In this document: positions 1 through 64,000 of the stretch, one piece after another
How positions within the stretch are numbered: the first letter of the stretch is position 1
Layout of the letters: each line of letters begins with the position of its first letter
Origin: Saprospiraceae bacterium
GTDB lineage: Bacteria; Bacteroidota; Bacteroidia; Chitinophagales; Saprospiraceae
Direction of reading: 5' to 3'
Length of the DNA stretch: 64,000 nucleotides
NCBI GenBank assembly: GCA_024103005.1
Contig: JAGFJA010000047.1
Location: 117,787 to 181,786 of the forward strand
Made by a program: the position numbers and the translations under genes
Notes under the pieces: model-generated
What the model saw: only the letters and a program-made list of their open reading frames with translations
Databases searched by the model: none
What the model was told of the DNA's origin: nothing

Positions 1-261
1 ATAGGCGATCTGTCATTCAGAATTATAAGATGAAACATAGAGGAGAATCTTTCCAACATTGTCTATTATTGGAATTAAAAATCACGTAAAATTATCAATG
101 GCTAGTTTGAGGCGAAAAGGTCTGGTATGATTGACTTTCATCGTTATTAACAAATTTAAAAGCTGTATGGAAAGTAAAATTTAACATTGTATTTTAAAAT
201 TTAATCATTTGCCAATATCAAATTTTTCATACTTTTAGCATTCACCATAAAATGTACAGAT

Positions 262-2334
262 TTGAAATTTAAATTATTTATTCTAACAGTTTTAGTGGGA
301 AGTTTATATACTTCCTGTAAAAGTACAGGCTCATCTAATATGGCGCACACTGACCATTCTTCTGACACCTACGATTCCACTTTTCAGGTAGCTGCTCAGG
401 AATTTGCCGATCTGAAGGTATTGAGATATCAGGTACCGGGATTCAATCAGTTACCTTTGAATCAGAAGCTTCTTGCTTACTATCTTTCTCAGGCTGCACT
501 TTCCGGTAGAGATATCATCTACGACCAGTTTAGCAGGAATGGCTTGACTATCCGTAAAACCATTGAAGCTATTTATAGTACATATACCGGAGATAAGACA
601 ACGGATGATTGGAAAAAATTCGAAGTTTATTGTGGCAGAGTGTGGTTCAGCAATGGCAACCATCATCACTATGGCAAACAAAAGTTCTTCCCGGAGATTT
701 CCACTGAATATTTTGATCAACTGGTCAAGTCATCTGATGCGAAGAAGTTACCCCTCGCTTCCGGAGAAGACGTTAACTCCTTTCTGGCCAGGATCAAACC
801 CATCTTATTTGACCCGAAAATTGAACCCAAACTGGTTGATTTAAGTCCCAATATAGACAATGTAAAAGCTTCTTCGGTTAATTTTTATCAGGACGTTAAT
901 CAACAAGATGTAGAAAATTTCTATTCAAAATTTGACAGTAAAGGTCATGCACCTATGTGGGGTCTGAACAGCCAATTGGTTAAGAAAAACGGCAAAGTCG
1001 AAGAAAGAGTTTGGAAACTTGGAGGCATGTACAGCCCTGCTATAGAAAAAATTATCTATTGGCTGGAAAAAGCAGTTACTGTAGCAGAAAATCCTCAGCA
1101 GAAAAAAACACTGGAACTGCTTATCCAATATTATAAAACCGGAGATTTACACACCTTCGATGATTACAGTATAGCATGGATCAACGACACCTCAAGCAGG
1201 GTCGATGCCGTCAACGGATTTATTGAAGTGTATGAAGATCCGATTGGTAGAAAGGCCACATTTGAAAGCGTTGTAAGTATAAAAGACTTAGAAGCAACCA
1301 AAAGAATCGCAGCTATTGCCAAGGAAGCTCAATGGTTTGAAGATCATTCACCCCTGATGCCGGAACACAAGAAGAAAAATGTCAAAGGTATCATTGCAAA
1401 GGCAATAACGGTCGTAATGGAAGCCGGAGCCACTGCGCCTTCAGGACCAATAGGCATCAATCTTCCTAACAACGAATGGATTAGAAAAGAACATGGGTCC
1501 AAATCTGTTTCACTCAGTAATATTATTCACTCTTACAATGTGGATGGTGCGACAAGCGGAATGCTGGATGAATTTGGAGTTAATGATGAAGTAAAGGCAA
1601 GAATTAAAAAATACGGAAACCTTACCAGCGACCTTCATACGGATATGCATGAAGCAATAGGTCATGCTTCCGGCCAAATTAATCCGGGAGTGGAAACCAC
1701 AGATAAAACACTAAAAAATTATGCCTCTACACTGGAAGAAGCCAGAGCGGATCTCGTAGCCTTATATTACATGATTGACCAAAAACTGGTTGATATTGGT
1801 GTCCTTCCTAACGTTGACGCCGGAAAAGCAGAATATGATTCTTATATGATGAATGGTTTAATGACACAATTGGTAAGAATAGAACCCGGTCACGACCTTG
1901 AAGAAGCTCATATGAGAAACAGGCAATTAGTGGCTAAATGGGCTTATGAAAAAGGAAAAGCAGACAATGTAGTTGAATTTGTCAAAAAGAATGGAAAGAC
2001 TTACGTCCGGATTAATGATTACAACAAACTCAGAGAACTGTTTGGTCAACTTCTCAGAGAAATTCAACGAGTTAAGTCAGAAGGCGACTATGAGGCAGGT
2101 AAAAATCTTGTGGAGAATTATGGCGTAAAAGTTGACCCTGTACTGCACAAAGAAGTTTTGGACAGATATAAGAAATTAAATATCAAACCATATAAAGGAT
2201 TTATTCAACCCCGATATGTTCCTGTCATGGATGGTGATAAGATCATTGATGTGAAGGTTGAATATCCCGACAATTTTTTCGCACAGATGTTAGAATACGG
2301 TGAAAAATATTCATTTCTGCCCTTAAACAATTGA
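262..2334 (+). CDS. Dipeptidyl-peptidase III family (M49) zinc lipoprotein
   Basis: Predicted zinc exopeptidase of family M49, which removes dipeptides from the N-terminus of peptides. The protein has 690 residues, close to the usual bacterial M49 length. The N-terminus is a lipoprotein signal with a lipobox ending LYTSC near residue 19, so it is probably anchored in the periplasm or outer membrane. The zinc motif HEAIGH lies at residues 463-468 (family form HExxGH) and the third-ligand motif EEARAD at 492-497. The start is TTG at 262. An ATG at 252 runs into a stop after six codons, and no other in-frame start precedes the signal peptide. The gene stands alone with a hairpin terminator behind it. 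Family assignment is strong; the natural substrate is unknown. Confidence 0.93.
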   Translation: MKFKLFILTVLVGSLYTSCKSTGSSNMAHTDHSSDTYDSTFQVAAQEFADLKVLRYQVPGFNQLPLNQKLLAYYLSQAALSGRDIIYDQFSRNGLTIRKTIEAIYSTYTGDKTTDDWKKFEVYCGRVWFSNGNHHHYGKQKFFPEISTEYFDQLVKSSDAKKLPLASGEDVNSFLARIKPILFDPKIEPKLVDLSPNIDNVKASSVNFYQDVNQQDVENFYSKFDSKGHAPMWGLNSQLVKKNGKVEERVWKLGGMYSPAIEKIIYWLEKAVTVAENPQQKKTLELLIQYYKTGDLHTFDDYSIAWINDTSSRVDAVNGFIEVYEDPIGRKATFESVVSIKDLEATKRIAAIAKEAQWFEDHSPLMPEHKKKNVKGIIAKAITVVMEAGATAPSGPIGINLPNNEWIRKEHGSKSVSLSNIIHSYNVDGATSGMLDEFGVNDEVKARIKKYGNLTSDLHTDMHEAIGHASGQINPGVETTDKTLKNYASTLEEARADLVALYYMIDQKLVDIGVLPNVDAGKAEYDSYMMNGLMTQLVRIEPGHDLEEAHMRNRQLVAKWAYEKGKADNVVEFVKKNGKTYVRINDYNKLRELFGQLLREIQRVKSEGDYEAGKNLVENYGVKVDPVLHKEVLDRYKKLNIKPYKGFIQPRYVPVMDGDKIIDVKVEYPDNFFAQMLEYGEKYSFLPLNN

Positions 2335-2357
2335 TTTTTGTTGGTTTAGTTATTATA

Positions 2358-2392
2358 AAGCCCGACAGTTTGGTAATCGTCGGGCTTTTTGT
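2358..2392. terminator. Intrinsic terminator after the M49 gene
   Basis: Nine-base stem (2358-2366 with 2379-2387, AAGCCCGAC/GTCGGGCTT) followed by a T-run. It lies between two convergent genes. The minus-strand flank is less T-rich, so it works best for the + strand gene. Confidence 0.85.
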
Positions 2393-2418
2393 TCTATATA
2401 AAATTAAGGCGAACCTGG

Positions 2419-4863
2419 TTATTTGAGAGTATATCTCAAGCCTACATAAAAGTTTCTTCCTGCCTGCGGGAAATAACCGACCGAACTGTAAAAGTCATTC
2501 CCTTCTTTCTGGATGTAAGGGTCACCTTGAGCCGGATCATAACCGGTAGCCTTAAACCGGTAAGTCCACCCATTATTGACATATCTTCTGTCAAAGAGAT
2601 TTTTTACCTGGATATCCAGATTAAAATGACTTCTTCCAATAGCAATTGGTACTGCCAGTCCGGCTCCAAACAACCGATAAGCAGGAAGCTTACTGTATGA
2701 ATTTTCCGAATTATCCAGGTATTGACTACTTACATGTTTCAGATCAGCGTACACTTTAAACTGACTTAGACGGCTAGCCTTAAACGGAAACCAGCCAATT
2801 TCTCCATAACCTACAATTGCTGGGCTAAAACCGATGGCTGAATTACCGTGATTCACGACCTCCTGGTCAAGATATTCTATATCGCTTCCAACCAATTCGC
2901 TGACGTCTATATATTCTTTAAAATCGATAATCTTATTGGCACTTACAGCCAAATTTCCATGGATTTCCAAACTACTATTCAGTCGGTAAGCAAGATCCAC
3001 CTCGATCCCTGCACGATAACTTTTATCCACATTAAATCGTGTATATGCGCCCACATCATTGATCTGACCGGTTAACAATAAATGATTCTTGTAGTACATG
3101 TAATAAATATTAGAATGTATCTTTAAATTTTCCCTGATTAATTTATAACCAAATTCAAAATCATATAACCTTTCAGGTCTTGGCGTTTTGCCCGGTGCAG
3201 CATCTTTGAAATCATCCCGGTTGGGTTCCTTGTTTGCAACACCACCGTAGATATACAAATAATCCGGCTTGTCGGGTTTGAGCAGAAATGAAGACCCTAA
3301 TTTAGGATTAAAGAACAGGAAACTTTTATGCAAAATTGCCGGATTGGCGGCCTCGTCCAGACCTTCATAATGATAAGACAACTGTCTTAACTGGAGGTCA
3401 ATGAAGTAATTAAATTTTTTGAATGCAAATTCAGATCTAGCAAACAAACTTGCCTCCTGCTTCTTTGCCGGATTGTCATAATATTTTCTTAGACTCCAAT
3501 CAATCAAACCTCTTTCATTCTTGATAATTCCAAAATGACGACCATGATAATATTGAAAATTTCCTCCCAGTTGATGCGTCCATTTACCTTGCTTATGATC
3601 CAGAACAACATTGATACCATTGAGAGAGTTATCAAGCCATCGTTCACGAATCAAAGCAACATCCTGAGAGGGTAATTCAGGAAAATAATCTGCTATGTCA
3701 TCCTCCCTGTACTGATTATAGTAGCCTTTTCCTAAGGTATTGTATAAGGTAAACTGCAAGTCTGTCCCCGGGTTAATAACCCATCTTCCTATTAAACGAT
3801 TATAAATTTGAGTATAATTATCCGTTTCATCATCAAAAAAGGTTCCGTCTCCTTTCAAACCGGAGGGATTGTATGTCGTTTTATAATCTTGCAAATAATA
3901 CTGAATCGGAACACCGTTCCAAGCTTGATAGGTTCTTTCTTTTCCAAGATAAAAATGGCCTGTCAGACTAAATTTATCCCGGATATACTGAGCCTGAATG
4001 GACCCTGAATTTAAATCTGAGCTCGCCCTGTCTATGTACCCATCTGAAGAAATCATACTTCCTCTTACCTTGAATCTGAAATATTTCCATAAAGTCCCTG
4101 ATTGACCGGAGGCACTCAATTTGAAAGTATTGAACGAGCCAAATCCTGCCTGGGTCATAAGTACGGGCACTGCACTTAAAAATCCGGAACGGAGATTAAT
4201 ATTGGCACCAAAGGCTCCGGGCCCTGCCGTGGAAATACCAACACCCCTCTGGATCTGAATATTCTGTATATCCTCAATCAGGTCAGGTAAATCAACCCAG
4301 AAAACATTCTGTGACTCCGCATCATTTACCGGTACGCCATCAATCATGACATTTATCCGAGTCTGATCACTGCCCCTTATCCGCAAACCGGAATAACCTA
4401 TATTATTACCAGCATCAGAAGTTGATACACTTCCCGGCAATGAAGACAGTAAGGAAGGCATATCAGAAGCTTCGCTACCTGAATAAACAGTCTTTCGGGA
4501 TACAGTTTTTTGAGTCACGGCAGAATTATCATTTGCCCAGGAAGCTGTTATAATACTCCCATCAAGAATAATTTTCTCACTTTTTAAAGTCAGAAGTATC
4601 TGACTCCTATACTCTGTAATAGTGGTATCTAAAGTCTCCATACCAACATAGGTAACAATAAGCCGAGCAGGAAAATGGAATAAAGACTCTACCAATCCAT
4701 TTTCGTCAGTCACCAGGGACAAATTTTTATAATGAATAGATGCTCCCTCCAGAGAGATCCCATCTGAGTTTGTAATAAAAACAGAAGAACTCTGGGCAAA
4801 AAGCCAAAAAGGCAACAGTGCGAAAACTGTCAAAAAAAATTTGAATAAAATTTTTGAAAACAT
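2419..4863 (-). CDS. TonB-dependent outer-membrane receptor, probable thiamine uptake
   Basis: 814-residue TonB-dependent receptor. It has a signal peptide ending WLFAQ (residues 1-23), a short carboxypeptidase-like regulatory domain (about 28-95), a plug domain with IRGSDQTRINVMIDGVPV around residues 160-180, and a 22-strand-type barrel ending in an aromatic-rich strand (NFYVGLRYTLK). The sequence alone does not give a substrate. The leader, however, carries a TPP riboswitch (4917-4992), and TPP-controlled TonB receptors of Bacteroidota are predicted to import thiamine or its precursors. No inner-membrane thiamine permease or kinase lies beside it. Receptor class is near certain; the thiamine role is inferred from the riboswitch. 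Confidence 0.93.
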   Translation of the reverse strand: MFSKILFKFFLTVFALLPFWLFAQSSSVFITNSDGISLEGASIHYKNLSLVTDENGLVESLFHFPARLIVTYVGMETLDTTITEYRSQILLTLKSEKIILDGSIITASWANDNSAVTQKTVSRKTVYSGSEASDMPSLLSSLPGSVSTSDAGNNIGYSGLRIRGSDQTRINVMIDGVPVNDAESQNVFWVDLPDLIEDIQNIQIQRGVGISTAGPGAFGANINLRSGFLSAVPVLMTQAGFGSFNTFKLSASGQSGTLWKYFRFKVRGSMISSDGYIDRASSDLNSGSIQAQYIRDKFSLTGHFYLGKERTYQAWNGVPIQYYLQDYKTTYNPSGLKGDGTFFDDETDNYTQIYNRLIGRWVINPGTDLQFTLYNTLGKGYYNQYREDDIADYFPELPSQDVALIRERWLDNSLNGINVVLDHKQGKWTHQLGGNFQYYHGRHFGIIKNERGLIDWSLRKYYDNPAKKQEASLFARSEFAFKKFNYFIDLQLRQLSYHYEGLDEAANPAILHKSFLFFNPKLGSSFLLKPDKPDYLYIYGGVANKEPNRDDFKDAAPGKTPRPERLYDFEFGYKLIRENLKIHSNIYYMYYKNHLLLTGQINDVGAYTRFNVDKSYRAGIEVDLAYRLNSSLEIHGNLAVSANKIIDFKEYIDVSELVGSDIEYLDQEVVNHGNSAIGFSPAIVGYGEIGWFPFKASRLSQFKVYADLKHVSSQYLDNSENSYSKLPAYRLFGAGLAVPIAIGRSHFNLDIQVKNLFDRRYVNNGWTYRFKATGYDPAQGDPYIQKEGNDFYSSVGYFPQAGRNFYVGLRYTLK

Positions 4864-4916
4864 AATTTAAAATTCATGAATGCTAATGCATGGGGTCTGC
4901 CTTAGCTCCTATTCAC

Positions 4917-4992
4917 AAATTACCATCCCTTCCACTATTATAGTGGCAGGTTCAATGGGTCTAATCTCAGCCGAATAAATCCAGCACCCCAA
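4917..4992 (-). ncRNA. TPP (thiamine pyrophosphate) riboswitch aptamer
   Basis: Read on the minus strand the aptamer starts with GGGGTGCTGG (4990-4981), followed by the THI-box core CTGAGA (4970-4965), then ACCCATTGAACCTG, a hairpin CCACT-ATAAT-AGTGG, and GAAGGGA near 4926. These match the conserved TPP pieces GGGGUGC, CUGAGA, ACCC..GAACCUG, the AUAAU-containing P5 loop and the closing AGGGA. The P1 stem is not obvious. The leader runs on about 55 nt to the ATG at 4863. It contains GACCCC (4897-4892), which could pair with the 5' GGGGT of the aptamer as an alternative fold. Confidence 0.9.
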
Positions 4993-5006
4993 TAAAGATT
5001 GATGCA

Positions 5007-5039
5007 CAAATGTAAATATAATTTAAAATTCGACCCAAA
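5007..5039 (-). promoter_or_regulatory. Bacteroidota-type promoter for the riboswitch/receptor transcript
   Basis: On the minus strand, TTTG at 5039-5036, a spacer of 21 and TACATTTG at 5014-5007, fitting TTTG-N(17-23)-TAnnTTTG. It would place the transcript start just upstream of the aptamer. Confidence 0.75.
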
Positions 5040-5174
5040 TTTTTCCTTCACCATCTTTTTTACATGCTATAAAAAGCACAAACAGTTGCTTTAAGTTTTC
5101 CATGAAATATTTATAAAGGCACTTCAGTGCACATTAAAGAAAGTTGTTTATTAAAAATAATGCATTTAATATTG

Positions 5175-5182
5175 TATCTTTG
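5175..5182 (+). promoter_or_regulatory. -7 box for the GT2 gene
   Basis: TATCTTTG, a perfect match to TAnnTTTG, 37 bases before the ATG at 5220. No clear -33 TTG at standard spacing. Confidence 0.6.
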
Positions 5183-5219
5183 AAATCTACCTATTTCAGC
5201 AACTAATTCATTTATAAGA

Positions 5220-5858
5220 ATGGATGTTTATAAAAATACCAATCCTGCCATCACCGTTATCATGGTCACATATAACAGAGCAGGATATTTACACAGAGCT
5301 ATTCAGTCATTTTTGAACCAGACAGTCAAGGATAATGAATTAATAATCGTAGATGACGGTAGTACAGACAATACCTTTGATATAGTTTGCCAGTTCATGA
5401 ACCATCATCCGAATATTCGGTATATGCGCCACACAAATCGCAATATTTCACTTTCTAAAAATGCGGGAATATTAAATGCCGTCGGGAAATATATTACTTT
5501 TCTAGACAGTGATGACGAATATAAACCGGATTATCTGGCAAAGAGATATGCCTTTATGGAGGCACATCCGGAAATAGATATGCTGGAAGGAGGTGTCATT
5601 ATCATTGGGAACCCTTATGTCAAAGACCGAAATAATCCGGATCTTGATATTCATCTTTCTCAATGTCATATTGGAGCCACATTCTTCGCAAAATCAACCG
5701 TTTTCACTGAATTAGACGGTTATGACAAAGAAATATCCTACAGTGAAGACAGTGCATTCTGGATAAAAGCAAATCAAAAATATAAAATCCATAAATTTGA
5801 TGAACCGGGGTACATTTATTACAGAAATACACCTGGAAGTATATGCAATACAATTTAA
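5220..5858 (+). CDS. Family 2 glycosyltransferase
   Basis: 212-residue GT-A fold glycosyltransferase. The N-terminal nucleotide-sugar region starts with ITVIMVTYNRAGYL, then LIIVDDGSTDNT and the metal-binding FLDSDDEY motif. An acidic region SYSEDSAFW near residue 177 corresponds to the ED catalytic-base motif of GT2. It is short, with no membrane segment or C-terminal extension, and would use an activated sugar in the cytoplasm to extend a surface glycan. It is monocistronic with its own -7 box and is not near the polysaccharide cluster at 32-36 kb. Acceptor and donor cannot be told. Confidence 0.9.
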   Translation: MDVYKNTNPAITVIMVTYNRAGYLHRAIQSFLNQTVKDNELIIVDDGSTDNTFDIVCQFMNHHPNIRYMRHTNRNISLSKNAGILNAVGKYITFLDSDDEYKPDYLAKRYAFMEAHPEIDMLEGGVIIIGNPYVKDRNNPDLDIHLSQCHIGATFFAKSTVFTELDGYDKEISYSEDSAFWIKANQKYKIHKFDEPGYIYYRNTPGSICNTI

Positions 5859-6066
5859 AAAAAATATATTTATATAAATACTATCATTTATTATTTATAT
5901 TTCTAAATTTATTTTTATTTATTAGTTTTTTTATATTTAATAGTTATCCATAATTCAACTAAATTGTATAAACATCATCTTACATATACTATATTATCAA
6001 TATTATATTATAGCATTTTATGCATTTGGCATACTTATATTTTAATATTTAACTAATTAACAAATA

Positions 6067-6086
6067 TTAAATAAATATTTATTTAA
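6067..6086. promoter_or_regulatory. Perfect 20-bp palindrome upstream of the NO-reductase promoter
   Basis: TTAAATAAATATTTATTTAA reads the same on both strands and is centred about 45 bases upstream of the -7 box. This is a position where an activator could bind. Its AT-only composition means it could also be chance in this AT-rich spacer. Confidence 0.3.
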
Positions 6087-6117
6087 GACATTTATATCCT
6101 TTTATTAATTTCTTTAT

Positions 6118-6125
6118 TATATTTG
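6118..6125 (+). promoter_or_regulatory. -7 box of the NO-reductase operon
   Basis: TATATTTG fits TAnnTTTG, about 114 bases before the first ATG at 6239. There is no good -33 TTG, which would suit an activator-dependent promoter. Confidence 0.55.
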
Positions 6126-6238
6126 TTCCGGGAATTAAAAAAATCCCGTAAAACCATTCAGGGAGGCCAAATTATTTTACAAATTGGCCATAGTTTGCTG
6201 AGCGGCAAAAGGGACACAAAACAGACAAACTTATCAAA

Positions 6239-6820
6239 ATGGATATATTTAATACTTTATTATCTATCCAAAGTTTTGCAGCTACAATTTCCTTTATTGC
6301 AGGAGCTTTGGTGGTATCAGTAGTAGCATTTTTAATGATTTCATCAAAAAATGTTGAAGAAAAACATCTGGCAAAGGAAAAAGTCTATAAAGTACGGGAT
6401 AAGTACTTTGTCTTCCTTTCTGCCTGCATTGTTGCCGGATTATTCATTTCCCTGAGGCTTCTACCCTATTCTCCGTTTGAAAGCCACCCGGATCAGGAAG
6501 TTACAGTTGTTGCAATGCAATGGGCATGGAAAATGGGCATCGGCAAGACTGACCTTTCACCATCTGAATTTCAGGGAATAAATGAAGTCACGGTTGAATC
6601 CGGAAAACATATCCAATTCTTAGTCACTTCAGCTGATGTGAACCATAATTTTGCTATATATAATAACGCCGGAGACCTGGTTGCTCAAACACAAGCTATG
6701 CCCGGCTATCAGAATAAATTAGATTATATCTTCCCCGAAGCAGGTGAATATCACGTATTGTGTCTGGAATATTGCGGTTTAGCTCACGGCTTCATGACTG
6801 CAACCATTCATGTAAAATAA
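6239..6820 (+). CDS. CuA-containing subunit II of a heme-copper NO reductase (NorS-like)
   Basis: 193-residue electron-entry subunit of a heme-copper enzyme. Two N-terminal membrane helices (about 12-34 and 57-75) precede a periplasmic cupredoxin domain. The CuA site is complete: His136, then CxExCGxxHxxM with Cys175, Glu177, Cys179, His183 and Met186. The aromatic patch QWAWK (94-98) lies where the reduced copper protein normally docks. It takes electrons from a small periplasmic donor, probably the azurin encoded at 12229, and passes them to subunit I, which starts a few bases downstream. Together with the next three genes it reproduces the norSY-senC-orf1 order known from ammonia oxidisers. 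Confidence 0.88.
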   Translation: MDIFNTLLSIQSFAATISFIAGALVVSVVAFLMISSKNVEEKHLAKEKVYKVRDKYFVFLSACIVAGLFISLRLLPYSPFESHPDQEVTVVAMQWAWKMGIGKTDLSPSEFQGINEVTVESGKHIQFLVTSADVNHNFAIYNNAGDLVAQTQAMPGYQNKLDYIFPEAGEYHVLCLEYCGLAHGFMTATIHVK

Positions 6821-6835
6821 AAAAAAGTGGAAAAT

Positions 6836-8317
6836 ATGTCGCAAATTAACTCTACCGATTTTAAGAAACAAAAAAACCTCATCGCTCTTTGGTCATATAC
6901 CTTTTTGATAATTTTCCCCTTGCTGATTATTCTCGGACTTTTAATGAGGCTAAATCAGGGAGAAGTCATAGATTTAGGCATAGATAATTTTTACGTAGTC
7001 ATGACCCTGCATGGTCTTGGCATGGCAGGATTATTGTATAGCATGGCTTTCGGAGCCTTATGGTACCTGCTGGCTTCCAGATATGTCAAACTCAACATCA
7101 AAGTAGGATATTTTATATATACAACGGTGATCATTGGAGTGGTTGGACTAGTTATTGCCACCCTAATAGGAAAATTCGGGGCCGGCTGGTATTTATTATA
7201 CCCACTCCCTTTCAAAGGGACATTCTGGCCAGGTTGGGCTACTGCACTTTCAATTATCTCTTTGATTCTATTGGGAATAGCCTGGCTCATTGGGAATATT
7301 CATGTTGTATATGCCTTAGCTCGAAATTTCGGTGGACTTGCAAATATTATCGGCTGGCAGTATCTTGGGCGAAAAAAGGTTGATACTGAGCTTCCTCCTG
7401 TTGTTTTAATTGCAGCCATCAGTTTAATTCCGGGAGTCATCGCTTTTCTTGCAGGAGCGGTCTTTCTGATTATGTTTCTTTTGCAAAATTTTGAGCCGGG
7501 GTTGAATTTTGATAACCTGTTAGTTAAAAACCTGATATTTTTCTTTGGTCACACCCTGGTAAACATCACATTATACTGCTGCTTAGGCTGGGTTTATGCT
7601 CTTTTACCCGAATACTCTGGCAGAGAATGGAAGGTCAATAAATTATTGGTTTACTCCTGGAATGCAACATTTTTCTTTATCCTTTTTGCATACTTCCATC
7701 ATCTCTACATGGATTTTGTCCAGCCAAAACCTTTGCATATAGCAGGTCAGCTTGCTTCTTACTTCAGCGCTATCCCTGCAACTGCAGTTACCATGTTTGG
7801 TGTCATCAGCCAGATATACCGTTCGAAAATCAGATGGACCATTGTTCCCACTACTTTTCTACTAGGTGTGGCCGGCTGGGCAATAGGCGGTTTTGCAGCA
7901 GTTGTAGATTCCACCATAGCAATAAATAAGATCTTACACAACACCTTATGGGTACCAGCCCATTTCCATACTTATATGCTCACGGGGGTAGTCCTGTTCC
8001 TGCTTGGCTTTTTGTTCCATCTTACACAGACAAAGGACGAGCAAGTGAAAGACAAGCTATCAATTACGGGTTTCTGGACGTTTCTGATTGCCGCACATTG
8101 CTTTGTAGCTTCTTTTTATGCAGGTGGATTGAATAGCATCCCTCGACGTTATTCCGATTACACAGGCATACCCATGGCATCTACTCACTCCACCGGAGCA
8201 ACACTTGCAGCCATTTCGACTATCTTCATTTATATTTTACTAATCGGTTTATTGATTATGTACTTTTCTATATTTAAAAACTTAAGACAATGGTATAAAA
8301 ACCCGAGTAAAACATGA
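6836..8317 (+). CDS. Heme-copper oxidoreductase subunit I, probable sNOR-type nitric oxide reductase
   Basis: Catalytic subunit with 12 or more membrane helices and the full set of metal ligands: His62 (low-spin heme), His242 plus His291-His292 (CuB) and HFH at 379-381 (hemes), numbered from an in-frame GTG at 6827. ATG 6836 is the start I prefer. The key departure is in the helix carrying His242. Oxygen reductases have GHPxVY with a cross-linked tyrosine; here it reads GHTLVN, with Asn246 in the tyrosine position. Loss of that tyrosine is typical of NO-reducing branches of the superfamily. The operon order and neighbouring NO-defence genes support NO reduction. An atypical oxygen reductase cannot be excluded from sequence alone. 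Confidence 0.85.
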   Translation: MSQINSTDFKKQKNLIALWSYTFLIIFPLLIILGLLMRLNQGEVIDLGIDNFYVVMTLHGLGMAGLLYSMAFGALWYLLASRYVKLNIKVGYFIYTTVIIGVVGLVIATLIGKFGAGWYLLYPLPFKGTFWPGWATALSIISLILLGIAWLIGNIHVVYALARNFGGLANIIGWQYLGRKKVDTELPPVVLIAAISLIPGVIAFLAGAVFLIMFLLQNFEPGLNFDNLLVKNLIFFFGHTLVNITLYCCLGWVYALLPEYSGREWKVNKLLVYSWNATFFFILFAYFHHLYMDFVQPKPLHIAGQLASYFSAIPATAVTMFGVISQIYRSKIRWTIVPTTFLLGVAGWAIGGFAAVVDSTIAINKILHNTLWVPAHFHTYMLTGVVLFLLGFLFHLTQTKDEQVKDKLSITGFWTFLIAAHCFVASFYAGGLNSIPRRYSDYTGIPMASTHSTGATLAAISTIFIYILLIGLLIMYFSIFKNLRQWYKNPSKT

Positions 8318-8362
8318 AAGCTAACACCTCAATAAAAAATTTTTAAAAGCAGGCAGGCGGAG

Positions 8363-8986
8363 ATGTTCAAAAAAATATTCATACCCATATTAACATTATC
8401 CCTCTGTCTGCTGCTTTTAAATTTCTGGACTTTAGGATTTTCGTCCTTCACAGTTTTTTCATACACCCTGAAAAAAGCCGGTGTAATACCCAGACCTTTC
8501 CCACCAATTCAACTCATCGACCAGGACAGCAATATTTTTCAGATAAAAGATAAAAAGAAATACAAATTAGTAAATTTTGTATATTTAAATTGTCCCTTTG
8601 TCTGCCATAAGGTCAATAACCAACTAGAGCAAATATATCACAAACTGGACAATGAAACCGTCCCGTCCAGACTGGAATTTATAACCGTCAGCTTTGATCA
8701 GGAAAATGATGATCTTCAAAGAATTATTAGATACAGGAAATACTTCGGTGACAATATATCCGGATGGTCCTTTGCTCTTCCTTACCATTATGACCAAAAA
8801 TCTTTTGATGCATTCTTGAGTAAACTGGGTATCTGGAAATACAAAATTCCATCCACCGGTCTCATCAATCACTCCATTTATATCTTTCTGATAGATACCG
8901 ACAATAACATCATCAAAGTTTTCGATCCAGCAAGGGATACCAATGAAACAATCATTAGCGAAATAAAGGCATGCATAAAAGTTTGA
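8363..8986 (+). CDS. SCO1/SenC-type copper chaperone
   Basis: 207-residue membrane-anchored thioredoxin-fold protein. One N-terminal helix (about 5-25) precedes a SCO domain with the copper motif CPFVC (Cys77 and Cys81, the CxxxC form) and the distal ligand His170 in LINHS. SCO proteins deliver copper to the CuA site of subunit II, which fits the position directly behind the subunit I gene. The 3' end overlaps the next gene by 16 bases, so the two are translationally coupled. A general thiol-redox role is possible but less likely here. Confidence 0.88.
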   Translation: MFKKIFIPILTLSLCLLLLNFWTLGFSSFTVFSYTLKKAGVIPRPFPPIQLIDQDSNIFQIKDKKKYKLVNFVYLNCPFVCHKVNNQLEQIYHKLDNETVPSRLEFITVSFDQENDDLQRIIRYRKYFGDNISGWSFALPYHYDQKSFDAFLSKLGIWKYKIPSTGLINHSIYIFLIDTDNNIIKVFDPARDTNETIISEIKACIKV

Positions 8987-9573
8987 AAAATATCATCAAT
9001 ATAATATCGATACTTATAGGTATATGGTTCATTTCATTCAATTTCAATGAATGGCTGTGCCTAACAATGCAACGACACCAACTCATACAACTCCCGGCAA
9101 TGCTTTTGATTGGATTTATGACAGGATATACATATAGAAAAAATATCAAACCGGATCAGACTATAACAATTTGCATATTAATTTTGACCATATTTTCAAT
9201 TATATTCTGGATGATACCCCGCTCAATTGATCTGGCGGTCATCAATGAAAAATTTAATCGCATCATGCACTTCAATATGCTTATAGCCGGATTTTTCCTC
9301 TATCCCGTCCTTTCCAAAACAGTTCCTGAAATTAAAATTGTCTTCCTGGGCATGATGGCCTCAATGTTAATGGCAGGAGGCATTACACTTAAAACATACA
9401 ATTTGCTGCTTTGCAGTTCATTCACCATTGAGCAGCAAAAGCAAACAGGTCTGATCCTCATCCTGGTTGGCATTACATTATACTTTTTTACGATATTTAT
9501 ATTTCTGCGGGGATTAAAACCGGAAGAACTTAAAGAAAAAGTCAATTTAAACGATAGTATTCATACTCAATGA
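8971..9573 (+). CDS. Polytopic membrane protein of the NO-reductase operon (orf1-like)
   Basis: 200 residues with about six predicted membrane helices and a charged C-terminal tail. Notable residues are RHQLIQLPAML near residue 35, MIPRSID near 80 and a conserved-looking His around residue 99. The start at 8971 lies inside the SCO gene, giving a 16-base overlap. The position after subunit II, subunit I and SenC matches the membrane protein orf1 of norSY-senC-orf1 clusters. A role in copper or heme assembly of the reductase is inferred from context only. Confidence 0.75.
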   Translation: MHKSLKNIINIISILIGIWFISFNFNEWLCLTMQRHQLIQLPAMLLIGFMTGYTYRKNIKPDQTITICILILTIFSIIFWMIPRSIDLAVINEKFNRIMHFNMLIAGFFLYPVLSKTVPEIKIVFLGMMASMLMAGGITLKTYNLLLCSSFTIEQQKQTGLILILVGITLYFFTIFIFLRGLKPEELKEKVNLNDSIHTQ

Positions 9574-9727
9574 AATAAGTATAACAATTTAAAGATAAAA
9601 ATCAACATACATCATTTACATGACAAGTGACAAAATTGACCACCCGCAGTACTTTATTACAACCAGAAATTTGTGTCTATTTTGAATTAGTCTAATATAA
9701 AATAATTTTAAAATAATTGAAGATAAA

Positions 9728-9759
9728 TTTGTCTTAATTTAAAAATAGCTTTATCTTTG
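9728..9759 (+). promoter_or_regulatory. Strong Bacteroidota promoter inside the NO locus
   Basis: TTTG at 9728-9731, spacer of 20, TATCTTTG at 9752-9759. Both boxes match consensus. It points at the small ORF starting 9781 and shows that a separate transcription unit begins here. Confidence 0.7.
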
Positions 9760-9780
9760 CGGCCGTTAAATAAAGTAGAG

Positions 9781-10077
9781 ATGTTTACCTGTACATCCGA
9801 TTTCTTAGCCGATTTGAATAATTCTAATGCCGAAAGGCAAGTAAATATATATTGTGGCGACAATAGAATATCGCATAAAAATACTCCCGGATCAATTGAC
9901 TTCTTACCCCACTCTTTTAAATTTTTCTTTGATGCCTTTACTGGCATTAAATTCAACTATAAAGTAAATTTTCTGTTAACTTCCCTGGTACAGATTCCTT
10001 TTTTCCTTAAAAAATCGGAGAAAAGGAACTTATCAATCTACAATCCAGGAACTATCCGCCCTTCAAATTTATTATAA
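9781..10077 (+). CDS. Hypothetical small protein
   Basis: 98-residue ORF starting at ATG 9781. The longer version from 9757 would begin inside the -7 box and is rejected. The composition is aromatic-rich with three cysteines (residues 4, 26 and none in a CxxC), and there is no clear signal peptide or membrane helix. I do not recognise the family. The case for it is the consensus promoter 21 bases upstream and its length. The overlapping minus-strand ORF has no such promoter. Confidence 0.4.
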   Translation: MFTCTSDFLADLNNSNAERQVNIYCGDNRISHKNTPGSIDFLPHSFKFFFDAFTGIKFNYKVNFLLTSLVQIPFFLKKSEKRNLSIYNPGTIRPSNLL

Positions 10078-10158
10078 ATACTAAATTGTAAGAAGGTAAA
10101 AAATATTAGAATATCCGTAAACTATTATCATTTTCATTAAATAAAATTCAATTGTATT

Positions 10159-10395
10159 ATGGAACAAAAAGATATCTGGTTAGAATCGCTGATTACAGCA
10201 ACACCTCAGGAAGGAAGAGAACTGGCGATTAAAATGTCAAGAAAGTCAATTGCAGCCATTCAGACTGATCCTGAAGTCAGAAAATCTCTCAGATCAGATT
10301 ATGCGACGGACACAAAACAGTTAATAGCATCAGCTAATGTGATAGCAATTGATTTTCAAACTATTGCAATGGCCAATAATTACTGGAGAGATTAA
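10159..10395 (+). CDS. Hypothetical small soluble protein
   Basis: 78 residues, hydrophilic and mostly helical by composition, starting MEQKDIWLESLITATPQEGR. No signal peptide, cysteines or known motif. It sits between the NO-reductase operon and the methyltransferase/RIC genes on the same strand, with 80 bases upstream lacking a good -7 box. It may be co-transcribed with the preceding small ORF. Function unknown. Confidence 0.55.
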   Translation: MEQKDIWLESLITATPQEGRELAIKMSRKSIAAIQTDPEVRKSLRSDYATDTKQLIASANVIAIDFQTIAMANNYWRD

Positions 10396-10679
10396 ATCGA
10401 CCTTTCCGGTGAATTAACTCAAACAAAAAGATGAAAAGAGGGATAATTGTTTCTAAGGCTATTTCTCTCCGGAAATTAAATAAAATTCAGAAAAATAACA
10501 ATTGATTGAGTGGCAAATAAAACTAAATAACTGAATGTTTATTTGGTTGAAAATTCTTACAGGCGATTATTTATCAGGACAACGAAAAGATAATTCTGCT
10601 AAAAAGAAATACAACCAATCTAAATTAAATTATAGGTAAAATGTTCAGTTTCTATTATTTACCATTTAAAATACACAAA

Positions 10680-11450
10680 ATGAAAGTCAACGATTTTTCC
10701 AAAGCTCAGGGTCACTGGATTTTAGCCCGAATGGGGAAAAGAGTGCTCCGACCAGGTGGAAAAGAAATGACAAAAAAATTAATTTCAGCGCTTAATATAT
10801 CGAAAAATGACGATATAGTAGAGTTTGCTCCAGGTCTTGGATACACTGCATCTCTGGCACTAAGCAGCAATCCGAAATCTTATGTAGGAGTTGATTCAGA
10901 TGAAGAAGCAATAGCTGAACTGGAACATAAAATTCACGGACCCAACATCCGTTTTGTCAATCGAAATGCATCAAATACTCCGTTACTGAATGAAACAAAG
11001 GACAAGGTATATGGCGAAGCTATACTTACCATGCATGCTGATCATCGTAAGCTTGAGATCATAAGAGAAGCCCATCGTATTTTGAAAAAAGGAGGCCTAT
11101 ATGCCATCCACGAGTTGGGATTGGATGATGTTGATCAGGAATTGAAGAACAAAATTCAGAAAGAACTGGCTCTTGCCATCAAAGTAAACGCCAAACCACT
11201 CACTCAGGAAGAATGGAGAGAATTACTGGAGCATGAGGGATTTAAGGTTAAAAATTTTTTTATCAACGAAATGCTCCTCCTGGAAATTAAAAGACTCATA
11301 GATGATGAAGGATTCTTCAGGTTTTTAAGAATAGGTATGAACATCCTTTTACACCCTAAAGCCAGAACCAGAATCCTCGAAATGAGAAAAATTTTCAGAA
11401 AGTATCAACATCATATGAATGCCATTGTTATAATAGCTGAAAAGAATTAA
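10680..11450 (+). CDS. Class I SAM-dependent methyltransferase
   Basis: 256-residue Rossmann methyltransferase. Motif I is VEFAPGLGYTASLAL, followed by the acidic YVGVDSDEEAI and the post-motif region ILKKGGLYAIHEL. I choose ATG 10680 (MKVNDFSKAQGHWILARMG). An upstream ATG at 10640 adds 13 unlike residues. The substrate is not evident. It lies 21 bases before the RIC gene, so the two are probably co-transcribed, which hints at a job in recovery from NO or redox stress. Confidence 0.85.
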   Translation: MKVNDFSKAQGHWILARMGKRVLRPGGKEMTKKLISALNISKNDDIVEFAPGLGYTASLALSSNPKSYVGVDSDEEAIAELEHKIHGPNIRFVNRNASNTPLLNETKDKVYGEAILTMHADHRKLEIIREAHRILKKGGLYAIHELGLDDVDQELKNKIQKELALAIKVNAKPLTQEEWRELLEHEGFKVKNFFINEMLLLEIKRLIDDEGFFRFLRIGMNILLHPKARTRILEMRKIFRKYQHHMNAIVIIAEKN

Positions 11451-11471
11451 TATATTATAAATAAAACTATT

Positions 11472-12197
11472 ATGAATATTACAAAAGATAGTGTAATTGG
11501 TGAACTGGTAGCCCAAGACTACAGGACAGCTTCTGTTTTCAAAAAACACAAAATAGATTTTTGTTGTCAGGGACATCGAAGCATTGATGACGCTTGTAAA
11601 AATGAAGACTTATCAAGTGACAAACTTATCTCTCAATTAGAAGAAGCAATCACTCAAAGTAGCGGGACCAACACAGATTTTGCGTCCTGGCCGCTAGACC
11701 TCCTTGCTGATTATGTTGAGAAAAAACACCACCGTTATGTTGAATCAAAAATCCCTGAAATCATCCCATTTCTTGACAAGATAGTAAGGGTACATGGTGA
11801 CAGACATCCCGAATTGCTTGAAATAGCGCAACTTTTTAAAGAATCAGCAGGCGAGTTGAGCGCACATATGAAAAAAGAAGAACTTATTCTTTTTCCGGCG
11901 ATTAGAAAATTAGTACAATCCCATCATTCTGGAACAAGTTTTGAATCACCCATGGGATCTATCAAGAATCCCATCGAGACTATGATGCATGAACATGATG
12001 GTGAAGGTGAGCGATTCCGCAGAATTGCTGAATTGAGTGACAACTATACACCTCCCGCTGATGGATGTACAACTTATCGAGTTACATTTTCTATGCTGAA
12101 AGAATTTGAAGATGACTTACATTTGCATATACATTTAGAAAACAATATTCTGTTCCCTAAATCTATTGCGTTAGAAGAATCGTTATTAACTGTTTAA
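11472..12197 (+). CDS. Iron-sulfur cluster repair di-iron protein (RIC/ScdA/YtfE family)
   Basis: 241 residues with the two-domain layout of RIC proteins. An N-terminal ScdA_N domain contains DFCCQGHRS at residues 29-37. The hemerythrin-like di-iron domain supplies ligands in KKHHRYVE, HMKKEEL, MHEHDGEGE and HIHLENNILF. These proteins repair Fe-S clusters damaged by NO or peroxide and are classic members of NO-response regulons. The gene sits between the methyltransferase and azurin genes with short spacers, suggesting one transcript. Confidence 0.94.
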   Translation: MNITKDSVIGELVAQDYRTASVFKKHKIDFCCQGHRSIDDACKNEDLSSDKLISQLEEAITQSSGTNTDFASWPLDLLADYVEKKHHRYVESKIPEIIPFLDKIVRVHGDRHPELLEIAQLFKESAGELSAHMKKEELILFPAIRKLVQSHHSGTSFESPMGSIKNPIETMMHEHDGEGERFRRIAELSDNYTPPADGCTTYRVTFSMLKEFEDDLHLHIHLENNILFPKSIALEESLLTV

Positions 12198-12228
12198 TTA
12201 TAAATTATTTAACAAAATCGAATTTAAA

Positions 12229-12744
12229 ATGAAAAAATCAATTTTCTTATTTGCTTTAGCTACATTGTTCTTTGCTTCTTGTGGCAATAATGCATCTACT
12301 TCTGACAGTTCCGCTACAGAAAGCACTGATACTGAAATGACCGAAGAAGCTCCTGCAGCTGCTGAAGATGAAGCGATTGTTACGATCAAGGGTGACGATG
12401 CGATGAAATATGATATTACTGAAATCAAAGTAAAGGAAGGTCAGACTGTCAGCTTAACTTTAGTACATACCGGAAAAGCTCCTGTTGCTGCAATGGGACA
12501 CAACTGGGTATTGCTTAAGCAAGGCGTTGATATGGAAAAATTTGCCACAGCAGCCATCAATGCTAAAGATAATGATTACATACCTAAAGATATGGAAGGT
12601 GACGTCATCGCCCATACTAAAACTATTGGTGGTGGTGAAACAACAGACATTGAGTTTACAGCTCCTGCTAAGGGAACTTATGACTTCCTTTGCTCTTTCC
12701 CAGGTCACCATGCGACTATGAAAGGCAAATTTATCGTAGAATAA
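12229..12744 (+). CDS. Azurin, membrane-anchored lipoprotein form
   Basis: 171-residue blue copper protein. A lipoprotein signal with lipobox FASC (Cys18) is followed by a Ser/Thr/Glu/Ala-rich linker (19-48) and an azurin domain. Type 1 copper ligands are visible: His91 in MGHNW, then Cys155, His160 and Met164 in CSFPGHHATM. Azurins carry single electrons in the periplasm and are known donors to denitrification enzymes. Here the likely acceptor is the CuA subunit at 6239. Lipid anchoring with a flexible linker would keep it at a membrane surface. It is followed by two tandem hairpins ending in a T-run. Confidence 0.93.
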   Translation: MKKSIFLFALATLFFASCGNNASTSDSSATESTDTEMTEEAPAAAEDEAIVTIKGDDAMKYDITEIKVKEGQTVSLTLVHTGKAPVAAMGHNWVLLKQGVDMEKFATAAINAKDNDYIPKDMEGDVIAHTKTIGGGETTDIEFTAPAKGTYDFLCSFPGHHATMKGKFIVE

Positions 12745-12770
12745 GCAGATTAGCTTTATTCCTACCAAAG

Positions 12771-12875
12771 CCGGCTGATTCAGAATCAACCGGATTATAA
12801 AAGCGGAGGCCTATATTCAGGCATTGTGATACATATTTTCACAAATTCTGAATCTGCGCCTACCGCTTTTTATTT
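12771..12875 (+). terminator. Tandem hairpins and terminator after azurin
   Basis: Hairpin one (12771-12793) pairs CCGGCTGATTC with GAATCAACCGG, one mismatch. Hairpin two spans about 12800-12869: AAAGCGG and CCGCTTT form the base, with further pairing arms GGC/GCC, ATTCAG/CTGAAT and TTGTGA/TCACAA inside, followed by T-rich DNA. The last arms overlap an ORF extension that I reject. Confidence 0.7.
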
Positions 12876-12921
12876 TTATATAATTCCCAAAACTATAAAA
12901 AACCGTAGCTGTTATTTTGAT

Positions 12922-13266
12922 ATGATAAAGATAAAAAGAATATATGACACACCTCTGGCTGAAGATGGCTTTAGAGTGCTGGTTGACAGGCTATGGCCGA
13001 GAGGAATCAGTAAAGAGAAAGCCTCCGTCAATGAATGGTTAAAAGATATAGGCCCATCCAATGAATTGAGGAAATGGTTTGGTCATCAACCTGAATTATT
13101 CCCTGAATTTGCACAAAAATATAAGACCGAACTCAACTCAAAGATGGACTTACTGCATTACCTGAAAAATATTTCTGATAAAGAAAACCTGACACTTGTC
13201 TATTCAGCAAAAGACGAATTTCATAATCAAGCAGAAGTAATTTTACAGGTCCTTAATTCTCTTTAG
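12922..13266 (+). CDS. DUF488 family protein
   Basis: 114 residues, starting MIKIKRIYDTPLAEDGFRVL, with the DUF488 signatures VDRLWPRG and WFGHQPELF. I choose ATG 12922. The 32-codon upstream extension would be read from inside the azurin terminator stem and has no family similarity. DUF488 proteins are small cytosolic proteins of unknown biochemical function. Its place between azurin and the DoxX-like gene suggests it belongs to the stress locus, but that is only context. Confidence 0.87.
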   Translation: MIKIKRIYDTPLAEDGFRVLVDRLWPRGISKEKASVNEWLKDIGPSNELRKWFGHQPELFPEFAQKYKTELNSKMDLLHYLKNISDKENLTLVYSAKDEFHNQAEVILQVLNSL

Positions 13267-13402
13267 CCACATCCGTTTCTGCTAATAGAAATAAATTGAT
13301 TTTATAAGCCTGATTCTTACCAATTTCAGGTGCTTAAATTACATACTCTTTAGCGAATCTTAGGCCATTAACCACCATATTTAAAAAAAAATTGCAATTT
13401 TT

Positions 13403-13430
13403 GTAACCTTTTCCAACCTTATCCTCTCTA
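13403..13430 (+). promoter_or_regulatory. Candidate ECF-type promoter upstream of the DoxX-like and sigma genes
   Basis: GTAACC at 13403-13408 and CTCTCTA at 13424-13430, spacer 15. GTAAC followed about 16 bases later by a C/T-rich -10 resembles ECF promoters. No TAnnTTTG box is seen before this transcript, so autoregulation by the ECF factor at 13858 is possible. Confidence 0.3.
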
Positions 13431-13457
13431 AGATTATAGAACTAAATATTTAATAAA

Positions 13458-13838
13458 ATGGAAAAGACAAGTAATAATGCAGCTTTAAATCAAACCTTTA
13501 ACTTATTAAAATTTACCTTTGTAATCGTGCCGATTGTAGCCGGTTTAGATAAATTTTTAAATTTACTGACAAACTGGGAACAGTACATTAATCCATCTTT
13601 TGAAAGCATCCTTCCCTTTGCCGGTACAACTTTTATGATGGTTTGCGGTGTTATTGAAATCATTGCCGGAATCATCGTATGGAAAAAACCTGATATCGGC
13701 GGACTCATTGTGGCAGGATGGTTGACTCTTATTGCCTTAAGTCTATTACTCGGATGGAATTATGTGGATGTTGCTGTCAGGGACTTAGTTATGGCGATTG
13801 CAGCCTTTTCAATGGCCAGATTTGCAAAAGAGGTATAA
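13458..13838 (+). CDS. DoxX-like four-helix membrane protein
   Basis: 126 residues with four predicted helices (about 18-35, 50-72, 80-98 and 103-122), a layout like DoxX/DUF417-type proteins. No cofactor motif is visible. It starts 19 bases before the ECF sigma gene and both probably share one transcript. In that position it may sense envelope or redox state for the sigma factor, although it does not resemble a known anti-sigma protein. Function uncertain. Confidence 0.72.
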   Translation: MEKTSNNAALNQTFNLLKFTFVIVPIVAGLDKFLNLLTNWEQYINPSFESILPFAGTTFMMVCGVIEIIAGIIVWKKPDIGGLIVAGWLTLIALSLLLGWNYVDVAVRDLVMAIAAFSMARFAKEV

Positions 13839-13857
13839 TAAAAAATATGTGTGATAA

Positions 13858-14505
13858 ATGGAACAAATAGAAGTTTATAATGAAATTGACATCATTTACC
13901 GGATAATCCAGGGCGACAAAAAACTTTATGAATTAATTGTGCGCAAATACAATCCGATCTTGTATAAAATAGGAAGATCCTATAACTATAATTTAGAGGA
14001 TACTCAGGACCTGATGCAAGATACCTTTATAGATGCGTACAAAAACCTCAGTCAGTTTGAAGGTAAGTCAAATTTTAAAACATGGATTATCCGGATAATG
14101 ATGAATAATTGTTATCGAAAACGAGAAAAACTCAGCTATAAAAATGAAATCATGCAAGAAATAAACGAACAATCAAATCCACTCTTTTCAAGCAAAAGTA
14201 ACAGCCCTGAACAACTGGTTCAAAACATGGAAATCGGAAATATCATTGAAACGGCCCTGTCTAAATTGCCTGATGAATACAGAATTGTATTTTCATTAAG
14301 GGAAATTAATCATCTAAGTGTTGCCGAAACGTCTTCCTTGCTAAATATTTCAGAATCCAATGTAAAAATTCGGTTAAACCGCGCAAAAAAAATGTTACGT
14401 GATGAAATAGAGAATTCATACCCGGTAAATGAATTATTCGAATTTAACCTGATTTATTGTGATGCCATGGTGAATAGAGTAATGAATGCCATTGATAAGC
14501 TGTGA
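13858..14505 (+). CDS. ECF-family RNA polymerase sigma factor
   Basis: 215 residues. Region 2 (about 12-85) includes DLMQDTFIDAYKNLSQFEGK and WIIRIMMNNCYRKR. Region 4 (about 138-185) includes LPDEYRIVFSLREI and the helix-turn-helix SVAETSSLLNISESNVKIRL. A C-terminal tail of about 30 residues (LFEFNLIYCDAMVNRV) carries a cysteine. No recognisable anti-sigma gene adjoins it, so activity may be set by transcription or by the tail. The next gene begins 4 bases after its stop. It may direct transcription of part of the NO locus, an inference from linkage. Confidence 0.92.
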   Translation: MEQIEVYNEIDIIYRIIQGDKKLYELIVRKYNPILYKIGRSYNYNLEDTQDLMQDTFIDAYKNLSQFEGKSNFKTWIIRIMMNNCYRKREKLSYKNEIMQEINEQSNPLFSSKSNSPEQLVQNMEIGNIIETALSKLPDEYRIVFSLREINHLSVAETSSLLNISESNVKIRLNRAKKMLRDEIENSYPVNELFEFNLIYCDAMVNRVMNAIDKL

Positions 14506-14509
14506 TAAA

Positions 14510-15151
14510 ATGTTAAAAACTATTTCCATCAATTCGAATGCCGCGTCTTCAATAGAACAAAAGCAAGGTTCCGAACCCAAACCATATTCTGATAAAAATG
14601 AAAAAATCAATAAGATAGCATTTCATTTTTCTCAGATTATGGAGACGCTCGGACTTGACCTGGAGGATGACAGCCTGAAGGACACCCCAGAGCGGGTAGC
14701 AAAAATGTTTGTAAATGAGACATTCAGTGGTCTGAATCCTGAAAACAAGCCTAGTATAAGTTTGTTTGAAAATAAATACCACTATCACGAGATGCTGGTC
14801 GAAAAAGATATTACCCTATATTCCTGCTGTGAACATCACTTTGTTCCGATTATTGGAAAGGTTCATGTAGCCTATTATCCGGGTAAGCATGTAATCGGAC
14901 TATCTAAAATAAATAGGATTGTACAGTATTATGCACACCGGCCGCAAGTTCAGGAGAGGTTGACTATCCAGATTGCTGATGCCATAAAGGAAATACTAAT
15001 GCACGATGATGTTGCCGTAATTATTGAGGCGGATCACCTTTGTGTGGCTTCCAGAGGAATAAAAGATACCAACAGCAAGACGACGACTTCATCTTTTTCA
15101 GGTAAATTTAAAACTGATTTTGCAAAAAAGGAGTTTATTTCATATATTTGA
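14510..15151 (+). CDS. folE: GTP cyclohydrolase I (copy A, in the NO/ECF operon)
   Basis: 213 residues. It converts GTP to 7,8-dihydroneopterin triphosphate, the first step to folate and biopterin. The zinc and active-site motif reads YSCCEHHFVP, with the third zinc ligand in HLCVASRG and the catalytic QERLT segment present. I choose ATG 14510; the ORF extends to 14486 inside the sigma gene. It differs clearly from the copy at 31253 ([18 protein letters not shown]) and has a longer N-terminus. It follows the sigma gene by 4 bases and precedes the flavin reductase by 13, so its expression is tied to that operon. Confidence 0.93.
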   Translation: MLKTISINSNAASSIEQKQGSEPKPYSDKNEKINKIAFHFSQIMETLGLDLEDDSLKDTPERVAKMFVNETFSGLNPENKPSISLFENKYHYHEMLVEKDITLYSCCEHHFVPIIGKVHVAYYPGKHVIGLSKINRIVQYYAHRPQVQERLTIQIADAIKEILMHDDVAVIIEADHLCVASRGIKDTNSKTTTSSFSGKFKTDFAKKEFISYI

Positions 15152-15164
15152 AAAAAATAGTATA

Positions 15165-15833
15165 ATGAGCAACTTAGTTAAAATAACATCAATAGAACCA
15201 ATTACCCATGATGTTTACCGCATCCGAGCTGAAAAACCTGACGGTATCGAATATCGACCGGGACAAGCAGTGGACATTTCGCTGAATAAAGAAGGATGGA
15301 ATGATGAAATCAGGACTTTTACTTTTACATCAATCCCAAGTGATGATTTTATAGAATTTACCATAAAAACTTATCCCGGACACAATGGAGTAACCAACCA
15401 GATTAGATCTTTAAAAGCCGGAGATGAAATATATCTTTATGACATCTATGGAGACATTGAATATAAAGGTGAAGGGGTTTTTATAGCCGGTGGCGCCGGA
15501 ATTACTCCTTTCATAGCTATATTAAAAAAACTGGAGAAAGAAAACCAAATCGGAAATAATAAATTGATTTTTGCAAACAAATCAAAGGCTGACATAATTG
15601 ATGCATCTAAATTCGATAAATTACTTGGCAGCCAATTTATCAATGTTCTTTCTGATGAAAATATCCCTGGATTTGAACATGGGTTTATTACACCTGAAAT
15701 AATCAAAAAACATTCGTCGGATTTAAATCAATATTTTTACCTGTGCGGACCGCCTCCTATGATGGATGCTGTATTGAAGCACCTTGCTTCACTTGGGGTA
15801 AAGGAAGAAAATATCGTAAAAGAAGGTTTTTAA
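15165..15833 (+). CDS. FAD/NAD(P)H-binding oxidoreductase (ferredoxin reductase-like)
   Basis: 222 residues. The FAD-binding barrel carries RPGQAVDISL and RTFTFTS, and the NAD-binding domain carries GGAGITPFIA and CGPPPMM. This is the flavin reductase module found in ferredoxin reductases and flavohemoglobins, without a globin or iron-sulfur domain attached. It would move electrons from NAD(P)H to an unknown partner. Start ATG 15165 is chosen; the 15-codon extension overlaps folE. It is the last gene of the putative ECF operon. Confidence 0.9.
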   Translation: MSNLVKITSIEPITHDVYRIRAEKPDGIEYRPGQAVDISLNKEGWNDEIRTFTFTSIPSDDFIEFTIKTYPGHNGVTNQIRSLKAGDEIYLYDIYGDIEYKGEGVFIAGGAGITPFIAILKKLEKENQIGNNKLIFANKSKADIIDASKFDKLLGSQFINVLSDENIPGFEHGFITPEIIKKHSSDLNQYFYLCGPPPMMDAVLKHLASLGVKEENIVKEGF

Positions 15834-16058
15834 TCAAAAATCTGATTAAGTTGACTTAAAATCAAATAAATTTTTTCATCCATTTTTAAGTCTGATCGGC
15901 ATTGATGCAAAATTCCGATTTATTAAGATAATACTTCCATCGGTATCTCGCTTTAACTTAAAAAAAAGTATTATTTGGAGCATTTTATGTTTGTGGTGGC
16001 TACGATATATGAAATTCGGCATTTAGCATAGCTTGATTCTTGAAAATAACTTCAATAA

Positions 16059-16089
16059 GATAGGTTTGTCAAAGAGAGACAAGCCTATC
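16059..16089. repeat. 12-bp hairpin in the purA upstream region
   Basis: GATAGGTTTGTC and GACAAGCCTATC pair with one G-U and a 7-base loop. It is 225 bases after the flavin reductase gene and not directly followed by a T-run, so it could be a weak terminator or a leader element. Confidence 0.5.
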
Positions 16090-16211
16090 GCAATTCATTT
16101 CGGATTTTTAAAATAAAAATATTTTTATACTATAATTAACTTGTAATCATATTGTTATAACATATTTTCTGAAAAGGCATTACTGATTTATTTTAAAATA
16201 ATATAATTTCT

Positions 16212-16219
16212 TACTTTTG
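16212..16219 (+). promoter_or_regulatory. -7 box of purA
   Basis: TACTTTTG fits TAnnTTTG, 20 bases before the ATG at 16240. Confidence 0.6.
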
Positions 16220-16239
16220 TTGTTCTATAAAAGCATGAC

Positions 16240-17514
16240 ATGTCAAGAAAACACGTAGACGTAATTATTGGATTACAGTGGGGTGATGAAGGTAAGGGGA
16301 AAATAGTCGATTACCTTGCAGAACAATATGATATAGTTTGTAGATTTCAGGGAGGACCAAATGCCGGTCATACCCTGAAAATAGATGGAAATAAGTTTGT
16401 ATTACATACTGTTCCGAGTGGAATTTTCAGGAAGAATATCATTAATGTAATAGGAAACGGAGTAGTTATCGATCCGATTACGCTCAGCAAGGAACTTGAC
16501 AACCTGAAGAAGCTGGGAGTTGATTATCTTTCCAGGTTAAAAGTCAGCAAAAAAGCCCATTTGATTTTACCAACCCACCGTTTGCTTGATCTTGCCTCTG
16601 AGGCATCCAAAGGTGTCGAAAAAATAGGTTCCACCTTAAAAGGAATCGGTCCCACCTACATGGATAAAACCGGCAGAAACGGTTTGAGAGTGGGTGATTT
16701 AGCAGGTTCCGACTTTATGGAAAAATATCAGAAGCTAAAGGAAAAACATCTTGCACTTGCCCGTCAGTTTGGTGAAATCGAATACGATCTGGAAGGGGAA
16801 GAGAAAAAATGGATGGCCTGTCTGGAAGATTTAAAAAATTTGGAATCAATAGATTGCGAATACTATATAAACAATGCAATCAATGTCGGAAAGAAAATAT
16901 TGGCCGAAGGAGCTCAGGGATCACTCTTAGACATTGATTTCGGTACTTATCCTTATGTCACGTCATCCAATACCATTACAGCAGGAGTATGCAGTGGCCT
17001 CGGTATTGCACCCAATAAAATAGGAGAAGTAATAGGTATAACCAAAGCATATTGCACCCGTGTCGGATCCGGCCCCTTCCCTACTGAATTAAATGATGAA
17101 GTGGGCGAGCGACTTCGAGCAGAAGGTAATGAATTCGGAGCAACTACAGGACGACCCCGCAGGTGTGGATGGATTGATCTTCCCACTCTTCACCTCAGTG
17201 TCTTATTGAATGGGGTCACTCAATTGGTGATAACTAAATTGGATGTTCTCAACAATTTCGAGAAAATCTATGCTGCTACTGCCTATGAAATTAACGGAAA
17301 AGAGACCAATATGGTACCCTTCGATATGAATACCATTACTCGACCTGTGTATAAGGAATATAAGGGCTGGCTTTCCTCACTTGACACCATTACGGAGACG
17401 GAAAATCTACCCGTTGGAGCTTGGATTTTTATAACTGATATAGAAAAAAAATTGGGAGTACCGTTTTCAATTATTTCCACCGGACCCGAAAGAGAAAAAT
17501 TAATCCTTAGATAA
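16240..17514 (+). CDS. purA: Adenylosuccinate synthetase
   Basis: 424 residues, the usual PurA length. It joins IMP and aspartate using GTP in the first committed step to AMP. The N-terminal signature GLQWGDEGKGKIVDYL, the catalytic PNAGHT motif, the GIGPTYMDK segment and the C-terminal FSIISTGPERE are all present. The start has its own -7 box 20 bases upstream. The stop overlaps the next start by one base (TAATG). Confidence 0.98.
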   Translation: MSRKHVDVIIGLQWGDEGKGKIVDYLAEQYDIVCRFQGGPNAGHTLKIDGNKFVLHTVPSGIFRKNIINVIGNGVVIDPITLSKELDNLKKLGVDYLSRLKVSKKAHLILPTHRLLDLASEASKGVEKIGSTLKGIGPTYMDKTGRNGLRVGDLAGSDFMEKYQKLKEKHLALARQFGEIEYDLEGEEKKWMACLEDLKNLESIDCEYYINNAINVGKKILAEGAQGSLLDIDFGTYPYVTSSNTITAGVCSGLGIAPNKIGEVIGITKAYCTRVGSGPFPTELNDEVGERLRAEGNEFGATTGRPRRCGWIDLPTLHLSVLLNGVTQLVITKLDVLNNFEKIYAATAYEINGKETNMVPFDMNTITRPVYKEYKGWLSSLDTITETENLPVGAWIFITDIEKKLGVPFSIISTGPEREKLILR

Positions 17515-17882
17515 TGTGCAGCAAGGCAGTAAATAACAGCCTTTGGGATTTAAAGTGTATTTATTGCCATCACACTGACTTATTCCTGTCTGATGCCCTG
17601 TTTTCTAAAAACTGGTTTAATATGATACATTTTTGCCAACATTGCAACAATGGATATATATTCAAGGCTGGAATTCAATGGACTGGGTATTATTCCTTCT
17701 ATTTGCTCAGTTCTGTGTTATTCTTTATTTTTCTTTACTTATACATATTTGTAATCAATATTTCATCAGCCGGGCTAGCCATTTTACTTAGCGTGGTCTC
17801 TCTGTTTCCTTTTTTTAAAATTATCTTAAGGATTGCCCGCGTCGTTTATTTAAGAATATTCATTTTTTATCTTGACAGGTAA
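17514..17882 (+). CDS. Small zinc-ribbon membrane protein, unknown
   Basis: 122 residues. The N-terminal half has two cysteine pairs (CIYCHH near residue 15 and CQHC near residue 41) that look like a small zinc ribbon. The C-terminal half has two membrane helices. The layout recalls DUF983-type proteins, but I cannot place it firmly. It starts on the last base of the purA stop codon, so translation is coupled to purA. Confidence 0.65.
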   Translation: MCSKAVNNSLWDLKCIYCHHTDLFLSDALFSKNWFNMIHFCQHCNNGYIFKAGIQWTGYYSFYLLSSVLFFIFLYLYIFVINISSAGLAILLSVVSLFPFFKIILRIARVVYLRIFIFYLDR

Positions 17883-17910
17883 ACAGTCAGACAAGCACAT
17901 CACCACGCCT

Positions 17911-19380
17911 TTAAACCAATCGCCAGGAGGATTGCCGATCGATATGTTTCTGCTTAGGTCTGTGGTTTTGCTGACTCAAAGCACAGGCAACCCTTGCAGC
18001 TATTTCAGCTTCGGCCATTTCTATCTGAATTCTTGAATCCTCATTAAAATATTGAGTTACAAAAGAAGTATCAAAGTTCCCTGATACAAAAGCTTCATGG
18101 TTCATAACAAACCTGCCGAATGGAAGAGTAGTTTCCATACCATTTATATCATATTGATCAATGGCTTCTTTCATTCGTTGAATTGCCTTCATCCTTGTAA
18201 CATCCCAAACTATTAATTTAGAAATTAATGGATCAAAAAATACCGAAACCTCATCTCCCTGTTGATATCCTCCATCTACTCTAAAATATTCACCTTTCGG
18301 CTCCGAATATTTTGTGAGTGTGCCTGTAGAAGGAAGAAAATTTGCAAATGAGTCTTCTGCATATATGCGTAACTCAATAGCGTGACCCCTTATCTCCAAA
18401 TCATCCTGACAAAAGCCCAGCCCTTTTCCCTCTGCTATTTTGATCTGCTCTTCTACCAGGTCAAGCCCCGTAATAAACTCCGTTACAGGGTGTTCTACCT
18501 GCAATCGGGTATTCATTTCCAAAAAATAAAAGTTTAGATCAGCATCTACTATAAACTCTACTGTACCTACTCCCCTATAACCACAGGCCCGTGCAACATT
18601 CACTGCAGTAGTGCCCATCGCTGTACGCATTTCTTCGGTAACAACAGAACTCGGAGCTTCTTCCACAACCTTCTGATGTCGTCGCTGGATGGAACATTCG
18701 CGCTCAAACAAGTGGCATACATTGCCATAGTTATCTGCAATAACCTGAATTTCTATATGCCGGGGCTTCAGCACATATTTTTCTATCATCACAGAACCAT
18801 CCTTAAATGCTGTAATCGCTTCACTGACAGCAAAGTCGTAAGCTTCATCAAATTCTGAATCATCGTTTACAACTCGCATACCTTTACCTCCCCCGCCGGC
18901 TGCCGCTTTTATCAGAATCGGGTATCCAACTTTTTTCGCTGCCTCCCTGGCAACCTTCTTATCGGCAACCAACCCATCTGTCCCAGGCACCATAGGAATA
19001 TTGAACGCCTTTACTGCCTCTTTGGCAGCCAATTTATTTCCCATTGTTCTGATGGATTCAGGAGTCGGACCAATAAAGATTAACCCGGCTTTTTCAACCT
19101 GATTTGCAAAATCTTCATTCTCACTCAGAAATCCATAACCTGGGTGAATACCATCAGCACTCGCTTCAAGGGCAACCTTTATAATTTTTTCACCATTTAA
19201 ATAAGATTCAGCAAGGATGTTGGGGCCGATATAATAGGCTTCATCTGCATTCAGTGTATGTAATGCCTCTCGATCCGCATCAGAATATACTGCAACCGTC
19301 TTTATACCCAACTTCTTGCAAGTTTTAATTATTCTATTCGCAATTTCCCCCCTGTTTGCAATCAATATCTTTTTCATCAA
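17911..19380 (-). CDS. accC: Biotin carboxylase subunit (acetyl-/propionyl-CoA carboxylase type)
   Basis: 489 residues with the three-part biotin carboxylase fold: N-terminal KILIANRGEIANRII, ATP-grasp domain with the glycine loop KAAAGGGGKGMR, and FLEMNTRLQVEHPVTE before the C-terminal domain. It carboxylates biotin on a carrier protein with ATP and bicarbonate. There is no biotinyl domain, so the carrier is encoded elsewhere. It stands alone here without carboxyltransferase genes, which leaves open whether it serves acetyl-CoA or propionyl-CoA carboxylase. Confidence 0.93.
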   Translation of the reverse strand: MMKKILIANRGEIANRIIKTCKKLGIKTVAVYSDADREALHTLNADEAYYIGPNILAESYLNGEKIIKVALEASADGIHPGYGFLSENEDFANQVEKAGLIFIGPTPESIRTMGNKLAAKEAVKAFNIPMVPGTDGLVADKKVAREAAKKVGYPILIKAAAGGGGKGMRVVNDDSEFDEAYDFAVSEAITAFKDGSVMIEKYVLKPRHIEIQVIADNYGNVCHLFERECSIQRRHQKVVEEAPSSVVTEEMRTAMGTTAVNVARACGYRGVGTVEFIVDADLNFYFLEMNTRLQVEHPVTEFITGLDLVEEQIKIAEGKGLGFCQDDLEIRGHAIELRIYAEDSFANFLPSTGTLTKYSEPKGEYFRVDGGYQQGDEVSVFFDPLISKLIVWDVTRMKAIQRMKEAIDQYDINGMETTLPFGRFVMNHEAFVSGNFDTSFVTQYFNEDSRIQIEMAEAEIAARVACALSQQNHRPKQKHIDRQSSWRLV

Positions 19381-19489
19381 TCAGTTCCTTTGTACCAAAT
19401 ATAGTCAAAGCAGACAAAACTAAACCGCTTAATAAAAATAACATACAATATTATAATACATATATTATTGATAATCTGAATGTTTTAAC

Positions 19490-20275
19490 TTATTTATTCT
19501 TAATTAAATAATTTAAAATATTTGTTGAAAATTGAAATGAGGTGGGCAAATCGAAAACATTGTTACCAATTTTGGCTATTGGCACAACTCCCTGGATGGC
19601 ATTTGTACAATAGGCTGCCTTAAAGGCGTATATATCAGCAGGTTTTATTGGAATCTCCACACAATTTATACCTGATTCTTTACAAAACTCTAAAACTGCC
19701 CTTCGCATCACGCCGTCCAGGCAACCGGATGATAAGGGAGGGTAAAAATGTTTACCGGCAGAATCAATGAAGAAAATATTGGAAGAAATACATTCCACAA
19801 TCTCGCTTTTTTCATTTAAAACCATTAAATCATCTGTATTTTTTTCATGATTTTCTAAAGACAGTAAAACCTGTTCAGAACGGGACAGCAATTTATAATT
19901 ACCCAATCCGCCGGAATAAACGGTAATTTTCTCAGCAATTTCGACCTTGTTTTTAAATTTACCGAAATGATTAAATGGATTGTCCGCCTCCGACAGTCTG
20001 ACATGACATCGCATAAGATTTGAAACGGGCAAATACAATCCATCACCATCACGAACGACTGTTAGTTTTATCCGACCGGAATAATAAGCAGGCATGTAGC
20101 TTTTCAAAAATGCTTCAAACTGTGACAATGTCAAAAAATGAGCAGGAACAATAAATTTAAGAAAGGAAGCCGTTTTTAAAATCCTTTCGTAATGCAGCTT
20201 CAATAGAGGAATTCTTCCCTTTAAGGCCAAAATTGATTCAAAAAAACCATCTCCATATGACTGGCCTCTGTCCAT
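19490..20275 (-). CDS. Aminotransferase class IV (aminodeoxychorismate lyase-like)
   Basis: 261-residue PLP enzyme of fold type IV. Signatures are SYGDGFFESI at the N-terminus, a lysine in GNYKLLSR for the Schiff base, and ECISSNIFFID. The C-terminal GVMRRAV and TNAIQGVVPI segments resemble PabC and D-amino-acid or branched-chain transaminases. With an incomplete context, PabC (p-aminobenzoate for folate) is the best guess. It lies 5 bases after the tRNA-modifying methyltransferase gene and is probably co-transcribed. Confidence 0.82.
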   Translation of the reverse strand: MDRGQSYGDGFFESILALKGRIPLLKLHYERILKTASFLKFIVPAHFLTLSQFEAFLKSYMPAYYSGRIKLTVVRDGDGLYLPVSNLMRCHVRLSEADNPFNHFGKFKNKVEIAEKITVYSGGLGNYKLLSRSEQVLLSLENHEKNTDDLMVLNEKSEIVECISSNIFFIDSAGKHFYPPLSSGCLDGVMRRAVLEFCKESGINCVEIPIKPADIYAFKAAYCTNAIQGVVPIAKIGNNVFDLPTSFQFSTNILNYLIKNK

Positions 20276-20280
20276 CTGCT

Positions 20281-20946
20281 CTAAATTAAAGGTTTTGTAG
20301 CTCTTGTCATTTCTCTTTTTCCCGGAGGACCGGGTAAGGCTTCCAAGATAAATCCTGCAGCTTTCAGATTACGCTTTACATAACCTTTGGCACAGTATGT
20401 TGTCAAAACTCCACCTGATTTCATCATAAGATATAGCTCTTCAAAAAAAGTTATCGTCCACAATTCAGGCTGGACGTCGGGTGCGAAGGCATCAAAATAA
20501 ACAAGGTTGAAAGACTGATGGGACTTAAAGTCAAGAAAATCGGTTTCAAGTTTAAGCAAATCAAAACCGGTTTCAATTTTTTCAGTTATGTTCCATCTGC
20601 ATTGGTGCAATTTTCGAAAAACTTCTTTCTCACTATCTGTCAGATGCAGCGCATTCATGAATAATTTAACCTCATTACTTCGGAGCGGATACTTTTCCAG
20701 GGCAGTATAGTGTATCCCGATATTTTCAGGCTTAGCCGTAATGGTGGCAAATGCATTTAAGCCTGTTCCAAAACCTATTTCTAGAATGGAAACAAAGGAA
20801 GACTTTTCTATAACTTTCTCCAAACCGGCCTTGATAAAGACATGTTCTGTCTCAGTAAGTGCGCCATGGGTTGAATGATAAAATGCCTGAAACCTGTCAG
20901 AAAACAATGTAGGAGAATGATCCTTAGTAAGTTGCACCTCATTCAT
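20281..20946 (-). CDS. MnmD-like tRNA (5-methylaminomethyl-2-thiouridine)-methyltransferase
   Basis: 221 residues matching the methyltransferase half of MnmC. Signatures are LTKDHSPTLFSDRF, the SAM motif ILEIGFGTGLNAF, the active-site region YFDAFAPDVQPELW and the C-terminal GYVKRNLKAAGF with PGPPGKREM. It adds the last methyl in mnm5s2U34 synthesis in tRNA. The FAD oxidase half of MnmC is absent, as in stand-alone MnmD proteins. The start lies directly behind the T-run of the upstream terminator. Confidence 0.88.
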   Translation of the reverse strand: MNEVQLTKDHSPTLFSDRFQAFYHSTHGALTETEHVFIKAGLEKVIEKSSFVSILEIGFGTGLNAFATITAKPENIGIHYTALEKYPLRSNEVKLFMNALHLTDSEKEVFRKLHQCRWNITEKIETGFDLLKLETDFLDFKSHQSFNLVYFDAFAPDVQPELWTITFFEELYLMMKSGGVLTTYCAKGYVKRNLKAAGFILEALPGPPGKREMTRATKPLI

Positions 20947-20948
20947 AT

Positions 20949-20972
20949 TAAAAAAAAGGCCGGAATAACCGG
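20949..20972 (-). terminator. Terminator after the small lipoprotein gene
   Basis: On the minus strand AGCCGG-TTATT-CCGGCC is followed by seven T. It lies between the small lipoprotein gene and the start of the MnmD-like gene. Confidence 0.8.
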
Positions 20973-21028
20973 CTTGTCTCTTTCAAAGAAATTAATAGTC
21001 GATTCACAACTATCTAATCCTGAATAAA

Positions 21029-21187
21029 TTATTTGAATAAATCAAATGAAATCAGACTGGAAATATTACTTGAAACACTTGTATTGTAAGGGCATCCGTA
21101 GCCTCTGTTGCATGATGTGGTACCAAATACCACTGCAGCCAATAAAAAGAGAGCAATAATTTTCCCAAAAACTTTCTTGTTATTCAT
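21029..21187 (-). CDS. Small lipoprotein, unknown
   Basis: 52 residues starting MNNKKVFGKIIALFLLAAVV with lipobox TTSC at residue 26, then a short mature part with a second cysteine (GYGCPYN). A longer reading from 21214 would begin inside the -7 box (21212-21219) and is rejected. The gene has a complete promoter and terminator of its own, so it is a real monocistronic unit. Function unknown. Confidence 0.75.
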   Translation of the reverse strand: MNNKKVFGKIIALFLLAAVVFGTTSCNRGYGCPYNTSVSSNISSLISFDLFK

Positions 21188-21211
21188 GGTCAAGTTGTTT
21201 AATTGATGGCG

Positions 21212-21219
21212 CAAAGTTA
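21212..21219 (-). promoter_or_regulatory. -7 box of the small lipoprotein gene
   Basis: TAACTTTG on the minus strand, 25 bases before the ATG at 21187. Confidence 0.65.
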
Positions 21220-21391
21220 CTAAAAATTGATATTTCTAAATGGTTAAACGCAATTTTTACTGAATTATTCCCTTCAACAGGGTTTTATTACATGAATTTT
21301 AATGTAAATTTTTAATTAAGAGATTCAAACTATACCTTACATACTGAATTTCAAGTATTTAAAAATTTTAAAAAAATCCTCTAAAAAATTA

Positions 21392-21421
21392 TTGGAATTT
21401 AGCATTCCTTATTTATCTTTG
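21392..21421 (+). promoter_or_regulatory. tRNA-Gln promoter
   Basis: TTG at 21392-21394, spacer 19, TATCTTTG at 21414-21421, 18 bases before the mature tRNA. Confidence 0.75.
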
Positions 21422-21439
21422 CAGCCGCTAATAGCAAAT

Positions 21440-21510
21440 TGACCGATGGTGTAACGGTAGCACAACAGATTTTGGTTCTGTTTGTCAAGGTTCGAATCCT
21501 TGTCGGTCAA
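21440..21510 (+). tRNA. tRNA-Gln (anticodon TTG)
   Basis: 71-nt cloverleaf. Acceptor TGACCGA pairs with TCGGTCA, the anticodon stem ACAGA/TCTGT encloses TTTTGGT (anticodon TTG, reading CAA and CAG), and the T arm contains GGTTCGAATCC. CCA is not encoded. Promoter and terminator frame it as a single-gene transcript. Confidence 0.95.
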
Positions 21511-21511
21511 C

Positions 21512-21543
21512 AAAAGGTCTTGTTAAAAACAGGACCTTTTTTG
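21512..21543 (+). terminator. Terminator after tRNA-Gln
   Basis: AAAAGGTC and GACCTTTT arms with inner TTGTT/AACA pairing, ending in six T. Confidence 0.85.
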
Positions 21544-21553
21544 TTTTAAATGC

Positions 21554-21676
21554 TTAAGAACAACCCAGATAGCCCAATAACCAATAGGCAATAAGAAATA
21601 CAATTATCGTTCCAAGACAGCCACCACCCCATTTCCAGGCGGCAATTCCTGCCAATATTGTTCGTATAAAAGACAT
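21554..21676 (-). CDS. 40-residue membrane microprotein
   Basis: Small ORF from ATG 21676 to TAA at 21554. It begins MSFIRTILAGIAAWKWGGGC and continues with one strong hydrophobic helix ending YWLLGYLGCS. The glycine run GGG before the helix and the WLLG motif look like small inner-membrane proteins I have seen in Bacteroidota genomes. It lies 45 bases downstream of the gene at 21722 on the same strand. No function known. Confidence 0.55.
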   Translation of the reverse strand: MSFIRTILAGIAAWKWGGGCLGTIIVFLIAYWLLGYLGCS

Positions 21677-21721
21677 ATTATTTATTTAACATTTCTTAAA
21701 ATATATTCTTCTGTAACCCAT

Positions 21722-23143
21722 CTATTCCCTTCTGATTACAATCATTTCACTGGTGTTAAAGTCAGATTTCATGACGACTTCATTGTATTTTCCCTTTTCA
21801 TTGACCCATCTGATGGCACAGGTATTCGGAGGGATTGATCCGAGATTATCTGCATAAAGAATCAAATAATTATCCTGACCCTTCACCAGAGGTAAATATA
21901 AACGAATAGGTTCCTTTGTGATTAACTGCTTTTGTAAGATCCATTCACCGTTAAATTTAAGTGAAATAGTATCATGATCAAACTCTTGATTATCATATAC
22001 TTCAATCAGTAGCTTTTCTACCTTAGTGCTGATTCCCTTACTTTTATCAACAACAATCTTTCTGTGCTCATCTTCCACAGGAATGACAGCAACCTCATGT
22101 TTGATGGTATCTTTTTGAATCAACTTCGGTCTGATAACCTTATAAAAGTGAGGGCGTTCAAATCCGTAAATATAATTTTCACCTTTAGTTTTAATCCATT
22201 CATTGCCTCTTTCTACCACGCCTGTTCCATATTTATTGGTCGTACCCGCCAGCTGGATATTGTACATATAATAGCATGGACCGTAAAGCTTATATTCTTC
22301 CGGAGTAGTTTGAGCAATAGAATATTTTTCAAGGAATCCAATCTGCTTATTCAGTACGGATTTCATTTCCTGAAAGGCCATCGATTGCGGTTGGGTCATG
22401 CCATCAACAGCAAAATCATTCAATGCATCCTGTAATTTTCGCCCGGATTTCAACAAAGATGCATCAGCTTTAACGGATTCAGGTATATTCTCACTTCTCA
22501 ACACATCAAACATATGATGCAACGACTCCAGATAATCTTTGTAATGGACTATAAATGATTTATAAAAAGCATCATTCCTTGCAGGTTTAGGAGCCATTTT
22601 TTCGACAATTTCATGCAGTTCCTTCCGCTTTGCTTCAATAGCGTCATACTTCACGACACAAGCGTCCAGGACGGAATAAACATTTTTCAGATTGGCTACT
22701 TTATTCAAATCTGTATTTGCAATCAAAGTCCCGATACTGTATCTTTCTTTCTCCAAATCATCCATTATAGCTTTCATTTCGGTGATAATTTTATTGGCCT
22801 GCCTGGCATATTTAGCCGGGAGAACATCCGATTCCTTTATAGCAATATCATATAATTCATAAGGGCTGACTCTATAAAATGAACCGCTTCGATCCTCAAA
22901 AATATTCTCCGGGAAATCATCATTTGAAAACAAATTAAGCTTATATTGAGGCAAATCGACATATTTATTCATCTCCTGATTATACAATTCCAGCAATCTA
23001 TGAATTATCAGAAGTCCATGGTCGCTTTCATTTGAAAAAAGTATATAATTATTGATTGCCTTGGTCTGTGTAATCTGAGTATTTTGTGCTTTTACAACCG
23101 AAATTGCTAAAATCAACGTTAAGAATAAAAACAAATTTTTCAT
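21722..23143 (-). CDS. Secreted protein of unknown function
   Basis: 473 residues with a classical signal peptide ending VVKAQ (residues 1-19). A mainly helical middle part (about 60-280) is rich in Lys and Glu. The C-terminal part (about 375-470) looks like an immunoglobulin-like beta domain, with EVYDNQEFDHDTISLKFNG and LILYADNLGSIPPNTCAIR. This kind of C-terminal domain recurs in Bacteroidota secreted proteins. No catalytic motif is seen. It is divergent from the next gene with only 45 bases between. Confidence 0.75.
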   Translation of the reverse strand: MKNLFLFLTLILAISVVKAQNTQITQTKAINNYILFSNESDHGLLIIHRLLELYNQEMNKYVDLPQYKLNLFSNDDFPENIFEDRSGSFYRVSPYELYDIAIKESDVLPAKYARQANKIITEMKAIMDDLEKERYSIGTLIANTDLNKVANLKNVYSVLDACVVKYDAIEAKRKELHEIVEKMAPKPARNDAFYKSFIVHYKDYLESLHHMFDVLRSENIPESVKADASLLKSGRKLQDALNDFAVDGMTQPQSMAFQEMKSVLNKQIGFLEKYSIAQTTPEEYKLYGPCYYMYNIQLAGTTNKYGTGVVERGNEWIKTKGENYIYGFERPHFYKVIRPKLIQKDTIKHEVAVIPVEDEHRKIVVDKSKGISTKVEKLLIEVYDNQEFDHDTISLKFNGEWILQKQLITKEPIRLYLPLVKGQDNYLILYADNLGSIPPNTCAIRWVNEKGKYNEVVMKSDFNTSEMIVIRRE

Positions 23144-23188
23144 ACTGTCAATTGGAACTTATTATAAAACGTATTAGTTAAAAACTTT

Positions 23189-25612
23189 TTGAAACCTTCT
23201 GTTCCCAAAGATTTTAAATTTATCTTAATCGAAATAATTAAAGAATCATTGTATTCGCTCAAAAATACAGTATTTAAACTTAAAAAAAAGCTTAATATTT
23301 TATTATTGTGCATTCTGGCAAGTCAGGCATTATTTGCCCAGTCAAGAATAAGCGATAATCAAACCGGCGAAGGACTGCCATTCAGCACTGTTATCAACTT
23401 GACTAACCCAAAGGAAATGACAGTCTCTGATATAAACGGTTATTTTAAGCTATCACCCGGAAGTTCCGGAGACAGCATCCTGATTCGTTGTGTCGGCTAT
23501 GATTCACTCCGGACTATTTATTACGTATCAGATACGCTATTCAGACTCAGGCATTCAGATAAAATTCTGGCAGAAGCAGTCATTACGGCAAATGATGCGC
23601 CTGCCATCAGAATAATTAAAAAAGTACTCCGAAACAGGGAAAAACTGGATATCAGAAATCTACATGCTTATCAATGCCTTATCTACACAAAGAATACAAT
23701 AGGCTTTGATACTGACCAAGACTCTATTTCTATAAGGGAATTCAACACTACAACATCTTATCCTTCTACATTTTTTATCTCAGAATCAGTCATCCAACGT
23801 CAATACGTTAACAGGGATAAAATTTGTGAAAAAGTATTGGCTTCCAATACTTCCGGCATGGAAACAGCCCAGTTTGCCATCCTTCCCGAAGCCATACAAA
23901 GTCTGAATTTTTATAATGATTATATTACTATCTTTAGTAAGGACTACGTCAACCCCATATCCCAACTTTCCTGGGTAAAATACCATTTCAATTTGGACAA
24001 GGAATATCAGGAAAATGGAGACACGCTCTATAAAATAGATTTTTGGCCAATAAGCAAGTCAAACAACTGTTTTAAGGGAATGCTGATCATTTCCAATAAC
24101 CAATGGGCTGTTCAAAAAGTCAGGATGGAAAGTGCCACTGATGAAATTTATCCTTTTGTTTTACACCAGGAATATGCCAATACCGCCGGTCATTGGTTTC
24201 CATTAAAATTTATTGCTGAAATTAAATTTCCTTCTGCTATAGGGAAGAATTTTCCATTTATTATCCATCAGGAAAGTTCTTTTAAAAATGTAGCTTTTGA
24301 AAACATTAAGTTGCATCCCGGAAAAACAAACAAAACCATTTTTGCCGAAAATTCAAACCACAATATTGATAGTCTCAGATTTTACAGTTTAAGCAGCAGG
24401 GATTCTTTAGGCTATACATTTGGTAATTATCTCTATAAGGAGACTCCCTTAGGCTTTCTTATGAAAAATATGCAATCTTTTGTAAACTATCAAATCCCGA
24501 TAGGTCCGATTGCTATTGATTACCTCAAACTGTATCAGTCAAATCTCTTTGAAAAACATAGATTTTCTCTGAGTTTTGCGACAAATATGGAAAGATTTCC
24601 GCATCTCCACCTTGGTGGGTATGTAGCTTACGGAACACAAGATAAACAATGGAAATACGGAGGCTCCGCCGGCTGGTATTTTGACGATTTGCGAACAACA
24701 TCCATTCTTTACAGTTACAGACACGACGTTGAAGGAAATAAACTATTCAGGGATCGTAATTTATGGTACAACAGGTATTATAGCAACTTATTCTCAGAAA
24801 ATGAAAGGCATCAAATAGTATTCAACAGGATCCATGCGACACACAATTTGACCGCAGGAATTAACAGAGAAGAATATAATCCACGGTTTGAATACCAATT
24901 TCATTCAAATGAGGGGTATCTTCTCAACAAATACATCATCGCGGAAGCTTTTGCTTCTTATCGTTATTTTAAAGCAAGGCAGGTCAATTTTTTCAACACT
25001 TACTTCATCGTAAAAAATCCGGATTACCCGATAATTGAAATTAATTACAGGCAGGGCATTCTTGGGTTGTTAAACAGTACTTTCAATTATCAGTCTCTGG
25101 AACTCAATTTCAACAAAGTATTCAGATGGGTACTGATTGGCAATACAGAAATTACAGCTCAAGGCGGGATACTCTTGGGTCATCCTCCTATTTTCAAGCT
25201 ATTTAATGCTCCTGCGTCACTCACCGGCTCGCTTACTTTACAGGCACCCGCTTCGTTTCAGACGATGCAACCAAATGTTTACTTCAGCAATCGTTTTTTC
25301 CACTTTTTTCTGGAGCAAAGTATAAAAAAATTGTATGCTACCCGATTTTCCAGCCCTGAATTATTTGTCAGCTATAACGCCGGCTGGGGAAAACTGACCA
25401 CTGCAACCGATCATTCTTTGATAAATTTGAAAGATTATGCAAATGGATATCATGAAGTAGGATTGGGATTCAATTCTATTATCAGAATTCCCATTTATGA
25501 CTGGTTCGCTTTTGGGATTAATGTTGGTGGTTACTACCACTTTCAAAGCGGGTTACCCATACATCTCGGGAAAAATGCAGTAATCAAACTTGGAATTGGT
25601 TTTCTATTCTAA
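23189..25612 (+). CDS. DUF5686 family outer-membrane protein with carboxypeptidase-like domain
   Basis: Up to 807 residues: signal peptide ending ASQALFAQ, CarboxypepD_reg-like domain (about 52-125), a DUF5686-type middle (ILAEAVITANDAPAIRIIKKVLRNREKLD) and a C-terminal beta-barrel part with many aromatic strands. No good ATG precedes the signal peptide. Candidate starts are TTG 23189 and TTG 23249; the second gives a more normal signal peptide length. The role is unknown; the family is common in Bacteroidota outer membranes. Its last 4 bases overlap the convergent tamL gene. Confidence 0.82.
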   Translation: MKPSVPKDFKFILIEIIKESLYSLKNTVFKLKKKLNILLLCILASQALFAQSRISDNQTGEGLPFSTVINLTNPKEMTVSDINGYFKLSPGSSGDSILIRCVGYDSLRTIYYVSDTLFRLRHSDKILAEAVITANDAPAIRIIKKVLRNREKLDIRNLHAYQCLIYTKNTIGFDTDQDSISIREFNTTTSYPSTFFISESVIQRQYVNRDKICEKVLASNTSGMETAQFAILPEAIQSLNFYNDYITIFSKDYVNPISQLSWVKYHFNLDKEYQENGDTLYKIDFWPISKSNNCFKGMLIISNNQWAVQKVRMESATDEIYPFVLHQEYANTAGHWFPLKFIAEIKFPSAIGKNFPFIIHQESSFKNVAFENIKLHPGKTNKTIFAENSNHNIDSLRFYSLSSRDSLGYTFGNYLYKETPLGFLMKNMQSFVNYQIPIGPIAIDYLKLYQSNLFEKHRFSLSFATNMERFPHLHLGGYVAYGTQDKQWKYGGSAGWYFDDLRTTSILYSYRHDVEGNKLFRDRNLWYNRYYSNLFSENERHQIVFNRIHATHNLTAGINREEYNPRFEYQFHSNEGYLLNKYIIAEAFASYRYFKARQVNFFNTYFIVKNPDYPIIEINYRQGILGLLNSTFNYQSLELNFNKVFRWVLIGNTEITAQGGILLGHPPIFKLFNAPASLTGSLTLQAPASFQTMQPNVYFSNRFFHFFLEQSIKKLYATRFSSPELFVSYNAGWGKLTTATDHSLINLKDYANGYHEVGLGFNSIIRIPIYDWFAFGINVGGYYHFQSGLPIHLGKNAVIKLGIGFLF

Positions 25613-27975
25613 AAGGGATAATTGAGTGCCAGATTATATTCCAATTGTCTGAGTCGATCCTTAATTCCGGAATACGGATTATAATTACCATTAACCTTAT
25701 AGGGGTTTTTCAAAACAGTTCCAACATCGAATCTTAATACAAAGAAGCTCAAATCTGCACGAATTCCGACTCCTGAACCCACGGCTAATTGTGTCCATGG
25801 CTTATCTTTCCATCTGAATCGTGCACCTTCCCGATCCGTATCACTCTTACTTAGTGACCAGATATTACCGGCATCCAGTAAGATGGCACCTTTAAATATA
25901 TAAAAAAGAGGAAAACGAATTTCAGACAAAAATTCAAACTTCATGTCTCCTGTCTGATAATAAGGTCCTTTAGGGAAAAGCTCCTGCTGGACCGGATCAA
26001 TGTAACTCCCGGGCCCCAGCTTCCTGATCGGAAAAGCCCTAATACTAAACGGCCCGCCTATCTCAAACTGTTTTAAATAAGGAACTGCCGTACTGGACCC
26101 AAATGGCTGGCTGACACCGAGACCTACCTTTGCCGCACCAAGGACACGCCCAAACAGCCTCTTGGTCTGGGAAACCTCAGCATATATCTTATAAAACTTG
26201 GAAAACTCCAAAGAATTAAACAATTTCCACTCCTTCTCCGGACTGATCATCTTGTTCAGCAGATTTACTTCAAAGCCGGAAAGTTCGACGCTTACATTGA
26301 ATTTTTTATTCTGCCCGTAATTGTCCTCTGCCTGCTTATATAAGAACACAAAGTCTTTAAAAAGCAATCCGGTCAACAATCTTGGGTTTTCGAAACTCTG
26401 TTTAAGGAAATAGTTTCTATTCAGTACTTCCTGATAGAGGCTATAAACGGATGGCTTAAAATAGTTGATACCCAGGTGATTCCATCTGTATTGGTGTTCA
26501 TTATCCTGAATAACATCAAAACCGTATGAGCCATTTAAATTGATATACTTATACCAATCCTGAAAATTTACAAAATCAAAATCTACGGCAACATTCGTAG
26601 TAACCCGATCGTTTAGGGTTTCTACAAATTGTTTGGTTAATAAATAACCATTTTTTGTTTTAATTTTTTTCAAGCCTGAGACTATTCCCAGAAAATCCAT
26701 AAAACGGGGAAAGGCCAGATTGTTTTGTACTTTTAGGTCAATCCTGTTTACGGCCCTGTTAAAACTTGTTTCATAGCCAACACTAACATTTGACCGGATG
26801 GACTCTCCACCATTAAACAGGTTTCTCTTATTAATGGAAATACCTGCCTGCGTCAGTATTGTTGCCGGTATGGCGGCAGCTGAAGTTCGTAAGTTGGCAT
26901 AACTTGCGTCCAGGTTGTATGCAAAATCTAAAGTTTTAGCCGGAGGAAGATAAAGATCAACGTTGAGGAGTGTTGTATCTACATCATCTATTGTCTGATT
27001 GACATTAATAAAACGGAATAATCCGAGTCGGCTAAGCTGTCGATATGTTCTGGTAAAGTTTGCCTTTGAATAATAATCTCCACTGTGCAGATAAACATAT
27101 CGAAGAATAGTAGATGGTTTAACCCTAAATTTCGGATTAATTTGCAAAAACCGGTAATTATCAATAATGGTATCCAGATTGTATAACTTACTGTAGTTCT
27201 GATCAAAGTCACTGTGAATATTTATTCTTCCAATGTGATACCTTTGGACAATTTTTCGGTCGGCTGCCTCATTAATACGGAAGGCTACATTTACCTGATG
27301 ACCAATACTATCAGCGATCAGTGGTCCGACGAGGTTGGGATCAAAGTAATAATAACCGTTATCAAACAGAATATTTGAAACACGATTTTTTTCTAGTTGA
27401 TAATTTAAATCAGAAACAACTGCACCCCTTTTAATGTAGGATTTATCCCAGTATGGACTCAAGAAGACGGCAATCTCAGGTTCCCTTATTTCATAAGCAA
27501 CATCTCTGAACGTATAGATTTCTTTTGGCTTGGCGTAATATTTGACTGTTCCGAATTTTCCCTTTATATTCGTTTCGAATGTTACCTCAGCATCGAAATA
27601 TCCTTCCTTTTTGAGATAATTAATCATATTGATGCTCGTCTTTTTGATTGCAACAGAATCAAAATAGATGGGTTCCTGAGATATCATCTTATAAAAAGTC
27701 CGCCTGACTCCCCCGGCAGAATCAATCTTTCCCTGATTCTTAAAATAGGTATAAACTGCCTCCTTTTTGAAAGGAATATTATTAGTCAGATAAATTAAAT
27801 TGTCCCGTAGTCGTGTCCTTTCACCACTTGTCAAATTACCCTGAACCTCAACACTTTCCTTTGTAAGGAGAACCTGACTTTCACTCAGATATTTAGAAAC
27901 ATTGCAACTGGTCATCCCAGCCAACAGGCAGATTGCCCACAAAAAATCAATATATTTGTATCTAAATCGGTACAA
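25609..27975 (-). CDS. tamL: TamL: lipidated TamA/BamA-family outer-membrane assembly protein
   Basis: 788 residues. A lipobox MTSC near residue 24 is followed by POTRA-like domains (about 35-350) and a C-terminal Omp85 barrel, with the signature stretch QFEIGGPFSIRAFPIRKLGPG and a final strand ending NYPF. Lipidated TamA homologues of Bacteroidota (TamL) act with TamB in envelope biogenesis. No tamB gene is in the window. It is divergent from the TrmH gene, with 12 bases between. Confidence 0.85.
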   Translation of the reverse strand: MYRFRYKYIDFLWAICLLAGMTSCNVSKYLSESQVLLTKESVEVQGNLTSGERTRLRDNLIYLTNNIPFKKEAVYTYFKNQGKIDSAGGVRRTFYKMISQEPIYFDSVAIKKTSINMINYLKKEGYFDAEVTFETNIKGKFGTVKYYAKPKEIYTFRDVAYEIREPEIAVFLSPYWDKSYIKRGAVVSDLNYQLEKNRVSNILFDNGYYYFDPNLVGPLIADSIGHQVNVAFRINEAADRKIVQRYHIGRINIHSDFDQNYSKLYNLDTIIDNYRFLQINPKFRVKPSTILRYVYLHSGDYYSKANFTRTYRQLSRLGLFRFINVNQTIDDVDTTLLNVDLYLPPAKTLDFAYNLDASYANLRTSAAAIPATILTQAGISINKRNLFNGGESIRSNVSVGYETSFNRAVNRIDLKVQNNLAFPRFMDFLGIVSGLKKIKTKNGYLLTKQFVETLNDRVTTNVAVDFDFVNFQDWYKYINLNGSYGFDVIQDNEHQYRWNHLGINYFKPSVYSLYQEVLNRNYFLKQSFENPRLLTGLLFKDFVFLYKQAEDNYGQNKKFNVSVELSGFEVNLLNKMISPEKEWKLFNSLEFSKFYKIYAEVSQTKRLFGRVLGAAKVGLGVSQPFGSSTAVPYLKQFEIGGPFSIRAFPIRKLGPGSYIDPVQQELFPKGPYYQTGDMKFEFLSEIRFPLFYIFKGAILLDAGNIWSLSKSDTDREGARFRWKDKPWTQLAVGSGVGIRADLSFFVLRFDVGTVLKNPYKVNGNYNPYSGIKDRLRQLEYNLALNYPF

Positions 27976-27987
27976 GATTACTTATTA

Positions 27988-28740
27988 ATGAACATTCAAA
28001 GACTTTCAAAAAATTATGCGAAGTTATTGGCTTCCCTTAATTTTAAAAAATTTAGGCAAAAATATCAATTATTTACGGTTGAAGGCGATAAAAGTATTTC
28101 TGAATTGCTGTCTTCCGCGCCTCAACTGATTAAAGAAATTATCATCAGTGAAAACAGGCAGGATGAAAAAAGCCATTATCCGAATATACCGATTCATATC
28201 GCCGACCACAGTCAAATGTCAGCTATTTCTTCCATGTCAACGCCTCCCGGAATTCTTGCAGTATGTCAAACAGATAAATACCTGAATAAAAAAGATGAAT
28301 TTTACTCAGATTATGCACTATATTTAGATGATGTCAGGGATGCAGGCAATGCGGGCACCATCATCCGAACAGCCGAATGGTTTGGCTTCCGACGGGTATT
28401 TCTTTCTCAGGGAAGTATCGATCTCTTTCACCCCAGACTAATTCAGGCGACGATGGGTAGCTTTTTCAGGATTTATTGCCGTGAAATTTCTGCTGATTCT
28501 TTCAAGCAATTACCACGGCCTTGGATAGGAGCTGACATGGAAGGAATTTCACTGGAAAAATATAAGGGAACTGGTCATGGAACCATCTTTCTGGGAAACG
28601 AATCCCTTGGATTAAGTAAAGCTATATTAGAAAATCTGGATGAGAAAGTAAAAATATCACGCCATCCGTCCGGACAGACAGAATCATTAAATGTCAGCAT
28701 TGCGGCAGCATTATTTATGTATCACTTCACTTCACCATAA
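27988..28740 (+). CDS. TrmH/SpoU family RNA 2'-O-methyltransferase
   Basis: 250 residues. The N-terminal substrate-binding domain (FRQKYQLFTVEGDKSISELL) precedes a SPOUT knot domain with motif 1 DDVRDAGNAGTIIRTAEWFG, motif 2 IFLGNESLGLS and motif 3 SLNVSIAAALFMY. It methylates ribose in rRNA or tRNA. The exact target cannot be read from sequence. It starts 12 bases from divergent tamL. Confidence 0.9.
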   Translation: MNIQRLSKNYAKLLASLNFKKFRQKYQLFTVEGDKSISELLSSAPQLIKEIIISENRQDEKSHYPNIPIHIADHSQMSAISSMSTPPGILAVCQTDKYLNKKDEFYSDYALYLDDVRDAGNAGTIIRTAEWFGFRRVFLSQGSIDLFHPRLIQATMGSFFRIYCREISADSFKQLPRPWIGADMEGISLEKYKGTGHGTIFLGNESLGLSKAILENLDEKVKISRHPSGQTESLNVSIAAALFMYHFTSP

Positions 28741-29045
28741 AATCTCAAAAGATTATACCCGTGATATCTTCTGTAAATCTTCTAACTAATTCTTTAAATT
28801 TAGCCCGACAAGAGGAAGAATATTTTAATTGTAACTATAAGAGGATAATTCGCATAACATAATTACACTAAAAACATTCAATTTGCGTTTTCAATATGAA
28901 ATAATTCTTCTATTAAAAAATTCCTGAATATATATACAATTTTTCCTAAGTATAATAAAATAAATTCACAAAAACATATAATATATTTTTAGAATATATT
29001 ACCTTTGTATTTTCAAGATTAAAACAAATTAACAAAACCGATTTT
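28741..29045 (+). other. Intergenic region upstream of the ExbB-like gene
   Basis: 305 bp, AT-rich, no ORF. The only recognisable signal is the -7 box at 29000-29007. Confidence 0.6.
29000..29007 (+). promoter_or_regulatory. -7 box of the exbB-exbD operon
   Basis: TACCTTTG fits TAnnTTTG, 38 bases before the ATG at 29046. Confidence 0.6.
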
Positions 29046-29735
29046 ATGCAATTTATCCAATTGTTTTTTTTACAGATAGTTGACACAACGGCAATTCAAA
29101 ACATTTCTTTACCATCTCAAAAACTTACTTTTTTTGAATTACTCCTGAAAGGTGGAGTCATCATGATTCCGTTAATCATCCTTTCAATAGTTGCAGTGGG
29201 ACTGATGATTGAAAGGTGGCTGACTATCAATAATCTGACAAAAATAGAAGCCAACTTTTTTAACAACATCAAATCAATGTTGTCAAATGGAAATGTAAAA
29301 GGGGCTCAGGATTTTGCTGAATCCAACAATACATCCATTGGAAAAGTAATTTCAGAAGGTATCAGATACATTGGTTATCCTTATTCTGAAATAGAGACTT
29401 ATATGAGTGACACCGCCAATATTGAATTGGGTAAGATGGAAAATAGGCTCAATTATCTTGGAATCATTGCCGGTGTAGCTCCGATGCTAGGTTTTGTGGG
29501 TACCATTGCCGGTATCATCAAGATATTTTACAACATTTCAATTACGGATAATATTTCTATCGGAGTAATTTCCGGAGGATTATACGAAAAAATGATTGCA
29601 TCAGGTACCGGTCTGATTGTTGGTATCATTGCTTTTATAGGTAATCAGATGCTTCAATCTAAAATCGACCGTTTTGCTTTGAAGATGCAGGATATGGTTA
29701 AATCTTTCCGTTCGGTTTTGCTGCAGAAAAATTAA
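29046..29735 (+). CDS. MotA/TolQ/ExbB proton channel family protein
   Basis: 229 residues with three membrane helices (about 36-55, 132-152 and 177-200). The conserved channel region reads YLGIIAGVAPMLGFVGTIAGIIKIF. It forms a proton channel with the ExbD/TolR protein encoded next and energises TonB receptors or Tol-like functions. Two TonB-type outer-membrane receptors in this window (2419, 39292) are possible clients, though the link is general. Confidence 0.93.
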   Translation: MQFIQLFFLQIVDTTAIQNISLPSQKLTFFELLLKGGVIMIPLIILSIVAVGLMIERWLTINNLTKIEANFFNNIKSMLSNGNVKGAQDFAESNNTSIGKVISEGIRYIGYPYSEIETYMSDTANIELGKMENRLNYLGIIAGVAPMLGFVGTIAGIIKIFYNISITDNISIGVISGGLYEKMIASGTGLIVGIIAFIGNQMLQSKIDRFALKMQDMVKSFRSVLLQKN

Positions 29736-29796
29736 AATATTTCGAGTCCCATAGAAAAAGAAATATTTAAATGTTTAATCCGGAAAGAAATTTCGA

Positions 29797-30192
29797 ATGA
29801 AAATTAATAGAAAAAGACACAAACCCCACGTTTTTGTTGATTCGCTGAGCGACATCATGTTCTTTCTATTGCTGTTTTTTCTTATTGTCTCAACAGTTGC
29901 CAACCCAAACGTAGTCAAAATCCTGTTGCCTAAATCCGGCAACACTGAGGTCCTGAGTAAAAAACAAATCACCTTAACCATTACGGAAGACAAGCACTAT
30001 TTTATCGATAAGAAGGAATATGCTTTTGACGACCTGGAACTGGCATTACAGGAAGTAACGGCCAATGTTACCGAACCAACCATTATGCTCCGTCTTGATA
30101 AGGCATTGACTATTCAGGATTTAATTGATGTAATGTCCATCGGTGCCAAGCTTAAGATCAAAATGGTGTTAGCCACAGATAAAAAAGGATAA
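29797..30192 (+). CDS. ExbD/TolR family biopolymer transport protein
   Basis: 131 residues. A cytoplasmic N-terminus leads into one membrane helix (about 18-38) carrying the conserved aspartate in VDSLSDIMFFLLLFFLI, then a periplasmic domain of the TolR type. It is the partner of the ExbB-like protein encoded 61 bases upstream. Only one ExbD gene is present, where many Bacteroidota have two. Confidence 0.93.
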   Translation: MKINRKRHKPHVFVDSLSDIMFFLLLFFLIVSTVANPNVVKILLPKSGNTEVLSKKQITLTITEDKHYFIDKKEYAFDDLELALQEVTANVTEPTIMLRLDKALTIQDLIDVMSIGAKLKIKMVLATDKKG

Positions 30193-30193
30193 T

Positions 30194-31246
30194 TTGAACA
30201 AACGAATCAGAGTAGGACTTTGTGCTTACGGCATGAGCGGCAAGCTTTTTCAGGCACCTTTTTTCGCTCATCATCCTGGTTTTAGTTTAGATTACATCGT
30301 CAGAAGGTCAACAGATGAAAAAATTGACTTATATCCGGATACCAAAATTTTAAGGGATGTTGAAAATCTAGTTCATTCAGATGAAGTGGATCTGATTGTA
30401 GTCAATACGCCGATTCAGACGCATTTCAATTACGCCCTGAAAGCACTTTCTGCCGGGAAACACATCCTTGTAGAAAAACCATTTACTGTTACAAGCGACG
30501 AAGGTGAGAAATTAATCCGACTAGCCCGACAAAATAATCTAAAAATAACTGTCTTTCAAAACAGACGATGGGATCGGGACTTCTTAAAAACAAAAGATGT
30601 ACTCCAATCAGGCATTTTAGGGCCTTTGCATGAAGCGACCATCCGCTTTGACAGATATCGGATTCAAGCCAGTGGAAAAATACACAAAGAGGGTAATCTT
30701 CCGGGCGCAGGTGCACTTTATGACCTGGGAAGCCATCTGATTGATCAGGCACTCTGCTTATTTGGAAAACCGGAATATATTTTTGCAGATTTGATGAGGC
30801 TAAGACCTGACGTGGCTTCTGATGATTATTTTGAAGTCCACCTTTACTACCCAAAGATGAAAGTACATTTAGTCAGCAATGTGATGTCAGCCACTACCCT
30901 GCCCGGTTATGTTTTTTTGGGAGAAAAAGGAAGTTTAATTCAACAAAGATCAGACCAACAGGAATTTTTATTAGGTAAAGGCCACATCCCTTCCGGGCAA
31001 TCCTGGCAACCCGTCCTAACTAACAATGATACTTCAATTTGCCTGATAGAAAACGGGAAGAAACACAATTATGAAACCATGACAAACCCCGGAAATTACT
31101 ATTTGTTTTTCGACGAGCTGTATAAATACCTGTCGGATGAAGGAACTAATCCTGTAACGCCCCAAGATGCATGTGAAACAATCAAATTAATTGAATTAGC
31201 CGTCCGGTCTGATAAAATCAAGTCTGCCGTCCGGATAGACGCCTAA
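30194..31246 (+). CDS. Gfo/Idh/MocA family oxidoreductase
   Basis: 350 residues. The NAD(P)-binding Rossmann domain starts RVGLCAYGMSGKLFQAPFF, the cofactor motif EKPFTVTSDEGEKL is present, and the C-terminal substrate domain carries GALYDLGSHLIDQAL. The start is TTG 30194, one base after the exbD stop codon; no ATG gives the full Rossmann fold. These enzymes oxidise or reduce sugars and related compounds; the substrate is unknown. Confidence 0.9.
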   Translation: MNKRIRVGLCAYGMSGKLFQAPFFAHHPGFSLDYIVRRSTDEKIDLYPDTKILRDVENLVHSDEVDLIVVNTPIQTHFNYALKALSAGKHILVEKPFTVTSDEGEKLIRLARQNNLKITVFQNRRWDRDFLKTKDVLQSGILGPLHEATIRFDRYRIQASGKIHKEGNLPGAGALYDLGSHLIDQALCLFGKPEYIFADLMRLRPDVASDDYFEVHLYYPKMKVHLVSNVMSATTLPGYVFLGEKGSLIQQRSDQQEFLLGKGHIPSGQSWQPVLTNNDTSICLIENGKKHNYETMTNPGNYYLFFDELYKYLSDEGTNPVTPQDACETIKLIELAVRSDKIKSAVRIDA

Positions 31247-31252
31247 TTCAAA

Positions 31253-31828
31253 TTAACGGATTAATTTCAAAAATTCATTTCGCGTTTCGACATTTCTGAA
31301 TTCTCCTGTAAAAGCAGAAGTCGTGGTGGTACTGTTCTGTTTTTGCACACCCCGCATCATCATACACATGTGTGAGGCTTCAATAACTACGGCAGCACCA
31401 TGAGGTTTCAATGTTTCATCAATAACATCCAGGATTTCTTTTGTTAACCTTTCCTGAACTTGTAATCTGCGAGCAAAAACATCTACTACTCTGGGTAATT
31501 TACTCAAGCCTACGATGTGATCTTTCGGTATATAGGCAATATGAGCTTTACCAAAAAAGGGAAGCATATGATGTTCGCACAAGGAATATACTTCAATATC
31601 CTTAACGATGATCATTTCATTATAAGATTCATTAAACATGGCTGATTCCAGTATTTCTCTGGCATTCATCCTATACCCGCTTGTAAGGAATTCAATCGCC
31701 TTAGCTGCTCTTTTGGGCGTTTTAATTAATCCTTCTCGTCTTACGTCTTCTCCGGTCAAGCCAATGATTTCCTGATAATTATTTATTAATTCAGCGATCT
31801 TCCCTGGCTGATCATCCAGATACTCCAT
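31253..31828 (-). CDS. folE: GTP cyclohydrolase I (copy B, housekeeping type)
   Basis: 191 residues with the canonical motif [21 protein letters not shown], third zinc ligand in HMCMMMRG, and QERLT. It makes dihydroneopterin triphosphate for folate. It looks closer to the common bacterial FolE sequence than the copy at 14510. It is convergent with the Gfo/Idh gene (6 bases between stops) and monocistronic. Confidence 0.95.
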
Positions 31829-31972
31829 TCGTTTTAATTTAATTATAAGTAAAATAAATTATTGTTTCAACGGCAAAAACCCAATTTAGTTGCAAACAAG
31901 CCAATAATATTTAATTTCATTACCGCTAAACCGTTGTATTTTACAGCCTTCTACCTAAATAATTGTCGTAAA

Positions 31973-32003
31973 TTTGAAGTATCAACTTTAAAATTTATCT
32001 TTG
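31973..32003 (+). promoter_or_regulatory. Promoter of the polysaccharide cluster
   Basis: TTTG at 31973-31976, spacer 19, TATCTTTG at 31996-32003, 23 bases before the ATG at 32027. Confidence 0.75.
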
Positions 32004-32026
32004 TTTATCAATAGCAAGGTCAAAGA

Positions 32027-33163
32027 ATGCCCCAAAAGCACATTTTATTTTTAGCTTCCTGGTATCCATCCCGAATCCTGCCCTTTTCGGGAGATTTTAT
32101 TCAACGACATGCTATAGCTGCGGGGATGAAAAACAAAATTACCGTCCTTCATGCCATAAAAGATGACGTGCTCAGGCAGAAATTTGAAATATCTGAAAGA
32201 AATAATTCCATCCGGGAAATAATAGTCTATTACAGGCCCAGCAGGCTAAAATTCTTCAATTTTATCAGAAGATTTGTCGCTTTGAAGAAAGGCTATAAGA
32301 AGGCAGGAAGGATTGACCTGGTGCATTTAAATACCTGTTATCCGGCAGGTATCTTTGCTTTGTTTTTACACTATTTCCAGAATAAGAAATATGTCCTCAG
32401 TGAACACTGGACTTCACTCCATCCGGATAAGTATCGGCTACTTGGCTTCCAGGAAAAAATATTTATCCCGCATATCCTGAAAAATGCCGAAAAATGGCTG
32501 CCGGTATCGAACAATCTGGCGAAAAACATGGCAATCATAAGCCGCCCAAAGTCAATTGATGTAATACCCAACGTAGTGGACACAACAGTCTTCAAACCAT
32601 GTGATTCCAGTCCAAACAGTAAGAAAATACGCTTTCTCCATTTATCCATGTTGTCCGATGCTCACAAAAATATCGGTGGCATGCTCCGGGTGATTAAAAG
32701 ACTATCTGATAAAGGGTATTCATTTGAATTTCATATCGGCGGGAACGGACCACTCGACCAAATCAAGGAATTTATTGAATTAAACAAATTATCAAAAATA
32801 ATCTATCCATTCGGTGAATTAGCTCACAAAGATGTTCCCCGGTTTATGGCTTCTTTTGACTGCTTTGTGCTATTCAGCAACTTTGAAAATCAACCATGTG
32901 TCCAGGCAGAAACACTTTCATGTGGCGTCCCGTTAGTAGCCTCCGACGTAGGAGGTATAGGTGAATTCCTGCCTGCAGATTTTGGGATATTAGTCACTAA
33001 AGGTAATGAGGATGCCTTGTTTACTGCACTTGAAAGTATAATTCAGGGTAGGCAATTTGCTTCTAAGCAGGAATTGCATGATTATGCTGAACGCAACTTT
33101 TCGCCCAATCACATAGCCAACCGCTTAGATCAATTATATAATACGGTGATCCATGAAGGTTGA
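32027..33163 (+). CDS. Family 4 glycosyltransferase
   Basis: 378 residues, GT-B fold. The N-terminal acceptor domain is followed by the donor domain with VIPNVVDTTVF, HIGGNGPL and the sugar-nucleotide motif ETLSCGVPLVASDVGGIGEF. It is the first gene of a three-gene overlapping operon with an asparagine-synthase-like protein and a flippase, typical of a surface polysaccharide. Donor sugar unknown. Confidence 0.92.
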   Translation: MPQKHILFLASWYPSRILPFSGDFIQRHAIAAGMKNKITVLHAIKDDVLRQKFEISERNNSIREIIVYYRPSRLKFFNFIRRFVALKKGYKKAGRIDLVHLNTCYPAGIFALFLHYFQNKKYVLSEHWTSLHPDKYRLLGFQEKIFIPHILKNAEKWLPVSNNLAKNMAIISRPKSIDVIPNVVDTTVFKPCDSSPNSKKIRFLHLSMLSDAHKNIGGMLRVIKRLSDKGYSFEFHIGGNGPLDQIKEFIELNKLSKIIYPFGELAHKDVPRFMASFDCFVLFSNFENQPCVQAETLSCGVPLVASDVGGIGEFLPADFGILVTKGNEDALFTALESIIQGRQFASKQELHDYAERNFSPNHIANRLDQLYNTVIHEG

Positions 33164-34817
33164 CTTCAGCATATACCATAGTGGAGAGGCCGGTTTTGAA
33201 ATCAAGACCAAATGCGACGAAGGCCAACCATTTAAGTCGATTGCTTTCGAAGATGATGACTTCAGTTTTTTTCTGAAAGGTGCCTTATTAAATAAAAATA
33301 TCTTGATTAATTCACTGGGTATAAGTCACAGTATGCCGGATTTAGTGCATGAGCTTTACAGAAAATACAGCAATAACTTTTCAAAGTCATTTGAGGGCGA
33401 ATATTCTGGATTCTTGCTGGATAAAAAATCTGAAAAACTCATGGTTTTCGGCAATCTCACCGGCAGTCAGACAGTTTTCTATTATTTCCATGAGAATATT
33501 TTCCTCGTAGATACAAGCCTATACCACCTTAAAAAATCCCTTGATCAATATCATCTACCATATACTTTGGACATCCAAAGTGCCTATTCAACACTTACTT
33601 TCCATAGTTTAACGGATCATCATACACATATCAGTGAAGTAAAACGACTAAAGGGTGGTCAGCAATTGATATTCCATGCTAAAAACAGCCTGCTAAGCAT
33701 TCACCAGCTTGACAGTTTGCTTGACATAGAGCATTATAATGGTTTAAAATCAGATGCCTTGCGCAGATTAGATGATATTTTCAGCCATGCTGTAAACCTT
33801 GAATATTCGTATGATCGGGACATTGGGAAGGGTCACTTTTCCCTGCTGAGTGGAGGGCTTGACTCCAGAATGGGAATATTTTATGCAAAAAAGAATCATT
33901 TTGAAAATATACATGCCCTGTGTTTCTCACATTCAGGCTATCTGGATGAAACCATAGCCCGCAAAATCGCTGCAAAACTCGACCTTTCTCTTCAGGTAAA
34001 ACACCTCAACGGCGGTCAATTCTTAATGCATATCGACCGATTGACGGCTATCACACAGGGTTTAACGAGATACACAGGAGGTGCTCATTCGGATTTTGCC
34101 TTACAAACAACTGATTTTGCTTCATACGGACTTATTCATACCGGACATTTGGGTGATGCCGTATTAGGATCATATTTATCAGGTGCCAAATCAATGCCTC
34201 CCAGTGCAGCTTATCGCAAAATGTATGCCGGAACATTCTTTCATGACAAGACACAACAACTTTTAGAAGCGACAGCCGGAAAGTACCCTACTGAAGAGCT
34301 TTTTTTATTTTACAACCGAGGCTTCAATGCTATAGCGGTAGGTAATTTTACGGCTGAAGAGCACAGTATTGCCGTATCGCCCTTCATGCATCCTGAGTTT
34401 TTAAAGTTTGGTCTCAGCCTTCCGGAAAAATGGCGATATAATGAAAATATTTACATTGAATGGATAAGTAAATATTGCAAAGAATCGACTGCATTTATTT
34501 GGGAAAGAACACGATTACATCCAAATAAGAAGTGGAAAACATCCTTTGGTGACAAATTCTGGGTCAAGCTCAATGGACTTTATTACAAAAAAATCCTTGG
34601 CAAACCTGAGTTATTTTCCATGACGCCTTATGAATACTATTATCAAACCAATCCGTTGATTAAACAATACTTTGACAAGTATTTTGAGGACAATATATAT
34701 TTCATCAAAGAAAAGGAATTAAAGCAAGATTGCGAATTAATGTTTAAAAAAGGCAATTTTACAGATAAGACATTGGTTTTAAGCTTATTGGGAGTATATA
34801 AATGGCTTGCTTCATGA
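33153..34817 (+). CDS. Asparagine synthase-like protein lacking the glutaminase cysteine
   Basis: 554 residues. The C-terminal half holds an asparagine-synthetase PP-loop domain with SGGLDSR at 233-239 and the region HTGHLGDAVLG. The N-terminal half resembles an Ntn glutaminase fold (GEYSGFLLDKKSEKLMVFGN), but the protein starts MKVDFS, so the catalytic Cys2 is missing. It therefore cannot use glutamine in the normal way and may adenylate and amidate a carboxyl group, for instance on a sugar acid, with ammonia. It overlaps the GT4 gene by 11 bases and the flippase gene by 16. Confidence 0.82.
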   Translation: MKVDFSIYHSGEAGFEIKTKCDEGQPFKSIAFEDDDFSFFLKGALLNKNILINSLGISHSMPDLVHELYRKYSNNFSKSFEGEYSGFLLDKKSEKLMVFGNLTGSQTVFYYFHENIFLVDTSLYHLKKSLDQYHLPYTLDIQSAYSTLTFHSLTDHHTHISEVKRLKGGQQLIFHAKNSLLSIHQLDSLLDIEHYNGLKSDALRRLDDIFSHAVNLEYSYDRDIGKGHFSLLSGGLDSRMGIFYAKKNHFENIHALCFSHSGYLDETIARKIAAKLDLSLQVKHLNGGQFLMHIDRLTAITQGLTRYTGGAHSDFALQTTDFASYGLIHTGHLGDAVLGSYLSGAKSMPPSAAYRKMYAGTFFHDKTQQLLEATAGKYPTEELFLFYNRGFNAIAVGNFTAEEHSIAVSPFMHPEFLKFGLSLPEKWRYNENIYIEWISKYCKESTAFIWERTRLHPNKKWKTSFGDKFWVKLNGLYYKKILGKPELFSMTPYEYYYQTNPLIKQYFDKYFEDNIYFIKEKELKQDCELMFKKGNFTDKTLVLSLLGVYKWLAS

Positions 34818-36058
34818 AAGAATTAATAAGATTCATCAAGGAGTTTGTCAGAAACAACGGCCTTTTCGTTTTCAGTGCCATACTGATTTCAAAAGTTTCT
34901 TTGCTTGCCATAAATATTATAGCAGCCCGCTGGATATCCATTGAAGACTATGGAATGGTGTCGCTTGTTTTTTCAACATTTGCCATTTTTGCTCCATTGA
35001 CCGGATGGGGTTCGTATCAGGGATTACTGCGATACGGAGTGCTGGAACAAGATCAGTTTTCAAAGGACAGACTGAGCCGATACGTTCTTAAAAAAGGATT
35101 TTTCAATCATTTGAGCATTGTACTACTTTTTGTTATCGCAAGTTATTTATACACCTTAAAGTACGGAAATATTGTCCTCATTATTGCCCTATTCGGAGTC
35201 AGGTTACTCGGCTATTATTTTCAGAATTTTCTTGAATCATATTATCGGATTTGCTACGACAACCGAACCTTTTCATGGATTACCATTTTGACAGGTTTGG
35301 GCGGGCTTTTACTGACCATCATAGGAATACATTATTGGGGACTTCTTGGATATCTAATGGCAATGGCTTTAATGCCATGGCTTTCGATGATATTTATGAA
35401 AAAACATTTGATTCAGGCAGGCTCATCGACCTTATCGCTCAATCTGAATGAATTCCGTAGTTATTCCATTCATGCGGGAATCACCTATTTCATTTCTGAT
35501 ATTTTATTTTCAATGGATTTCCTGTTGATTGGCTTTCTGTTAAATGAGGATTCACTTGCTTATTACAAGACAGCCATCATCTTACCGATGAATCTGGCTA
35601 TTCTGCCACAAATCTTTGTACAGACGGATTATCCGAAGTTGGCACAAAACTTCAAGAATAAGCAATATTTAAGCTATTATATTAAAAACTATTATAAAAT
35701 ATTTATACCCCTAGGCTGCCTTATATTACTCGTTGGATATTTAATCAAGGACGACATCATACCTTTAGTTTTTGGGAGGCAATACCAGGGAGAGGGAGCT
35801 GTATTTTTTATCATGCTTATCTTCATGGTCGGAAATATGTGGATGCGTAATTTATATGGTAACCTTACATCAGCTATCGGCAAAGCAAATTGGAATACCT
35901 ATGTTTCAGTCGGGGCCGTTCTGATTATACTTGCATTGGGTCTATGGCTTATCCCGCTATTGGGAATAAAAGGAGCTGCTATAGGCATGGGTGTTGCATT
36001 TACATTTACAGGGATTACGACTATGATCCTGATACATAGGTATATCAGGAATCTTTAA
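34802..36058 (+). CDS. Polysaccharide flippase (Wzx/MATE-like)
   Basis: 418 residues with about 12 membrane helices and the typical N-terminal LLAINIIAARWISIEDYGMVSL region of lipopolysaccharide or O-antigen flippases. It moves lipid-linked glycans across the inner membrane. It overlaps the preceding gene by 16 bases and closes the three-gene cluster. The cluster lacks a polymerase and an initiating transferase. Confidence 0.88.
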   Translation: MACFMKELIRFIKEFVRNNGLFVFSAILISKVSLLAINIIAARWISIEDYGMVSLVFSTFAIFAPLTGWGSYQGLLRYGVLEQDQFSKDRLSRYVLKKGFFNHLSIVLLFVIASYLYTLKYGNIVLIIALFGVRLLGYYFQNFLESYYRICYDNRTFSWITILTGLGGLLLTIIGIHYWGLLGYLMAMALMPWLSMIFMKKHLIQAGSSTLSLNLNEFRSYSIHAGITYFISDILFSMDFLLIGFLLNEDSLAYYKTAIILPMNLAILPQIFVQTDYPKLAQNFKNKQYLSYYIKNYYKIFIPLGCLILLVGYLIKDDIIPLVFGRQYQGEGAVFFIMLIFMVGNMWMRNLYGNLTSAIGKANWNTYVSVGAVLIILALGLWLIPLLGIKGAAIGMGVAFTFTGITTMILIHRYIRNL

Positions 36059-36176
36059 TAATAAAAAGGAAATATTAATTTAATAATCTAATAATCAATA
36101 TTTTAGGTATACTAATTTAAAATAATCGATTAATATTTCAAAATATTCATTTTCTTTGCTCAAACAAGTATTGTAT

Positions 36177-37679
36177 ATGGCAGGCAATTACCAATCTCTT
36201 TTATCACCCTGGGCTATACTTGCAATAATAGGCATTTATTTTTTTATTTTAATCGTGATATCCTACATCACGGGGAAAAACTCTAGTAACAGTAAATTTT
36301 TTCTTGCCGGCAGGAATGCGCCATGGATCTTAGTTTCCATAGGGATGATTGGAGCTTCATTGTCAGGTATCACGTTCATCAGTGTTCCAGGAAAAGTCGG
36401 TTTTGACGGACCCAACAAATTCTTTTCCTATTTACAGTTTGTCATGGGAAATCTGGCGGGTTATGTGGTTATAGGATCTATTTTATTACCCTTGTATTAT
36501 AAGCATAATCTTACCTCCATATATGGGTATTTAGAAAAAAGATTAGGTTTTTCTTCATATAAGACAGGAGCTACATTTTTTCTGATAAGCAGAGGTGTTG
36601 GTTCGGCGCTAAGGCTTTACCTCGCGGCTATTGTTTTACATACATTCTGTACGGCGCCTTTGGGTCTCCCCTTTGGTGTTACGGTATTTTTGACCATTGG
36701 CTTGATATATTTATACACGGCAAAAGGAGGCATAAATACTATTTTATATACCGATGTTTTATTAACCATCAGTATGCTTAGTGCTCTGGTTATGTGTATC
36801 GTCATTATAAGCAAGAATCTGGGAAATAGTGTAAACGATTTGGTAAGTCAGGTGTATCACAGTGATTACAGTCAAATATTTTTCTTCAGTGACGGTTGGT
36901 CAGATCCCAATAATTTTTTCAAACAATTTTTGAGTGGAGCATTGATTGCAATCGTAATGACAGGGCTGGACCAGGATATGATGCAGAAAAATTTATCCTG
37001 CCGGTCTTTGAAAGACTCACAGAAAAACATGTTTATCTTTTGTATAAACTTAGTAATAGTAGTTACCCTATTCCTTACGCTTGGAGCTTCACTTTACATT
37101 TTTGCCGCTAAGGAAAATATTGCATTGCCACAGATGTCAGATGAAATGTTTCCCATGATGGCTATGCAACATCTGGGGGTGACGGTCTGTGTATTGTTTT
37201 TTGTGGGGCTTATAGCGAGTACATATTCCAGTTCGGACTCTGCGCTGACAGCCTTAACTACATCAATTTGTATCGACTTTTTGGATCTTGAAAAGAAAGA
37301 TTATCCTGAAAAGAAAAACAAGCGAATCCGAACCATGGTGCATCTGAGTATTTCAGCCGTCCTTTTTTTGATCATCATGGTTTTTTATTATACCAATGAC
37401 AGTGCCGTAATAAATTTGGTTTTTAAGTTGGCAGGACTGACTTATGGGCCACTTCTGGGACTTTTTTCATTTGCCATATTTACAAAGCATATTCCGAATA
37501 GTAAGTGGGTGCCGTGGATATGCGTTATCTGTCCTCTTTTAACCTGGATTATCGATCTCAATTCAGAGTGGATGCTTGGAGGATTTAAATTTGGTTTCCT
37601 AACATTGGCTCTCAACGGATTATTAATCTTTATCTGCCTTAGAATTGTTTCCATTGGAAAGGTAGAACATTCCATCTGA
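36177..37679 (+). CDS. Sodium:solute symporter family transporter
   Basis: 500 residues with 13 or so membrane helices and the SSS-family feature ISYITGKNSSNSKFFLAGRN near the N-terminus, followed by IGASLSGITFISVPG. It imports an unknown solute with sodium. The ORF extends to a TTG at 36156, but that codon lies in a TTTTCTTTG stretch that resembles a degenerate -7 box, so ATG 36177 is preferred. The stop overlaps the start of the helicase gene (ATGA). Confidence 0.9.
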   Translation: MAGNYQSLLSPWAILAIIGIYFFILIVISYITGKNSSNSKFFLAGRNAPWILVSIGMIGASLSGITFISVPGKVGFDGPNKFFSYLQFVMGNLAGYVVIGSILLPLYYKHNLTSIYGYLEKRLGFSSYKTGATFFLISRGVGSALRLYLAAIVLHTFCTAPLGLPFGVTVFLTIGLIYLYTAKGGINTILYTDVLLTISMLSALVMCIVIISKNLGNSVNDLVSQVYHSDYSQIFFFSDGWSDPNNFFKQFLSGALIAIVMTGLDQDMMQKNLSCRSLKDSQKNMFIFCINLVIVVTLFLTLGASLYIFAAKENIALPQMSDEMFPMMAMQHLGVTVCVLFFVGLIASTYSSSDSALTALTTSICIDFLDLEKKDYPEKKNKRIRTMVHLSISAVLFLIIMVFYYTNDSAVINLVFKLAGLTYGPLLGLFSFAIFTKHIPNSKWVPWICVICPLLTWIIDLNSEWMLGGFKFGFLTLALNGLLIFICLRIVSIGKVEHSI

Positions 37680-38962
37680 TGGATCAGCTATTCAAATTAT
37701 CTCGCGAATTTAAAGATTGCCTGAATGAGATAGACCAGGGCAACAATCATTTATTTATTACAGGAAAAGCAGGAACCGGAAAATCTACCCTTCTGGACTT
37801 GTACCGGCGAACCACCAATAAGAATCTTGCCATTTTGGCACCAACCGGAATAGCTGCCCTTCGAGTTCATGGACAGACCATTCATAGTTTTTTTAAATTT
37901 CCACCCAGATTGATTTTACCGGAAGACATTAAGATTAAGCCAGGCTTAATGAGGCTAGTTAAAAATCTTGAAATATTAATACTGGACGAAATATCCATGG
38001 TACGAGCCGATATTCTGGATGGCATCAACATGATGTTGCAATTACATCGGAACAGTTCTCTGCCCTTCGGAGGAGTAAGACTGGTTGTATTCGGTGATAT
38101 ATATCAGCTGCCTCCTATATTAAGCAGCAATGAGGAAAGGCATTATTTCAGACAAAAATATGAAACGCCCTATTTTTTTTCATCCAACATTTGGAGAAAG
38201 TTAGAAAATATTCAATACATCAACCTGCATACAGTTTATAGGCAAAGTGACAGAATGTTTATAAGGCTCCTGGATGATATCAGGTCTGGAGATATAGATT
38301 ATGAAACATTGTCCGATTTGAATAAAAATGTCATTTCGGATTTTGACGAAGATGGCTATATACATCTAAGTCCCCGAAATGCTACCATGCAGCGTATCAA
38401 TTTGCAAAAACTGGATGAGTTGCCCGGAGCAGAATATATTTATACTGCAACGATAACAGGGGAATTTAATCCACAAAATATGCCGACGGATCCTATTTTA
38501 AGGTTAAAAGTAGGAGCTCAGATAATCTTCATCAAAAATGATCCGGAACGCGCTTATGTAAATGGTACAATTGGTCTGGTTATTGAACTGGAAAGCAATA
38601 AAATAAAAGTTCACCTGCCTTTGGAGGACAAACAATTAACCGTCACGCGGGCATCCTGGGATATGATCAGATATGTAACTGACCCTGAGAAAGAGCATAA
38701 AATCAAACCTGAAGTTGTAGGGAGTTTTGAAGCATTCCCATTGAAATTAGCGTGGGCAATGTCGATCCACAAGAGTCAAGGCCAGACTTTTGATCGTGTT
38801 ATTCTTGATATGGAAGGTGGAGCATTTGAGTATGGACAGACCTATGTCGCTCTGAGCAGATGTCGTACAATGGAAGGAATTGTATTAAAAAGACCGCTTA
38901 AGCCGTCAGACATCATGGTGGATCCGCGCATTGTTGACTTTTATATCAATCATATCCGATAA
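37679..38962 (+). CDS. PIF1-like SF1 helicase
   Basis: 427 residues. Walker A GKAGTGKST at residues 29-37, Walker B region LEILILDEISMV, motif GDIYQLPP, and the C-terminal UvrD/TraA-like motifs SIHKSQGQTFDRV and YVALSRCR. PIF1-type helicases unwind DNA, forks and G-quadruplexes. It is near the short end of the family, with no extra domains. The start codon overlaps the symporter stop, so the two are translationally coupled despite unrelated functions. Confidence 0.9.
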   Translation: MDQLFKLSREFKDCLNEIDQGNNHLFITGKAGTGKSTLLDLYRRTTNKNLAILAPTGIAALRVHGQTIHSFFKFPPRLILPEDIKIKPGLMRLVKNLEILILDEISMVRADILDGINMMLQLHRNSSLPFGGVRLVVFGDIYQLPPILSSNEERHYFRQKYETPYFFSSNIWRKLENIQYINLHTVYRQSDRMFIRLLDDIRSGDIDYETLSDLNKNVISDFDEDGYIHLSPRNATMQRINLQKLDELPGAEYIYTATITGEFNPQNMPTDPILRLKVGAQIIFIKNDPERAYVNGTIGLVIELESNKIKVHLPLEDKQLTVTRASWDMIRYVTDPEKEHKIKPEVVGSFEAFPLKLAWAMSIHKSQGQTFDRVILDMEGGAFEYGQTYVALSRCRTMEGIVLKRPLKPSDIMVDPRIVDFYINHIR

Positions 38963-39209
38963 AAACCCGGTATTTAGTAATTATTGTATGATGGCATTAC
39001 TTCGCAAGTAATTTCTAATCTTATTGTAATTATACACTATGCAAATATTATTTGGTGTGCCAAAAAATAAATTGGCTAAATAAGTAATTGTCAATTATTT
39101 ATTGGTTCATTAAAAACATTTAAAATATTATTTATTTAATAAAAGTGCATTAACTAAATATTATTCGCAAAAACAGTCTGTAAAATTATTTTATGTGGGA
39201 TAAAGGAAT

Positions 39210-39217
39210 TATCTTCG
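39210..39217 (+). promoter_or_regulatory. -7 box variant of the Sus-like operon
   Basis: TATCTTCG differs from TAnnTTTG at one base. The same 14 bases (TTATCTTCGCTTAA) also occur before the transposase gene at 55528. Confidence 0.5.
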
Positions 39218-39224
39218 CTTAAAT

Positions 39225-39247
39225 TAATGTGTAAAAAGTACACATTA
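39225..39247. repeat. Inverted repeat between promoter and susC-like gene
   Basis: TAATGTGTA and TACACATTA pair perfectly around a 5-base AAAAG loop. It lies just downstream of the -7 box, so it could be an operator or the first hairpin of the leader. Confidence 0.5.
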
Positions 39248-39291
39248 TAATTTCATTCTGAATAAAAATTTATAATACAAAAGTTAGTTTT

Positions 39292-42249
39292 ATGAAGCAA
39301 TGTTTATTTACAATGCTTGCACTGCTATCCTTTTCATTTATTCAGGCACAAACCGTAATTTCCGGGAGTGTCAAGGATGTCGATGGCGAAGGGATTGTCG
39401 GAGCAACAATTTTACTGACAGGCACCACACAAGGAACTGTCACAGATATTTCAGGTAATTTTACACTAGAAAACGTAACCGGCAAATCAGCTTCCCTTAC
39501 TGTTTCTTACATTGGTTATACCACCCTGACTATTCAAGTTGATTTTAACAACCAGAAAAGGGTCTCCGTCGATATCACTCTTGAGCAAGACGTGCAAATC
39601 CTTGATAACGTTGTAGTTGTAGCCTATGGTACCAGAAAAAAGGAAGACTTAACCGGTTCTGTAACTTCTGTTGGTGAAAAAGATTTCCAAAGAGGTAACA
39701 TAGCTACTCCCGAACAATTACTGACCGGGAAAGTTGCAGGTCTTCAGGTGACAAGTGGTGGCGGATCTGCAGGTGGCGGTTCTCGAATCAGAATCCGCGG
39801 AGGAGCTTCTCTTAATGCAAGCAACGACCCGCTAATCGTCATTGATGGTGTACCTGTAGAGGGAAATGGCATTGCAGGTTCAGGAAACCTACTCAACACC
39901 ATTAACTCGGATGACATAGAGTCAATTTCGGTTTTGAAGGATGCTTCTGCCACTGCACTATATGGCTCCAGAGCTTCAAACGGTGTGATCATCATTACCA
40001 CTAAAAAGGGAACGAAAGGCAGATTAATGTGGAATTTTAATACCCAATTATCTATTTCACAGATTGCAAAAAAGGTAGAAGTATATGATGGAGATCAAAT
40101 CAGATCTATTATAAATGCTACCGGAAATCAGAACTATATAAAACTTCTCGGAACAGCCAATACAGACTGGCAGGATGAAATTTACCGTTCAGCTTTCGGA
40201 AACAACAACAACCTGAGCACCAGTGGCTCTATTGGCAACATACCCTTCAGGGCTTCCGTAGGATTTGATAATCAAGACGGCATTTTAAAGACCAATAATT
40301 TCAAAAGGCTCTCCGGAAGTCTGAATATTAATCCATCTTTCTTTGATGATGATTTAAAAATCAACATTGCTTTAAAAGGAAGTCAGACAAAGAATGTTTG
40401 GGCAGATGAAGGGGCGATCGGAGCTGCCGTCTCCTTTGACCCCACACAACCCGTACATGCCAATAATAAGTTTGGCAACTATTTCGAATGGCTGCAAAAC
40501 GAAAATACAGTAAACCTGTTAGCGACAAGAAATCCGGTTGGACTACTCGAATTAAGAGACAATACTTCCACCGTCAACAGGTTTATAGGTAATATCCAGG
40601 CTGATTACCGTCTGCCATTCTTCCCTGACCTCCATCTGATGGCAAATGTCGGTATGGATAAAATAGCAGGTAGCGGCACCGACCTCATTAAGCCTGAATC
40701 AGCAACCAATTATCAGACAGGGGGAAGGAAAGTGGATTATAAGCAGGCAAAATCAAACACATTGATTGACCTTTCTTTATACTATGAAAAGTCATTGGGT
40801 AAAAATTCATCCATCGATATTTTAGCAGGGCACAGTTATCAGGATTTTTATACTGATGTATATAATTATCCGGCATATTCTGTTACTAAAGATTCTATTA
40901 TACCCGGCACTCAGCCTACTTTTGCAACAGACAAACCTCAATTCAGGTTAGAATCATATTTTGGACGAGTCAACCTGACTCTTGCCAATAAATATTTAAT
41001 TACAGGTTCGATCAGAAGAGACGCCTCGTCCAAGTTCTCCAAAGACAACAGAGTCGGATACTTCCCGGCTGCAGCTGTTGCCTGGAAAATGCGTGAAGAA
41101 TTCTTTAAAAACAGTAAAGTATTGTCTCAATTAAAGTTGAGACTGGGATATGGAGTTACCGGACAGCAGGATATAGGTTCATATTATTCCTACCTTCCTG
41201 TATATAACGTGAGTAGTGAAACAGCTCAATATCAATTCGGCAATTCATATTATCATTTTTTACGACCTAATGCTTATGATGCTAATATCAGATGGGAAAC
41301 CACAACAACCAGTAACATCGGATTGGATTTTGGTTTTGCAAATGACAGAATAACAGGTAGCGTTGATTTTTACCGTAAAAAGACAAAAGACTTATTGAGC
41401 GTAGTTCCTGTTGCACCCGGCTCCAATTTCGACATAACTTTATTGACCAATGTCGGGAACATGGATGTAAAAGGTATGGAATTAACAGTCAATACAATAC
41501 CGGTTAAAAACGAAAATTTAATTTGGTCTCTGGGCTTCAATGTAACTAAAAACCAGTCAAAAATTACCAACCTTTTAAGAAATCAAGATCCATCATTTAA
41601 GGGTATTAACGTTTCAGGGATAGCCGGCGGAACCGGCAACACAATAGGTAAATTTGAAGTCGGTTATACACCTTATACATTCTTTGTATATAAGCAGGTA
41701 TATGACAGTAAAACAGGAGCACCGATAGAAGGATTATATGAAGACCTGAACAGAGACGGACAGATAGATGATAATGACCGTTATCTATATACTAATCCAG
41801 CTCCTGAATTCATGCTAGGCATTAATACTCAGGTAATAATCAATAAGCTGTCAATAGGCTTAGCAGGACATGGTTCATTCAATAATTACCTGTACAATAA
41901 CTTCGCTTCTCAGGCAGCATCATTACGCAGAATTGAAGATCCTATTAATTATATTTCCAACGGATCTGTTATTTATGATGATACCAAGTTCACAAACAAC
42001 CAGTATTTGTCTGATTACTTTATTGAAAACGCTTCATTCTTCAGATTAGATAATATAAATATCGGTTATAATATTGGCAGGATATTCAGAGACAAAGCTT
42101 CTTTAAGATTGTCAGCCAATATACAGAACGTATTTGTCATTACCAAGTATCGTGGTTTAGATCCGGAATTGGCGAGTGATTCAGGAGTAGACAACACGAT
42201 TTACCCGCGACCTCGTATTTATTCAGTTGGCGCCAGCTTAGATTTTTAA
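39292..42249 (+). CDS. SusC/RagA family TonB-linked outer-membrane protein
   Basis: 985 residues. The signal peptide ends FIQAQ, then come a carboxypeptidase-like regulatory domain (about 22-95), the SusC-type plug with IRGGASLNASNDPLIVIDGV and the signature ASATALYGSRASNGVIIITTKKG, and a C-terminal barrel. It imports glycans bound by the SusD partner encoded 10 bases downstream, powered by TonB-ExbBD. It heads a four-gene operon. Confidence 0.96.
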   Translation: MKQCLFTMLALLSFSFIQAQTVISGSVKDVDGEGIVGATILLTGTTQGTVTDISGNFTLENVTGKSASLTVSYIGYTTLTIQVDFNNQKRVSVDITLEQDVQILDNVVVVAYGTRKKEDLTGSVTSVGEKDFQRGNIATPEQLLTGKVAGLQVTSGGGSAGGGSRIRIRGGASLNASNDPLIVIDGVPVEGNGIAGSGNLLNTINSDDIESISVLKDASATALYGSRASNGVIIITTKKGTKGRLMWNFNTQLSISQIAKKVEVYDGDQIRSIINATGNQNYIKLLGTANTDWQDEIYRSAFGNNNNLSTSGSIGNIPFRASVGFDNQDGILKTNNFKRLSGSLNINPSFFDDDLKINIALKGSQTKNVWADEGAIGAAVSFDPTQPVHANNKFGNYFEWLQNENTVNLLATRNPVGLLELRDNTSTVNRFIGNIQADYRLPFFPDLHLMANVGMDKIAGSGTDLIKPESATNYQTGGRKVDYKQAKSNTLIDLSLYYEKSLGKNSSIDILAGHSYQDFYTDVYNYPAYSVTKDSIIPGTQPTFATDKPQFRLESYFGRVNLTLANKYLITGSIRRDASSKFSKDNRVGYFPAAAVAWKMREEFFKNSKVLSQLKLRLGYGVTGQQDIGSYYSYLPVYNVSSETAQYQFGNSYYHFLRPNAYDANIRWETTTTSNIGLDFGFANDRITGSVDFYRKKTKDLLSVVPVAPGSNFDITLLTNVGNMDVKGMELTVNTIPVKNENLIWSLGFNVTKNQSKITNLLRNQDPSFKGINVSGIAGGTGNTIGKFEVGYTPYTFFVYKQVYDSKTGAPIEGLYEDLNRDGQIDDNDRYLYTNPAPEFMLGINTQVIINKLSIGLAGHGSFNNYLYNNFASQAASLRRIEDPINYISNGSVIYDDTKFTNNQYLSDYFIENASFFRLDNINIGYNIGRIFRDKASLRLSANIQNVFVITKYRGLDPELASDSGVDNTIYPRPRIYSVGASLDF

Positions 42250-42258
42250 TCCAAAAAA

Positions 42259-43881
42259 ATGAATGAAATGATTAATAAGAATTTTAAAAACATACTGACA
42301 GGGCTGGTGATGATCGTACTTTTAGGATCATGTGCCAATAAACTCGACTTATATCCTGTCAATGACTTAACCCCTGACAAGGCATATGCCACTGCCGATG
42401 GCTATAGGTCAGTCCTTGCTAAATTATACGGAACACTTACTGTCACAGGAAATGCAGGTCCTGCAGGAAATCCGGATATTAAAGGCAACCTAGACGAAGG
42501 TTCACAGGTTGGTTTTATACGTGCATTTTTCAATGCCCAGGAACTTCCGACAGATGAAGCAATAGTGGCCTGGAATGACCAAACAATTTATGATTTCCAC
42601 AACCTGCAATACACCTCATCTGACCCCTTTGTATTGGGTATGTATGCTAGGCCGATTTATAACATAACTTTAATTAATGAATATCTCAGAGAGTCAACTC
42701 CCGAAAAGGTCTCCGGACGGGGTATTACAGGAGCTGATGCTGCAGATATAGCAAACAGCAGAGCTGAAGCCAGATTTCTCAGGGCATTTAATTATTGGGT
42801 CATGATGGATTTATTTGGCAAGTCAACTTTCATTACAGAGGAAAATGCCATCGGAACAGATTTGCCCCGTGAAATCAGCAGAAAAGATTTGTACACTTAT
42901 ATTGTCAATGAGTTAAAAGCTATAGATACCGATCTGAAGCCTGCAAAAACAGCAGAATATGGTCGTGTGGATCAGGCAGCTGCCTGGGCCTTACTTGCGC
43001 GAATATATCTCAATGCAGAGGTTTATACAGGCACACCACAGTATTCAGAAGCAATAGAATATGCATCTAAAGTAATTAATGCAGGTTATAGTTTACAACC
43101 AAATTATGCAAGTCTTTTTATGGCTGACAACGACACTAAAAAAGACGAGTTTATCTTTACCATCAACTGTGACGGACTTAGATCCAAATCTTATGCCAAC
43201 ACTACATTCCTGATTCATGCTGCCGCAGGAGACGATTTTGCAGAATACGGAACCAATAATGGCTGGGGTGGATACCGTGCGACTAAAGGTTTAGCTGATA
43301 AGTTTACCGATTTATCAGGCTCAACAGATCAAAGGGCACTATTCACTACTTCTGTATTTGGGACCAGTTCCGGACAAATCGCCATACCATCTATCGGAGA
43401 TTTTAAAAACGGACTGCATGTTAAGAAGTTTGTCAATGTGAGATCAGACAATGGAGCAGTATCCGACCCCACAACAGAATTTGCAGATACGGATTTTCCG
43501 GTATTCAGACTTTCTGAAATGTATCTGATTTATGCGGAAGCCGTATTGAGAGGAGGTTCAGGTGGAGATGCAGCTACAGTACTCAATTATATCAACCTGA
43601 TCAGAACAAGAGCTTATGGTGGAAGTACTGCCGGAAATATCACTTCATCAGACCTTACACTACAATTTATTCTGGATGAAAGAGCCAGAGAGTTATACTG
43701 GGAAGGTCACAGACGTACAGATTTGATAAGGTATAATCAGCTTACGACAGGTGATTATTTATGGCCATGGAAAGGTGGTGTAGCCAATGGAACAGCGGTG
43801 GATGCCAAGTACAATCTATTCCCTATACCTAATGCCAACAGAGCATCCAATCCGAATTTGTCACAAAATGCCGGTTTTTAA
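42259..43881 (+). CDS. SusD/RagB family nutrient-binding lipoprotein
   Basis: 540 residues. The lipobox LLGSC near residue 25 is followed by SusD features: DLYPVNDLTPDKAYAT near the N-terminus, TPR-like helices with ARAEARFLRAFNYWVMMDLFG-type sequence, and the C-terminal FILDERARELYWEGHRRTDL. It caps the SusC transporter and binds the glycan. Start ATG 42259, or 42268 with equal plausibility. Confidence 0.96.
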   Translation: MNEMINKNFKNILTGLVMIVLLGSCANKLDLYPVNDLTPDKAYATADGYRSVLAKLYGTLTVTGNAGPAGNPDIKGNLDEGSQVGFIRAFFNAQELPTDEAIVAWNDQTIYDFHNLQYTSSDPFVLGMYARPIYNITLINEYLRESTPEKVSGRGITGADAADIANSRAEARFLRAFNYWVMMDLFGKSTFITEENAIGTDLPREISRKDLYTYIVNELKAIDTDLKPAKTAEYGRVDQAAAWALLARIYLNAEVYTGTPQYSEAIEYASKVINAGYSLQPNYASLFMADNDTKKDEFIFTINCDGLRSKSYANTTFLIHAAAGDDFAEYGTNNGWGGYRATKGLADKFTDLSGSTDQRALFTTSVFGTSSGQIAIPSIGDFKNGLHVKKFVNVRSDNGAVSDPTTEFADTDFPVFRLSEMYLIYAEAVLRGGSGGDAATVLNYINLIRTRAYGGSTAGNITSSDLTLQFILDERARELYWEGHRRTDLIRYNQLTTGDYLWPWKGGVANGTAVDAKYNLFPIPNANRASNPNLSQNAGF

Positions 43882-43897
43882 TTTGAAAAAAAGATAA

Positions 43898-44734
43898 ATG
43901 ATGAAAAATAATATTAAAATATTGATGAGCATCCTCCTCTTATCTGCATTTTTCACATCTTGCGAGAAAGATGAAATAAAATCAGAGTTCTTGGGAGGAA
44001 CTGCACCTAAATTAACTGCCTCTACGGATTCAGCAGCCATGAGTTTTGACAATGCTGATAATGTAGCGGTTGGATTTAACTGGACTAATCCTGAATATCA
44101 ATTCAATTCAGGTATCAGTTCTCACAATGTTACATATTTACTGGAATTTGACCTGCAGGGTGCAAATTTTTCAACACCTAACAGGAAGCAATTATCACTA
44201 GATGGAGACCTGGGTAAAAAGGTATTGGTTAAAGAATTGAACGACTATATGCTTAACCAGATGGAATTACAGGTAGGTACTGAATACAATCTGGAAGTTA
44301 GAGTTACGGCTTCCATTGATAATAAATATTCCGTATTGGTATCAAATGTAGTTCCATTAAAAGCAACTCCTTATTCTATACCTCCTAAGGTTACACCTCC
44401 GGCTACCGGACATTTATGGATTTTAGGCGATGCTACTCCAAATGGTTGGGACAATCCCTTAAATCCCACCTACAAGGACTCTCAGGAGTTTACCAAGGTA
44501 TCTGAAACTCTTTATGAACTAACCATTGACCTCCCGGGAGGTGGCGGATATAAATTGATTCAGGAGGATGGCGTCTGGGGAACACAATATCATATGCTTG
44601 CCGGAGGAACATGGGAAGGCGGAGATATTGAGATGAAAGATTCGGATCCACAGTTCCCTGGACCTCCTGCCGCAGGTACTTATAAAATAACGGTTGATTT
44701 TCAGCGAGGCAAGTTCTTCGCCGAAAAACTTTGA
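43898..44734 (+). CDS. SusE-type surface glycan-binding lipoprotein
   Basis: 278 residues. The lipobox FTSC is near residue 23, an N-terminal SusE-like domain spans about 30-155 (APKLTASTDSAAMSF, then VGFNWTNPEYQF), and one C-terminal starch-binding-like module starts LWILGDATPNGWDNP. The third gene of the operon. It would hold the glycan at the cell surface. It has one binding module where its neighbour has four. Confidence 0.88.
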   Translation: MMKNNIKILMSILLLSAFFTSCEKDEIKSEFLGGTAPKLTASTDSAAMSFDNADNVAVGFNWTNPEYQFNSGISSHNVTYLLEFDLQGANFSTPNRKQLSLDGDLGKKVLVKELNDYMLNQMELQVGTEYNLEVRVTASIDNKYSVLVSNVVPLKATPYSIPPKVTPPATGHLWILGDATPNGWDNPLNPTYKDSQEFTKVSETLYELTIDLPGGGGYKLIQEDGVWGTQYHMLAGGTWEGGDIEMKDSDPQFPGPPAAGTYKITVDFQRGKFFAEKL

Positions 44735-44775
44735 TGTCAGGAAGAAAAATTTTATTTATTTAACAAATAAGAAAA

Positions 44776-46434
44776 ATGAAAAAAATATATAATTTATTTG
44801 TTTTGACTGCATGTTTAGGGTTTTTCTTTACAGCATGTAAAAAATTTGATGATCTGGAAACTTATCAAAATGGTAAGGCAGTTACCCTGAAGGCTTCTTC
44901 GGACCAGGTGGCACCTCCTGCATCTGACTCTGATAATGTAGTCTTAACATTAGACTGGACAGACCCACAGTATGCTACCGATAAGGCAAATTATAAATTT
45001 GTAATAGAAATAGCAGAAAAAGGTAAGGAATTTGCCAATGCAAGCCAGACAGTAGTATTAGGAGCATATAAAAAGGAATTTACAGGAAGGGAATTGAATA
45101 ATATACTTTCAGGATTCGGTTACTTATATGACGAGCCTCATGATATGGAAGTCAGAGTCGTTTCATCATATAAAAATAATAACGAAAGGTATTTCTCCAA
45201 TGTTCTGGGAATCAATATGACCGCCTACAAAGGTCCATCTACCTCAATAGATGCAACAACCATGAATATTATAGGAGATGCAGCTAAAGGCTGGGATACC
45301 GATGTGCCTATGAATCTGATTGGTGTTAAAAAATTTGCTGTTGTAACTGAAATGCAGTATGGGAAGGAATTCAAGATAAGAAGAGACGCCGGGAGCTGGG
45401 ATTTCAACTGGGGTATGGCTGATGATGCAACCTTTGAATTTGGCAAACCTATTTCGCTTAAATTAGGGGGCGCAAACTTTAAGATTCCTGATGGAGGAGT
45501 AAGCGGATTATTCCAGATTTTAGTTGATATTGATAATTCCACGCTTATCATCACTCCACTTGCAGGTACCATGAATATTATCGGAGATGCAGGTGTTGAC
45601 TGGAATACAGATATACCTATGGCTCACGATGGCAATGGTACATTTACAATCGTAACAGACCTGCAGGATAAGGAAATGAAATTCAGAGAAACAGCAGGAA
45701 GTTGGGATGTCAACTGGGGATTATCTGATGGTGAAGTTTTTGAAGTTGGAAAGACTTTTCAGATAAAAAGAGATGGCGGAAATATCAAAATACCTGCTGC
45801 CGGCAGATATAAGGTAGTGCTTAATCTAGGATTAAATTCAGCCACAATCACAGAATCAAGCTTCCCTGAAACATTGTTTTTGGTTGGAGGTGGAGTTCCG
45901 GCAGGTTGGGATCCGGCAAATTCAGCACCATTTGTCAAGCTGGAAGACGGTAAGTTCCGAATTTACACTCCCATCACAGCAAATGGTGAATTTAAATTCC
46001 TTCAAACACAGAGCTGGGATGGCGATTGGGGTGATAATAAAACCCAACCCGGAGTACTTGAGCAGAATGATGAACAAAACTGTAAAGTAGTCGATGAAGG
46101 TTTTTACAGAATTGATTGCGACTTTATAGCCGGAACATGGACAGCCCTGCGTCAGGAATGGGGCATTATTGGAAGTTCTACTCCAAATGGATGGAATGAT
46201 GATACACCAATGGTTAAATCAGGAGATTATTCGTGGACATATACCGGTGCTTTAACTCAGGGTGAAATCAAGTTCAGAGCCAATCATGACTGGGGATTCA
46301 ACTTTGGGGACAACAATGCCGACGGAAGCCTTGAGGCGGATGGTGCAAATATCGCAATACCGGAAGACGCTAATTATGAAGTTGTTATGACATTGTCACC
46401 TGGCGGGTATACTTACACAGTGACTAAACTTTAA
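44776..46434 (+). CDS. SusE/SusF-type lipoprotein with four glycan-binding modules
   Basis: 552 residues. The lipobox FTAC near residue 21 is followed by a SusE-like domain (VVLTLDWTDPQYAT) and four repeated modules starting near residues 163, 266, 367 and 462. Each begins with a variant of NIIGDA..GWDTD.PM and contains a W.FNWG or W.GDWGDN strand. Modules 1 and 2 are much closer to each other, which suggests a recent internal duplication. SusE/SusF modules bind alpha-glucans, so a starch or maltodextrin target is plausible. No glycosidase gene is in the operon. Confidence 0.88.
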   Translation: MKKIYNLFVLTACLGFFFTACKKFDDLETYQNGKAVTLKASSDQVAPPASDSDNVVLTLDWTDPQYATDKANYKFVIEIAEKGKEFANASQTVVLGAYKKEFTGRELNNILSGFGYLYDEPHDMEVRVVSSYKNNNERYFSNVLGINMTAYKGPSTSIDATTMNIIGDAAKGWDTDVPMNLIGVKKFAVVTEMQYGKEFKIRRDAGSWDFNWGMADDATFEFGKPISLKLGGANFKIPDGGVSGLFQILVDIDNSTLIITPLAGTMNIIGDAGVDWNTDIPMAHDGNGTFTIVTDLQDKEMKFRETAGSWDVNWGLSDGEVFEVGKTFQIKRDGGNIKIPAAGRYKVVLNLGLNSATITESSFPETLFLVGGGVPAGWDPANSAPFVKLEDGKFRIYTPITANGEFKFLQTQSWDGDWGDNKTQPGVLEQNDEQNCKVVDEGFYRIDCDFIAGTWTALRQEWGIIGSSTPNGWNDDTPMVKSGDYSWTYTGALTQGEIKFRANHDWGFNFGDNNADGSLEADGANIAIPEDANYEVVMTLSPGGYTYTVTKL

Positions 46435-46454
46435 AATATATTTGGTTGAAATAT

Positions 46455-46487
46455 AAGCAGCCGGTCATTTGATTGGCTGCTTTTTTT
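46455..46487 (+). terminator. Terminator of the Sus-like operon
   Basis: AAGCAGCC pairs with GGCTGCTT, with G-U pairs extending the inner stem, followed by a seven-T run. Confidence 0.85.
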
Positions 46488-46592
46488 ATATTCGTACCTC
46501 AAAATATTGAGTAATTGCCAAAAAGAATAAATTTTACAGATAATTACCAATCAGGTTAAATTTTTCCATAAGGTGCTACATGATAATAATTC

Positions 46593-47510
46593 ATGCGGAA
46601 TACAATATTGTACGACATCATAAAAACAATTTTTTTCGGCAATTACTTTGTTGGGATTTTAGCTATTGGATTATGTCTGGAAGTTTCGTATCAATTAATG
46701 CTGCCGATCAATAATTTCAGGGATTACTTAGTTATATTCCTGATGCCTATTGGATATTATACTTATGCCTATCTCAGTGAAACCAACAAAACAGATCGGC
46801 AAAACCCCAGAAGTCAATGGTATAAAAAATTCGGCAAAATTCTTAGAAAGCAAGAATTATTAATAATCATATTGATTAGCTGCATTCTTCTCATTTCGAT
46901 AATTGATGGACGATATCAAATTAATCACATTGGAATTATCTGGTATGTAATTTCAGGAATTACATTTTGCGGAGCATTATTTTATTACGGCTTGATTTCA
47001 AAAAAGTATTTCGGTTTTGACATAAGACATACAGGGTGGTTGAAATCCTTTATTATTGGTTGGGTATGGGCATACTTTTCAACTATTTTACCCGTTATCT
47101 TTCTGGAGGCTAATCAAACTCCTTTTCATTTGGACTGGATTCTATTAATCTGGTTTTTTATAAAAAATTGGATGTTTTGTACGGTTAATGCTATATTATT
47201 TGACATAAAAGACTACCCTACCGATGCGAATGACGACTTGAGAACATTTGTTGTTTCATTCGGAATACAAAAAACAATTTATTTAATTTTATTACCCTTA
47301 TTATTAGCCGGAATTGCTTCATTCACCATGTTTTCTTATAGGATGAACTTTAGCATAGAAAGGTATCTGATTAACCTGCTACCCTTTATCGCGACAATAA
47401 TAATCGCTCTTTCACTTAAAAAGCCCCGTGAAATTCTTTTTTATTTAATTATCATTGACGGGGTCTTACTATTTAAGGCTTGCTGTGGCATAATTGGTTC
47501 CGGACTATGA
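46593..47510 (+). CDS. UbiA-like integral membrane protein
   Basis: 305 residues with about eight membrane helices. The second aspartate motif of UbiA prenyltransferases is visible at 204-215 (DIKDYPTDANDD). The first motif, normally NDxxDxxxD between helices 2 and 3, is missing; that loop reads SETNKTDRQNPRS. It may be a divergent prenyltransferase that attaches an isoprenoid to an aromatic acceptor, or one that lost this activity. Its stop overlaps the methyltransferase start (ATGA). Confidence 0.7.
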   Translation: MRNTILYDIIKTIFFGNYFVGILAIGLCLEVSYQLMLPINNFRDYLVIFLMPIGYYTYAYLSETNKTDRQNPRSQWYKKFGKILRKQELLIIILISCILLISIIDGRYQINHIGIIWYVISGITFCGALFYYGLISKKYFGFDIRHTGWLKSFIIGWVWAYFSTILPVIFLEANQTPFHLDWILLIWFFIKNWMFCTVNAILFDIKDYPTDANDDLRTFVVSFGIQKTIYLILLPLLLAGIASFTMFSYRMNFSIERYLINLLPFIATIIIALSLKKPREILFYLIIIDGVLLFKACCGIIGSGL

Positions 47511-48145
47511 AAGTCACTAAACTAAATTATAACAGAATCGCAAGAACTTATGATTTTCTGAGCAGAATAGTGTTTTGGGGAGCTCAACAAAAAATTCAAA
47601 AAGGATTAATTAAATGGTTAAAAAACGGAGATAATATCCTGATCGTTGGAGGAGGGTCAGGTTGGATATTAGAAGAAATTGCAAAATTAAACTTAGCAAA
47701 AATTAAAATAACCTATGTCGAAGAGTCCTCAAAAATGATTCAATTGACTCGGAGAAGGCAATTTCAAACGAGTCATGTAGAAATCATTCAAGCAGATATT
47801 TTTGAATTAAAAATCCGGGAAAAGTTTGATGTGATTTTCACTCCATTTTTATTTGATCATTTCAATAAGGAAGAATCACAATATTTATTCGAAAAGTTAA
47901 ATAAATGTGCAAACAAATCAGCCTTGTGGATAAACACTGATTTCTCGCTGAATTCCGGTGCAGGAAAATGGTGGAAGAAAATTTATATGGCTATTATTTA
48001 TATATTTTTCAAGTGGGCTATACACATAAAAAACAGTGAGCTAACTGAATTAGACCCTATTATAATTAAAAAAGGCTATTCAAAATTGTTTGAAAAATAT
48101 ACATATATGAATTTTATACATGGGAGTATTTGGCAAAAAGAATAA
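47507..48145 (+). CDS. Class I SAM-dependent methyltransferase
   Basis: 212 residues. The N-terminus NYNRIARTYDFLSRIVF resembles UbiE-like enzymes, motif I is ILIVGGGSGWILEEI, and IIQADIFEL and VIFTPFLFDHF follow. I choose ATG 47507, coupled to the UbiA-like stop by ATGA; the longer ORF from 47480 lies inside that gene. A prenylated aromatic lipid, quinone-like, would fit as substrate given the pairing, but this is inference. Confidence 0.82.
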   Translation: MKVTKLNYNRIARTYDFLSRIVFWGAQQKIQKGLIKWLKNGDNILIVGGGSGWILEEIAKLNLAKIKITYVEESSKMIQLTRRRQFQTSHVEIIQADIFELKIREKFDVIFTPFLFDHFNKEESQYLFEKLNKCANKSALWINTDFSLNSGAGKWWKKIYMAIIYIFFKWAIHIKNSELTELDPIIIKKGYSKLFEKYTYMNFIHGSIWQKE

Positions 48146-48273
48146 AAATTTATACTTTGGTACGATAAAAACAATGGTTCATCTAAGAAAGCTCATCACA
48201 TCCTCCTAATTGGGAATCATTATCCCTGCTATACTGTTTTAAATACAAATTATTCACAAAAATCAATAACTAA

Positions 48274-48864
48274 ATGAAACGTTCAGTAATAACAATTGTC
48301 GTAATAGCTGTAATTGCTTTAATCGCATATTCATCTTTTAAGAATGGTTACAATTCTATGGTAACTAAAGAAGAATCAGTGGAATCCGCATGGGCGCAGG
48401 TAGAAAACGTATATCAGCGACGTGCTGACCTGATTCCTAATCTGGTGAATACCGTAAAAGGAGCTGCAAATTTTGAGAAAGAAACTTTTACAGCTGTCAC
48501 TGAAGCAAGGTCAAAAGCCAGTCAGATTACAGTTGACCCGAAAAATCTTACACCGGAAAAAATTCAGGAATTCCAGGCAGCTCAAGGTGAACTATCTCAA
48601 GCATTAGGTCGATTGATGATGGTTACAGAAAATTATCCACAACTGAAAGCAAACCAGAATTTCCTTGATTTACAGGCACAGCTGGAAGGAACCGAAAATC
48701 GTATAACTCAGGAAAGGCGTAAATTTAATGAGGTAGTACAAGACTTTAATACTTATATCCGCAAATTTCCGAATAACTTATTGTCAGGAATGTTTGGTTT
48801 TGACAAGAAGGGATATTTCGAAGCAGAAAAGGGTTCAGAAAAAGCACCTGAAGTGCAATTCTAA
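48274..48864 (+). CDS. LemA family protein
   Basis: 196 residues. One N-terminal membrane helix (about 5-22) is followed by the LemA helical domain with AWAQVENVYQRRADLIPNLV and the C-terminal FNTYIRKFPNNLLSGMFGF. LemA proteins are membrane-anchored and of uncertain function, and usually sit next to TPM-domain genes, as here. It heads a three-gene set with short spacers. Confidence 0.94.
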   Translation: MKRSVITIVVIAVIALIAYSSFKNGYNSMVTKEESVESAWAQVENVYQRRADLIPNLVNTVKGAANFEKETFTAVTEARSKASQITVDPKNLTPEKIQEFQAAQGELSQALGRLMMVTENYPQLKANQNFLDLQAQLEGTENRITQERRKFNEVVQDFNTYIRKFPNNLLSGMFGFDKKGYFEAEKGSEKAPEVQF

Positions 48865-48886
48865 ACAATAAGATACATCATTCTAT

Positions 48887-49321
48887 ATGTCAAAATTATT
48901 CAGCCCTGAAAAAGAGGAACATATTAAAAAGGCAATCTCTCAGATAGAAGCCCAGACAACGGGTGAGCTGAGGGTTTACATTGAAGACAAATGTCCAGAT
49001 AACGTTCATGAAAGGGTAATGAAAATATTTGAACAATATGGAATGCATAAGACTAAAAACCGTAATGGTGTTTTGATTTATGTAGCTGTCAGATCAAGGC
49101 AGTTATACATCTGGGGAGATACAGGAATCCATGAGGTGGCAGGACAGGACATGTGGGATCAAATATTAAAAAATCTTAGTGCAGATTTTGCGGATGGTAT
49201 GTACGAATCAGGTATAATTCGTGCTATCGAAGCAATAGGCATAAAGTTAAAAGAGCATTTTCCAAGAGTAGAAAGAGAAAATGAAAATGAGCTTCCTGAC
49301 GATATAATTTATGGTTTTTAG
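48887..49321 (+). CDS. TPM domain protein, cytoplasmic form
   Basis: 144 residues consisting of one TPM (TLP18.3/Psb32/MOLO-1) domain, with AISQIEAQTTGELRVYI, NGVLIYVAVRSRQLYI and GIHEV. It has no signal peptide or membrane helix, unlike the next gene product. It lies 22 bases after lemA and 38 bases before the second TPM gene. Confidence 0.88.
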   Translation: MSKLFSPEKEEHIKKAISQIEAQTTGELRVYIEDKCPDNVHERVMKIFEQYGMHKTKNRNGVLIYVAVRSRQLYIWGDTGIHEVAGQDMWDQILKNLSADFADGMYESGIIRAIEAIGIKLKEHFPRVERENENELPDDIIYGF

Positions 49322-49359
49322 TTTGGGATAAAATAAATACAAAGAAAATCAATCCATAA

Positions 49360-50163
49360 ATGAAAAGGTACTTAACTATTGTTTTTATTACCTTATTTAG
49401 CTCTTTAGCTATATTTGGCCAAGACGAAGTATCGCTTTTTCCGCCAAAGCCTGAGCCTGCAGTCTATGTACATGATTATTCTCATTTCTTAACCGAGAGT
49501 CAGCGAAATATTTTAGAGCAGGAATTAAGGGCGATGAGCGATACAACTTCTTCCCAAATCGTAGTTATGATCCGACCTGATATAGGTGATTATGACAGAG
49601 CGAGTTATGCTATTCAATTAGGAAACTTGTGGGGTGTTGGCCAAAGTCAGAAAGACAATGGCGTCATCATGCTGATAGTAACAGAAGGAAGTCAGAGAGG
49701 TATATTTATTTCGACAGGATATGGAGTTGAGGGTGCATTAACCGATGTTGCATCGTCCAGGATTGCCAGAGAAATGGTAAACTACTTCAAAGCTCAGGAT
49801 TATTTTGGAGGAGTCCAATATGGAATAAATTCTATAATTAAAGCAATCCACGGAGAATATAGTGCTGAACCTAAAACTCCAGAAAGTCCGGAAATGTGGG
49901 TAATCTTATTAATATTATTTGGAATAATAACAATAATTATACTTCTGGCGATATTTGGCAAGTTTCAGACTCAGACATTTTCAGGTACTGATACCTTTGG
50001 TCAGAGGAGGAACAGCGGCTGGGGGGGAGGATCAGTATGGGGCGGTGGCAGTAGCGGTTGGAGTAGCGGTAGCTGGGGAGGAGGATCATCTGGAGGAGGA
50101 TGGGGAGGAGGAAGTTTTGGCGGGGGAAGTTTTGGTGGCGGTGGCGGTGGTGCCAGTTGGTAA
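49360..50163 (+). CDS. TPM domain membrane protein (YgcG-like) with glycine-rich tail
   Basis: 267 residues. The signal peptide ends AIFGQ, a TPM domain spans about 35-165 (VHDYSHFLTESQRNIL, DNGVIMLIVTEG), one membrane helix lies near 180-200, and the tail from about 213 is made of Gly, Ser and Trp repeats ending GGGASW. The tail raises local GC but is in frame. The usual partner of LemA; function in envelope maintenance is not known. Confidence 0.9.
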   Translation: MKRYLTIVFITLFSSLAIFGQDEVSLFPPKPEPAVYVHDYSHFLTESQRNILEQELRAMSDTTSSQIVVMIRPDIGDYDRASYAIQLGNLWGVGQSQKDNGVIMLIVTEGSQRGIFISTGYGVEGALTDVASSRIAREMVNYFKAQDYFGGVQYGINSIIKAIHGEYSAEPKTPESPEMWVILLILFGIITIIILLAIFGKFQTQTFSGTDTFGQRRNSGWGGGSVWGGGSSGWSSGSWGGGSSGGGWGGGSFGGGSFGGGGGGASW

Positions 50164-50210
50164 TTAGATCAGGTGATATAAGGTGGTGGATGTTGAGGAG
50201 TTATAGATTT

Positions 50211-50359
50211 CGAAGTAGGTAGTTAGCTAATATTCAAAACCCTGAATAAAAAACAAGTTTAATAAATTATGGTGCTAAAATCATTTAAAAAGTAACGTCA
50301 TTTTAGCTTTGAGTGCCTATATGAAAAGAAGAGTGGTTATTAGTTAAATACCTACTCCG
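50211..50359. repeat. Inverted-repeat element, copy 1
   Basis: 149 bp. The left end CGAAGTAGGTAGTTAGCTAA and the right end TTAGTTAAATACCTACTCCG form imperfect terminal inverted repeats. The same ends occur at 55643-55790 and 63521-63668 at nearly the same spacing. The interior is AT-rich and non-coding. Confidence 0.8.
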
Positions 50360-50399
50360 TTTTTAGGAGGAGTATCCATTAAACTGTGTCAACTTTTTA

Positions 50400-50457
50400 A
50401 CCGGGAGGGCTCTCAGTCGCCCTGCAGCCTCCTTTGGGTCCTTCCGGTGGCGATTGG
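50400..50457. other. GC-rich non-coding block
   Basis: A stretch starting CCGGGAGGGC and ending near GGTGGCGATT is far richer in G+C than the surrounding spacer. It has short pairing options (GGAGG with CCTCC, GGGCGA-like with TCGCCC) and no ORF. Origin unknown; perhaps a remnant of a mobile element or a structured RNA. Confidence 0.4.
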
Positions 50458-50665
50458 CTTTTAAGCAATTCATTTTGTTTATCTTGCGCCAAATTCATCA
50501 ATTTATGGCTGCATAACTCACCAGTTTTAATTTGCACCATACAACTCTTATTTAAAAATTAATTAGATATAATTTTCAATATGAAGTAGAGTAATTTATA
50601 TATCTACATATCTTAATATTTATTTATCTATATTTCTTTTTATTATAATTAAATAAACTCAAATA

Positions 50666-50693
50666 TTGAGTATAATAGTTTTTTTTATCTTTG
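50666..50693 (+). promoter_or_regulatory. Promoter of the 2-oxoacid dehydrogenase E1 gene
   Basis: TTG at 50666-50668, spacer 17, TATCTTTG at 50686-50693, 16 bases before the TTG start codon. Confidence 0.7.
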
Positions 50694-50709
50694 TAAGAAA
50701 TTACTTATT

Positions 50710-52779
50710 TTGGAAGAAAAAATACTTGAAAAAGATATTGACAAGGAAATCTGGCTAAAAGCATTAAAAAAAATGTATTCAGCTAAATTTATGGCTGAAT
50801 TGTATGAAGAAAATTTCAAGATAGTATCCAAATATGTACATGCAACTTCGCGTGGTCATGAAGCAATTCAAATTGCCTGTGGTTTGCAATTAAAACCTTG
50901 TGACTTCGTTTACCCATATTACAGAGATGATGCCTTAATGCTGGCTATAGGAGCAACTCCATACCAGATGATGCTTCAATTGATGGCAAAAAGAGACGAC
51001 CCTTTTTCAGCTGGAAGATCGTATTATTGCCACCCAAGTCTGAGAGACGATGATAAACCCAAGATTCCTCATCAATCCTCTGCCACCGGAATGCAAGCAA
51101 TCCCTGCAACTGGAGCAGCATTGGGGATGTGGTATAAAGAACAGCAAGGTATTGACCAGGGTGAAACCCCGCCACTGGTTGTCTGTTCCATAGGAGATGC
51201 CGCAGCAACTGAAGGAGAAGTAAGTGAGGCTTTCCAAATGGCAGCTTTGAAGCAACTACCAATCGTATTCCTCGTTCAAGACAATAAATGGGATATTTCT
51301 GCTTTTAAAGATGAAGTTCGTACCTGGAATGCAGCTGAATACGTAAAAGGAATTAAAGGCATAGAGTCTATATCTATTGATGGTACGGATTTTGAATTGT
51401 CCTATAAAACAATTAATAAGATTTTTGGCATAGTACGAACTGAAAGGCGCCCTTTTGTCATTCATGCTACCGTCCCTCTTCTCAATCATCATACTTCCGG
51501 TGTCCGAAAAGAATGGTACAGGTTTGATTTAGAAGAAGAATCACAAAGGGATCCATACCCCAAACTGATCAAAAAGTTATTAAACCTGGATATTATTGAT
51601 AACATATCGCTTGAAAATATTCAAAAAGGAATAGCAAAAGAGATTAAAGTACAGTTTGAAAAAGCACAAAAATCCGAAGATCCCAGACCAGAAGATTTAT
51701 ATACTCATATATTTGCTCCAACACCTATCAGAGAAGAGCGTGGACATCGGCATGGAGAAAATAATGGACTGAAAAACATGGTGGATAGCGGTATTTTCGC
51801 AATCCGTGAATTGATGCTTGAAGACGAAAGGTGTGTGTTTTATGGTCAAGATGTAGGATCCAGACTGGGAGGTGTGTTTAGAGAAGCAGCTACTTTAGGA
51901 CAACAATTTGGTGATCATAGAGTTTTTAATACTCCAATTCAAGAGGCATTTATTATTGGGAGTACCGCCGGAATGTCGGCAGTTGGACTTAAACCTATTG
52001 TTGAAGTACAATTTGCTGATTATATCTGGCCCGGATTAAATCAATTATTTTCTGAAATTAGCCGTTCAAATTATCTATCCAATGGAAAGTGGCCTATAAG
52101 TATGGTTCTACGTGTACCTATCGGCGCTTATGGAAGTGGTGGACCCTATCATTCTAGTAGTGTTGAGACAATTGTCGCTAATATCAGAGGAGTAAAAATA
52201 GCTTATCCAACAGATGCTGCCGATTTAAAAGGATTAATGAAAGCTGCATACTATGATCCAAACCCGGTCGTTATTTTTGAACATAAAGGTCTATATTGGG
52301 CTAAATTGCCAGGTACAGAAAATGCCAAGTGCATAGAAGCTGATGAAGATTATGTTGTTCCAATCGGTAAGGCCAACGTATTAATTAAGTCACAACCAAA
52401 TAAGGATCAGACATGTTGTACGGTTGTAACTTATGGGATGGGTGTTCATTGGGCGTATAATGCGGAGAAAAGATTTGCGGGACAAATAGAATTAATAGAT
52501 CTGAGATCTTTAGTACCTTTAGATGTCGAAACAGTTTACAATTCAGTCAGAAAAACCAATAGGTGCCTGGTAATCACTGAAGAAGCCGTTGATGGATCAT
52601 ATGCTCAGAGTATAGCAGCAAGAATCCAGGAAAATTGTTTCTCCAGTCTTGATGCTCCGGTAAGGACAATTGGCTCTGCTAATGTACCTGCGGTTCCATT
52701 GAATGAAACATTAGAAAAAACAATGCTATTAAACATAGATAAAGTCAGCCAGTCGATAGAATCATTATTATCATATTAA
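50710..52779 (+). CDS. 2-oxoacid dehydrogenase E1 component, alpha-beta fusion
   Basis: 689 residues. The alpha part (about 1-330) carries the thiamine-diphosphate motif starting GDAAATEGE at residue 162 and ending QDNKW. The beta part (about 350-689) carries YGQDVGSRLGGVFREA and FADYIWPGLNQL. Fused E1 subunits of this kind belong to branched-chain or related 2-oxoacid dehydrogenase complexes in Bacteroidota. E2 and E3 genes are not nearby. The start is TTG 50710, close behind the promoter; ATG 50773 is the next option. It uses thiamine diphosphate, the ligand sensed by the riboswitch at 4917. Confidence 0.92.
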   Translation: MEEKILEKDIDKEIWLKALKKMYSAKFMAELYEENFKIVSKYVHATSRGHEAIQIACGLQLKPCDFVYPYYRDDALMLAIGATPYQMMLQLMAKRDDPFSAGRSYYCHPSLRDDDKPKIPHQSSATGMQAIPATGAALGMWYKEQQGIDQGETPPLVVCSIGDAAATEGEVSEAFQMAALKQLPIVFLVQDNKWDISAFKDEVRTWNAAEYVKGIKGIESISIDGTDFELSYKTINKIFGIVRTERRPFVIHATVPLLNHHTSGVRKEWYRFDLEEESQRDPYPKLIKKLLNLDIIDNISLENIQKGIAKEIKVQFEKAQKSEDPRPEDLYTHIFAPTPIREERGHRHGENNGLKNMVDSGIFAIRELMLEDERCVFYGQDVGSRLGGVFREAATLGQQFGDHRVFNTPIQEAFIIGSTAGMSAVGLKPIVEVQFADYIWPGLNQLFSEISRSNYLSNGKWPISMVLRVPIGAYGSGGPYHSSSVETIVANIRGVKIAYPTDAADLKGLMKAAYYDPNPVVIFEHKGLYWAKLPGTENAKCIEADEDYVVPIGKANVLIKSQPNKDQTCCTVVTYGMGVHWAYNAEKRFAGQIELIDLRSLVPLDVETVYNSVRKTNRCLVITEEAVDGSYAQSIAARIQENCFSSLDAPVRTIGSANVPAVPLNETLEKTMLLNIDKVSQSIESLLSY

Positions 52780-52791
52780 ATTTAATAACAA

Positions 52792-53367
52792 ATGGTATCA
52801 AATTTACTTAAATCAATTTTAATTTTATCCATCTTAGTGTTAAGTATAAACACCAACGCTCAGAAAAAATCATACTTTGAAGTAGATGGAGGTTACACTG
52901 TGATCGGAAACAATGCTCAGGCAGGATATGGAATAAATGTGGGAGCAGGATATACTCTTTTTAACATCGTCGTACCGACCATAGGATATCAGTTTCATTC
53001 ATTATCAAGCCAATCGGATCATTATAGTTCAGATGCAAAACTTGATATTGCCTATTTTGCTGTCAAAGTGAATGCATTGAAATTTAAATGGTTCTCTTTT
53101 AATGTCGGTCCTATGGTATTCAGGAGGATATGGAAGCAAGATTATACCGTAAACGATGGTTACATACTCCATAAAGATGGCCTTACAATGAATGAAGACC
53201 ACACATATTCTTATTATAAGCCTAACTTTGGATATGGTGGAGTTGCAGGATTTAAATTTGACTTATACAAACAATTTGGCGCAAAACTTGATGCTTCTTA
53301 TCAAATTGATTTTGACCATAAAGACAGTATGTTATTCGGGTCTGGAGGAATTTATTTTAATTTTTAA
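52792..53367 (+). CDS. Secreted outer-membrane beta-barrel-like protein
   Basis: 191 residues. The signal peptide ends NTNAQ (residues 1-23). The mature part alternates aromatic and glycine-rich strands (YFEVDGGYTVIG, GYGINVGAGYTLFN) and ends in FGSGGIYFNF, the pattern of a small porin-like barrel. It starts 12 bases after the E1 gene and ends at a shared terminator. Function unknown. Confidence 0.72.
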   Translation: MVSNLLKSILILSILVLSINTNAQKKSYFEVDGGYTVIGNNAQAGYGINVGAGYTLFNIVVPTIGYQFHSLSSQSDHYSSDAKLDIAYFAVKVNALKFKWFSFNVGPMVFRRIWKQDYTVNDGYILHKDGLTMNEDHTYSYYKPNFGYGGVAGFKFDLYKQFGAKLDASYQIDFDHKDSMLFGSGGIYFNF

Positions 53368-53422
53368 AATTAAGCTGTTTATCACGAATAAATAAAGCTT
53401 AATTCTAAATTCAATATTATAT

Positions 53423-53458
53423 AAAAAATAAGCTGCCGAAAATGGCAGCTTATTTTTT
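53423..53458. terminator. Bidirectional terminator between the barrel gene and recA
   Basis: A 15-base perfect stem (AAAAAATAAGCTGCC with GGCAGCTTATTTTTT) and 6-base loop, with T-runs in both directions. The recA stop codon (53457-53459) touches its edge. Confidence 0.92.
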
Positions 53459-54488
53459 ATTCCATTTCAATAATTGAGCTTCCCCCTTTTGCCGTAATTT
53501 TCTCTTTTATTTTCATTTCAATTTCTTCGGCTACCTCAGGATTATCTTCAATAAACTGTTTTGCGGCATCTCTACCTTGAGCTATCTTGGTTTCTTCATA
53601 AGAGTACCAACTTCCTGATTTTTGAATAATATCCAAATCAACGCCCAGGTCCACAATTTCTCCGGATTTAGAAATACCTGTCCCAAACATAATATCAAAA
53701 ATTGCCACTCTGAAAGGCGGTGCTAATTTATTCTTTACGACTTTAACTTTAACTTGATTCCCAAGAAGATTTCCATCCTTATCTTTAATAGGAGAACCAC
53801 TTCGGCGAATATCCAGTCGCTGTGAGGCGTAAAACTTCAATGCATTCCCACCGGTTGTTGTTTCCGGATTTCCAAACATTACGCCTATCTTTTCTCGTAA
53901 CTGATTGATGAAAATACAGCAACAACCTGTTCTGCCAATTGTACCGGTAAGTTTACGAAGAGCTTGAGACATCAATCTCGCCTGTAAGCCCATTTTTGAG
54001 TCACCCATTTCCCCTTCAATTTCACTTTTGGGTACAAGTGCTGCTACAGAATCAATAACAATAATATCGATTGCCCCTGATCTAATTAAATTTTCAGCGA
54101 CTTCCAGTGCCTGCTCACCATTATCAGGCTGAGATATCCAGAGATTAGAGGTGTCCACTCCAAGCCTCTCGGCGTAAGATTTATCAAAAGCGTGTTCAGC
54201 ATCAATAAACGCCGCTATTCCACCTTTTTTTTGACTTTCAGCAATTGCATGTATTGCCAGGGTCGTTTTCCCGGAAGATTCGGGACCATAAATCTCAATA
54301 ACACGACCTTTCGGAAAACCTCCGGTCCCAAGTGCAATATCAAGACCTAATGAACCTGTAGAAATAACATCTACATCAATGGCAGGTTTATCACCCAAAC
54401 GCATGATTGTACCCTTACCATAGGTTTTTTCTAACTTATCAAGAGTTAGTTGGAGGGCTTTTTGTTTTGCATCTTTCTCAGTTGACAT
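53457..54488 (-). CDS. recA: RecA recombinase
   Basis: 343 residues, the normal RecA length. Walker [10 protein letters not shown], Walker B region [10 protein letters not shown], and the DNA-binding loop region [21 protein letters not shown] are intact. It drives homologous recombination and SOS signalling. The gene is monocistronic, with a -7 box about 70 bases upstream and a bidirectional terminator at its end. No LexA-type box is evident. Confidence 0.99.
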
Positions 54489-54558
54489 ATAATAAGTTTT
54501 TATTTTTGATAAACATGATAATTACTACCAATTATCACATTATACATTGTTTTAAACG

Positions 54559-54566
54559 CAAATATA
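54559..54566 (-). promoter_or_regulatory. -7 box of recA
   Basis: TATATTTG on the minus strand, about 70 bases before the recA ATG. Confidence 0.5.
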
Positions 54567-54655
54567 TATATAAATTTATAAATTATGGAATTTCATATGC
54601 TAAATTATTCGTCACAATTGACTAATTTTTCGTATTTCAGAAATTCAAATATTTA

Positions 54656-55528
54656 TCAACTGTATATCAATGCTTTATAGGGTGAAGGCTCATGTTTCAT
54701 CATCCTGGTTATTATATCCTCAAAAATTTCTGCTTTCATTCGATGCCTATTATGACGATAACAGGTTTCACTTAAATATGCTGACAGGTGAATGACATAA
54801 CCATATCGACCATAAATTCTTTTCTGGATACTGTCCACCACTCTGTTTGTAATCCGCAAATTGATATTTTCCATTATATCTCTATTCTTTGAAAAATAAA
54901 CTGCGAGTACCTTTTTATCCATTTTAATATGTGCTTCAGAATTTATTTTATTGTTTATAAAATTCCGAATATTAGTATTGTATTTGTAAGGCATTGACTT
55001 GCAATAAATTCTAGCTGCCCCTCCCCCTTTCTCTTCAACACCCAAAACAACTTTTTCTTTAATTTTCTTTCTCTCCCCAACCTTAGCATTTTTAAGTTTA
55101 TCTACCGTAAAACACAGAATATCTACCTCCCCTTCCAATGAGTGCCTGTCAGTACTTTCCATCGCTTTAAAAACTTTCATACGAAAGAGCCAGCATGTTT
55201 TTTGTTGAAGACCTGTTCGTTCAGCTAATAATGTGGAAGCGCAACCTTTTTTATCAGTCACAATAAGATAAGTCATGTAAAAGGCTAGATGGATGGGAAT
55301 CTTACATTTATGAAATAATGTCCCTGAGGTTACACTATGAATCTTTCTGCATCTGGTACATTGTCGGTCCTTTTCCTTTGATCCTTGACAATATTTATGG
55401 TTACCACAATTATGACAACAAAATCCGGATTGCCATTTTAAATTTTCTAAAAATTCAGTGCATTGTAAATCAGTTCCAAAGTAACGGAGGAATTCTTTCT
55501 GTGTAAGCGATTTCAAGCTTTTAAGCAT
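54656..55528 (-). CDS. ISXO2/IS1595-type transposase with degraded catalytic site
   Basis: 290 residues. The N-terminal zinc ribbon (CCHNCGNHKYC, then CTRCRK) and the following helical region (HLAFYMTYLIV, GCASTLLAERTGLQQKTCW) match IS1595-family transposases. The catalytic domain is weakly conserved. The usual VDExxxGG motif reads VDILCFTVDK, and the final HTNxxE region reads RITNRVVDSIQKRIYGRYGY, with the glutamate missing. No terminal inverted repeats were found around it. It is therefore a decayed or domesticated element, complete in reading frame. A -7-like TATCTTCG lies upstream at 55565-55572. Confidence 0.78.
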   Translation of the reverse strand: MLKSLKSLTQKEFLRYFGTDLQCTEFLENLKWQSGFCCHNCGNHKYCQGSKEKDRQCTRCRKIHSVTSGTLFHKCKIPIHLAFYMTYLIVTDKKGCASTLLAERTGLQQKTCWLFRMKVFKAMESTDRHSLEGEVDILCFTVDKLKNAKVGERKKIKEKVVLGVEEKGGGAARIYCKSMPYKYNTNIRNFINNKINSEAHIKMDKKVLAVYFSKNRDIMENINLRITNRVVDSIQKRIYGRYGYVIHLSAYLSETCYRHNRHRMKAEIFEDIITRMMKHEPSPYKALIYS

Positions 55529-55849
55529 AAAGGTGATTTTGAATGAATTGAAAATATTATTAAGCGAAGATAAGAAAAATATCTTTTTAGTTGGAATATT
55601 GTTCTGGTAAATTATGAAAAAAAGATGATCTTGTTAATATTAGGAGTAGGTAGTTAACTAATAACTTAACTACTTGATTCTTACATACCAAATACAAAAA
55701 AATCAACTTTTAGCAGTAAAATATTTAAAGCTTACATCCAAAAGTCAATCATTACAATAGTTTGAATTATTAGATATCTACCTACTTCGAAATGGCTAAC
55801 TTAACCCACTTCTCCAATCCCTTCAAAATCTATCTTCAACAATCCCTAA
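55529..55849. other. Intergenic region with a 148-bp repeat element
   Basis: 321 bp between the transposase promoter and the fumC stop. It holds copy 2 of the inverted-repeat element (55643-55790). Nothing else is recognisable. Confidence 0.65.
55643..55790. repeat. Inverted-repeat element, copy 2
   Basis: 148 bp. Starts GGAGTAGGTAGTTAACTAAT and ends TAGATATCTACCTACTTCGA, so it is in the opposite orientation to copy 1. Its reverse complement matches copy 1 at both ends; the centre is diverged. Confidence 0.8.
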
Positions 55850-57247
55850 CTATTTTCTGCCCACCATATCTTCAGGTCTTACCCATTTGTCAAAATCCTC
55901 ACCTGAAACATATCCTAATGCAATGGCAGCTTCTTTCAGAGTTGTGTTCTCTGAATGGGCCTTTTGGGCAATTTCTGCAGCTTTATAATATCCTATTTTA
56001 GTGTTTAATGCTGTAACCAACATCAATGAATGGTCAAGATTCTTTTTGATATTTGGTAAAATAGGTTCTATTCCTTGAGCACAATGAACATCAAAGGATA
56101 CGCATACCTCTCCTATTAGCTTAGCACTATGTAAAAAATTCTTTATCATAACCGGTTTAAAAACATTCAACTCAAAATGCCCGGTTGCCCCACTAACGTT
56201 TATTGCAACATCATTTCCAAGTACCTGCGCCGCCACCATGGTCATTGCCTCACATTGGGTCGGATTAACCTTGCCAGGCATAATTGAACTCCCTGGCTCG
56301 TTGCTTGGTATAGAAATCTCTCCTATTCCGCATCTTGGACCTGACGCCAGCAGCCGAATATCATTGGCAATTTTCATCAAACTTACTGCTATAGTTTTTA
56401 AAGCTCCATGAGCAGCTACTATTGCATCATGTGCAGCCAATGCTTCAAACTTGTTTGGTGCAGTAACAAATGTAATCCCCGTTAATTCAGATATATGTCT
56501 GGCTACATTCTCAGCATATCCCGGAGGTGTATTAATACCGGTTCCAACGGCTGTGCCACCCAAAGCCAATTCACTTAAATGACCAATTGTGTTTCTTATA
56601 TGCTTCAGCCCATGGCCCAATTGTGCCGCATAACCTGATAATTCCTGACCAAGTGTCAATGGTGTTGCATCCATTAAATGGGTTCGCCCAATCTTTACAA
56701 TATCCATAAATTGCTGAGATTTGGCTTCCAGTGTTGCTTTCAGTTGCTCTATACCGGGAATAGTTTTGTTTAACAATATCCTGACAGCTGCAATATGCAT
56801 AGCTGTCGGGAAGGTATCATTGGATGACTGAGATTTATTTACATCATCATTGGGTTTAAGATACTTTTCAGTATCATTTAAACTACCACCATTGAGCACA
56901 TGACTTCTGTAGGCAATAACCTCATTTACATTCATATTTGACTGGGTCCCCGAACCGGTTTGCCACACCACTAGCGGGAACTGATTATCCAATTTCCCTT
57001 CAAGTATCTCATTACAGACTTTAGAAATCAAATCTTTCTTATCTTCAGGTAGTACCCCAGCTTCAAAATTGGTAATTGCAGCTGCCTTTTTCAGGAAAGC
57101 AAAGGCTTCTATTATTTCATGCGGCATTCTGTCAATATCCCGGGCAATATCAAAATTTTCTATAGAACGTTGAGTCTGAGCACCCCAATACTTATCAGCT
57201 GGAACCTTCACTTGTCCGAGAGTGTCCTTTTCTATTCTGTATTCCAT
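55850..57247 (-). CDS. fumC: Class II fumarate hydratase
   Basis: 465 residues. It interconverts fumarate and malate without an iron-sulfur cluster. The signature [16 protein letters not shown], the substrate-site [14 protein letters not shown] and the active-site [11 protein letters not shown] are present. An iron-free fumarase suits an organism exposed to NO or peroxide, though it is also the normal aerobic enzyme. It has a -7 box 25 bases upstream (57272-57279). Confidence 0.97.
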
Positions 57248-57271
57248 TATTTATTTAATATATTTATATGA

Positions 57272-57279
57272 CAAATTTA
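57272..57279 (-). promoter_or_regulatory. -7 box of fumC
   Basis: TAAATTTG on the minus strand, between the mltG stop and the fumC ATG. Confidence 0.6.
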
Positions 57280-57286
57280 ATTATTT

Positions 57287-58318
57287 TTAAAGTGATAGTC
57301 CTTGCTTCGTCAACCAGTCTCTGTAAATATTTGCATTTTGGACATGGGCTGCGAAGGTTTCAGCAAAATTATGCCTCCCTGATTCATCCGGGCGTGCACA
57401 CATATATAAGTAATTATGTTTTTCGTGATTCAATACGGCATCTATGCCTGAAACAGTAGCCATGCTAATAGGTCCGGGTGGTAATCCTTTATTGATATAT
57501 GTATTATAAGGAGATTGAATCGCGATATGCTTATTTGTTACTCTTTTAATTGTGAAGTCATTATTCGCAAACACAACCGTTGGATCTGCCTGCAATGGCA
57601 TACCCCGGGCAAGCCGATTTAAATACAATCCTGCTATCGTCGGCTTTTCTGCATCAGATTGTGTCTCCTTATCTACAATAGAAGCAAGTGTATATACCTG
57701 AGCCTTTGTCAGACCTAGTTCTTTTAATTTATCCATCCTTTGATTTTTGTTCCAAAACTCATCACACTCCTTTTTCATTTTAAGGATAAATGACAGTGGA
57801 TTAATCGTCCAATATACCTGATAAGTATTTGGGATAAAAAGTGTCATAACATTTTCTTTATCAACACCTAAAGAATCCAGGAAGGTAGAATCAGTCAAAG
57901 CCAGAGAGAAATCTATTGAATCAGCTTCCAATTTCCTGCCTAAATATGCGGCCACATTTTCAACTTTGCGCATTGGATTGACTACTAAATTAACCGGAGC
58001 TTGCTTCCCTCTTGACAGATAATCCAATAATTGCACATTGTTCCAGCCTGATTTTATCTTATATCTGCCGGGAATTAAGTGCTTATCCTTAAACCCCATT
58101 ATACCGGCTGTTTTAAATAAGCTTTCAGAATTTTTAATTAAGCCTTGTACACTTAATGAGTCTGCAAGTTGCGTCAAGCTCTCATTTTTGTAAACAAATA
58201 CATAAGTTTCCTCTGCTTTGTCAGTAACATTGGGAAAAATGCTGTCTTTGAACACAACAATCAAGACAATAGCCAATAACGCAAGTCCAGCTAACAGGAT
58301 AAATGTCTTTTTTTTCAT
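57287..58318 (-). CDS. mltG: Endolytic transglycosylase MltG
   Basis: 343 residues. One N-terminal membrane helix (about 5-25), a LysM-like segment, and the YceG catalytic domain with SIVDKETQSDAEKPTIAG and LNRLARGMPLQADPTV. It cleaves nascent glycan strands during peptidoglycan synthesis. It lies 49 bases after panB on the same strand and may share its transcript. Confidence 0.93.
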   Translation of the reverse strand: MKKKTFILLAGLALLAIVLIVVFKDSIFPNVTDKAEETYVFVYKNESLTQLADSLSVQGLIKNSESLFKTAGIMGFKDKHLIPGRYKIKSGWNNVQLLDYLSRGKQAPVNLVVNPMRKVENVAAYLGRKLEADSIDFSLALTDSTFLDSLGVDKENVMTLFIPNTYQVYWTINPLSFILKMKKECDEFWNKNQRMDKLKELGLTKAQVYTLASIVDKETQSDAEKPTIAGLYLNRLARGMPLQADPTVVFANNDFTIKRVTNKHIAIQSPYNTYINKGLPPGPISMATVSGIDAVLNHEKHNYLYMCARPDESGRHNFAETFAAHVQNANIYRDWLTKQGLSL

Positions 58319-58367
58319 TTAAAGGGTAGTCGATTATGTAAATTTGTTAGAATTGAACACAGAACAT

Positions 58368-59183
58368 TTAGTATTGTTCGTCCTGATTAGGGAAATCACC
58401 TGATTTAACATCCTGAATGTATTTTTCAAATGCTTGTAACATTTTAGAATAAAGGTCTTCATAAATCCGTAAAAATCTAGGTCTGAATTCCTTGTTTATA
58501 CCGAGCATATCATGGGTTACCAAAACTTGTCCGTCCACCCCATTTCCTGCTCCGATGCCAATTACCGGTATGGTCAGTGTTTTTGCCACTTTGGCGGCTA
58601 AGACAGCAGGTATTTTTTCCAATACAATAGAAAAACATCCAAGGGATTCAAGATATCTGGCATCTTCAATCAAACGATTTGCTTCTTCTTCTTCTTTAGC
58701 CCTTACTGTATAGGTGCCAAATTTATAAATACTCTGCGGGGTAAGACCAAGGTGACCCATGACCGGAATACCTGCCGTAAGTATTCTTTTAACAGACTCT
58801 CCCACTTCCATCCCTCCTTCCAGCTTAACACCGTGTGCTCCGGCTTCTTTCATGATGCGAATGGCACTGTTTAAAGCTTTTTTACTGTCACCCTGATATG
58901 AACCAAATGGTAAATCAACGACAACAAAACTACGTGAAACAGCCCTGATTACTGATGCAGCATGATAAATCATTTGATCCAGGGTAATGGGTAGAGTGGT
59001 CTCATGTCCTGCCATCACATTGGAAGCTGAGTCTCCGACTAGAATTATATCTATACCGGCATCATCCAAAATACGCGCCATGCTGTAATCATAACCTGTT
59101 AGCATACTAATTTTTACGCCCTTATTCTTCATTTCCTGCATAATATGGGTCGTAACTCTTTTTACTTCCTGATGTACTGACAT
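58368..59183 (-). CDS. panB: 3-methyl-2-oxobutanoate hydroxymethyltransferase
   Basis: 271 residues, standard PanB length. It makes ketopantoate for coenzyme A. Signatures are [21 protein letters not shown], the metal-binding [18 protein letters not shown], and [22 protein letters not shown]. First gene of a probable panB-mltG transcript. Confidence 0.96.
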
Positions 59184-59227
59184 AAAATAGTTGTGTTAAA
59201 AATTATGGTGCAAGTTAAAAAAATGAC

Positions 59228-59235
59228 TACTTTCG
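59228..59235 (+). promoter_or_regulatory. -7 box variant of the lipoprotein gene at 59288
   Basis: TACTTTCG, one base off TAnnTTTG, 52 bases before the ATG. Confidence 0.45.
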
Positions 59236-59287
59236 CAGGTATTTTATTTAAAACAAATCACTCATTTAATAAAATGTATTTAAATAT

Positions 59288-60322
59288 ATGCGTCTTATAA
59301 AGGGTTTCAGTCTTTTTGTTTTACAATGTTTATTAATTTTTTCTTTCACCTCCTGTAACAATGATTTAGAATTAATAGGAGGACAAATAGAGGTCCCTGT
59401 AGTATATGGAGCGATTTCATCTACACAGGATTTTGTTTTTATCAGGTTGGAAAGAGCATTCGGAGATAATAATATTGAGCCTTCCATCATTTCCAAAAAT
59501 CCTGACAGTCTCTATTATCAGGACGCAGTCGTAACCATCAGCCTTCCTGAGAAGAATTTTTCAGTCAATTTAATTAAAACCGACGCATCTACTTTGGGCT
59601 TCGTAAGAGATACAGGTGCTTTTGCCACCACACCTAATTATATATATATGGTAAAAAAAGACCAGTTTATCTTCGAACCGGGGGGCGAATATCAACTAAC
59701 TATTGATGTTAAAGGGAAACAATATGTAGCTAAAACAATTCTGGTCAATGAAATAGAAATCGTGATTCCCACCCTTACCAGTCAGATAGGATTAATACCT
59801 ACTTTAAAAGAATTGCCAAGCCAACTCCCTAAGATTATATACGAACCTATTGGAGCAAACCGTAAGGCTGATCCAGCAGTACTTAGCCTTAGTGTGCGGT
59901 TTAATTACAATGAAAAAGATTCCAGAATAGGAGATAATTATGAAAAAAAGAGTGTAATAGTACCTGTAACTGGCTCAGTCATTACGGACGACAACACTAC
60001 TTTTAGGTATTCGCCCAACAGATTATATGAATACCTCAGAGACAATCTTGAAAAAGACCCTGCTTTTGAAAGATATTTTACTTCACTTGATTTTATTATT
60101 ACCACCGGAGGTAAAGAGTATCTCAGTTTTACTGCTGCGCTTGCTGCCAATGCCGGAATTACCGGTACTCAGGATTTTCCACTATACTCGAATATCTCCG
60201 GAGGTCAGGGTATTTTTACCTCCAAAAATACTCAGGAATTTACCGGTTTCAATATTAGCAATGCTTCATTGGACTCACTTGCTTTTAGCAGATATACCAT
60301 TGGTCTGAATTTCAGAAAATAA
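59288..60322 (+). CDS. Lipoprotein of unknown function (DUF4249-like)
   Basis: 344 residues. The lipobox FTSC is near residue 23, followed by EVPVVYGAISSTQDFVFIRLERAFGDNN and a region of beta-strands (FEPGGEYQLTIDVKGKQY). The layout recalls the DUF4249 lipoproteins that often accompany TonB receptors, but no receptor gene adjoins it. Function unknown. Confidence 0.75.
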   Translation: MRLIKGFSLFVLQCLLIFSFTSCNNDLELIGGQIEVPVVYGAISSTQDFVFIRLERAFGDNNIEPSIISKNPDSLYYQDAVVTISLPEKNFSVNLIKTDASTLGFVRDTGAFATTPNYIYMVKKDQFIFEPGGEYQLTIDVKGKQYVAKTILVNEIEIVIPTLTSQIGLIPTLKELPSQLPKIIYEPIGANRKADPAVLSLSVRFNYNEKDSRIGDNYEKKSVIVPVTGSVITDDNTTFRYSPNRLYEYLRDNLEKDPAFERYFTSLDFIITTGGKEYLSFTAALAANAGITGTQDFPLYSNISGGQGIFTSKNTQEFTGFNISNASLDSLAFSRYTIGLNFRK

Positions 60323-60329
60323 ATAGTCA

Positions 60330-60531
60330 AATTTTACAGACTTGACAAGCATATTCCCTACGCGTGAGGGATAGAAGCGGCACGAGCGACGACAGGAGCG
60401 AAGTATAGCGGATAGCCCGACCATGGACCCTTCCATGGGCACGCCCACATTAATATCAACAATTGAATTCTCTGACAGTTTTTCCGCTTTTTGTAGGATA
60501 ATCTGAAAAAATAACATACCAATTTTACAGA
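60330..60531. repeat. Segment bounded by an 11-bp direct repeat, containing a GC-rich block
   Basis: AATTTTACAGA occurs at 60330-60340 and again at 60521-60531. Between them is the structured block 60356-60447. The direct repeat could be a target duplication or chance. Confidence 0.35.
60356..60447 (-). repeat. GC-rich structured repeat of Bacteroidota type
   Basis: Read on the minus strand it contains GTCGGGCTATCCGCTATAC followed later by GCTTCTATCCCTCACGCG, plus hairpins CCATGG-CCATGG and CCCT-AGGG. I recognise this pattern as an intergenic element that recurs in many Bacteroidota genomes; this is from memory, not a search. It lies downstream of a lipoprotein gene and 170 bases before dnaK. 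Confidence 0.55.
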
Positions 60532-60619
60532 AAGTGTACCTATGCGTCATTTTGTCATGTATTATTGCTATGGTACAATTATTGACTATTCTGTGTAAAA
60601 TAATTCAAAAACAATTGAT

Positions 60620-62539
60620 ATGGGAAAAATAATAGGTATAGACTTAGGAACTACCAATTCGTGTGTCGCTGTAATGGAGGGAAACGAACCGGTAGTTATC
60701 GCAAATGAAGAAGGATCACGCACTACTCCTTCTATTGTAGCATTTATGGACAATGGTGAGCGTAAAATAGGCGCTCCCGCTAAAAGACAGGCAATCACCA
60801 ATCCGAAAAGGACTATTGCTTCAATTAAAAGGTATATGGGGCATCGTTATTCTGAAATAACTCAGGAAGCCGAGCACTCTGCCTATAAGGTTTTGAAAGG
60901 TGACAATGATACAGTTAGGGTAGAAATTGATGGAAGATTTTATACTCCTCAGGAAATTTCCGCTATGATTCTTCAGAAAATGAAGAAGACTGCTGAAGAA
61001 TTTTTAGGTCAGGAAGTTACCGAAGCCGTGGTAACTGTACCCGCTTATTTCAACGATTCTCAGCGTCAGGCTACTAAAGAAGCCGGAGAAATAGCGGGAT
61101 TGACTATTAAACGTATCATCAATGAACCTACAGCTGCTGCTTTGGCATACGGATTGGATAAAAAACACAAAGATTCAACCATAGCCGTATATGACTTAGG
61201 AGGTGGAACATTCGATATCTCTATACTGGAATTGGGTGACGGAGTATTTGAAGTTAAATCAACCAATGGTGATACCTTACTTGGTGGTGATGACTTTGAC
61301 TCCAAAATTATCAACTGGCTTGCTGAACTTTTCATAGCTCAGGAGAATATTGACCTCAGAAAAGATCCGATGGCCTTACAAAGGCTAAAGGAAGCTGCTG
61401 AAAAAGCTAAAATAGAGTTATCATCAAGTAACGAAACTGAGATAAACCTGCCATATGTGACTGCAGTAGATGGTGTTCCAAAACACTTGGTTACTAAATT
61501 AAGCAGGTCTAAATTTGAGCAATTGACAGATGATCTGGTTTCCAGAAGTATCGAGCCTTGCCGTCAGGCGTTGAAGGATGCAGGTCTGACAACCAACGAT
61601 ATAGATGAAGTTATTCTAGTAGGTGGTTCAACCAGAATACCTAAAATTCAGGAAGCTGTAGAACAGTTTTTCGGCAAAAAGCCTAGCAAAGGAGTAAATC
61701 CTGATGAAGTGGTGGCGATAGGTGCTGCTATTCAGGGCGGTGTATTGAGTGGAGATGTAAAAGATATACTCTTGTTGGATGTTACTCCTCTTTCTATGGG
61801 TATAGAAACTATGGGAGGTGTTTATGATATCGTTATCGAAGCCAACTCCACCATACCTACCAAGAAATCAAAGATTTACTCTACGGCAGCGGACAATCAG
61901 CCATCAGTTGAAATCCATGTATTGCAGGGTGAAAGGCCAATGGCTAAAGATAACAGAACCATAGGAAGATTCACGCTTGGAGATATTCCGCCGGCACCTA
62001 GAGGGGTTCCGCAAATTGAGGTATCATTTGATATAGATGCCAACGGTATATTGAAGGTATCTTCAAAAGATAAGGGTACCGGCAAAGAGCAAAGCATAAA
62101 AATCGAAGCTTCGACCGGCTTATCAAAAGAAGAGATCGAAAGAATGCGTGCTGAGGCTGCCGCCAATGCTGACGCTGACAAAAAGGCAAAAGAGAGAATT
62201 GAAAAATTAAATGCAGCTGACTCGTTGATATTCCAGTCCGATAAGCAATTGAAGGAGTATGGCGATAAGATATCACCTAATAATAAGTCAGCCATAGAAT
62301 CTGCATTGAACAATTTGAAGGATGCACACAAGACAGAAGATCTGGCAAAAATCGATTCTGCTACAGAAGCATTAAATAATGCATGGCAGGCTGCCAGCCA
62401 GGAAATGTATCAGGCATCTCAATCTGGAGCAGATGGTAACACCAATAATTCTTCTCAGCAACATCCAAATGAAGGGAATAGCTCTACTTCTGAAGATGTC
62501 ACTGATGTAGAGTTTGAAGAAGTAGATAATAAAAATTAA
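60620..62539 (+). CDS. dnaK: Chaperone DnaK (Hsp70)
   Basis: 639 residues. The nucleotide-binding domain starts [20 protein letters not shown] and carries [16 protein letters not shown] and [14 protein letters not shown]. The substrate domain follows from about 390, and the tail ends [12 protein letters not shown]. It folds proteins with DnaJ and GrpE, which are not encoded here. No CIRCE element was seen in the upstream 120 bases. A hairpin terminator follows. Confidence 0.99.
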
Positions 62540-62558
62540 GATTTTCTGATGCTATATG

Positions 62559-62588
62559 AAGCCGGGCGAGAGTCCGGCTTTTTTTTTT
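62559..62588 (+). terminator. Terminator of dnaK
   Basis: AAGCCGG and CCGGCTT around an 8-base loop, followed by about ten T. Confidence 0.9.
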
Positions 62589-62707
62589 GCTTACCTGAAT
62601 TTTATTTTACCGAATCAAAACCGATTATCAAAACACCCTGCTAATAAAATTTTTTAGATATAAAAATTATTCATATATTAGAAGAAATTTTTACAAAAAA
62701 ATAAAAT

Positions 62708-63328
62708 ATGAACAAATCTATTATAACATTAAAAAACAGGGCTTTAGATTCACTCAGAAATAATTGGGGGCTTGCTATCGGGGTATTTATTGTTTTTCAA
62801 ATAGTAATAGGGGCATCCTCATTATTTTTTATAGGACCAATTCTAATATCAGGACCATTATTACTTGGGGCCGCAATATTTACGCTTAATTTATCAAGAA
62901 AGTACCCTATAGAATTCAGTCAATTATTTGATGGGTTCAACCGTTTTGGAACAGCCCTGGGAGCGCATCTTTTAAGCCTTATTTACATATTTTTGTGGTC
63001 CCTGCTGTTAATTATACCCGGAATAATAGCAGCGCTCTCCTACTCCATGACATTTTTTATTATTGCGGATAATCCTACTATTTCTGCAGATGAAGCAATA
63101 ACTACGAGTAAAGAAATGATGAATGGCCATAAGATGGACTTGTTAATACTATATCTGAGTTTTATTGGTTGGTTTATATTATGTTTTTTTACCTTTTTCA
63201 TTGGATTACTATGGTTGATTCCCTATATGCAAGTTACTATTGCCAATTTTTATGATGAAGTACGAAAAGAATATTATAATGAAGAGGATGATCCTTTGTC
63301 TGGTTTAGGCAAAACGGTAGAGTATTAA
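62708..63328 (+). CDS. DUF975-type membrane protein
   Basis: 206 residues with about five membrane helices. It begins ITLKNRALDSLRNNWGLAIG and contains GPLLLGAAIFTLNLSRK and LLIIPGIIAALSYSMTFFI, features of the DUF975 family. The C-terminus is acidic. Function unknown. Monocistronic, 168 bases after dnaK. Confidence 0.82.
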   Translation: MNKSIITLKNRALDSLRNNWGLAIGVFIVFQIVIGASSLFFIGPILISGPLLLGAAIFTLNLSRKYPIEFSQLFDGFNRFGTALGAHLLSLIYIFLWSLLLIIPGIIAALSYSMTFFIIADNPTISADEAITTSKEMMNGHKMDLLILYLSFIGWFILCFFTFFIGLLWLIPYMQVTIANFYDEVRKEYYNEEDDPLSGLGKTVEY

Positions 63329-63520
63329 AATCTTGTCATAGCAGGCTTATTTTTTAAAATAGTTTTTAATGATTGTTTATTAATCAGAATCTGAATTAGG
63401 GTCTATAAATATATTTTAAATATAAAGAAGTTGTAATTCATATTGAGGTTGCACGAATCTCTTTATTGATTTGAGGAATAATTGAGAGTGAAATGAAGGG
63501 TGGAATTTTTAGGGACAATT

Positions 63521-63668
63521 CGGAGTAGGTAGTTAAATAATATTATAAATAATTAAATATCAATTATTTACAGAATTTGAGGTTTATTTTTAACGTCAAA
63601 AGTGATCGCAAATTTTGTCATATTCAATAATACCGTAACCGGATGTTATTACTTAACTACCTACTTCA
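63521..63668. repeat. Inverted-repeat element, copy 3
   Basis: 148 bp. Starts CGGAGTAGGTAGTTAAATAA and ends TACTTAACTACCTACTTCA, the same orientation as copy 2. The ends match the other copies; the interior does not align well by eye. Confidence 0.8.
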
Positions 63669-63902
63669 ATAAGCAATAAACAAAACACCAAACATTATTT
63701 TCCAAACCTCTGAATACGTTGTATTGTGACCCATTTGTGGGTCTTAAATGAAATTAGATGGACGTAGATTTGCCGGAAACTCGAAGAATATAGAGATTAA
63801 TGCTTTGGATTATTGTAAATCAGATATTTGCAAAATCAGACGAATAAAAATTGATTATTTTTTTGCAAAATCTAAGTAGTATTTCATAAACTGTGTAAGT
63901 TG

Positions 63903-63969
63903 AAAAGTTATTCTGGAAATTTTTTGAACTTCCCCAAAAAGTTCAAAAAAATTTACGGAAATAACTTTT
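63903..63969. repeat. Long imperfect inverted repeat near the window end
   Basis: Outer arms AAAAGTTATT and AATAACTTTT, inner arms TTTTTTGAACTT and AAGTTCAAAAAA, loop rich in C. With the T-run after it, it could act as a terminator or be the tip of a mobile element cut by the window edge. Confidence 0.55.
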
Positions 63970-64000
63970 TTATTAACTTTAAAAATTTATACAGTAATGA

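What the first reader, a model, noticed from the sequence alone, without database searches (positions are those of the whole stretch)
6239..9573. NorSY-SenC-orf1-like cluster: a CuA nitric oxide reductase with Asn in place of the active-site Tyr
Seen: a complete CuA subunit, a subunit I with all metal ligands but GHTLVN where oxygen reductases have GHPxVY, then SCO and a membrane protein. Known: sNOR, described from ammonia oxidisers as norSY-senC-orf1, belongs to newly defined NO-reducing heme-copper families. Inferred: this Bacteroidota reduces NO with such an enzyme.
Basis: partly seen in the sequence, partly recalled or inferred. Interest (0 to 1): 0.8.

Follow-up and report, generated by a model that had tools for sequence, protein, structure and literature searches.

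The report
CuA nitric oxide reductase in Bacteroidota
A Bacteroidota genome carries a four-gene cluster for an enzyme that has all the heme- and copper-binding residues of an oxygen-respiring oxidase but an asparagine in place of the oxidase's key tyrosine, and it groups with the little-studied sNOR family, so it is predicted to turn toxic nitric oxide into nitrous oxide even though its relatives in databases are named as ordinary oxidases.

Summary
Window 6239-9573 encodes a CuA subunit (193 aa), a heme-copper subunit I (496 aa) with all six histidine ligands and FGHTLVN, a SCO protein and a 200-aa membrane protein. In a 46-row tree subunit I falls with Ruegeria (formerly Silicibacter) pomeroyi sNOR at 100/100 support, outside B-family oxygen reductases (AU p 7e-40) and eNOR-like rows. 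The gene order is norSY-senC-orf1. Gene sizes and helix counts match Bacillus "qCuANOR type II". So the reading as an sNOR-type NO reductase is supported. NO reduction itself is inferred: PMC11388526 lists sNOR as proposed, not biochemically characterised. bNOR and Nitrosomonas NorY rows could not be obtained.

The kind is known; this is a new member. Added value: three of three genomes of the genus in the sample keep the cluster with a RIC Fe-S-repair gene and an azurin gene downstream; the family is rare in Bacteroidota (7 of 395 sampled genomes) but recurs in several phyla; the same genome has NirK, an eNOR-like enzyme and a NorCB-like pair with an unusual active site, and no detected NosZ.

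The parts
6239..6820 (+). NorS-like subunit II: two N-terminal hydrophobic helices and a CuA cupredoxin domain (CLEYCGLAHGFM)
   Evidence: best-scoring solved relatives are CuA domains of cytochrome c oxidase subunit 2, ba3-type among them
6827..8317 (+). NorY-like subunit I, heme-copper superfamily; likely start ATG 6836 (493 aa); model with 12 long helices, pLDDT 90.4
7544..7564 (+). FGHTLVN: CuB ligand His242 and Asn246 in place of the cross-linked Tyr
8363..8986 (+). SCO/SenC-type copper chaperone with CxxxC
8971..9573 (+). orf1-like membrane protein, overlaps the SCO gene by 16 bases; W-x-x-P-x-S-x-D motif and Cys148 invariant in 35 aligned rows; no PDB fold match at E 0.001
10641..11450 (+). 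methyltransferase-domain protein, conserved downstream in the genus
11472..12197 (+). RIC-type di-iron Fe-S cluster repair protein (link to nitrosative stress recalled), conserved downstream in the genus
   Evidence: TIGR03652 249.9 bits over cut-off 204.7
12229..12744 (+). azurin-type blue copper protein, a candidate electron donor to CuA (inferred)
   Evidence: TIGR02695 109.6 bits over cut-off 105.1
12826..13266 (+). DUF488 protein; relatives near RIC or sNOR-type genes in some other loci
13858..15833 (+). sigma-70 factor, GTP cyclohydrolase I and FAD/NAD reductase trio; relatives recur near sNOR-type genes in Lutibacter L080 (all three) and genome G116 (reductase)

Best explanation
The cluster encodes a two-subunit CuA heme-copper enzyme that groups with the sNOR family and is predicted to reduce two NO to N2O, with its copper likely put in by the SCO and orf1 proteins encoded beside it. 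Shown: the heme and CuB histidines, the complete CuA site, Asn instead of the Tyr of oxygen reductases, the clade with Ruegeria sNOR, the norSY-senC-orf1 gene order. Inferred: electrons likely enter from a periplasmic donor (the azurin encoded 2.7 kb downstream is the best candidate) to CuA, pass to the low-spin heme in subunit I and on to the high-spin heme/CuB centre, where NO is reduced; lack of the cross-linked tyrosine, which oxygen reductases use as an extra electron and proton source (recalled), favours NO over O2. Physiological role, inferred: removing NO made by the cell's own NirK or by neighbours in nitrogen-removing sludge, together with the RIC repair protein.
For: Ligands and Asn. 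CuA. Clade: 34 Asn rows incl. Ruegeria at 100/100, window with L021 97/91, 46-row careful tree; the 101-row quick tree agrees. ba3 grouping rejected, p 7e-40. PMC8756737 Table A4 gives Asn for sNOR and names Silicibacter; Silicibacter pomeroyi resolves to Ruegeria pomeroyi and its locus has subunit II, I, SCO, hypothetical in that order. orf1 found by profile in 46 of 83 loci incl. window and Ruegeria. Sizes 193/496/207/200 aa against 519/1482/606/582 bp for Bacillus type II with 12 and 2 helices. NO context: MT-RIC-azurin downstream in 3 of 3 genus genomes, the window's included; RIC in 8 of 82 other loci (2 of them the congeners; 955,777 bases), expected 0.24 to 0.96 at 1 to 4 copies per 4 Mb, p 2e-10 to 7e-6 if loci were independent. 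6 of 6 other family-positive Bacteroidota genomes of the phylum sample have subunit II and SCO beside subunit I. NirK in the genome over cut-off.
Against: No activity data; PMC11388526 lists sNOR as proposed only. No bNOR, gNOR, nNOR or Nitrosomonas NorY row in the tree, so the family name rests on one anchor group (Ruegeria, 34 percent identity). Holding the window's clade and the Ruegeria group together without group II and T. roseum is rejected (p 0.005), so the window is no closer to the anchor than group II is. PMC3475470 attaches the name sNOR to type I and says close homologues of type I, with the same cluster order, occur in Nitrosomonas eutropha; if so, the ammonia oxidisers' enzyme could be nearer type I than the window, although PMC11388526 says bNOR (formerly CuANOR) has so far been found only in Bacillota. 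Asn alone does not separate sNOR from bNOR. FNR/DNR-type boxes with up to one mismatch: 14 in the window against 17 expected, none within the cluster or just upstream. RIC presence is not enriched among family-positive Bacteroidota genomes (5 of 7 against 173 of 388, p 0.25). The 101-row tree warns that long branches meet, the Ruegeria group with T. roseum among them.
Confidence: 0.77

Rival explanations
1. It is a member of another Asn-type NOR family (bNOR, or possibly the proposed nNOR), not sNOR proper; the chemistry would be the same.
For: Asn is printed for both sNOR and CuANor/bNOR (PMC8756737 Table A4). The tree has three Asn branches (Ruegeria group with T. roseum, group II, window clade), and only the first has a named anchor. 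PMC3475470 puts the Nitrosomonas eutropha enzyme with type I.
Against: bNOR (qCuANOR type I) is described with a longer 13-helix subunit I (1707 bp), one-helix subunit II and a 46-aa extra subunit. The window has 496 aa with 12 long helices and two hydrophobic segments in subunit II. Four ORFs of 26 to 66 aa overlap the stretch upstream; they were not compared with the 46-aa subunit.
Confidence: 0.13
2. It is a terminal oxidase that works without the cross-linked tyrosine (an oxygen reductase misread as NOR).
Against: The Asn is near-invariant over several phyla; the ba3 grouping is rejected; NO-stress genes recur beside some members. By my reading of their motifs the genome already has an aa3-type and a cbb3-type oxidase (L001, L002).
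Confidence: 0.07
3. It has lost catalysis and serves as an NO or O2 sensor or is decaying, as two relatives that lost CuB ligands might be.
For: L051 and L052, inside the window's clade, lack one or two CuB histidines, and SCO and orf1 were not found there; P0084 lacks two ligand histidines.
Against: The window keeps all ligands, an open frame, SCO and orf1; orthologues at 81 and 72 percent identity stand in two congeners.
Confidence: 0.03

Closest known systems
sNOR (norSY-senC-orf1) of ammonia oxidisers and Ruegeria (Silicibacter) pomeroyi
   Same: CuA subunit II, subunit I with Asn for Tyr, SCO, orf1 in the same order; 100/100 clade with the Ruegeria protein
   Different: 34 percent identity to the Ruegeria protein; Ruegeria has an Rrf2 gene upstream, none of the ten window proteins scanned is one; the window's cluster is followed by MT-RIC-azurin; Nitrosomonas sequence not compared
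qCuANOR type II of Bacillus azotoformans (BAZO_04695-04710; PMC3475470)
   Same: gene sizes, order, 12-helix subunit I, 2-helix subunit II, SCO, small membrane protein, Asn
   Different: known here only from passages of the paper; sequence not compared; listed there as putative
bNOR / qCuANOR type I (Bacillus azotoformans, purified)
   Same: CuA, Asn for Tyr, SCO and a membrane protein in the cluster
   Different: 13 helices, one-helix subunit II, extra 46-aa subunit (from PMC3475470 passages)
eNOR
   Same: CuA heme-copper NOR family; one eNOR-like copy lies elsewhere in the same genome (L003)
   Different: Gln at the Tyr position, separate clade at 100/100
ba3-type oxygen reductases
   Same: heme-copper fold, CuA, six histidines
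   Different: Tyr at the active site; joint clade rejected

Membership tests
sNOR | six histidine ligands of the heme-copper superfamily | tested here: met
sNOR | Asn at the position of the cross-linked Tyr | tested here: met
   criterion from PMC8756737 Table A4; shared with bNOR
sNOR | CuA cupredoxin subunit II encoded next to subunit I | tested here: met
sNOR | gene order norS-norY-senC-orf1, orf1 homologous to that of a named sNOR cluster | tested here: met
   orf1 profile reaches Ruegeria orf1 at 6e-9; Nitrosomonas orf1 not compared
sNOR | clade with a named sNOR subunit I | tested here: met
   with Ruegeria (Silicibacter) 100/100
sNOR | clade with Nitrosomonas NorY | not tested
sNOR | no proton channel | tested here: inconclusive
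   the ba3 Y244 position is Val/Leu/Ile in 34 of 34 rows, the Y248 position is Tyr in 34 of 34 (ba3 residue numbers recalled)
sNOR | NO reductase activity | not testable with these tools
   needs the expressed complex
bNOR (qCuANOR type I) | 13-helix subunit I and one-helix subunit II | tested here: not met
   12 long helices in the model, two hydrophobic segments in subunit II; criterion from PMC3475470
bNOR (qCuANOR type I) | clade with B. azotoformans subunit I | not tested
   sequence not reached
ba3 / B-family oxygen reductase | cross-linked Tyr | tested here: not met
   Asn246
ba3 / B-family oxygen reductase | groups with B-family oxygen reductases | tested here: not met
   AU p 7e-40
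eNOR | Gln at the Tyr position | tested here: not met
   Asn246; four eNOR-like rows have Gln

The most novel reading that the evidence does not exclude
The window belongs to a large, unstudied branch of Asn-type CuA NO reductases, found in Bacteroidota, Verrucomicrobiota, Spirochaetota, Acidobacteriota, Myxococcota, Aquificota and Pseudomonadota, that works as an NO-removal module, in this genus with a RIC repair protein and an azurin donor, and whose orf1 is a new CuB-assembly factor: it comes and goes with SCO (45 of 52 rows of the branch have both, 6 neither, 1 SCO only), also in two members that lost CuB histidines.
Probability: 0.35. Interest if true: 0.6.

Novelty: new member of a known kind. 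Interest (0 to 1): 0.4.

Why it matters
No NCBIfam model claims this subunit I over its cut-off and its named relatives are called cytochrome c oxidase, so the NO-reducing and N2O-forming capacity of sludge Bacteroidota is likely undercounted. The genus includes Ca. Parvibacillus, reported as abundant in deammonification plants (PMC9304909), where NO and N2O matter. The window's genome shows NirK and several heme-copper enzymes without the oxidase tyrosine but no detected NosZ, which would make it an N2O source, while its two congeners have NosZ.

Tried and rejected
ba3-type oxygen reductase: rejected by tree and AU test. eNOR: rejected by residue and tree. NosZ as explanation for the CuA hit: the two TIGR04246 hits in the genome lie on the two CuA subunits and are below cut-off.

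Regulation: no FNR/DNR-type box excess; promoter and terminator scans at background. Rrf2 seeds matched 6 and 7 of the other loci, the first seed's own locus counted in both; window rows were not printed in that call.

orf1 identity: no PDB fold match at E 0.001; profile comparison with the T. roseum 'cytochrome c oxidase assembly protein' gave probability 1.3; Pfam DUF1404 matches 20 of 41 members and Caa3_CtaG 13 of 41 at E up to 0.01, the window's own below the curated cut-offs. CtaG kinship is a lead, not shown.

bNOR and Nitrosomonas anchors: sought with protein searches seeded by the window, Ruegeria and a Rhodocyclaceae protein, plasmid records and the genome scan. No row listed was named Nitrosomonas; many rows have no name and the lists are capped, so this is no evidence of absence. 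No NOR chain is among the 50 structure rows shown, which says nothing about kinship.

Rows left out: three rows (own NorB-like, own cbb3, Ruegeria cbb3) before the 101-row tree; 46 of those 101 rows kept and 55 left out in the careful tree, the CuB-less pair and L066 among those left out. One search read L105 in a wrong frame; one search uses its annotated coordinates. L111 (Parasedimentitalea) was fetched and not used.
Full report
Observation. Four genes lie on the + strand at 6239-9573: a CuA subunit II, a heme-copper subunit I, a SCO protein and a small membrane protein. The CuA loop reads CLEYCGLAHGFM; the full CxExCxxxHxxM motif is present in 80 of 80 loci where a subunit II was found, the window included. 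Subunit I has His at 62, 242, 291, 292, 379 and 381 and Asn at 246, where three A-family and five B-family oxidase rows have Tyr and four eNOR-like rows have Gln. Six histidines are complete in 80 of 83 locus rows; the exceptions are L023, L051 and L052.

Relatives. A protein search gave 1833 hits, 120 listed; those with names are called cytochrome c oxidase, mostly cbb3-type, of Chitinophagaceae, Bacteroidetes, Ignavibacteria, Ginsengibacter and Crocinitomicaceae. A genome scan gave 438 relatives, the best 80 kept. Of 60 genomes of the family and order, the window's included, three have a strong match (100, 81 and 72 percent identity, all one genus); the other 57 have none above 48.6 bits. 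In an even sample of the phylum 7 of 395 genomes, the window's included, have the family at E 1e-60; in all 6 others subunit II and SCO lie beside subunit I and in 3 of 6 orf1 as well.

Tree. In a 46-row tree (IQ-TREE, bootstrap/SH-aLRT) the 34 Asn rows form one side of a 100/100 branch that holds Ruegeria pomeroyi; eNOR-like rows (100/100) and B-family oxygen reductases (99/98) lie on the other side. A quick tree of 101 rows agrees, with a warning about long branches. Holding the window together with the B-family oxidases is rejected (p 7e-40); so is holding all Asn rows with the B-family oxidases without eNOR (p 0.007), and the window's clade with the Ruegeria group without group II and T. 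roseum (p 0.005). Bacteroidota appear in two branches: the window's clade and a Flavobacteriaceae/Ferruginibacter/OLB9 branch in group II. Verrucomicrobiota and Spirochaetota rows sit inside the Bacteroidota-rich clade; this suggests transfer between phyla, but these are metagenome-assembled genomes and mis-binning is possible.

Anchor to what is known. PMC8756737 (passages and Table A4 seen) gives Asn for sNOR, listing Betaproteobacteria, Silicibacter, Deinococcus and Geobacillus, and Asn also for CuANor of Bacillus. Silicibacter pomeroyi is Ruegeria pomeroyi. Its megaplasmid locus reads subunit II, subunit I, SCO, hypothetical protein, formate/nitrite transporter, with an Rrf2 regulator upstream and a haoB gene farther along. 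The hypothetical protein is a homologue of the window's orf1 (6e-9 by profile). PMC4940428 (passages) names norSY-senC-orf1 in ammonia oxidisers. PMC3475470 (passages) describes two Bacillus CuA NORs with Asn: type I (13 helices, one-helix subunit II, extra 46-aa subunit; the purified enzyme) and type II (12 helices, two-helix subunit II, genes of 519, 1482, 606 and 582 bp). The window (193, 496, 207, 200 aa; 12 long helices in the model, two hydrophobic segments in subunit II) matches type II. Against a simple equation, that paper attaches the name sNOR to type I and says close homologues of type I occur in Nitrosomonas eutropha; PMC11388526 (passages) separates bNOR (found only in Bacillota) from sNOR, and lists cNOR, qNOR, bNOR and eNOR as biochemically characterised and sNOR, gNOR and nNOR as proposed. 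Murali 2024 itself was not held; I know it only through these citations.

Neighbourhood. In the window and both congeners the cluster is followed by methyltransferase, RIC and azurin genes. RIC occurs in 8 of 82 other loci, two of them the congeners; at 1 to 4 copies per 4 Mb 0.24 to 0.96 would be expected in these 955,777 bases, p 2e-10 to 7e-6 if the loci were independent, which they are not fully. The window's sigma factor, GTP cyclohydrolase I and reductase trio, DUF488 and RIC all have relatives in the Lutibacter locus L080 around its group II enzyme. In genome G116 a relative of that reductase lies 0.3 kb upstream of the cluster, and in G288 RIC and DUF488 lie within 2.7 kb of the end of orf1. 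The reductase is present at E 1e-60 in 43 of 395 sampled genomes, in 4 of the 7 with the enzyme against 39 of 388 without, p 0.003. NosZ is present in 5 of 7 against 123 of 388, p 0.04. RIC presence is not enriched, 5 of 7 against 173 of 388, p 0.25. These tests ignore relatedness. NirK and cNorB seeds matched none of the 82 loci. I take the neighbourhood as support for an NO role, not as proof.

SCO, orf1 and CuB. In the window's clade of the large tree (52 rows) 45 have SCO and orf1, 6 have neither, 1 has SCO only. Those with neither are the Pseudomonadota rows L068, L069, L077, L098, which keep their CuB ligands, and the pair L051, L052, which lost CuB histidines. L068 and L051 are short contigs. 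All 29 rows of group II have SCO and none has orf1, so orf1 is not needed by the whole family. This points to a copper-assembly role of orf1 in this branch but rests on two or three events.

The genome. Five heme-copper catalytic subunits, labelled here by motif and neighbours: an aa3-type (L001), a cbb3-type (L002), an eNOR-like one with Gln (L003), the window's enzyme, and a NorCB-like pair (L005) near NirK. No NosZ was found in the window's genome by PF18764, one each in the congeners; no NrfA by PF02335 in the three. PMC9304909 (passages) reports norBC in 1 of 8 and nosZ in 8 of 8 Ca. P. calidus genomes; the passages seen do not mention sNOR. My searches of the held papers showed no description of sNOR in Saprospiraceae; supplementary tables were not seen and PMC12569097 (passages) classified NOR types over many genomes, so I do not claim it is unreported.

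Verdict. An sNOR-type CuA nitric oxide reductase cluster in a Bacteroidota genome, new member of a known kind. Membership is supported by ligands, gene order and one named anchor group; NO reduction, azurin as donor and orf1's role are inferred.

Noticed in passing
L003 (G000:C46:58918-60285), own genome: eNOR-like subunit I (GHSSQQ) with a CuA plus C-terminal cytochrome-c-like subunit II and a SCO gene; the helix X ligand pair reads HFK, Lys where the low-spin heme His is expected, as in Thermus plasmid pTF24b (L103), while two other eNOR-like rows have His. The congener G002 has an undetermined residue there.
   Followed up: partly
L005 (G000:C36:99634-100854) and L127 (G002): NorC plus NorB-like pair, near NirK in the window's genome (L020); aligned to solved NorB 4xyd, the HLWVEGTWE stretch (FeB His and active-site Glu, recalled) faces GSMV-GGWN, so His and both Glu are missing, and the same letters stand in both species; about 25 percent identity to plasmid NorB proteins. 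Not a standard cNOR.
   Followed up: partly
L051:3-1466 and L052:5896-7434: Members of the window's clade that lost one or two CuB histidines and the Asn (Ser or Thr); SCO and orf1 not found on the stretch held; CuA is intact in L052 (L051 starts inside subunit I); L051 has NosZ about 4 kb downstream.
   Followed up: partly
L023 (CP058702, Ca. Parvibacillus calidus): CuB ligand His is Arg (CGC, one base from CAC); a 94 percent identical database protein P0003 has His, so a sequence error or a single-strain change is likely.
   Followed up: yes
window 14486-15151 and 31253-31828: Two GTP cyclohydrolase I genes; the first sits between a sigma-70 factor and a FAD/NAD reductase, a trio also seen near a group II enzyme in Lutibacter L080.
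   Followed up: partly
L150 (G189:C1:3388000-3407000): In another Bacteroidota genome relatives of the window's methyltransferase, DUF488, reductase and RIC lie within about 13 kb of NosZ, far from that genome's sNOR-type genes.
   Followed up: no
L105 (Deinococcus psychrotolerans plasmid): B-family subunit I with GHAIVY (Tyr kept, Pro lost), annotated as cbb3-type.
   Followed up: no
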